Shown here one piece after another: positions 1-32,972 of a DNA stretch of 32,972 bases (its first letter is position 1; each line of letters begins with the position of its first letter). A program made the translations under genes and the position numbers. The stretch spans positions 1-32,972 of the forward strand of contig JAHILF010000163.1 in the NCBI GenBank assembly GCA_018897105.1, in the 5' to 3' direction. This stretch comes from Pseudomonadota bacterium. Its GTDB lineage: Bacteria; Desulfobacterota; Desulfobulbia; Desulfobulbales; SURF-16. Under the pieces are notes generated by a model that saw nothing but the letters and a program-made list of their open reading frames with translations, was not told the DNA's origin and did not search any database.

Positions 1-21
1 AAGAAAAACTGACTACACTCG

Positions 22-94
22 TCGTCACCCCGGCGAAGGCCGGGGTCCAGAATTGTCGTAACTACCTGGATTCCGGCCTTCGCCGGAATGACGA
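22..94. repeat. REPIN-like pair of inverted hairpins
   Basis: Two arms, 22-50 and 66-94, are inverted copies of each other and agree at 25 of 29 positions. Each arm is also a hairpin on its own: an 8-bp stem at 27-34/39-46 with loop 35-38, and an 8-bp stem at 70-77/82-89 with loop 78-81. The four differences between arms fall at paired positions, so ACCCCGGC/GCCGGGGT in one arm becomes ATTCCGGC/GCCGGAAT in the other and both stems stay perfect. This is the layout of a REP doublet (REPIN), a common extragenic repeat in proteobacteria. It lies upstream of purL in non-coding DNA. The rest of 1-254 shows no gene and no convincing promoter. Confidence 0.8.
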
Positions 95-254
95 ACCTGG
101 GCTCAGGCAACCGGCGAAAAGGCTTAAGTTAATGACATTGGGTTGCTGTTATCAACAAGATTGTATCTTAACACGTAAATCACAAGGGTATCTCTAAAAA
201 ACAGGATTTTTCAATCCTTTTTGACAGTTCCCGAAAATTTTCTCGGAGTATCAT

Positions 255-3245
255 ATGCTGGCACGTATCCAGGTTGGCATCAAACCTGTATTTACCGACT
301 CGTTCGGCGAAAAAATTAGAAAAAAAATCCGTGGCGACCTCAAAATTCCGGTGGAAGCGGTCCGCACCATCAAGGTTTTCACTGTTGAGGCGGACATCAG
401 CCAACAGGAGCTGCAGGCAGCGGCCAGCGGCCCGTTCTGCGACCCGGTCATCCAGGATTATTCGCTGGGGCCTTTAGCGCTGGCCTGGAACCTGGACTTT
501 GACTGGCTGATTGAGGTCGGTTTCCGGCCGGGTGTCACGGACAACGAGGGCCGCACATCAGCCCAGGCCCTGGAACTGCTCCTCGGCCGCAAACTGAGCA
601 GGGATGAGGCGGTGTACACCTCCTGCCAGTACCTCTTTTCCGGCAATATCAGCAAAGATGACGCCCAAACCATTGCCAGACAAGGTCTGGCCAATGAACT
701 GATTCAGCGCTTCACCATCGTGTCCAAGGCGGATTTTGTCAAGGCCGGCGGTCTCAAACCCTATGCCCCCAAGGTGGTCGACAAAAGCGAGGCAAAAATC
801 GCGCAAATCGATCTGGACGTGTCGGATGAAGAGCTGGTGCGCATCAGCAAGGAGGGTGTGCTCGCCCTGACCCTGCAAGAAATGAAGCTCATCCGCGATT
901 ATCTGGCCCGGCCGGACATCGTGGAAAGCCGCAAGGCCCACGGCCTGAGCAGCAAGGTCACCGACGTGGAGCTTGAGGCCCTGGCCCAGACCTGGTCGGA
1001 ACACTGCAAGCACAAGATCTTTTCCGGCAACATTGATTATGAAGACAACCAAACCGGAGAAAGAACACAGTTCTCCAACCTGTTCAACACCTACATCCGC
1101 CAGCCGACCAGCGATATCCGTGCCAAGATGGGCGAAAACGACTGGTGCCTGTCCGTGTTCAAGGACAATGCCGGGGTAATCAAATTTGACGACAACTGGA
1201 ATGTGGTCTTCAAGGTGGAGACCCACAACAGCCCGTCGGCCCTGGACCCCTATGGCGGAGCCCTCACCGGCATCGTCGGCGTCAACCGGGACCCCTTTGG
1301 CACCGGCATGGGAGCAAAGCTCATCTGCAACACCAACATGTTCTGTTTTGCCACTCCCTTTTACGACAAGCCGATTCAGGCCCGTCTGCTGCACCCGAAA
1401 CGTATTTTCGAGGGGGTGCGGGAAGGCGTTGAGCACGGCGGCAACAAGAGCGGCATCCCCACGGTGAACGGCTCGCTTTATTTCGACGACCGCTATGCCG
1501 GCAAGCCCCTGGTCTTCTGCGGGACCGTGGGCATCATGCCCGCGGTGATCAACGGCAAACCGTCCCACGAGAAAAAGGCCCTGCCCGGTGACATCATTGT
1601 CATGACCGGCGGCAGGATCGGCAAGGACGGCATCCACGGCGCCACCTTTTCCTCCGAGGAGCTCAATGAAAACTCCCCGGCCACCGCAGTGCAGATCGGC
1701 GACCCCATCACCCAGAAGAAGATGTTTGACTGTCTGCTTAAAGCCAGGGACCGGGGCCTGTACCGCTGCATCACCGACAACGGCGCCGGCGGACTTTCCT
1801 CTTCCGTGGGAGAGATGGGGGGTGACACCAACGGCTTTGAACTCCATCTTGACAAGGCCCCATTGAAGTATGCCGGGCTGCAGCCGTGGGAAATCTTTCT
1901 GTCCGAGGCCCAGGAACGTATGACCCTGGCTGTCCAGCCGGAAAAACTCGACGCTTTCCTGGCCCTGTGCCAAAAAATGGACGTGGAGGCCACGGTGCTC
2001 GGCACCTTCAGGGATTCCGGCAAATTTCACTGCCTTTACCAGGGCAAGACCGTGGCCTTTCTCGATATGAATTTTGTCCATGAAGGGCTGCCGCCCATGG
2101 AGATGAAGGCCAGATGGGAGCAGAAAACCTATGCTGAACCGCAGCTTCCCGCCGCACCAGATCTGGGTGCCGAATTAAAGGGCATGCTCGGGCAGCTCAA
2201 TATCTGCAGCAAGGAGTATGTGGTCCGCCAGTACGACCATGAGGTGCAGGGGAGCAGCATCGTCAAACCGCTCACCGGCGTTGCCAACGACGGGCCGAGC
2301 GACGCGGCGGTGATACGGCCGGTGTTTGACACCTTTGCCGGTCTGGTTATCTCCCACGGTATCTGTCCCCGCTATTCGGACATCGACACCTATCATATGG
2401 TGGCCTGCAGCGTTGATGAGGCCATCCGCAACGCCCTGGCCGTCGGCGCAAGCCTTGCAGTCATGGCCGGGCTGGATAATTTCTGCTGGTGCGATCCGAT
2501 ATTGTCCGACAAAACCCCGGACGGCGACTACAAGCTGGCCCAGCTGGTGCGGGCCAATCAGGCCCTGGCCCACTATGCCCGGGCTTACGGCGTGCCCTGC
2601 ATTTCCGGTAAGGACAGCATGAAAAATGACTACCTGGTGGGCAATACCAAGATCTCCATTCCGCCGACCCTGCTTTTTTCGGTGGTCGCCAGGATTGATG
2701 ATGTGCGCAAGGCGGTCACCATGGACGCCAAAAAGGCGGGGGACCTGGTCTATGTGCTGGGTACCACCTATGCGGAGCTGGGCGCCTCGGAATATGCCGT
2801 GCGGCATGGCGCCATCGGCAACACGGTCCCCAAGGTGCGGGAAAACGATGCCCTGCCCCGTTACCAGTGTCTGGAAGAGGCAATTGCCCAGGGGCTGGTG
2901 GCCTCCTGTCATGACTGCTCGGACGGCGGGCTGGGGGTAACCTTGGCGGAAAGCGGTTTTGCCGGCGGCCTGGGCCTTGACATTGATCTGCGCCAGGTGC
3001 CGGGCCAGGGAATCGACCGGGATGACGTGCTGCTCTTCTCCGAATCCCAGAGTCGTTTTGTGGTAACCGTTGCCCCGGACAAGGCTCCGGCCTTTGAACA
3101 GACCATGGCGGACACCGGCTGGGCCAGGGTGGGCACGGTCACTGCGGAACCCATGTTTACCGCCACCGGGCTTAACGGCAGCCGCGTCATGGCCGAAAAC
3201 ATGGCTGATCTCAAGAAGGCCTGGCAGGAGACCCTTGCGTTTTGA
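255..3245 (+). CDS. purL: Phosphoribosylformylglycinamidine synthase, PurS-PurL fusion
   Basis: This enzyme catalyses the ATP-dependent conversion of FGAR plus ammonia or glutamine nitrogen to FGAM, the fourth step of de novo purine synthesis, in the cytoplasm. The 996-aa product starts with a PurS-like segment (about residues 1-80) followed by the PurL catalytic body. Visible landmarks are SEHCKHK at 248-254 with the conserved His250, the ATP/metal-binding ETHNSPSALDPYGGA beginning at residue 322, and GKDSMKNDY in the second half. No class I glutaminase domain follows, so a separate PurQ is expected elsewhere. The ATG at 255 is preceded by CGGAG (244-248) at a good distance. The stop overlaps the next gene by 4 nt, suggesting co-transcription. 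The family call is secure; the PurS assignment is from length and sequence feel. Confidence 0.97.
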   Translation: MLARIQVGIKPVFTDSFGEKIRKKIRGDLKIPVEAVRTIKVFTVEADISQQELQAAASGPFCDPVIQDYSLGPLALAWNLDFDWLIEVGFRPGVTDNEGRTSAQALELLLGRKLSRDEAVYTSCQYLFSGNISKDDAQTIARQGLANELIQRFTIVSKADFVKAGGLKPYAPKVVDKSEAKIAQIDLDVSDEELVRISKEGVLALTLQEMKLIRDYLARPDIVESRKAHGLSSKVTDVELEALAQTWSEHCKHKIFSGNIDYEDNQTGERTQFSNLFNTYIRQPTSDIRAKMGENDWCLSVFKDNAGVIKFDDNWNVVFKVETHNSPSALDPYGGALTGIVGVNRDPFGTGMGAKLICNTNMFCFATPFYDKPIQARLLHPKRIFEGVREGVEHGGNKSGIPTVNGSLYFDDRYAGKPLVFCGTVGIMPAVINGKPSHEKKALPGDIIVMTGGRIGKDGIHGATFSSEELNENSPATAVQIGDPITQKKMFDCLLKARDRGLYRCITDNGAGGLSSSVGEMGGDTNGFELHLDKAPLKYAGLQPWEIFLSEAQERMTLAVQPEKLDAFLALCQKMDVEATVLGTFRDSGKFHCLYQGKTVAFLDMNFVHEGLPPMEMKARWEQKTYAEPQLPAAPDLGAELKGMLGQLNICSKEYVVRQYDHEVQGSSIVKPLTGVANDGPSDAAVIRPVFDTFAGLVISHGICPRYSDIDTYHMVACSVDEAIRNALAVGASLAVMAGLDNFCWCDPILSDKTPDGDYKLAQLVRANQALAHYARAYGVPCISGKDSMKNDYLVGNTKISIPPTLLFSVVARIDDVRKAVTMDAKKAGDLVYVLGTTYAELGASEYAVRHGAIGNTVPKVRENDALPRYQCLEEAIAQGLVASCHDCSDGGLGVTLAESGFAGGLGLDIDLRQVPGQGIDRDDVLLFSESQSRFVVTVAPDKAPAFEQTMADTGWARVGTVTAEPMFTATGLNGSRVMAENMADLKKAWQETLAF

Positions 3246-4294
3246 ACAACACCGTTACCATCAATACCATCCAGGACGGCCAGCAGGTGGAGGGGATCTT
3301 TCTCTTAAAAGAGATGATCCGGGCCGAAACCAAGGCGGGCAAGCCCTTCCTGACTCTGAAGATCATGGATAAAACCGGGGAGCTGACTGGCCGCATCTGG
3401 GATGACGCCGACCGCTGGGAACAGGAGTGCACCCCTGGGCAGGCGATGGCAATTTCCGGCCGAACCCAGAGCTACAAGGGCAATCTGCAGCTCATTATCA
3501 GCGAAGTACGCCGTGTGGCCGAAGGCGAGGTGGATCTGGCCCAGTTTATTCCATCCACCTCCGGTAATATCGAAAAAATGGCCGAGGAACTGGAGGGCTT
3601 TGCCCGCAGTGTTGATGATGTCCTGATCAGAAAGCTGCTGCTCAAATTTTTCCATGACCAGGATTTTCTGGAGAAATTCAAACGTGCGCCCGCGGCAAAA
3701 AGCATGCACCATGCCTATTTGGGCGGGCTGCTGGAGCACACCCTGCACGTGGCAAGGCTGGCTGATAAGGTAGCTGAGCTGTATCCTTCCATCAGCCGCT
3801 CCCTGCTCATGGCCGGCGCCATCCTGCACGATGTGGGCAAAGTGGAGGAACTTTCCGTCACCTCCAGCCTCTTTGATTACTCCGACCAGGGCAGACTCAT
3901 GGGCCACATGGTGATCGGGGTGGAGATGGTGCAGGAAAAAATGAGCAGGATCAAAGAGTTCCCGGCCGATATAGCCATGAAGATCAAACATCTCATCCTC
4001 AGCCATCATGGCAGATATGAATTTGGTGCCCCGACCCTGCCCATGCTGCACGAGGCCTTTGTCCTCAACTTCCTCGACGATCTGGATGCCAAAATCAATT
4101 ATGTTGAACGGCTGAGCGCCCAGGTTCCTGAGGACCACTACCAGTGGAGCGAATACCAGCGCAACCTGGAGCGTTTTCTCTTTCTGTCCGGCCACTCCGC
4201 GCAAAGACAGGAAGAGGAAGCCTTGCCCACAAAAAAGAAAAAAATAACAGCGGAACCGGACGTCAGACAGCCTGGCCTCTTTGATGTAATATAA
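3242..4294 (+). CDS. OB-fold/HD-domain protein, YhaM-like 3'-5' exoribonuclease
   Basis: This 350-aa protein has an N-terminal OB-fold nucleic-acid-binding segment (about residues 12-95) and a C-terminal HD phosphohydrolase domain (about 155-310) with LLEHTLHVARLADKV and the metal-binding LHDVGK (His196-Asp197). That architecture is typical of the YhaM family of Mn-dependent 3'-5' exonucleases acting on RNA or single-stranded DNA. Translation probably starts at TTG 3242, which overlaps the purL TGA; AGGAG at about 3226-3230 lies 11 nt upstream and no nearer ATG preserves the OB fold. The C-terminus is a lysine-rich linker followed by QPGLF (343-347), which resembles a sliding-clamp-binding motif. 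holB follows after about 40 nt. The family is confident; the substrate is inferred. Confidence 0.88.
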   Translation: MNNTVTINTIQDGQQVEGIFLLKEMIRAETKAGKPFLTLKIMDKTGELTGRIWDDADRWEQECTPGQAMAISGRTQSYKGNLQLIISEVRRVAEGEVDLAQFIPSTSGNIEKMAEELEGFARSVDDVLIRKLLLKFFHDQDFLEKFKRAPAAKSMHHAYLGGLLEHTLHVARLADKVAELYPSISRSLLMAGAILHDVGKVEELSVTSSLFDYSDQGRLMGHMVIGVEMVQEKMSRIKEFPADIAMKIKHLILSHHGRYEFGAPTLPMLHEAFVLNFLDDLDAKINYVERLSAQVPEDHYQWSEYQRNLERFLFLSGHSAQRQEEEALPTKKKKITAEPDVRQPGLFDVI

Positions 4295-4333
4295 CAGGAA
4301 CCTTTTGCCTGTTTACAATTGTACTCTCCCCCC

Positions 4334-5332
4334 ATGCTTATATCATTTCAGTCAATCATAGGCCAGCCCAAGGCAAAGCAGTTTCTGACCGGCTCTTTTG
4401 CCCGGCAGAAAACAGCCCATGCCTATCTGTTCCGGGGCCCGGCCGGGGTGGGCAAAAAAACTTGCGCCCTGGCCTTTGCCGCCCTGATCAACTGCTTAGC
4501 TCCGGTCAACGGTGATGTCTGCGGCCGCTGTTCCTCCTGCGTGAAATATCATTCCGGCAACCACCCGGACCTGCTGCAGATCGAGCCCCAGGGAACAACA
4601 AGCGCCCTGAAGATCGATCAGATCAGGGAGCTGAAAAAAACATTGAATTATCCGCCGTTTGAGGCCCGCTTCCGGGTGGTGCTCATCCAGGACATCCACC
4701 TTACCATGCGCAGAAAAGAGGTGATCAACAGCCTGCTGAAAACCCTGGAAGAACCGCCGGCCGACACTGTCTTCATCCTCACCGGCGATGAGGCGGGGGA
4801 CATTCTGCCCACCATTCTGTCACGCTGCCAGATTGTTCCCTTCTACCCACTCCCTTATGAACAGGTCAGCCAGGCCCTGATGATCCATGACCATATCGAA
4901 GAGAAAACGGCCGCATCGCTTGCCGCCATTAGCGAGGGCAGTCTGGGGCGGGCGCGCCTTCTGTATCAGGAGGAGCTCTTGCCGTTGCGCCGGGAGATTA
5001 TTGAAAGCCTGCTCACCCTGGCACCGGGGACGCCGGACGCGGTGCAGGCAGTTTTTCAACTGGCGGAAAAGGCGGCTGACGCCAAGGAAAACCTGGAAGA
5101 ACTGCTGGATCTCATCACCATCTGGATCCGGGACGTCATGCTGGCCCACAAAGGTCTCACCGACAGGATAATCAACAGCGATCTGCACTCCCTGCTGCCG
5201 GCAGCCAGCCGGAGATGGGACACTGATGAACTAATCGACAAACTGCAGCGCATCAACCGGGCTCGCCGGCAGCTTCTGCACAACTGCAACAGGACCCTGG
5301 TATGCGAAGTCCTTTTCTTTGGGCTCCTTTGA
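4334..5332 (+). CDS. holB: DNA polymerase III subunit delta'
   Basis: This is a clamp-loader subunit: it helps load the DnaN sliding clamp on primed DNA. The N-terminus (SIIGQPKAKQFL) and Walker-A-like GPAGVGKKT (about residues 35-43) match the DnaX/HolB AAA+ fold. A four-cysteine zinc module follows at C54, C63, C66 and C69 (CGRCSSC). Sensor-type SRC is seen at LPTILSRCQIV. The length (332 aa) is normal for the family. I prefer ATG 4334 because homologues begin close to the ISFQSIIGQ motif; an in-frame TTG at 4319 would add five residues, and neither site has a good Shine-Dalgarno sequence. The ricT gene follows, as it does beside holB in many bacteria. Delta' is preferred over DnaX because the protein is short and ends after the collar-like region. 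Confidence 0.93.
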   Translation: MLISFQSIIGQPKAKQFLTGSFARQKTAHAYLFRGPAGVGKKTCALAFAALINCLAPVNGDVCGRCSSCVKYHSGNHPDLLQIEPQGTTSALKIDQIRELKKTLNYPPFEARFRVVLIQDIHLTMRRKEVINSLLKTLEEPPADTVFILTGDEAGDILPTILSRCQIVPFYPLPYEQVSQALMIHDHIEEKTAASLAAISEGSLGRARLLYQEELLPLRREIIESLLTLAPGTPDAVQAVFQLAEKAADAKENLEELLDLITIWIRDVMLAHKGLTDRIINSDLHSLLPAASRRWDTDELIDKLQRINRARRQLLHNCNRTLVCEVLFFGLL

Positions 5333-5408
5333 TGTTATATTAATTGTTTGGCATATGCGCCCAAGGGTAACCATGTAAAAAAATTCAGCGTAAAAAAAAT
5401 AATTTTCT

Positions 5409-6338
5409 ATGGAACAGGACCAGACAGCAGAGCCGGAAAGGATGGAGAAGATTTATAAGATTCGCTACCGGAAGAACGAGCAAATTTTTTCCGCCTCTTC
5501 CCAGATAACGAATCTTAAAATCGGCGAAGAGGTGATGATCCAGACCGACCACGGTCCGGAACCCGCCAAGGTGACCGGACTGGGACCGCTGCTGGATCCT
5601 GCAGCCGAGCACCCCATCAAGACCGCCTATAGTGTGCAGCGCCGCTGCACCAAAGATGAAATAGAAAAATACGAGCGGCTCATGGAACGAGAGCAGGAAG
5701 CCTTTTTGTTCTGCCAGAAACAGATTGAAAAACAAGAGCTCTCCATGAAACTGATCCGGGTGGAACGCTACTTCAACGGCAGCAAGATCATCTTCTATTT
5801 CACCGCTGAAAACAGGGTGGACTTCCGCCAGCTGGTCAAAGACCTGGTACAGGAATTCCGGACCAGGGTGGAAATGCGGCAGATCGGCGTGCGCCACGAA
5901 ACCAAAATGCTCGGGGGACTGGGCTGTTGCGGACTGGAACTATGCTGCGCCTCCTATATCAACAATTTCGCCCCTGTCTCCATCAAGATGGCCAAGGAGC
6001 AGAATCTCCCCTTAAATCCTGTAAAAATTTCGGGCATCTGCAATCGGCTTCTCTGCTGCCTTACCTACGAGTATTCCACCTATCGCGACATCAAGAAAGA
6101 GATGCCCCGGCCCGGCAAAAAGCTGACCATTGAGGGCAAGAACTACAAGGTGATCCAGCAGAGCGTGCTGGAGGAAACGGTAACGGTAATTGACCCGGAT
6201 TCCCCCGATATACCAAGGGTTCTGACCCGCAAAGAGTGGGAAATCGTTACCCCGAAAAATACCCGCCCGCTTAAACCCGGCCGGCCGCGCAAAAAAACGC
6301 AGGCTAAAACCGAGAAAAAAGAAAATAACTCCGAATAA
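5409..6338 (+). CDS. ricT: PSP1/RicT-family iron-sulfur regulatory protein
   Basis: This 309-aa protein carries a PSP1 domain. In Bacillus the family member RicT (YaaT) works with RicA and RicF in an Fe-S complex that affects RNase Y and phosphorelay signalling. Seven cysteines stand in the two conserved clusters: GCCGLELCC (C173, C174, C179, C180) and CNRLLCC (C211, C216, C217). The tail from about residue 280 is lysine/arginine-rich and low complexity. The upstream 76-nt gap after holB is AT-rich and could hold a weak promoter. The stop TAA overlaps the metG start by one base. The family call is firm. Whether it modulates RNA decay here is unknown, because RicA/RicF partners are not in the window. 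Confidence 0.92.
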   Translation: MEQDQTAEPERMEKIYKIRYRKNEQIFSASSQITNLKIGEEVMIQTDHGPEPAKVTGLGPLLDPAAEHPIKTAYSVQRRCTKDEIEKYERLMEREQEAFLFCQKQIEKQELSMKLIRVERYFNGSKIIFYFTAENRVDFRQLVKDLVQEFRTRVEMRQIGVRHETKMLGGLGCCGLELCCASYINNFAPVSIKMAKEQNLPLNPVKISGICNRLLCCLTYEYSTYRDIKKEMPRPGKKLTIEGKNYKVIQQSVLEETVTVIDPDSPDIPRVLTRKEWEIVTPKNTRPLKPGRPRKKTQAKTEKKENNSE

Positions 6339-8272
6339 TGGATACAATGAACACCTATATCACCACCCCGATTTTTTACGTCAATGCCCAACCTCACCTG
6401 GGACACGCCTTTACCACCATTGTCGCGGACACCTACTGCCGTTACCGCAGACTCTGCGGTGATGAGGTGATGTTTCAGACCGGTACGGATGAGCATGGTG
6501 ATAAGATCGTGCAGGCAGCCCAGGGGGCCGGAATTTCTCCCCGGGAGTATGTCGACCGTATCAGCCACATGTTCCGGGAAACCTGGCCGCTGCTGGAAAT
6601 TAAACCGGACAACTTCATCCGCACCACTGACCCGGTCCACATCAAGACCGTGCAGGATATCCTGCAGCAGGTATATGACCAGGGCGACATCTACTTCAGC
6701 GAATATTCCGGCCTCTACTGCCGGGGATGCGAACGCTTTCTCACCGAAAAGGAGCTGGTTGACGGCAAATGCCCGGACCATCAAGTGGCGCCGGAAGCGA
6801 TCACCGAGCAGAACTATTTTTTTCGCATGAGCAAGTACCAACAGTGGCTCATTGATCACATCAACAATCATCCCGAGTTCATCACCCCCGAGCGCTATCG
6901 CAACGAGGTGCTCTCCTTTCTCAAGGAGCCGCTGGAAGACCTGTGCATCTCCAGGCCCACCAGCCGACTGACCTGGGGCATACCGCTGCCCTTTGATGAC
7001 CGCTTTGTCACCTATGTCTGGTTCGATGCCCTCATCAACTATCTGACCGGCATCGGCTATCCCAATGGCGGAAATTTTTCCCGCGACTGGGCCGTGGCCG
7101 AGCATATCATTGCCAAGGACATTCTCAAACCCCATGCCATCTACTGGCCCACCATGCTGCGCTCCATCGGCCTGCCCCCCTATAAGAAATTGCACGTCCA
7201 CGGCTACTGGAACATCGGCGAGACCAAGATGAGCAAAAGCCTGGGCAATGTTGTTCGGCCCGCTGAAATGGTTGAGGCATATGGCGTGGACACGGTGCGC
7301 TATTTTCTGCTGCGCGAAATGTCCTTCGGCCTTGATTCAAGTTATTCGGCCGATGCGCTGCTCATGCGCCAGAACTCGGACCTGGCCAATGACCTGGGCA
7401 ACCTCTTCAGCCGTTCGCTGACCATGGTGGCCAAGTTCGCCGCCAGCCGGGTGCCGGCTCCCGGAACCCCGACAGAAATCGACCGGGATCTGCGTGATGC
7501 CGCCATGGCCATGCTTGACACCTATCGCCTGGAAATGGACAACTTTGCCTTTAGCCGCGCCCTGGCCGCGGTCTGGGAGGTCATCAGCCGGGCCAACAAG
7601 TATATTGTGGAAAACGCCCCCTGGGATCTGGCCAAGGACGCGGACAAAAGGGAAAGGCTTGACACGGTTTTTTATTATCTGTTGGAAACCCTGCGCCTTA
7701 TTTCCCTGACCATTGAACCGGTCATGCCGGCAACTGCTAGTAAAATGCGCCAGGCCCTGGGCCTAGCCGGCAAAGCCGATCTGACCACCCAGGCAGTCTG
7801 GGGACAGCTTGCGCCCCAAAGTGTCATCACCCTGGCCGAGGCGTTGTTTCCGAGGCTGGACACCGGAAAAAAGAAAAAACCAAGCGAACCGGGCCAGACC
7901 GGGGAGAAAACAAAAAAGAACATGACCACAACAGAAAATCCTGAAGACGAAAACCTGATCTCCTTTGATGATTTTAAAAAAATTGATTTGCGGGTGGCCG
8001 AGGTGGTGGCAGCCGAGAAAATCAAAAAATCAGACCGGCTGCTGAAACTCACGGTAATGGCACCGGAGGAAAGAACCATTGTCGCCGGTATCGCCGAATT
8101 TTATGAACCTGAGCAGGTGGTTGGAAAGCAGGTGATCATTGTCGCCAATCTCAAACCGACCAAATTAATGGGAGTCGCCTCCCATGGTATGGTTTTAGCT
8201 ATCAAAGATCGGGGTTCGCTCTGCCTTTCCGCTGTTTCCTCCACGGTAACCCCAGGCAGCAAGGTGTCCTAA
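6338..8272 (+). CDS. metG: Methionyl-tRNA synthetase with C-terminal tRNA-binding domain
   Basis: It charges tRNA-Met with methionine using ATP. The class I signatures are PHLGH at residues 19-23 (HIGH motif) and KMSKS at 297-301. The zinc knuckle is C128-x2-C131...C145-x2-H148, the single-zinc CCCH form seen in the Thermus-type enzyme. After a charged low-complexity linker (about 510-540), residues about 545-644 form an EMAPII/Trbp111-like OB fold (FDDFKKIDLRVAEV...LKPTKLMGVASHGM), used for dimerisation and tRNA binding. The start is ATG 6338, overlapping the ricT stop; ATG 6347 is an equally possible start three codons later. The length (644 aa) is as expected for the domain layout. A GTG-start gene follows 4 nt after the stop, so it is probably part of a long operon. 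Confidence 0.98.
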   Translation: MDTMNTYITTPIFYVNAQPHLGHAFTTIVADTYCRYRRLCGDEVMFQTGTDEHGDKIVQAAQGAGISPREYVDRISHMFRETWPLLEIKPDNFIRTTDPVHIKTVQDILQQVYDQGDIYFSEYSGLYCRGCERFLTEKELVDGKCPDHQVAPEAITEQNYFFRMSKYQQWLIDHINNHPEFITPERYRNEVLSFLKEPLEDLCISRPTSRLTWGIPLPFDDRFVTYVWFDALINYLTGIGYPNGGNFSRDWAVAEHIIAKDILKPHAIYWPTMLRSIGLPPYKKLHVHGYWNIGETKMSKSLGNVVRPAEMVEAYGVDTVRYFLLREMSFGLDSSYSADALLMRQNSDLANDLGNLFSRSLTMVAKFAASRVPAPGTPTEIDRDLRDAAMAMLDTYRLEMDNFAFSRALAAVWEVISRANKYIVENAPWDLAKDADKRERLDTVFYYLLETLRLISLTIEPVMPATASKMRQALGLAGKADLTTQAVWGQLAPQSVITLAEALFPRLDTGKKKKPSEPGQTGEKTKKNMTTTENPEDENLISFDDFKKIDLRVAEVVAAEKIKKSDRLLKLTVMAPEERTIVAGIAEFYEPEQVVGKQVIIVANLKPTKLMGVASHGMVLAIKDRGSLCLSAVSSTVTPGSKVS

Positions 8273-8276
8273 ACCG

Positions 8277-9035
8277 GTGGTAAAAGTTAACAAACAGCCG
8301 GAGGCTAATATTTTTTGCGACTTTCTTCATCTCATTGAGGAAGAGGCCGCTCGCTTTCCTGTGGAACTGATCACGATTGCCGAAGAGACCGGCGGCGGCC
8401 CCCAGGCCCTTCTGGTCATGGACTGCACCCTTTCAGCAAAAAGAAAGGGGGAACTGACAAAGGCCTTATGTACCGAAGCCTCCCCGGCAACAGAGAGAGA
8501 GCGGCATAGTGCCCTGCCGGACAGAACAGCCGCTCTGCCCGGGGCAGAGTTTTTTAAAGACTTGGTCCAGGCCGAACTGGCCCGGGTAAAAAAAAGCAGG
8601 CTGCCCTGTTCACTGCTGCTGATCAGAATTGACGGGAATGGTGAAGACAGGGGCTTTTTCAACAAGGCTGCGGCAGCCTTAGAAATGGCCATGGAGGGCG
8701 ACCATCACCTCGCCCATCTTGACCACACCACCCTGGCCCTGCTTCTTCCGGGACAAAACAGAAACAGGGCATTGCGCCAGGCCGGCGCCATTCAGCAATT
8801 GCTTACGGCAGAAATCACGGCCAGGGTGAAAATCGGGCTGGCAGTCTGTCTGGCCCGGGCCGTGCCTGCAGCAGAAGAATTTATGGAAATGGCGTTTACT
8901 GAATTACAGAAGGCGGAACATGAAGCAGGCGATATTTTTTACTCCTTCCCCAGTCAGGATGAGGACTCATGCCAGGTAACCGCAGAAGAACGGGCTCAGC
9001 TTTTCAGCTTCCTGAACAAAGGGAACAAAGAGTAA
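8277..9035 (+). CDS. Degenerate GGDEF-like domain protein
   Basis: I do not recognise this 252-aa protein as a named family. Residues about 90-222 look like a diguanylate-cyclase fold: EFFKDLVQAELARVKKSRLP, then CSLLLIRID, then a hydrophobic LALLLPGQNRNRA segment, then KIGLAVCLARA and a final AFTELQKAEHEAGD helix, in the same order and spacing as GGDEF proteins. The active-site GG[D/E]EF loop is replaced by LDHTT (about 148-152), so cyclase activity is not expected. Residues 1-80 give no clear match and show no signal peptide or membrane helix. The GTG start at 8277 lies just after the metG stop. The MinD-like ATPase begins 1 nt after its stop, which suggests the two products act together. 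The fold assignment is my inference from pattern. Confidence 0.65.
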   Translation: MVKVNKQPEANIFCDFLHLIEEEAARFPVELITIAEETGGGPQALLVMDCTLSAKRKGELTKALCTEASPATERERHSALPDRTAALPGAEFFKDLVQAELARVKKSRLPCSLLLIRIDGNGEDRGFFNKAAAALEMAMEGDHHLAHLDHTTLALLLPGQNRNRALRQAGAIQQLLTAEITARVKIGLAVCLARAVPAAEEFMEMAFTELQKAEHEAGDIFYSFPSQDEDSCQVTAEERAQLFSFLNKGNKE

Positions 9036-9036
9036 T

Positions 9037-9789
9037 ATGATGGAAAATAAGCAAAAACCACAGATCATCAGCATCAGCAGCGGCAAAGGCGGGGTGGGCA
9101 AAACCTCTTTTACCATCAACCTGGCCGCCGCCCTTTCGACAAAATCCCGTAAGGTCCTGCTTATTGACGGCGATCTGGGTCTTGCCAACGTTGATGTCAT
9201 GCTCGGTTTAAATGTCAAGCACACCCTGCAGGAAACCGTGGAAGAGGGGAGAGACCCCTTGGATATTCTGGTGGAAATCATGCCGGGATTCTTTGTACTG
9301 CCGGCAAGTTCAGGTGTGCCGGAAATGGCCAATCTCTCTCACGAGGAGCAGGCATTTCTCATCGACAGCCTTGAACATATCATCGGCAACTTTGATTTTG
9401 TGCTGGTGGACACTGCCGCAGGAGTGGGGGAGTCGGTGCTGTGGTTCAACAACTGGGCGGGTAAAAACATCACCATTCTCTCGCCTGACCCCACCGCCAT
9501 GACCGATGCCTATGCCTTGATCAAGATCATGAATACCCGTTATAATAAAAAAGATTTCCACCTCATTATCAACAATGTGAAAAGCAAAAAAGAGGCGCAT
9601 GAGGTATTTGTCAACATGAGCACCGTGCTGGAGAATTTCCTTGGGGTCAAACCCTGCTATCAGGGGGCGATTCCGCAGGACAGCGCTGTTTCCATGGCAG
9701 TGCGCAAACAGAAACCCTTTATCATTGGCCAGCCGAAAGCAAGGGCCAGCCTGGCTGTTATGGAAATCTGCAACAAAATACTTTCTTGA
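9037..9789 (+). CDS. MinD/FlhG/ParA-family P-loop ATPase
   Basis: A 250-aa cytoplasmic ATPase of the deviant Walker A class: KGGVGKTS at residues 17-24, LIDGDLGLANVD at about 42-53, and LVDTAAGVG for the Walker B/switch region. Such proteins dimerise with ATP and position division sites, flagella or other cargo. The LGLANVDVMLG pattern resembles FlhG (YlxH) and MinD. The C-terminus lacks an obvious MinD amphipathic membrane helix, and the N-terminus lacks the FlhG DQA motif. No minC, minE or flagellar gene is nearby; instead the neighbours are a degenerate GGDEF-like protein, yggT and divIVA, all suggestive of polar or division-related positioning. ATG 9037 is chosen; ATG 9040 is one codon later. 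The family is certain, the cargo is not. Confidence 0.9.
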   Translation: MMENKQKPQIISISSGKGGVGKTSFTINLAAALSTKSRKVLLIDGDLGLANVDVMLGLNVKHTLQETVEEGRDPLDILVEIMPGFFVLPASSGVPEMANLSHEEQAFLIDSLEHIIGNFDFVLVDTAAGVGESVLWFNNWAGKNITILSPDPTAMTDAYALIKIMNTRYNKKDFHLIINNVKSKKEAHEVFVNMSTVLENFLGVKPCYQGAIPQDSAVSMAVRKQKPFIIGQPKARASLAVMEICNKILS

Positions 9790-9812
9790 CGTGTCTCCAC
9801 CCTAAAATCATT

Positions 9813-9844
9813 CTATAATAAGTACACTCTATAATAAATACACT
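9813..9844 (+). repeat. 16-bp tandem repeat carrying two TATAAT boxes
   Basis: Units 9813-9828 and 9829-9844 differ at one position (CTATAATA[A/A][G/A]TACACT pattern). Each unit contains a perfect TATAAT, at 9814-9819 and 9830-9835. The repeat lies between the MinD-like gene and yggT, ending just before the yggT ribosome binding site. A TTGACG at 9786-9791 is too far (22 nt) from the first box to be an ideal -35, so promoter function is only possible. The direct repeat itself is plain in the sequence. Confidence 0.6.
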
Positions 9845-9867
9845 CCATTTTCACAAAGGAGAACATC

Positions 9868-10170
9868 ATGTTTGTAATCGGAAATTTCATCAGCGCCCTG
9901 GCTAACCTCATCAACTTTGTGCTGGGCGCTTACATGTGGGTCATCGTCGGTCGGGCAATTATTTCCTGGGTCAATCCGGATCCCTCTAACCCCATCGTCC
10001 GCTTTCTTTATGACATCACCGAACCCGTACTATCCCGAATCCGGCGGGTTATCCCTTTTGCATCCGGGGCGGGAATCGATTTTTCGCCAATGATCCTGAT
10101 TCTTGTCATTCTTTTTTTACAGAGTTTTGTTGTGCCCACCCTGCATGGTATTGCCCGATCATTTGGTTGA
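9868..10170 (+). CDS. yggT: YggT family integral membrane protein
   Basis: A 100-aa protein with two hydrophobic segments (about residues 5-30 and 70-95) flanking the conserved YggT core: MWVIVGRAIISWVNPDPSNP and FLYDITEPVLSRIRRVIP. Members sit in the cytoplasmic membrane and are often encoded with DivIVA, YlmG/YggU and division genes; a role in membrane or division-site organisation is proposed for relatives, but no biochemical reaction is established. The start is well defined: AAAGGAG at 9855-9861 lies 6 nt before ATG 9868. The neighbouring divIVA and yggU fit the classic cluster. Length and layout are normal. Confidence 0.93.
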   Translation: MFVIGNFISALANLINFVLGAYMWVIVGRAIISWVNPDPSNPIVRFLYDITEPVLSRIRRVIPFASGAGIDFSPMILILVILFLQSFVVPTLHGIARSFG

Positions 10171-10216
10171 TTGCGGCCTTTATCATGATTTACGAAATTG
10201 AAGGAGAGTACCTGCT

Positions 10217-11038
10217 ATGTCCCTGACAGCTGAAGATATACAGACTAAACAGTTTCATGTCCGTTTCCGAGGCTTTGATATTGAAGAAGTTGACACCTTT
10301 CTGGAGCGCATTGCGGAAAATTTTGTCCTGCTCAACGCTGAAAAAAAGGAGCTGAAAGAAAAGGTTGAGAAACTGGAGATGGAAATCAATGAATTCTACT
10401 CCCAGGAAAAGACCTTTCAGCATGCCATCATCTCGGCCCAGAGAATTTCCGATGAAATGCAGGAAAAAAGCCGGCAGGAGGCAAATGCCAGACGTGTACG
10501 CGTACAGGAGGAAATTGACCGGTTGCGGCAGCAAAGCACAGAGGAAATTGACCGGCTGCGCAAACAAAGCACCGATGAAAAAGAGTCCCTTGCGCGGGAA
10601 ATTGCAGTGCTCCAGGAAAACAAGAGCAAGGTCAAAGAGGAGCTGCGCACCTATCTGCAGAGCTATCTGACCTGGCTGGACCGGGATGTTTCCCTGGCGG
10701 AAAACACCCCGCTTTCCCTGCTGCAGTCTGATATCATGGATGACGGGCAGCCAGCGGTTGCCGAAGCGGCAGAGGTTGAGGTTGATGGTATGTATGAAAA
10801 GATAAACTTTCCCGATGACCCGCACCCTGCAGAAATGGAAGGGATGGCTTCGGCTCTGCAGGAGAATGACTCCGGCGAACCTGATGAAGAGGAGGACGGG
10901 GAGAGACTCACCATCCCTGACCTTGAAGGGGATATGCTTTTTTCCCTGGAAGACCCCCTTGATGAAGAAGAAGAAAAGGAGCCGGGGCCGGAAAGAGTAC
11001 GAGACGAAGATTTTTTTCACGACATAAAATTAAAATGA
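10217..11038 (+). CDS. divIVA: DivIVA domain coiled-coil protein
   Basis: A 273-aa cytoplasmic scaffold protein. Residues 1-60 match the DivIVA N-terminal lipid-binding domain ([30 protein letters not shown]), followed by a long coiled coil to about residue 155. The remaining 115 residues are very acidic and probably disordered (DEEEDGE, DEEEEKE). DivIVA proteins recognise negatively curved membrane at poles and septa and recruit partners. AAGGAGAG at 10201-10208 fixes the start at ATG 10217. The coiled coil contains an 11-residue tandem duplication ([11 protein letters not shown] / [11 protein letters not shown]). The stop overlaps the yggU start (ATGA). The acidic tail is unusual compared with Gram-positive members, but its function cannot be judged here. 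Confidence 0.9.
10508..10573 (+). repeat. 33-bp in-frame tandem duplication inside divIVA
   Basis: Units 10508-10540 and 10541-10573 are near-identical, differing at only a few positions, and encode [11 protein letters not shown] and [11 protein letters not shown]. Because 11 residues is a natural coiled-coil period (hendecad), the duplication lengthens the coil without breaking it. Confidence 0.85.
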
Positions 11039-11331
11039 GCTTTCTCCGCGAGGTTGCGGACAATTCCGTTTCGCTGGATCTTTACATCCAGCCCAAGGCA
11101 TCAAAAAATAGTGTCTGCGGTCTGCACGGTGATGAGCTGAAACTCGCCATCACCGCTCCTCCGGTGGACGGCAAGGCCAACAAGGCGGTTATCGCTTTTC
11201 TTGCCAAGCTTTTCGGGGTGGCTAAATCCTCCGTCAGCATCATCAGCGGGCATCAGAGCCGCCACAAACGCTGTATGGTCCAAGGGATCACCCTCCAAGA
11301 GGCCAGCAGGGTTGTGAACGGTTTTTTTTAA
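11035..11331 (+). CDS. yggU: DUF167 / YggU family protein
   Basis: A 98-aa cytoplasmic protein with the DUF167 signature: [51 protein letters not shown], then [17 protein letters not shown]. The family is widely conserved and small, and its biochemical role is not established. It overlaps the divIVA stop by 4 nt (ATGA), which points to translational coupling. The cluster yggT-divIVA-yggU is a recurrent one across bacteria. The length is as usual for the family. Confidence 0.93.
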
Positions 11332-11356
11332 TTTCCGGCAGCATGCAGGGCAAACC

Positions 11357-11851
11357 ATGATCACCAGAATCGGTATCCTTTCCGACACCCACCTGATCAG
11401 ACCGGACGAGCATTTCCGGCAACTGGTGGACATCTGCTTCGCGGATGTCCCCATTATTCTCCATGCCGGAGATCTAACCGATTTAAGTGTGCTTCGTGCC
11501 TTCAAGGGCAGGGAAGTCCATGCCGTACATGGAAATATGTGCCACGGTTCATGCCGCAAGATGCTGCCCGTTAAAAAAATCATTCACATCACCGGATTTG
11601 ATATCGGGTTGATCCATGGCATGGGGTTTCGCCAGCATATGGAAGACCATCTGATGCGGGAGTTCGACGGTGTTGACTGCATCGTTTTCGGCCATACCCA
11701 CCGACCGGTCTGCCATCGTCTCCACGAAACCCTGTTTATCAATCCAGGCAGCTTCCTGGGTTCCGGCCGCTACGGCGCACCTGGCACCTATGCCATCCTG
11801 GAGGCCGGTGAGACCATCACCGGCCAAATCCTGGAAGTGCCGCGGCTCTAG
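11357..11851 (+). CDS. YfcE/MJ0936-type metallophosphoesterase
   Basis: A 164-aa calcineurin-like phosphoesterase. The dinuclear metal ligands are all in place: D10 and H12 in ILSDTH, D39 in HAGD, N60 in VHGN, H87 in LIHG, and H113/H115 in FGHTH. Small members of this family (YfcE, MJ0936) hydrolyse phosphodiesters such as bis-pNPP or cyclic nucleotides in vitro; the natural substrate is usually unknown. The ATG at 11357 follows a short gap after yggU without a strong ribosome binding site. The gene is followed 14 nt later by a HIT hydrolase, so the operon continues. Confidence 0.9.
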   Translation: MITRIGILSDTHLIRPDEHFRQLVDICFADVPIILHAGDLTDLSVLRAFKGREVHAVHGNMCHGSCRKMLPVKKIIHITGFDIGLIHGMGFRQHMEDHLMREFDGVDCIVFGHTHRPVCHRLHETLFINPGSFLGSGRYGAPGTYAILEAGETITGQILEVPRL

Positions 11852-11865
11852 CGAGGGAGTGATCA

Positions 11866-12375
11866 TTGCAAAATCTCTGGACCCCATGGCGGATGGATTA
11901 CATTCTGGGCAAGCAAGGTCGTGAACCGGGCTGCATTTTTGACCGGAAGCCGGAGCTGACCCATGATAAAGAGGAGCTGATTCTGGGCCGCGACCAAAAT
12001 GCCGTGATTCTGCTCAACCGCTTTCCCTATGCCAACGGCCATCTGCTCATTGCCCCGGCCCGCCATGTGGGCGAGCTGAATGATCTCACCCCGATTGAAG
12101 CGGCAAGCCTGATGGAGCATATCCGCCACAGTGTGGAAATCTTAAAAAAACACCTGCACCCGGACGGTTTTAACATCGGCCTCAATATCGGTTCAGTGGC
12201 AGGCGCAGGCCTTGCCGACCATCTTCATTTTCATGTGATTCCCCGCTGGCACGGAGACCATAACTTCATGACCGTGATTGGTGAAATACGCACCATTCCC
12301 CAACATATTGACGAGACCTTTGCCATGCTGCTGCCCGATTTCCTGAAACTTCTGCAAGACATCAACCATGAATAA
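11866..12375 (+). CDS. HIT family nucleotide hydrolase/phosphorylase
   Basis: A 169-aa histidine triad protein. The triad is H119-x-H121-x-H123 in HLHFHVIPRW, and the N-terminus has the LWTPWRMDYI motif typical of the Ap4A-phosphorylase-like HIT subgroup, followed by a CIFDRKPE segment. Members act on dinucleoside polyphosphates or adenylated amines; the substrate here is not certain. Translation starts at TTG 11866, set by GGGAG (about 11855-11859) and by the conserved LWTPWR motif directly after it. The stop lies 8 nt inside mutS. Confidence 0.9.
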   Translation: MQNLWTPWRMDYILGKQGREPGCIFDRKPELTHDKEELILGRDQNAVILLNRFPYANGHLLIAPARHVGELNDLTPIEAASLMEHIRHSVEILKKHLHPDGFNIGLNIGSVAGAGLADHLHFHVIPRWHGDHNFMTVIGEIRTIPQHIDETFAMLLPDFLKLLQDINHE

Positions 12376-15046
12376 CGCACTTAAAATAACGCCCATGCTT
12401 CAACAGTACCTTGAAATCAAGGAGCAGCACCAGGATGCCATCCTTTTTTACCGGCTGGGCGATTTTTACGAAATGTTCTTTGATGACGCGGTCACCGCCT
12501 CCCGGGTACTGGGCATTACCCTCACCAGCCGCAGCGGCAAAGACGCCCACAACAGAATCCCTCTCTGCGGCGTTCCCTATCATGCCGCCTCTTCCTACCT
12601 GGCCAAGCTGGTCAACAACGGTTTCCGGGTGGCCATCTGTGAACAGGTTGAAGATCCGAAAGAGGCAAAAGGGGTGGTCAAACGGGAAGTAGTCCGGGTT
12701 ATCAGTCCCGGCGTGGTGACGGAAGAACAGGTACTTGACGAAAAATCAAACCGTTATGTGGCCGCCGTCTTCCTGCGGGAAAAATGGGGCGTCAGCCTGC
12801 TTGATCTTTCCACCGGCGAGTTCCTGGTGGCTGAATACCGGGAATCAGCGGAAATAATTGATGAACTGAACCGCATGGCCCCGGCCGAACTGCTTATTGC
12901 CGATCAGCAGAACGATGCCGTCAGAGAAATTCTTGAGCAGATGCTACCCGTCTGCCAGACCAACCGGCCTGTTTCCATCTTTCATCGGGAGAATGCCAAA
13001 GAAACCCTGCTTGAACACTTTCATACCACCAGTCTCGCAGGATTCGGCTGTGAACATCTGGATGAAGGCATTTGCGCGGCAGGCGCCCTGCTGCACTACA
13101 TCCGGGAAACCCAGAAAACGGATCTTTCCCATATAGAGCGCATTGTCCTGCTGGAACGGGACAATGTGCTGCTGATTGACGACTCTTCCCGGCGCAATCT
13201 TGAGCTTATTCAGACCATCATCGGCGCCAACCGGGAGGGCTCCCTGCTCGCCACCATCGATATGACCCGTACACCCATGGGGGCAAGGCTGCTTAAAAAA
13301 AACCTGCTCTTTCCCCTGCGCGATATTGAAGAAATAAACAACAGGCTCGACACGGTGGCCTTTCTAGTTGGTGAAAAAGTCCCGAGTGTCACTCCTCTAT
13401 CCGTAGTAGCGGCAGGCTCGGGCAGTTTTTCCGTGGTCAAGGGCGAAGGACTGCGGGCCAAATTGCGGGATATCCTGTCCGGCGTCTATGACCTTGAACG
13501 GTTGAACAGCCGGGTGGTGCTGGGCACGGCCAATGGCCGGGATCTGAACACTCTGAAGAAGTCCCTGGCCCTGCTGCCTGAGTTGCAGCTCCTTGCCTCC
13601 CTGACCAGGGGAATTCTCTGTGAAGAGAGCCACAGTCTCGATCTGCTGACAGATATTCACGACCTTCTCAACCGTGCTGTCCGGGAAGACTGCCCGGTGA
13701 CACTACGGGAAGGCAAGCTTATTGCGCCGGGCTATCACCAGGAACTTGATGAGCTGGTCTCCATCATGACTGACGGTAAAAAACACATCCTGGCCCTTGA
13801 GGAAAAGGAGCGGCAACGCACCGGCATTGCCAAGCTGAAAATCGGCTTTAACAAGGTGTTCGGCTACTTCATCGAGGTGAGCAAAGGCCAGCTTGCCAAC
13901 GTGCCGAATGATTTTATCCGCAAACAGACCCTGGTCAACGCCGAACGCTTCATCACCCCGGAACTGAAGGAGTTTGAAAGCAAGGTTCTCGGCGCGGAAG
14001 AAAAGAGAGTCGAGCTGGAGTATCAGCTTTTCGGTCAGGTCAGGGAACAGGTTGCCGCGGCCAGCTCACGCATCATCAGGGCCGCCTCCTTCATCGCACG
14101 GGTGGATTTTTTCACCAGTCTGGCCGAAACGGCACGGCGTTACAATTATATCCGGCCCCAGGTCGATGACGGTGAGCAAATTGTCATCAAGGAAGGACGG
14201 CACCCGGTGATCGAACGATCCCTGCCGGCTGGCCGCTTTGTCCCCAATGACATCCATCTTGATCAGACCGGTCAGGAGGTGCTGATCATCACCGGTCCCA
14301 ATATGGCCGGCAAATCCACCGTGCTGCGGCAGACGGCGCTGATTGTCCTGCTGTGCCAGATGGGCAGCTTTGTGCCGGCTGCCCAGGCGCATATCGGCAT
14401 TGTTGACCGGATCTTCACCCGGGTGGGCGCCATGGATGATCTGCGCCGGGGTCAGTCAACCTTTATGGTGGAAATGAATGAAACCGCCAATATCCTCAAC
14501 AACGTCACGGAAAAGAGCCTGGTGGTGCTTGATGAAATCGGCCGTGGCACCAGCACCTTTGACGGACTGGCCATTGCCTGGGCCGTGACCGAGGAACTGG
14601 TGAACAAAAACAACAAAGGGGTGAAGACCATTTTCGCCACCCATTATCATGAGTTGACCGAGCTTGCCCTCACCCATAACCGGATAAAAAATTTCAATAT
14701 CGCCGTGCGGGAGTGGGACGACAGCATCATCTTTCTGCACAAACTGCTGCCGGGCGGGACCAGCAAAAGCTACGGCATCCAGGTGGCGGCCCTGGCCGGG
14801 GTGCCAAGGCGCGTGGTGGAGCGAGCCCATGAACTGCTGCACAATATCGAAAAAGGTGAACTCAACAGCGACGGCAGGCCAAGGATCGCCCCGGGCAAAA
14901 AAGCCAAGGCAAAGCACCCGAGCCAGCTCAATCTCTTTGCCGCAGAAGATGACCCCCTCAGAAATAAGATCAAAAATATCGATCCAGACCGCTTAACCCC
15001 CATTGAAGCTCTTCATATGCTCTATGAGCTGAAAAATGCAACGTAA
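12368..15046 (+). CDS. mutS: DNA mismatch repair protein MutS
   Basis: MutS recognises base mismatches and small loops and starts repair with MutL. The 892-aa product has the mismatch-reading F33-x-E35 in GDFYEMF, the connector/lever/clamp middle part, and an ABC-type ATPase with Walker A GPNMAGKST at 643-651, LDEIGRGTSTFDG (Walker B/signature) and ATHYHE. A C-terminal QLNLF at 853-857 is a canonical beta-clamp-binding motif. Translation starts at ATG 12368, overlapping the HIT gene by 8 nt; ATG 12395 is a possible later start. The length is normal for MutS1. The amidase gene starts 11 nt before its stop. Confidence 0.98.
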   Translation: MNNALKITPMLQQYLEIKEQHQDAILFYRLGDFYEMFFDDAVTASRVLGITLTSRSGKDAHNRIPLCGVPYHAASSYLAKLVNNGFRVAICEQVEDPKEAKGVVKREVVRVISPGVVTEEQVLDEKSNRYVAAVFLREKWGVSLLDLSTGEFLVAEYRESAEIIDELNRMAPAELLIADQQNDAVREILEQMLPVCQTNRPVSIFHRENAKETLLEHFHTTSLAGFGCEHLDEGICAAGALLHYIRETQKTDLSHIERIVLLERDNVLLIDDSSRRNLELIQTIIGANREGSLLATIDMTRTPMGARLLKKNLLFPLRDIEEINNRLDTVAFLVGEKVPSVTPLSVVAAGSGSFSVVKGEGLRAKLRDILSGVYDLERLNSRVVLGTANGRDLNTLKKSLALLPELQLLASLTRGILCEESHSLDLLTDIHDLLNRAVREDCPVTLREGKLIAPGYHQELDELVSIMTDGKKHILALEEKERQRTGIAKLKIGFNKVFGYFIEVSKGQLANVPNDFIRKQTLVNAERFITPELKEFESKVLGAEEKRVELEYQLFGQVREQVAAASSRIIRAASFIARVDFFTSLAETARRYNYIRPQVDDGEQIVIKEGRHPVIERSLPAGRFVPNDIHLDQTGQEVLIITGPNMAGKSTVLRQTALIVLLCQMGSFVPAAQAHIGIVDRIFTRVGAMDDLRRGQSTFMVEMNETANILNNVTEKSLVVLDEIGRGTSTFDGLAIAWAVTEELVNKNNKGVKTIFATHYHELTELALTHNRIKNFNIAVREWDDSIIFLHKLLPGGTSKSYGIQVAALAGVPRRVVERAHELLHNIEKGELNSDGRPRIAPGKKAKAKHPSQLNLFAAEDDPLRNKIKNIDPDRLTPIEALHMLYELKNAT

Positions 15047-16694
15047 CCTCTTTATTTTTTTTTCAATCATCATTTTTCTGCTTATCATTCCTTCTAATCC
15101 CGGTAAGGCCTGGGCGGAATCACGGGTGCCGGACCTTATCGGCAAACGTATTGACCTGGCAACATACCAGTATAACAACCTCACCTTTAACCAAGGCGAG
15201 AGAAGCCGCGACCGCTGGCTGCGCTGCGTAAAATCACTAAGGATGGAGTATCACCGTGATCCCGGCCATACCAAGGCACCGTTTGCCCTTTTCATGCTTG
15301 GCACAATGTATGAGGATATGTACAGCCGTTTTCATGATCCCCGCGACCTCACCGAAGCAGCCGGCTACTATGAAGACCTTGCTTTGATTTTCCCAAAAGA
15401 CAATCTGGCAGATGATGCCCTGCTTAACCTGGGCACTATCTGCCTGGAAAAGAAGAGTAACGGTAAAAAAGCCGAAACAATATTTGCCCGGATCATTGCC
15501 GTTTACCCGGATGGCGACATGGCGCAATCAGCGGCACTCATGCTGCGCCGGATGAAAAACGGTCACGAGCCGCCCAGCCAACCGGCGGTGATCAGCGCAA
15601 AAAAAGAGGAGCAATCACCGGACCAACCCATGGCCTACCTCAGCCAGCCCATCCGCTTCTGGTCAACCAAAAACTATACACGGGTGGTCATTGAACCCTC
15701 TTATCCCGTGCAGTTCAAAGAGGCCTTTCTCAAGGCTGACGGTGATCTGCCCCGACGGCTCTATGTCGACCTATTTAACAGCCGCATCGCCCCGACTTTT
15801 CAGAATGCCATCCCGATACAAGACGGCCTGCTTAGACAGCTGCGGGGCGCCCAGTTTGACAAAACCACGGTGCGGGTGGTGCTTGATACCGAATCAGTAC
15901 AAGACTACAAGATTTTCACCCTGGAAGACCCCTTTCGGGTGGTCATTGACGTTACCGGCACCAAGCCGAAGCCGCAAACCCCGCAAAAACTGCCCACCCT
16001 GGCTGAGCAGTTCGGTTTGGGGGTGAAAACCATCGTCATCGACCCGGGACACGGAGGAAAGGACCCTGGAGCGCTCGGCATAAGCGGCCTGCAGGAAAAG
16101 GATGTTGTCCTCAAGGTGGCAAAAAAAGTGGCGGCCATCCTGGAAAAGGAGACGGCCTTCAAAGTGCTGCTGACGAGGGATCGCGATGTCTTCATTCCGC
16201 TGGAAGAACGAACCGCCATTGCCAACACCAAGGAGGCGGACCTCTTTGTGTCAATTCACGCTAATTCCGCCCCCAACATCCATGCCAATGGGGTGGAGAC
16301 CTATTTTCTCAGTCTGGCCACCAGCCGGGAAGAGATGCAGGCAGCGGCTCGGGAAAATGCCGCCTCCGCGAGCCAGATCAGTGATCTGCAGAAGATCCTG
16401 CAGGATCTGATGCAAAACAGCAAGATTGAGGAATCAGCCCGTCTGGCCGGCAGTGTCCAGGGTGAACTGGTCAATGGCTTAAACGGCAAATATGCCGTCA
16501 AAAACCTCGGGGTGAAAAAGGCCCCCTTTATCGTCCTGATCGGTGCCCAGATGCCGGCCATTCTCACAGAAATCGCCTTTTTAAGTAATAAGGATGAAGT
16601 CCGCCGCCTGCAGGATGATCGGTATCTTGAAGCCATCGCCCGCTATATCGCCGCAGGCGTCCGGCAATATGCGGCAAATCTCAATGGTTTGTAG
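15036..16694 (+). CDS. Secreted N-acetylmuramoyl-L-alanine amidase (AmiC-like)
   Basis: This periplasmic enzyme cleaves the bond between MurNAc and the peptide stem, as needed for daughter-cell separation. The 552 aa comprise a signal peptide (residues 1 to about 27, ending AWA|E), a TPR-like region (about 60-165, with GTMYEDMY and LNLGTICLEKK), an AMIN domain (about 200-310) that targets peptidoglycan, and an Amidase_3 domain (about 325-550). Zinc/catalytic residues are H339 in DPGHGG, the Glu in LQEKDV, H408 in SIHAN and E512 in LTEIAFLS. The N-terminal TPR-like part is an addition relative to E. coli AmiC. The start codon lies within the mutS end, 11 nt of overlap. It is the last + strand gene of the block and converges with comF. 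Confidence 0.95.
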   Translation: MQRNLFIFFSIIIFLLIIPSNPGKAWAESRVPDLIGKRIDLATYQYNNLTFNQGERSRDRWLRCVKSLRMEYHRDPGHTKAPFALFMLGTMYEDMYSRFHDPRDLTEAAGYYEDLALIFPKDNLADDALLNLGTICLEKKSNGKKAETIFARIIAVYPDGDMAQSAALMLRRMKNGHEPPSQPAVISAKKEEQSPDQPMAYLSQPIRFWSTKNYTRVVIEPSYPVQFKEAFLKADGDLPRRLYVDLFNSRIAPTFQNAIPIQDGLLRQLRGAQFDKTTVRVVLDTESVQDYKIFTLEDPFRVVIDVTGTKPKPQTPQKLPTLAEQFGLGVKTIVIDPGHGGKDPGALGISGLQEKDVVLKVAKKVAAILEKETAFKVLLTRDRDVFIPLEERTAIANTKEADLFVSIHANSAPNIHANGVETYFLSLATSREEMQAAARENAASASQISDLQKILQDLMQNSKIEESARLAGSVQGELVNGLNGKYAVKNLGVKKAPFIVLIGAQMPAILTEIAFLSNKDEVRRLQDDRYLEAIARYIAAGVRQYAANLNGL

Positions 16695-16717
16695 CCACCC
16701 CTTGGCGACAGGGTCAG

Positions 16718-17470
16718 TTACCAGTTTTTCGCCACCCTGGCCAGGGTGAGAACATCCACCTGGGCTGCCCCTGCCTGTTTCAAGGCCCGGGCGCATTCAT
16801 TTACCGTGGTGCCGGTGGTGAACACATCATCCACCAGCACGATCTTTTTCCCGTAAACATCCGCCTCCTTTTGCACCAGAAAGGCATCGCGCATATTCTT
16901 ACGCCGCGATGAGCCATCCAGTCCTGTCTGGGAAATGGTATCACGCCGGCGTTTTAATGCAGTTTTCTTTATTTTTTCTTTCTCCTCCGGATAAAAGGCC
17001 CTGGCAAGAAGCAGGGACTGATTAAAACCGCGCTGGCGCAACCGATTGCTGTGCAGGGGAACAGGGATAATAGAGTCAGGAATTACCAGATCACGGCATG
17101 GACTGCATTGCTCTTTGAACTTCCTAAATGTCTTAAGCGCCGCCTTTCTACCGCCGAATTTGAGTCCCAGAATAGCTTTTGCCGCTGTGTCATTATACAC
17201 AAACACCGAACGAGCCTTGGTGAAATTCCAGCTTTTTTTCAGACAGAGTGCGCAGAGATGATTTTCCCCGGATGAAAACAGGATACCGCAGCAAGGGCAA
17301 TAAGGTTCGCTGATAAATTTTATTTTCACAAGACAGCTGTCACAGAAAAGGACGGAGGATTGCTGCAGTGATATACCGCAGCCCAAACAGCTGGGGGGAA
17401 AGCAGAGATCTGCCAGGGCCTCAAAAGAGTGCATCACATTCTCTGATATTTTTCTAAACATTGAATTCAT
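16718..17470 (-). CDS. comF: ComF family phosphoribosyltransferase-like protein
   Basis: A 250-aa protein with an N-terminal double-zinc module (C23, C28, C31 region; FCDSC; CPCCG; CALC) and a C-terminal PRTase fold with the PRPP loop VLVDDVFTTGTT at 211-222. ComF/GntX proteins take part in DNA uptake or purine-linked salvage; in competent bacteria ComF assists import of single-stranded DNA. No other competence gene is in the window. The gene is monocistronic by position: it converges with the amidase and diverges from the small gene at 17544. The start (ATG complement 17470) could also be ATG two codons further in (MFRK). Confidence 0.92.
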   Translation of the reverse strand: MNSMFRKISENVMHSFEALADLCFPPSCLGCGISLQQSSVLFCDSCLVKIKFISEPYCPCCGILFSSGENHLCALCLKKSWNFTKARSVFVYNDTAAKAILGLKFGGRKAALKTFRKFKEQCSPCRDLVIPDSIIPVPLHSNRLRQRGFNQSLLLARAFYPEEKEKIKKTALKRRRDTISQTGLDGSSRRKNMRDAFLVQKEADVYGKKIVLVDDVFTTGTTVNECARALKQAGAAQVDVLTLARVAKNW

Positions 17471-17508
17471 CAGGGCAACATGTTAATTATTATCTTTACC
17501 AGACATAT

Positions 17509-17529
17509 TTTTACTTCCCCGAGGTAAAA
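17509..17529 (+). promoter_or_regulatory. Hairpin overlapping the ribosome binding site of the small Sec gene
   Basis: Nine-base arms 17509-17517 and 17521-17529 pair around a CCC loop, with one G-U pair. The 3' arm runs into the AAAAGGAT that would serve as Shine-Dalgarno for ATG 17544, so the hairpin could limit ribosome access or act as a binding site. The pairing is seen in the sequence; any regulatory role is inference. Confidence 0.45.
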
Positions 17530-17543
17530 GGATAAGAATAACA

Positions 17544-17699
17544 ATGAAATCCGTTTTATATGCTATTATAGCCATTGCGGCTGCCATATTTTTCATAATG
17601 AAAATAAAAAAAAGCAGCACCTGCACCCCTTGACTGATCATTTACGGATCCATAGGTGTGGGTCTTGCTACCTATTTTCTGCTCAGCAGATTTCTTTAA
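17544..17699 (+). CDS. Candidate 51-aa membrane selenoprotein with CTPU motif (UGA = Sec30)
   Basis: I do not recognise this gene. Read from ATG 17544 with the UGA at 17631-17633 as selenocysteine, the frame runs to TAA 17697-17699 and gives 51 residues. Residues 4-19 form one hydrophobic helix, then KIKK (20-23), then SSTCTPU (24-30), then a second hydrophobic helix (31-47) and SRFL. C27-x-x-U30 is a thioredoxin-type redox pair, placed at the start of the second helix as in thioredoxin folds. AAGGAT near 17528-17533 is a plausible ribosome binding site, and a SECIS-like hairpin lies 18 nt after the UGA. selD in this window is itself a UGA-containing gene, so Sec decoding is likely. If UGA is a stop, only a 29-aa one-helix peptide is made. 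Position and reading are seen; function is unknown, possibly membrane thiol redox. Confidence 0.6.
17652..17675 (+). promoter_or_regulatory. SECIS-like hairpin of the small Sec gene
   Basis: ATAGGT (17652-17657) pairs with ACCTAT (17670-17675), and a G-U pair (17658/17669) can extend it. The apical loop begins with U-GGG and is 10-12 nt. The loop starts 24 nt after the UGA, within the range known for bacterial SECIS elements, which need a G near the 5' side of the loop for SelB binding. The stem is short, so this is supportive rather than decisive. Confidence 0.45.
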
Positions 17700-17756
17700 A
17701 ATGTATAAAAATCCTTTTAAATATTGCACCTTTTTTTAAGAGATAGCAGACATAAC

Positions 17757-18908
17757 ATGCAGGTAAAAAACTCTCACTACCGTTCCATATGGCCCGATGC
17801 CGAAGATAACACCATCATCAAGATAATTGATCAACGCCTTCTTCCCCACCGCTTTATCATCGAAGAGCTGCGCACTTTGGACGATTTCTGCCTGGCCATC
17901 CGGGATATGCATGTCCGGGGCGCCGGCCTGATCGGGGCAACCGCAGGCTTTGCCATGTATTGCGCCGCCCTCGCCGCTCCCCAGGGAGAGGCTGACTCCT
18001 ATTTCAAGGAGGCCGCGCAAAGGCTGGTTGCCACCCGACCCACGGCCAAAAATCTCGCCTGGGCGGTGGAAAGGCAGCTCGCGCAAATCAGCCCGGAAAA
18101 AGACAGGGAAGGCCGCATCAAAAAATCCTTTCAGGTGGCCTGCGAGATCGCCGATGAGGATGCCTCCTTTTGTCAAAAAATAGGGGAACACGGGCTGAAA
18201 CTTATTGCCGCCATCAGCAAAAAAAAAGGAGGAAAGCCAGTCAATATTCTCACCCACTGCAATGCCGGCTGGCTGGCCTTTGTCGATTACGGTTCAGCCA
18301 CAGCGCCGGTTTATGCGGCCCATCATGCCGGCATCAAGGTTCATGTGTATGTGGACGAGACAAGGCCGTGGCTGCAGGGCGCCCGACTGACAGCCTGGGA
18401 ACTGAAGGAGGAAGGGGTTCCCCATACCCTGATCGCCGACAACACCGGCGGCCATCTCATGCAGCATGGCATGGTGGACCTGGTCATTGTCGGCACGGAC
18501 CGAACCACATATACCGGTGATGTTGCCAACAAAATCGGCACCTATCTCAAGGCCCTTGCCGCCCATGATAACAACATCCCCTTTTACGTGGCCCTGCCAT
18601 CCTCCACCTTTGACTGGGAGATTGAAGACGGCCTCCGCCAGATCCCCATTGAAGAACGCTCCGGCGATGAGGTGAATTACGTCACCGGCCTGACCCGGGA
18701 CAAAAAGCTTGAAACGGTTCTGGTGCCGCCGGAACATACCAGATCGCTCAATTTCGGCTTTGACGTCACGCCGGCCAGGCTCGTGACCGCTCTTATCACT
18801 GAACGGGGGGTGATTGCGGCTGACCGGGATGAAATTTTACGGATGTTTCCGGAAAAAAGGAAGAGGATTAAAGAGATTCAATCACCCGGTCATGAAACAC
18901 GGGCCTGA
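17757..18908 (+). CDS. mtnA: MtnA-like S-methyl-5-thioribose-1-phosphate isomerase
   Basis: A 383-aa member of the MtnA/eIF2B-alpha-like sugar-phosphate isomerase fold, which converts an aldose 1-phosphate to the ketose (methionine salvage, or 5-deoxyribose/ribose-1,5-bisphosphate variants). Seen are MHVRGAGLIGATAGF near the N-terminus, the catalytic-Cys motif LTHCNAG, DETRPWLQGARLTAWEL, and GTDRTTYTGDVANKIGTY with the catalytic Asp, followed by PFYVALPSSTFD. Classical MtnA has GADRI plus an asparagine before GDVANKIGT; here it reads GTDRTTYTGD, so the substrate may differ. I prefer ATG 17757; TTG 17724 upstream would add eleven residues unlike the family. No other methionine-salvage gene is nearby. 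Its end overlaps the convergent hydrolase gene by 41 nt. Confidence 0.85.
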   Translation: MQVKNSHYRSIWPDAEDNTIIKIIDQRLLPHRFIIEELRTLDDFCLAIRDMHVRGAGLIGATAGFAMYCAALAAPQGEADSYFKEAAQRLVATRPTAKNLAWAVERQLAQISPEKDREGRIKKSFQVACEIADEDASFCQKIGEHGLKLIAAISKKKGGKPVNILTHCNAGWLAFVDYGSATAPVYAAHHAGIKVHVYVDETRPWLQGARLTAWELKEEGVPHTLIADNTGGHLMQHGMVDLVIVGTDRTTYTGDVANKIGTYLKALAAHDNNIPFYVALPSSTFDWEIEDGLRQIPIEERSGDEVNYVTGLTRDKKLETVLVPPEHTRSLNFGFDVTPARLVTALITERGVIAADRDEILRMFPEKRKRIKEIQSPGHETRA

Positions 18909-19980
18909 ACAGTCTGATCAGATTGTTCTCCCGGGAAGGGTGTACCCGGTTGGTCAGCAGCACCATCACCAGTTGCCGCTGCGGGTCGATCCAGAAAGAG
19001 GTACCGGTGAAGCCCAGATGGCCGACACTGTCTTTGCTGATAAAGCTGCCGGCAGATGAACCGATCGGTGAAGGGGTATCAAAGCCCAGAGCCCAGGTGC
19101 TTCCCTTGACCATATCCTGCCGCTTGAAAAATTCTTTGAGCAGTTCGCCCGAGAAATGGGGATGCGCGGCTTGGTCCTGCCAGACCTCAAGAAGAAAGGA
19201 TGCCAGAAAGAGTACACTGTCAATGGCCCCGAAAAGACCTGCCTGCCCCGATACCCCTCCCACCGCATAGGTGTTATCATCATGCACCTCCCCTGTCAGC
19301 ACCTTACCCCGCCACGGACAGTTTTCCGTGGCGGCAAAATCCTTTTTATCTTTTTGCCGGGGATTAAAGACCATCGTGTCCGCCAGCCCCAGAGGGGTCA
19401 TTACCTTTTCCCTGACAAAGATGTCTAGCGGTAAGCCTGACTGAATCTCAACGATCATTCCCAGCAGAATAAAGCCTAAATCGCTGTACAGGGCTTTGCT
19501 GCCCACCGGCCAAATGAGTTCATCCGCCAAAATGAGGTTAAGAAGAGTATTTTTTCTCTCCTGTTCGTCAACAGCAACGAGTTGTTGATAAAAAGGATGG
19601 TGATCGGCCAGGCCGGAACAGTGATTGAGCAGATGGCGCAGGGTAATATTTTTTTTATCCGGCGGCACGTTCCGTTGCAGAAGCGAAGGCAAGGGCTCAT
19701 CCAGCTCTATCTTCTTTTCCTGTACCAGACAGATGAGAGCCAGGGTTGTGGCAAAAGGTTTGGTTAATGAGGCAAGGTCAAACAGGTTCTCTTTACGCAG
19801 TATTTTTTGCCTGGGAAAAAGAGAGGAATGGCCCCAGACGGCTGAAAAAGACTTTTTCTGTGGGCCGCAGTTTATTGATACACCAACAGCCGCACCGGGA
19901 AAAAGCTTGCCCATGATGGCATCGTTGATAAGCGGATCTAAATTTTCATATAAGCCGGTAGCAAAAGAACCATCATCCAT
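18868..19980 (-). CDS. Serine hydrolase, class C beta-lactamase/DD-peptidase-like
   Basis: A 370-aa member of the beta-lactamase (PF00144-type) fold. The catalytic SLTK is at S71/K74, the second motif is Y165-S-D in GSKALYSDLGF (YSN in most beta-lactamases), and HLGFTGT supplies the third motif. The conserved LRHLLNHCSGL is present. No signal peptide is visible, so the protein may stay cytoplasmic or act as an esterase or peptidase rather than a drug-resistance enzyme. The ATG at 19980 overlaps the mreB stop (TGATG), which strongly suggests translational coupling with mreB; a TTG one codon earlier is the alternative. It may act on cell-wall peptides or their fragments, but the operon is the only hint. 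Confidence 0.88.
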   Translation of the reverse strand: MDDGSFATGLYENLDPLINDAIMGKLFPGAAVGVSINCGPQKKSFSAVWGHSSLFPRQKILRKENLFDLASLTKPFATTLALICLVQEKKIELDEPLPSLLQRNVPPDKKNITLRHLLNHCSGLADHHPFYQQLVAVDEQERKNTLLNLILADELIWPVGSKALYSDLGFILLGMIVEIQSGLPLDIFVREKVMTPLGLADTMVFNPRQKDKKDFAATENCPWRGKVLTGEVHDDNTYAVGGVSGQAGLFGAIDSVLFLASFLLEVWQDQAAHPHFSGELLKEFFKRQDMVKGSTWALGFDTPSPIGSSAGSFISKDSVGHLGFTGTSFWIDPQRQLVMVLLTNRVHPSRENNLIRLFRPVFHDRVIESL

Positions 19981-20999
19981 CAATTGATAAAAACCTTTTT
20001 GTAATCCTTCAGGTTCTCCAGGGCAATACCGCTTCCCATGGCAATAGCCAGCAGCGGATCCTTGGTCAGGTGACAGGGTATTTTGGTTGTCTCTTCTATA
20101 AGGGTATTTAAGCCGCGCAACAGTGAACCGCCTCCGGCCATATAGATACCATCTTCATAAATATCCGTCACCAGTTCGGTGGGAGTTTTGTCCAGGGCTC
20201 TTCGCACTGAATCGACGATGGCATTTACCGGCTCCTGCAGGGCAATTCTTATTTCCTGCGGCGTTAAGGTAATCTCCTTCGGAGTGCTGGTGATGACGTT
20301 TTTGCCAATAAGGGTATAAGGTTCCAGTGTTGGGATATCAATGGCCGATCCGGCTGCTATCTTGCATTTTTCAGCGGTGTTTTCCCCAATATAAATCTTA
20401 TGCTGGTTAAAGAGATGACGGATGATCGCTTCATTGAGTTCGTCTCCTGCCACCCGCAATGATTCGCAATAGGCCACAGACGACATGGTGATGACGGCAA
20501 CCTCCGATGTGCCGCCTCCGATGTCTATGATCATCCTTCCTTTATTCTGGAAAACATCAAGTCCGGAGCCGATGGCGGCTGCCATCGGCTCTTCAATAAG
20601 ATACACCTTACCGCAACCCACCTCTTCCGCTGCCTCAATAACCGCCTTTTTTTCTACCTGGGTGATGCCGGTGGGTACACAGATAACCACTGACGGCTTA
20701 AAGAAGCGGCTCATTCGCTGAATTTTCAGAAAAAAACTTCGTATCATGGCCTGGGTGATGACAAAATCGGCTATCACACCATCTTTCAATGGTCGAACGG
20801 CGCTGATATGCTGGGGTGTTCTTCCCAGATATTTTTTTGCCGCCGCTCCCACAGCCAGAATTTCTTTTGTATAGGTATTATAAGCCACCACCGAAGGCTC
20901 ATTCAGCACGATACCCGCCCCTTTTAAAAAGATAAGGGTATTGGCGGTGCCGAGATCCATTGCCATGTTTTTTGAAAACAACGCGGGAAATATACTCAT
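19980..20999 (-). CDS. mreB: Rod-shape-determining actin homologue MreB
   Basis: A 339-aa bacterial actin that polymerises under the cytoplasmic membrane and guides cell-wall elongation. Seen are an N-terminal amphipathic stretch (MSIFPALFSKN), phosphate-1 DLGTANTLIFLKGAGIVLNEPSVVA (from residue 15), VCVPTGIT at about 107-113, LIEEPMAAAIG at about 134-144, phosphate-2 IIDIGGGTSEVAVI (157-170) and the C-terminal MAGGGSLLRGL. The length is normal. There is no mreC, mreD or rodA beside it, so it may be one of two MreB copies. It lies between a double-GAF protein (ATGA overlap upstream) and a serine hydrolase (TGATG overlap downstream), an unusual operon for MreB. Confidence 0.95.
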   Translation of the reverse strand: MSIFPALFSKNMAMDLGTANTLIFLKGAGIVLNEPSVVAYNTYTKEILAVGAAAKKYLGRTPQHISAVRPLKDGVIADFVITQAMIRSFFLKIQRMSRFFKPSVVICVPTGITQVEKKAVIEAAEEVGCGKVYLIEEPMAAAIGSGLDVFQNKGRMIIDIGGGTSEVAVITMSSVAYCESLRVAGDELNEAIIRHLFNQHKIYIGENTAEKCKIAAGSAIDIPTLEPYTLIGKNVITSTPKEITLTPQEIRIALQEPVNAIVDSVRRALDKTPTELVTDIYEDGIYMAGGGSLLRGLNTLIEETTKIPCHLTKDPLLAIAMGSGIALENLKDYKKVFIN

Positions 21000-21937
21000 T
21001 TTTTGTTAAGATATTCCTTAAAGAAAAGGTTGCTGAGAAGAGTCATGGTCTTTTTTTCTTTGGCAATCCACTTTTCATTGGCTTTTTTTACAAAAGCCAA
21101 TGCACCTGCCTTTTTATTTTTTTTGGAAATAAGCGGCAGACACAAAAAATTTGTCACATTTTCAAAAGGTTCATCTTTATTAACAATAAAGGATTTTTCG
21201 CTTCTGCTTAATTTTTCTAAAAAGAGTTCTTTTTTATTTTTTAATACCCAGCCCATCAAACCGTATTGATCAAAATAATCATAAGATAACTCTTTATAAA
21301 TATTTTTATTATTTAAATTATAGTTGAAAAATACAATTTTTTCTTCACACACAAAAACAACCAGTTCCAAATAAATTCTTTCAACCAATAACTCTAAAAA
21401 TTCCTTGGCAAATTCATTTTTTTCGCTGGTATTGACAATTATTTCATTGGTATTAAGCGATAAAGTTAGAAGATTTTCTAATATATTTTTTTCATTGATC
21501 GCTTTTTCTGCATTGATCATTGAGACCAAAACCTGCGACATCTGCCGCAAAATTTTTTCCTTTTCTTCGGTAAAAACATAGCTTTTTTTGCTGTCAACGC
21601 AAAGCACCCCAAAATTTTCAGGCAAGGGGATGGCTACCAGCGATTTTATATCTTCATCCTTTTCATAAAATTTTAGAGTGGTTGCATCTCTTTTATCAAA
21701 ATAGCTGGCAAGAACGGATTTCTGTTCCCTAAAAACCCAACCAATAATACCTTCGCCGTTAAGCACCTTACAATCCTTTTTTATATTCCGGCTGAGTGAA
21801 TGATAATAATAAAGAATTACCCCCTCTCCATCACTGTCATCAGCTAAAAAAAGACTGGTCGTATAGGACTCCATGGTGTTGGAAATCAGTTCAATAAATT
21901 CGTATATCCGGGGCATTGCTTTCATAGGAAAAGACAC
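20996..21937 (-). CDS. Double GAF-domain protein
   Basis: I recognise the fold but not a named family. The 313 aa contain two GAF-like units: about residues 10-140 (ESYTTSLFLADDS, GEGIIGWVFREQKSVLASY, KSLVAIPLPENFGVLCVDSKK) and about 165-305 (FLELLVERIYLELVVFV, YGLMGWVLKNKKELFLEKL, NFLCLPLISKKNKKAGALAFVKK). There is no output domain, so it probably senses a ligand or acts by protein contact. The gene is strikingly AT-rich, with Asn, Lys and Ile bias, compared with the genes at the left of the window. The start is GTG 21937 or ATG 21925; neither has a strong ribosome binding site. Its stop overlaps the mreB start. Confidence 0.8.
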   Translation of the reverse strand: MSFPMKAMPRIYEFIELISNTMESYTTSLFLADDSDGEGVILYYYHSLSRNIKKDCKVLNGEGIIGWVFREQKSVLASYFDKRDATTLKFYEKDEDIKSLVAIPLPENFGVLCVDSKKSYVFTEEKEKILRQMSQVLVSMINAEKAINEKNILENLLTLSLNTNEIIVNTSEKNEFAKEFLELLVERIYLELVVFVCEEKIVFFNYNLNNKNIYKELSYDYFDQYGLMGWVLKNKKELFLEKLSRSEKSFIVNKDEPFENVTNFLCLPLISKKNKKAGALAFVKKANEKWIAKEKKTMTLLSNLFFKEYLNKK

Positions 21938-22339
21938 TCTACTAATTAATTCATCAACTGTATAATTTTATTAGTTTTTTTTATATATAAATACAAATAT
22001 GTTGATCATACTATTACTATTGAATTTTTCTCGTTTTTAAACTATAGTTTTGTCACGTAACATTTTGTTTTTCAGAGTAAATTATTATGTTAACAGACAC
22101 TTTTTGGGTAAGGTGTTTATTTTGTTTTGATAACATGTTGAAAACTTTTTTCCCTTACTTTTTTCACTTTTTTTCACAACTCAATTTTTATTTAAATTAT
22201 TAGTAAAATTATATCCTTACGTTAGTTTCTAACATTATAACAGATTTAATAATAATAGAATTAATTTTAATATATATCTTATTTTTATACTTCCCCCGTT
22301 AAAAACATCTCAGTCAGACAAACCAAAAAAGGATTTACC
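21938..22339. other. AT-rich divergent intergenic region, possible oriC or double promoter
   Basis: About 400 bp without a gene, very AT-rich with homopolymer runs, between the leftward GAF-mreB operon and the rightward dnaN. TTTTTCACT (22160-22168) and TTTTTCACA (22170-22178) stand 10 bp apart, and the second fits the relaxed DnaA-box consensus TTWTNCACA. No TTATCCACA is present. dnaN and gyrase genes often flank chromosomal origins, and transcription diverges from here. That makes an origin possible, but dnaA is absent and the boxes are weak. AAGGA at 22329-22333 is the dnaN ribosome binding site. Confidence 0.35.
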
Positions 22340-23470
22340 ATGTCTCTTATTCTCAATATCGCCAGAGAAGATTTTATATATGCTCTTTCCTCCATGCAGA
22401 ACGTCACAGGAAAACCAGGCACTATTGCCATTTTATCAAATATTCTTCTCCGCAGTGCAAACGACTCGCTTGAACTGACTGGGACAGACCTGGAAGTCGG
22501 CATTCGGCAAACAATACCGGCAGAGATCCTTTCCCAGGGATCCATCACCCTGCCTTCAAAAAAACTTTTTGAAATAGTGAGGGAATCAAACTCCGAGCAT
22601 ATTTATCTTGAGGAGACAGAAAATAACTGGGTAAAAATAAAGGCGGATTCAAGTGATTACAATCTGGCAGGAATGGCGAGTGATGAATTTCCCTCTTTTC
22701 CTGAGCACAAAGAAGAATCCCTTATTGAAATCGATGCCGATAATATAAAAGATCTGATTGAAAAAACGATTTTTTCCGTCGCTGTGGACACGGAAAGTAA
22801 TTTTACCCTGACAGGAATCCTGGTAGAAAAAGAAATAAAGGAAGATAAAAGATACCTTCGTATGGTATCGTCTGACGGTCACCGCCTCTCTTTGATGGAA
22901 AAAGAGGTGAAAGGTGATATTTCCCTGTTTAATCTTGATAAAGCCACCATTATCCCCAGAAAAGGGGTGCAGGAAATTAAAAAATTCTGTGAACACCACG
23001 AAACCCTTTTTATTGGATTTGAAGAAAAACAGGTAGTTATCAAGGGCGATCACGCTATTCTTATCATCCGTCTCATGAACGGTGATTTTCCTGATTTCAG
23101 AAATCTTCTGCAGATAATCAACAAAGAAAAATTCATAGAAATCAATAGACTCGTTCTGCTGAACGCCATGCGGCGCATGAATCTTTTTACCGAAGACAGA
23201 TTCAATGTTGTCAAATGCCACATTGAAGATAATGAAATGACATTGAGTTCCCAGAGTATGGATTTAGGAAGTGCCCAGGAAGTTCATCCGGTCAAGTACG
23301 CGGGAGATTCAATAAAACTTGGATTTAACGGCAAATACTTCATTGATACCCTACAGGTTATGACATGTGAAAACGTCAAACTTTTTATTGAGGGTAAAGA
23401 CAGACCATGTCTTGTCTACTCTGAAAATGAGCCGAATTTTATCAGCATTATCATGCCCATGGAAATTTGA
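22340..23470 (+). CDS. dnaN: DNA polymerase III subunit beta (sliding clamp)
   Basis: The ring-shaped processivity clamp of the replicase, also used by MutS and other repair proteins. The 376-aa product begins MSLILNIAREDFIYALSSMQNV and shows the three-domain pattern: LSNILLRSANDSLELTGTDLEVGI in domain I, RYLRMVSSDGHRLSLMEKEV in domain II, and LGFNGKYFIDTLQVM with the C-terminal IIMPMEI in domain III. The start is firm, with AAGGA 6 nt before the ATG. gyrB follows after about 150 nt; recF is missing between them, as in some Desulfovibrio gene orders. The base composition is more AT-rich than that of the left block. Confidence 0.97.
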   Translation: MSLILNIAREDFIYALSSMQNVTGKPGTIAILSNILLRSANDSLELTGTDLEVGIRQTIPAEILSQGSITLPSKKLFEIVRESNSEHIYLEETENNWVKIKADSSDYNLAGMASDEFPSFPEHKEESLIEIDADNIKDLIEKTIFSVAVDTESNFTLTGILVEKEIKEDKRYLRMVSSDGHRLSLMEKEVKGDISLFNLDKATIIPRKGVQEIKKFCEHHETLFIGFEEKQVVIKGDHAILIIRLMNGDFPDFRNLLQIINKEKFIEINRLVLLNAMRRMNLFTEDRFNVVKCHIEDNEMTLSSQSMDLGSAQEVHPVKYAGDSIKLGFNGKYFIDTLQVMTCENVKLFIEGKDRPCLVYSENEPNFISIIMPMEI

Positions 23471-23566
23471 TTATTTATACCTCCCCATGTGGTTAATTCT
23501 TTAAAAACTCCGGATAAACCGAAGTAAAAAGTTTAATCAACCAGTTTAAAAGCATGTATCCGGTGA

Positions 23567-26020
<2,454 letters not shown>

Positions 26021-26221
26021 TGTTTTTCAGGCAATTTCAACAGACCTCGCCGGGTATAAGCTTATTCGTCAAAGAAGCGCTTTTATATCAGGCAAGTGTC
26101 ATCGCCTTTTCTGCCAATATTAAATAAAAAAGATTTTTTGCGCTTGAAGTGTGCAATTTGTATCAATGGGTAAGGGAAACACTTGGAGCTTCAATACTAA
26201 TATTTTTGTAAAGCGATATTT

Positions 26222-28714
26222 ATGACTGAAAACGAGCAAGTATTATCACCGACCATTTCCATAGAAAAAGAGCTGAAAAAATCCTATCTCGATTATGCCA
26301 TGAGCGTCATCATAGGCAGGGCTCTGCCTGATGTGCGGGACGGACTCAAACCGGTTCATCGCCGCTCTCTTTTTGCCATGCGGGAACTGAGCAATTATCA
26401 TAACCGCCCCTATCTGAAATCCGCCAGAATCGTCGGTGATATCATTGGTAAATATCACCCCCATGGTGATACGGCCGCCTATGATACCATTGTCAGGATG
26501 GCCCAGGATTTTTCCATGCGTTATCCCCTGGTGGACGGCCAGGGAAACTTTGGTTCCGTTGATGGTGATTCCCCGGCGGCCATGCGTTATACCGAGGCCA
26601 GGATGACCAAGCTGGATCAGGAAATAATTGCTGATCTGGAAAAGGATACGGTTGATTTTGTCCCGAATTACGATAACTCCTTGGCTGAACCGGTAGTCTT
26701 TCCGACCAAAATACCCAATCTGCTGACAAATGGCTCTTCCGGTATAGCTGTCGGCATGGCGACCAATATCCCGCCCCATAATCTCATTGAGATTATGGAT
26801 GGAATCATTGCCATGATAGATGACCCGCATATTGCGGTGAATGGCCTGATGGAGCATATTACCGGGCCGGATTTTCCCACCGGCGGTTTTATCTGCGGTA
26901 GGGCCGGCATACGGGAGGCCTATGAAACCGGACGCGGCTCTGTTTTAATGCGGGCGAGAAGCCATATAGAAAAAAGCAAAAAGATAAATCGCGAATCCAT
27001 TATTATTGATGAAATTCCCTATCAGCAGAACAAGGCAAAACTTGTGGAAAAAATTGCCTTGCTGATCAAGGAAAAAAAGATTGAATCAATAGGCGAGATA
27101 CGTGATGAGTCAGATCGCCACGGCATGCGCATAGTTCTTGAGTTGAAAAAAGATGAGTTTGCCGATGTGGTGCTCAATCAGCTCTACAAGATGACCCCGC
27201 TGCAGAAGAGCTTCGGCATCATATTCTTGAGTATTGTCAATTCCCGGCCGGAAGTTCTTAACCTCAAACAGATGCTGGAGCACTTTATCCAGCACAGAAA
27301 AACTGTGGTTTACCGGCGTACGGATTTTGATCTGAAAAAAGCCGAGGCCAGGGCTCATGTTCTGGAAGGACTGAAAGTAGCCATCAACAATATGGATGAG
27401 GTCGTGGCCCTTATCCGGGCATCGGCAAATCCATCGGAAGCCCGCCTGGGACTCATGGAGAGGTTTAATCTCTCCGAGATACAGGCCCAGTCCATCCTTG
27501 ATATGCGGCTGCAGAAACTGACAGGGCTGGAACGGGAAAAAATTATCAGCGAACTTAACGAACTGTTGGAAAAAATAGCAGTGTATAAACAAATTTTAAC
27601 CGATGAAACCCTTGTCATGAAGATTATCCGGGATGAGTCTCTGGAAATCAAACAACTCTATGGAGATGAACGGCGGACAGAGATCATTGACGCCCCGGAT
27701 GAGATTCTGCCGGAAGACATGATCCAGACGGAAGACATGGTGGTAACCGTCACCCATGGCGGCTATATCAAGAGAAATTCCGTTGATCTGTACCGTTCCC
27801 AGAGGCGAGGCGGCAAGGGCATCAAGGGTATCACCGCGGTTGAGGAGGATTTTGTCAACAATCTCTATCTTGCCTCAACCCATGACACCTTCCTCTTTTT
27901 CACCAACCATGGCAAGGTCTTCTGGCGCAAGGTTTATGAAATTCCCCTGGCCAGCCGTATTGCCAGAGGCAAGGCCATCGTCAATCTTCTTGAATTGTCC
28001 GAAAATGAACAGGTGGCTGCCATTCTGCCGGTTACGAGCTTTGATTGCACCGATAGAGAATGCTATATTCTGATGGTCACCAAAAAGGGTGTAGTGAAGA
28101 AAACGGTTATTTCCGAATTCGCCAGACCGATGCGCAAAGGAAAAATAGCGCTCACCATCAGGGAAGACGATGAAATTATCAGCGTGGCCATTACCAACGG
28201 CACAAGTCAAATTCTCCTGGTTTCCCACAAGGGCATGGCTATTCGTTTTAATGAAGATGACGTACGGAGCATGGGCCGAACAGCCACCGGGGTGCGCGGT
28301 ATCAAGCTAGCCAAAAATGACCATGTGGTGGCCGCAGTGGTCATTGACAACGATGATTCCATTCTGGTGGTAACGGAAAACGGCTTTGGTAAGAGAAGTC
28401 CGGTGGAAGAGTACAGACTGATAAAAAGAGGCGGCAAGGGTGTATATGCCATCAAGCCCAGTGAACGAAACGGCAACATCATCGGCGCCTGCCAGATTAC
28501 CAAGGAAGATGAGATCATGCTCATCACCGATCAGGGCAAAATCATCAGGATGGATATGAGTGCAGTCAGGGTTATCGGCCGAGCCACCCAAGGTGTTACC
28601 CTGTTTAATCTGGAACCGGGTGAAAAGGTGGTGGCCATGGATATGGTCCCTGCCTCCGACGCAGTGGATGAAGAAGATGATGATGATGAAGAGGAAACGG
28701 AAGAAGAGAGTTAA
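26222..28714 (+). CDS. gyrA: DNA gyrase subunit A
   Basis: The DNA-cleaving subunit of gyrase. The 830 aa show SYLDYAMSVIIGRALPDVRDGLKPVHRR, the catalytic Tyr123 in AAMRYTEAR, and the quinolone-determining region HPHGDTAAYDTIVRMAQ with Thr84 and Asp88 at the E. coli Ser83/Asp87 positions. The GyrA box QRRGGKGIKGI marks the start of the C-terminal DNA-wrapping beta-pinwheel, and the protein ends in a run of Asp/Glu (DEEDDDDEEETEEES). ATG 26222 has only a weak upstream purine stretch. A 201-nt gap (26021-26221) before it contains no gene; TTGCGC at 26138 with TATCAA at 26161 is a weak promoter candidate. The stop overlaps the gpsA ATG. Confidence 0.98.
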   Translation: MTENEQVLSPTISIEKELKKSYLDYAMSVIIGRALPDVRDGLKPVHRRSLFAMRELSNYHNRPYLKSARIVGDIIGKYHPHGDTAAYDTIVRMAQDFSMRYPLVDGQGNFGSVDGDSPAAMRYTEARMTKLDQEIIADLEKDTVDFVPNYDNSLAEPVVFPTKIPNLLTNGSSGIAVGMATNIPPHNLIEIMDGIIAMIDDPHIAVNGLMEHITGPDFPTGGFICGRAGIREAYETGRGSVLMRARSHIEKSKKINRESIIIDEIPYQQNKAKLVEKIALLIKEKKIESIGEIRDESDRHGMRIVLELKKDEFADVVLNQLYKMTPLQKSFGIIFLSIVNSRPEVLNLKQMLEHFIQHRKTVVYRRTDFDLKKAEARAHVLEGLKVAINNMDEVVALIRASANPSEARLGLMERFNLSEIQAQSILDMRLQKLTGLEREKIISELNELLEKIAVYKQILTDETLVMKIIRDESLEIKQLYGDERRTEIIDAPDEILPEDMIQTEDMVVTVTHGGYIKRNSVDLYRSQRRGGKGIKGITAVEEDFVNNLYLASTHDTFLFFTNHGKVFWRKVYEIPLASRIARGKAIVNLLELSENEQVAAILPVTSFDCTDRECYILMVTKKGVVKKTVISEFARPMRKGKIALTIREDDEIISVAITNGTSQILLVSHKGMAIRFNEDDVRSMGRTATGVRGIKLAKNDHVVAAVVIDNDDSILVVTENGFGKRSPVEEYRLIKRGGKGVYAIKPSERNGNIIGACQITKEDEIMLITDQGKIIRMDMSAVRVIGRATQGVTLFNLEPGEKVVAMDMVPASDAVDEEDDDDEEETEEES

Positions 28715-29739
28715 TGAGCTTACTGCACGAACAATTCATAGCGGTGATCGGGGCGGGAAGCTGGGGAACCGCCCTGGCAAAGCTGCTGAGCGATAAGGGT
28801 CACAGGGTCCAGTTATGGGCCCATCGGCCGGAGCGGGTCGATGCCATCAACCGGGAGCGGGAAAATAAAAAATATCTTCCCGGCTTTCCCTTAAATGAAA
28901 AGGTACAAGCCTCTTCGACCCTTAAAGAGGTAATCAGCGGAAAAAAGATTATCCTCATGGTGGTTCCTTCCCATGTCTTTCGCTCTGTTTTCCGCCAGCT
29001 TGTCCCTTTTCTGGGCAAAGAATGCATCGTGGTTTCCGCCACCAAAGGTATAGAAAACGACAGTCTGATGACCATGAGCCAGGTAATGGAAGACGAACTC
29101 CGAAGAAGCGGCATAACCGCCGAGATCGGCGTTCTCACCGGGCCGTCCTTTGCCAAGGAGGTGGCAGCCGGTATTCCCACCGCCGTTACGGTGGCGGCCA
29201 GGAAAAAGGAGGTGGCGGCACAGATTCAGGATATCTTTTTCACTGAGAGGTTCAGGGTCTATGCCAGCACCGATCTGATCGGCCAGGAACTCGGAGCGGC
29301 ACTGAAAAACATCGTGGCCATTGCCGCGGGTATCAGTGACGGGTTGGGTTACGGCACCAATACCAGGGCTGCTCTGATCACCAGGGGGCTCGCCGAAATA
29401 ACCCGCCTCGGGGTGAAGATGGGGGCAAATCCTCTGACATTTTCCGGACTGGGCGGTATGGGAGATCTTGTTCTCACTTGCACAGGAGATTTAAGCCGCA
29501 ACAGAACGGTGGGGCTCAAATTGGGCCAGGGGAAAAAGCTGCAGGCCATTCTTGCTGAGATGGAAATGGTGGCTGAAGGGGTGCAGACAACCCGATCCGC
29601 CTGGAAGCTTTCCCGGCGGGAAGGGGTGGATATGCCGATTCTCGAGCAGATCTACAAGGTGCTTTACGAGGATAAACCTTGCCAGCAGGCCGTGATGTCA
29701 CTGTTGACCAGGGATCAGAAAGAGGAGATGGAATTTTGA
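28714..29739 (+). CDS. gpsA: Glycerol-3-phosphate dehydrogenase (NAD(P)+)
   Basis: A cytoplasmic enzyme that reduces dihydroxyacetone phosphate to sn-glycerol 3-phosphate, the backbone of phospholipids. The 341-aa product has the Rossmann motif AVIGAGSWGTALA near the N-terminus, VPSHVFR, TKGIE, GVLTGPSFAKEVAAGIPTAV, the catalytic-lysine region ALKNIVAIAAGISDGLGYGTNTRAALITRG, and GLGGMGDLVLTCTGDLSRNR. Length and motifs are normal. It starts at ATG 28714, sharing one base with the gyrA stop, so it is probably translated from the gyrA message. A palindromic repeat follows directly after the stop. Confidence 0.97.
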   Translation: MSLLHEQFIAVIGAGSWGTALAKLLSDKGHRVQLWAHRPERVDAINRERENKKYLPGFPLNEKVQASSTLKEVISGKKIILMVVPSHVFRSVFRQLVPFLGKECIVVSATKGIENDSLMTMSQVMEDELRRSGITAEIGVLTGPSFAKEVAAGIPTAVTVAARKKEVAAQIQDIFFTERFRVYASTDLIGQELGAALKNIVAIAAGISDGLGYGTNTRAALITRGLAEITRLGVKMGANPLTFSGLGGMGDLVLTCTGDLSRNRTVGLKLGQGKKLQAILAEMEMVAEGVQTTRSAWKLSRREGVDMPILEQIYKVLYEDKPCQQAVMSLLTRDQKEEMEF

Positions 29740-29740
29740 G

Positions 29741-29767
29741 GTAGGGCGGTTCGCGAACCGCCCCTAC
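29741..29767. repeat. Palindromic extragenic repeat between convergent genes
   Basis: A GC-rich near-perfect palindrome centred on TTCGCGAA, with arms CGGTTCGCG/CGCGAACCG and outer GTAGGG/CCCCTAC, broken by one unmatched base. Similar palindromes occur as dispersed extragenic repeats in many bacteria. It sits in the 54-nt gap between gpsA (+) and znuB (-), and the long stem could also act as a bidirectional terminator, although the T-runs are short. Confidence 0.75.
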
Positions 29768-29793
29768 CGATCCGGAATGATCAATCTTCCTCT

Positions 29794-30630
29794 TTACGCT
29801 TTCCCCCACTTTTTTAAGGCAATGACCAGGAAGTAGACCATGCCAGCCATGATAATGATGGTGGCTCCTGCCGGAAAATCAAGTTGATAGCTTATTGCCA
29901 GCCCACCGGTTGTACACACCAGACAGAGAAGTATCGCCGTAACCATCATATGCCAGAGGCGTTTGACCAGCAGACCGGCCCCGGCGGCGGGCAGGGTCAG
30001 CATGGCCACCACCATGACAATACCCACCACCTGCACTAGCAACACCACCGTAAGGGCGATCATCAGCAGAAGAAGAAGATCGAACAGCTCAACCCTGATG
30101 CCGCTGATTCTGGCAAATTCTTCGTCAAAACAGACGGAAATCAGTTTGTTGTAAAAGAGTAGAACCACTCCGACAATGATCAGATCAAGTATGCCGATGA
30201 GAAGAAGATCCCTTTGCGAGACCATTAGAATATCGCCGAACAGGTAACTCATCAGGTCTTCGTTGTACCCGCCTGTCCTGCTGATAAAAAAAATACCAAC
30301 CGCCATACCGATGGACCAGATGGCGCTCAGCACCGTATCTTCCCGCTGGCTGCTGTGGTGCTTGACCATGGCAATGATGCAGGCCGCAAGCAGGGCTGCG
30401 GTCACAGCTCCCTGCAAGGGGGTTACGGGAAAGGCATATTCCTTCTGCAGGAAGCGGGCTGCTCCCATGCCGCCAAGGGTGCAGTGGGCAATGGCGCCGG
30501 CAATATAGGTTATGCGCCGCACAGTCACATAGGAGCCGATGATGCCGCAGGAAATAGAGGTCAGCAGTCCTGCAATAAGGGCGTATTGCAGAAAGGAATA
30601 TGTTTGCAAGTCTCTTAGAAATTGACCCAT
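29794..30630 (-). CDS. znuB: ABC-3 family metal transporter permease (ZnuB-like)
   Basis: The membrane channel of a zinc/manganese-type ABC importer. The 278 aa show about eight hydrophobic helices, with the family motifs SISCGIIGSYVTVRRITYIAGAIAHCTLGG near the N-terminus, DLMSYLFGDIL, DEEFARISGIRVE and VQVVGIVMVVAMLTLPAAGA. The start ATG lies 16 nt inside the znuC end, and a convergent repeat closes the operon downstream. No substrate-binding protein gene (znuA) is present in the window, so it must be elsewhere if the system is complete. The metal is inferred from family membership. Confidence 0.92.
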   Translation of the reverse strand: MGQFLRDLQTYSFLQYALIAGLLTSISCGIIGSYVTVRRITYIAGAIAHCTLGGMGAARFLQKEYAFPVTPLQGAVTAALLAACIIAMVKHHSSQREDTVLSAIWSIGMAVGIFFISRTGGYNEDLMSYLFGDILMVSQRDLLLIGILDLIIVGVVLLFYNKLISVCFDEEFARISGIRVELFDLLLLLMIALTVVLLVQVVGIVMVVAMLTLPAAGAGLLVKRLWHMMVTAILLCLVCTTGGLAISYQLDFPAGATIIIMAGMVYFLVIALKKWGKA

Positions 30631-31376
30631 GTATGCCCTTTTTCGGAACAGCGGTGGTCATGGCGCACCATGGCCAGATCGGCGCCGTAAATATCCTGTA
30701 TATTTTTCCCGTCAATTTCACTGGTTGGATGGATATGCACCAGACGGTTGACGCAGACCACGGAACCGACATATTTGGAAACAAATCCCACATCATGGGA
30801 AACGACGATAATAGTCAGTTTTTCGTTTAATTTGCTGAGCAGGTTATAAATATTCTGTTCGGCAAAACTGTCCACATTGGCTGTGGGCTCATCAAAGAAA
30901 AGCAGCTCCGCCGATGAGGCCAATGCCCTGGCAATCAGGGTGCGTTGGCGTTGACCGCCGGACAGATCGGCAAAGGCTGTTTGGTGCTGGTGGTACAGAT
31001 CAACATCCCTGAGAGCTTGCGCCGCCAGCTCCCGGTCATTCTTGCTGAATGGCCCCCCCCATGATTTGCCGACCCGGCCCATCATGACCACATCAAGGAC
31101 GGAAACAGGAAAAAGCGGATCAAAAAGCCGCTGCTGGGGGACATAGCCGATACGGTGCGAGGAATTTTTCGGGGAGTTGCCTAAAACGGTTATAGAACCC
31201 TTGTCAGGTTTGAGAAGTCCGAGCATGAGGCGCAACAGGGTAGTTTTCCCGCCGCCATTGGGGCCGATCACGCCGATCATCTCCCGTTCCTTGATGCTGA
31301 AGGTGACATCTTCCAAAACGGAAAGGCTGCCGAAGGAAAAACTCATATTTTGTACATCAATGACGGTTTTTTTCAT
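30615..31376 (-). CDS. znuC: Metal ABC transporter ATP-binding protein (ZnuC-like)
   Basis: The cytoplasmic ATPase that powers the ZnuB-like permease. The 253 aa have Walker A GPNGGGKTT (38-46), the Q-loop YVPQQ (78-82), signature LSGGQRQR (138-145), Walker B LLFFDEPTANVD, and the switch His in VVSHD. The C-terminus is rich in His and Cys (HDHRCSEKGHTW), which could bind metal. The start is ATG complement 31376, preceded by AAGGAATC-like purines on its strand. The 221-nt upstream gap to selD shows no clear Zur or Fur box and no gene. Confidence 0.94.
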   Translation of the reverse strand: MKKTVIDVQNMSFSFGSLSVLEDVTFSIKEREMIGVIGPNGGGKTTLLRLMLGLLKPDKGSITVLGNSPKNSSHRIGYVPQQRLFDPLFPVSVLDVVMMGRVGKSWGGPFSKNDRELAAQALRDVDLYHQHQTAFADLSGGQRQRTLIARALASSAELLFFDEPTANVDSFAEQNIYNLLSKLNEKLTIIVVSHDVGFVSKYVGSVVCVNRLVHIHPTSEIDGKNIQDIYGADLAMVRHDHRCSEKGHTWVNF

Positions 31377-31597
31377 AAGGAATCAATTTTAACCACAAAA
31401 TTAGCCAGTCACCAAGCAGTTTATCATTGTTAAAGAGGCGGCTGTCTGATTTAATTATATTTATTCTGCTGAGAGCGATGGCCGGTTGAAAAAGAGCCTT
31501 TGGCCACTCAATACAGAAGTTATCCCTTAGAGAATGCGTCACCGATTTTTGGTGCCTTAAACATTTCAGGCATCATCATTAATTCATCCAGGCAAAA

Positions 31598-32647
31598 ATG
31601 GCATCTGAAAAAAAAATAAAATTGACAGGCACGGTCAAAGCCGCCGGTTGAGCGGCCAAAATAAGTCCAGGGGACCTGGACCAGATACTGTGCGGGCTTG
31701 ATCTGCCCACCGATCCTAATCTGATCGTTGGCGCCGAAGGCTGTGATGACGCCGGGGTATACCGGCTAACGGACGAGTGCGCCCTGATTCAGACGGTTGA
31801 TTTTTTTACGCCCATTGTCGATGATCCGTACCGTTTTGGTCAGATTACTGCAGCCAACGCCTTAAGCGATGTCTATGCCATGGGCGGCAAACCGCTACTT
31901 GCCATGAATATTGTGGCGTTTCCACTGGGCGAGATGGACAAGTCCGTTTTAAGGGATATTCTGCGGGGTGGCCTGGAAAAGATCAAGGAGGCCGGCGCCC
32001 TGCTGGTGGGGGGGCACAGTATTGAAGACAAAGAGCTTAAATATGGTCTTTCCGTCACCGGCGTGGTGCACCCGGACCGGGTCATGCTGAATTCAGGGGC
32101 TCGACCGGGGGATAAGCTCCTGCTCACCAAACCGCTGGGTACGGGAATTCTCTCCACCGCAATCAAAGGAGGGCTGGCCGGCGAGGAACTGGAAAAGGTC
32201 ATCACGGAATGCATGATCACCTTGAACCGGGTTGCCGGCGATGCCATGGCTGAGGTGGGGGCGCATGGCTGCACCGACATTACCGGATTCGGCCTCATCG
32301 GGCATCTCTTTGAGATGGCCCACGCCTCAAAGGTTTCCATCACTGTTGACACCGCTGCCGTGCCGCTGCTGCAGCAAACCCATGACTTTGCCTCCATGGG
32401 CATCATCCCTGAAGGGGCCTATAAGAATAAAAAGTTTTATCAGAAATGGGTGACCAATCATCTGGCCGAGCTTGATCCGCTGGAGATGATTCTCTATGAC
32501 CCGCAGACATCGGGCGGTTTACTGATCGCCGCTTCTCCCGAGCAACTAGCTGCCATGGAAAAAAAGATCAGAGCCGCCTCATCCCTGCCCTGTGCCGTAA
32601 TCGGTACGGTTCAGGAAGGGGAGGCGGGCAGGATCATTCTGGTTTAG
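31598..32647 (+). CDS. selD: Selenide, water dikinase SelD with in-frame UGA (Sec18)
   Basis: SelD makes selenophosphate from selenide and ATP, the selenium donor for Sec-tRNA and selenouridine. Starting from ATG 31598, codon 18 is UGA (31649-31651) in the context KAAG-U-AAKISPGDLD, aligning with the catalytic Cys17 and Lys20 of E. coli SelD. The frame is open to TAG 32645-32647, giving 349 residues, the normal length. A stop at 31580-31582 and no other start make ATG 31598 secure. Downstream motifs include the NALSDVYAMGG segment, GGHSIEDKELKYGLSVTG, TKPLGTGIL and GCTDITGFGLIGHL. Automatic callers would start at ATG 31880 and lose 94 residues. A SECIS-like hairpin follows the UGA. No selA or selB is in view. 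Confidence 0.95.
31665..31681 (+). promoter_or_regulatory. selD: SECIS-like hairpin in selD
   Basis: GTCCAGG (31665-31671) pairs perfectly with CCTGGAC (31675-31681) around a GGA loop. It starts 13 nt after the UGA, with the apical loop 20 nt downstream and a G at its first position, which fits bacterial SECIS elements bound by SelB. Confidence 0.8.
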
Positions 32648-32830
32648 TTTGTGGATGCCTTTAGTGGGTGGGCTTTGCAGCACGCTGTGTTTTTTTAAGT
32701 CAAGTATTTAGGGAGATATATTGACTCTTACTTAATCACCCACTCGGGACCTTTTCCATGTGAGATTAGTCAAGCAAAGACCATCTTGCTTTCGACCTCT
32801 CTTGATTTTAAAAATTTATCGCATCTAGCC

Positions 32831-32972
32831 CCAATACTGTTCACTTAAGTTAAATTATGTGGTATCCTGTTGTCAAACCCAAACAGGAGGACCGCATATG
32901 GCACGCACTGTAGCAGAACTTCCAAGTGGCACCCGCATCACGGATTATATTAGTCTTGGCGTAGTTACTAAA
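32831..32972 (+). mobile_element. Left part of an IS4-type insertion sequence, cut by the window end
   Basis: The transposase start at 32898 implies an IS whose left end lies a short way upstream. The segment CCAATACTGTTCACTTAAG (32831-32849) looks like a terminal inverted repeat, but the right end is outside the window, so the boundary is a guess. The rest of 32648-32897 after selD holds no gene that I can see. Confidence 0.4.
32898..32972 (+). CDS. IS4-family transposase, N-terminal fragment
   Basis: Only 25 codons are visible: ATG 32898 and then VAELPSGTRITDYISLGVVT, matching the N-terminal domain of IS4-type DDE transposases, which typically have a RITDxISLGVL pattern. AGGAGG at 32885-32890 is a strong ribosome binding site. 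The gene runs off the window edge, so whether it is intact cannot be told. It inserts downstream of selD without disrupting it. Confidence 0.72.
   Translation, partial: MARTVAELPSGTRITDYISLGVVTK

Follow-up and report, generated by a model that had tools for sequence, protein, structure and literature searches.

A stretch of DNA of 32,972 nucleotides, hereafter the window, contains a very short open reading frame that we regard, with high confidence and on the strength of genome comparison rather than of any protein-level evidence, as a genuine selenoprotein gene, the internal UGA of which would be decoded as selenocysteine (Sec). Comparison among relatives demonstrates, at the level of sequence, the gene itself, the signature of UGA decoding, a hairpin following the UGA and a conserved redox-type motif. 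The original prediction, made from the letters of the window alone, had read this frame as an unannotated tiny membrane selenoprotein, and the family comparison supports that reading.

The reading frame and its product

The start codon, the internal UGA and the terminal stop lie exactly where the original prediction had placed them (Table 1), and with UGA read as Sec the frame translates, as predicted, into MKSVLYAIIAIAAAIFFIMKIKKSSTCTPULIIYGSIGVGLATYFLLSRFL. The open frame upstream of the ATG offers no other start codon. The ribosome binding site proposed for this ATG is present as AAGGA, at a spacing that is rather long.

Table 1. Positions in the window of the predicted selenoprotein gene and of associated features
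Feature	Position	Strand	Remarks
AAGGA, putative ribosome binding site	17528..17532	+	Ends 11 nt before the ATG
Predicted selenoprotein CDS, 51 aa	17544..17699	+	ATG at 17544; residue 30 is Sec, with UGA at 17631-17633; terminal TAA 17697-17699
First hydrophobic helix (predicted)	17550..17597	+	About residues 3-18; helix 2-21 in the structure model
Cys27-Thr-Pro-Sec30 motif	17622..17633	+	Sec codon UGA 17631-17633
Second hydrophobic helix (predicted)	17634..17687	+	Conserved Y-G-S-x-G-x-G stretch; helix 28-50 in the structure model
bSECIS-like hairpin inside the coding sequence	17646..17665	+	8-bp stem, loop AGGU
mtnA-type S-methyl-5-thioribose-1-phosphate isomerase gene	17757..18908	+	Relative adjacent downstream in 24/61 loci (window included)
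selD, residue 18 a UGA-encoded Sec	31598..32647	+	Part of the Sec machinery

AlphaFold2 modelled one helix over residues 2-21 and another over residues 28-50, the latter beginning with the motif. The confidence of the model was modest (pLDDT 70.2, pTM 0.33) and a fold search with it against the PDB gave no match. In 103 genes of the family, the 13 residues that precede Sec hold on average 2.68 lysines and arginines, as against 0.53 in the N-terminal and 0.81 in the C-terminal tail. From this bias and the positive-inside rule we infer that the motif most likely sits in a short, positively charged loop at the cytoplasmic face of the membrane.

Distribution of the family

The searches of the two orders described below read through stop codons and counted them. 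Among 38 genomes, comprising the window's own and those of relatives, 31 gave a match at E ≤ 1e-3, a degree of conservation that excludes a chance origin of the frame. Exactly one TGA was present in 30 of these matches and none in the remaining one (genome G035), because a Cys codon stands there. A scan of a collection returned six loci, four of them named Desulfurivibrio, Desulfogranum or Desulfobulbus. Throughout the order of the window, the Desulfobulbales, 212 of 257 genomes matched at E ≤ 1e-3, covering 59 of 69 genera, and the proportion among good assemblies was 135/148 at the same threshold; the matches listed for this order had one TGA each, except for the Cys form of G035.

An even sample of 395 genomes from the phylum yielded 15 matches inside the order and, outside it, a single strong match (G076, E = 3.2e-8) together with five weak ones. 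A broader profile recovered the same 16 matches plus seven weak ones. The order to which G076 belongs, inferred to be the Desulfovibrionales, had matches in 46 of 199 genomes at E ≤ 0.01 and in 45 of 199 at E ≤ 1e-3, spread over 10 of 43 genera. Exactly one TGA occurred in 49 of the 51 matches listed for this second order; these included every listed match at E ≤ 1e-3 (49 in number), and the other two lay above E = 0.003. Judged by these searches, the family spans two orders and some two hundred species related to sulfate reducers. The conservation on both sides of the UGA for which the original prediction had called is thus met, the frame past the UGA being conserved in many species.

Selection on the frame beyond the UGA

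In 45 disjoint pairs of genes, the ratio of non-synonymous to synonymous change (pN/pS) was 0.31 over the 17 codons that follow the UGA; the 8 codons that precede it gave 0.36, and identity in the same pairs fell to 0.34 after the terminal stop. These pairs had been chosen on identity of the downstream stretch. When the choice of pairs was based on the upstream stretch alone, on the downstream stretch alone or on the two together, the downstream ratio was 0.40, 0.33 and 0.31, respectively. Since it stayed low under all three choices, protein-like evolution of the frame beyond the UGA holds. Purifying selection acts on the upstream stretch as well (pN/pS 0.31-0.36). A stronger constraint on silent sites after than before the UGA was considered and rejected: pS after/before was 0.386/0.597, 0.416/0.512 or 0.497/0.404, the last with pairs picked upstream, and silent-site constraint is not used as evidence here because the result depends on the choice of pairs.

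The SECIS-like hairpin and the Sec machinery

In the window the RNA following the UGA is predicted to fold as GGAUCCAU-AGGU-GUGGGUCU, with stem arms at 17646-17653 and 17658-17665 and the loop at 17654-17657 (AGGT in the DNA), 20 nt from the UGA. The rule for bacterial SECIS elements quoted in PMC13188914 asks for a G within the first two positions of the loop and a distance of 16-37 nt after the UGA, and the hairpin of the window meets it.

Across 103 genes, 637 of 824 stem cells were paired. Shuffling synonymous codons within GC bins 1000 times gave a mean of 605 and never more than 622, although this null does not fully remove relatedness. The complete 8-bp stem was found in 36/103 genes and in at most 22 in the shuffles, and sliding the register by 1-3 nt left only 319-453 pairs. 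For the stem pair 17/32, silent at both positions, the excess of Watson-Crick pairing was the highest of 120 third-position pairs and the mutual information the second highest. The stem has one more silent pair, 20/29, which was paired in 70/103 genes and fell outside the top eight silent pairs. Several genes favour another register, and in nine genes the loop of the best hairpin lies 28 nt after the UGA. Single-sequence folding was only moderately better than chance, with a mean z of -1.22 after the UGA versus -0.52 before it, and the window's own hairpin was weak at -0.29. As far as covariation within the family can tell, the hairpin covaries beyond synonymous shuffles, as a bacterial SECIS would, in keeping with the predicted hairpin with a G-rich apical loop at a SECIS-like distance.

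SelA, SelB, tRNA-Sec with the anticodon TCA and a Sec-type SelD were all found in the genome of the window. Absence of selA, selB or selC had been named as grounds for refuting the original prediction and can be set aside, as the two genes and tRNA-Sec are present; its statement that selD in the same window uses UGA for Sec is also correct. Order-wide co-occurrence of the family with tRNA-Sec was left unused because many incomplete assemblies that bear the gene lack a strong tRNA-Sec match, and the argument from the Sec machinery rests on the genus g276 (see below). Two genomes (G540 and G541) have a strong tRNA-Sec match and a family member, and the SelA model found nothing in them.

The motif and the rarity of Cys forms

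For an analysis of residues, 126 Sec-type loci were cut by identity to 103 unique genes, a set that excludes the Cys forms and 20 separately fetched family loci. Position -3 relative to Sec was Cys in all 103 genes and position -1 was Pro in 99. The motif was accordingly C-x-P-U in 99/103 genes, and C-P-A-U or C-P-T-U in the other four. This agrees with the Cys-Thr-Pro-Sec motif between two membrane helices put forward originally. Tyr at +4 and Gly at +10 were invariant (103/103) and Gly at +8 was nearly so (98/103). One of the separately fetched loci, L213 of genome G635, is a divergent homologue (E = 1e-4) that has kept the UGA and lost the motif Cys, with Gly in its place.

A variant with Cys at position 30, which the original prediction had proposed to look for, does exist. 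Of the loci read, only those of the genomes G022 and G035, which belong to a single genus, have Cys in place of Sec, with the motifs GCPMC and GCPAC. These two forms have also lost the Tyr and Gly that are conserved in helix 2. SelA and SelB occur in both genomes, as does a strong tRNA-Sec match.

The genus g276, represented by five genomes, is poor in Sec machinery: no SelA is seen, no SelB exceeds the cut-off and the best tRNA-Sec match has E = 1.9e-8, true matches in the window's order lying near 1e-14. None of the five genomes has a family match at E ≤ 1e-3. Three of them were re-searched; one was without a match, one gave E = 0.9 and the third, G485, gave E = 0.0147 at a locus (L214) with a frame of 76 residues in which a hydrophobic stretch is followed by CSPC; G485 itself shows neither SelA nor a SelB over the cut-off. 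We could not settle whether L214 is a Cys form or chance.

Beyond the two orders, searches of the phylum sample gave weak matches in nine distinct genomes, of which five were inspected as possible sources of Cys homologues. In four of these (G105, G111, G398 and G400) the match lies in a short or overlapping frame, in some cases opposite a longer one, and seems fortuitous. The match in the fifth (G372) lies inside a frame of 482 residues without the second Cys and was likewise judged to be chance. Almost all family members among the loci read carry Sec; neither this nor the spread over two orders had been foreseen in the original prediction.

Gene neighbourhood and a Cys-free upstream protein

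A typA-type gene lies directly upstream in 30 of 61 loci, and 7/61 have neither an mtnA-type nor a typA-type neighbour. The names of neighbours rest on one representative each, which for typA is a piece of 330 residues. In the window, a ComF/GntX-like gene (below both cut-offs) lies upstream on the opposite strand. One genome, G631, has two copies of the selenoprotein gene (L140 and L141), each preceding an mtnA-type gene. In the second order, der is upstream in L173 and look-alikes of it in L158, L174 and L176. A rubredoxin frame ends at or beside the start codon in all four loci read from the genus g65 of this order (L155, L156, L161 and L172), the identity resting on a model match in one of the four; a rubredoxin neighbour was seen in this one genus only. 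No single partner gene was found among the neighbours, which vary between clades and are mostly not redox genes.

In nine of 30 loci of the second order (L159, L163, L164, L165, L168, L170, L175, L179 and L181, two of them identical), a membrane protein without Cys is encoded 19-55 nt upstream of the selenoprotein gene. It has about 62-80 residues and a conserved GSGRTGWP-like end, and a scan of one member gave no model over cut-off. Alignment of its profile with that of the Sec family by hhalign covered 53 columns with a score of 38.3, compared with 12.2 for the reversed control; none of 100 shuffles in which residue class and hydrophobic pattern were kept scored above 18.5. Because the score exceeds both kinds of control, the upstream protein is, by profile similarity, probably a paralogue without the redox pair: it resembles the Sec family over its length and differs in having neither the motif Cys nor Sec.

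Known families and earlier reports

None of 31 members reached a curated cut-off in Pfam. For NCBIfam, 24 of the 31 were checked against the cut-offs and none was over; the best E value of all 31 was 4.7e-4. Kinship with DUF6132, a family of similar kind, was considered and dropped, DUF6132 not being among the Pfam matches of the 31 members. Table 1 of a 2026 review (PMC13188914; 119 families by its own count), which cites the families of PMC12013261 and PMC1976440, contains no recognisable entry of this kind. The view that no named family has this form hence stands against Pfam, against NCBIfam as far as checked and against that table. No prior mention was found in the open-licence literature of PubMed Central, and mention elsewhere is not excluded.

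The deep-Sep study (PMC12013277) tested three Desulfobulbia genomes, of 3,596,428, 6,751,878 and 5,653,142 bases. The genomes G484, G540 and G541, equal to these in bases, all carry the gene. Passages of that paper name nine new families, none of which is the present one; the paper notes that the method may miss families without Cys homologues. PMC1914089 cites the view that bacterial selenoprotein families without Cys homologues are extremely rare.

Discussion

If the comparative evidence is carried over to function, the SECIS hairpin in the second half of the frame would make SelB and tRNA-Sec decode UGA 17631 as Sec, and the product would be a 51-residue membrane hairpin of two helices. Its Cys and Sec may form a selenenyl-sulfide as they reduce a substrate or partner that lies in the membrane or at its surface. 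The bridge could then be reopened by a soluble donor from the cytoplasm, namely rubredoxin in one genus and perhaps a thioredoxin-type protein elsewhere. We hold such a membrane-anchored thiol/selenol redox couple only tentatively, at somewhat short of an even chance; its topology, redox chemistry, donor and membrane acceptor are inferred. The more specific picture of a minimal membrane selenoenzyme that forms a heteromer with the Cys-free paralogue in some lineages and passes electrons between rubredoxin or thioredoxin and a membrane acceptor is unlikely to be right.

That the UGA is a true stop, leaving a single-helix product of 29 residues, with the downstream stretch either an element of its own or an extension made by regulatory readthrough, is barely credible. 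Standard gene calling would end at the UGA, and the purifying selection on the stretch before it would suit a protein that stops there, but the frame downstream evolves as protein too, the in-frame stop is TGA and never TAA or TAG among matches listed at E ≤ 1e-3, no match at that threshold comes from the genus in which Sec machinery is scarce and two genomes have a Cys codon at the very place of the UGA. With Sec decoding accepted, the protein could still serve a larger membrane complex as a small accessory subunit, its Sec being regulatory or selenium-sensing and not catalytic. This is doubtful. The small size is compatible with it, the upstream Cys-free probable paralogue hints at a heteromer, and the gene often adjoins translation or ribosome GTPase genes of the typA and der kind; against it, the neighbours vary by clade and therefore imply no single partner, and the near-invariant Cys and Sec point to chemistry.

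Chemistry of another sort would be the binding of a soft metal or metalloid ion by Cys-x-Pro-Sec, with the hairpins oligomerising as a small carrier or metal sensor. MerF/MerT-type proteins, which carry mercury, would be the model for such a role. The two-helix size, the conserved Cys/Sec pair and a Gly-rich helix 2 suited to oligomers fit this idea, and Table 1 of PMC13188914 includes a MerT-family selenoprotein with C/SxxU. It is nevertheless quite unlikely, as PF02411 is not among the Pfam families touched by the 31 members and no metal-resistance gene was recognised among the 27 neighbour clusters listed, most of them judged by eye. A minimal enzyme of the DsbB/VKOR type, coupling disulfide formation to a membrane quinone, appears highly unlikely. 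A CxxU at the start of helix 2 recalls DsbB, and one Cys form has weak DsbB matches (NCBIfam E = 4.7e-4, Pfam 0.068, both below cut-off). Among 19 relatives, the window's genome included, DsbB was found in four and VKOR over cut-off in none, with sub-threshold VKOR matches in three, the window's genome among them. The kinship suggested by the Cys form was not borne out by profile comparison, hhalign against four DsbB sequences of the same order giving a probability of 0.7%, and the distribution of charges suggests that the motif is cytoplasmic, unlike the periplasmic site of action of DsbB.

Were the reading as a minimal selenoenzyme true, the protein would be among the smallest selenoproteins, and its family would have stayed with Sec almost throughout instead of being the Sec copy of a widespread Cys family. 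Discovery of bacterial selenoproteins has leaned on Cys homologues; the present family is very short and nearly Sec-only, yet occurs in most genomes of its order, and further tiny Sec-only proteins may remain unseen.

Two selenoproteins listed in PMC13188914 invite comparison. The putative mercuric transport selenoprotein (PF02411) is also a small membrane protein and has Sec three residues after Cys or Ser, and the CC/Se motif family selenoprotein (NF041239) likewise has CxxU and is of unknown function. The present family differs from both in that its 31 members touched 23 Pfam families at E ≤ 1, none of them PF02411, and 20 NCBIfam families at E ≤ 1, none of them NF041239. In DsbB and VKOR the pair of redox-active Cys residues begins a membrane helix that follows a first helix, which is the arrangement predicted here for Cys and Sec; these enzymes differ in being larger proteins, in the negative outcome of the DsbB profile comparison and, by inference, in that their redox pair likely lies at the opposite face of the membrane.
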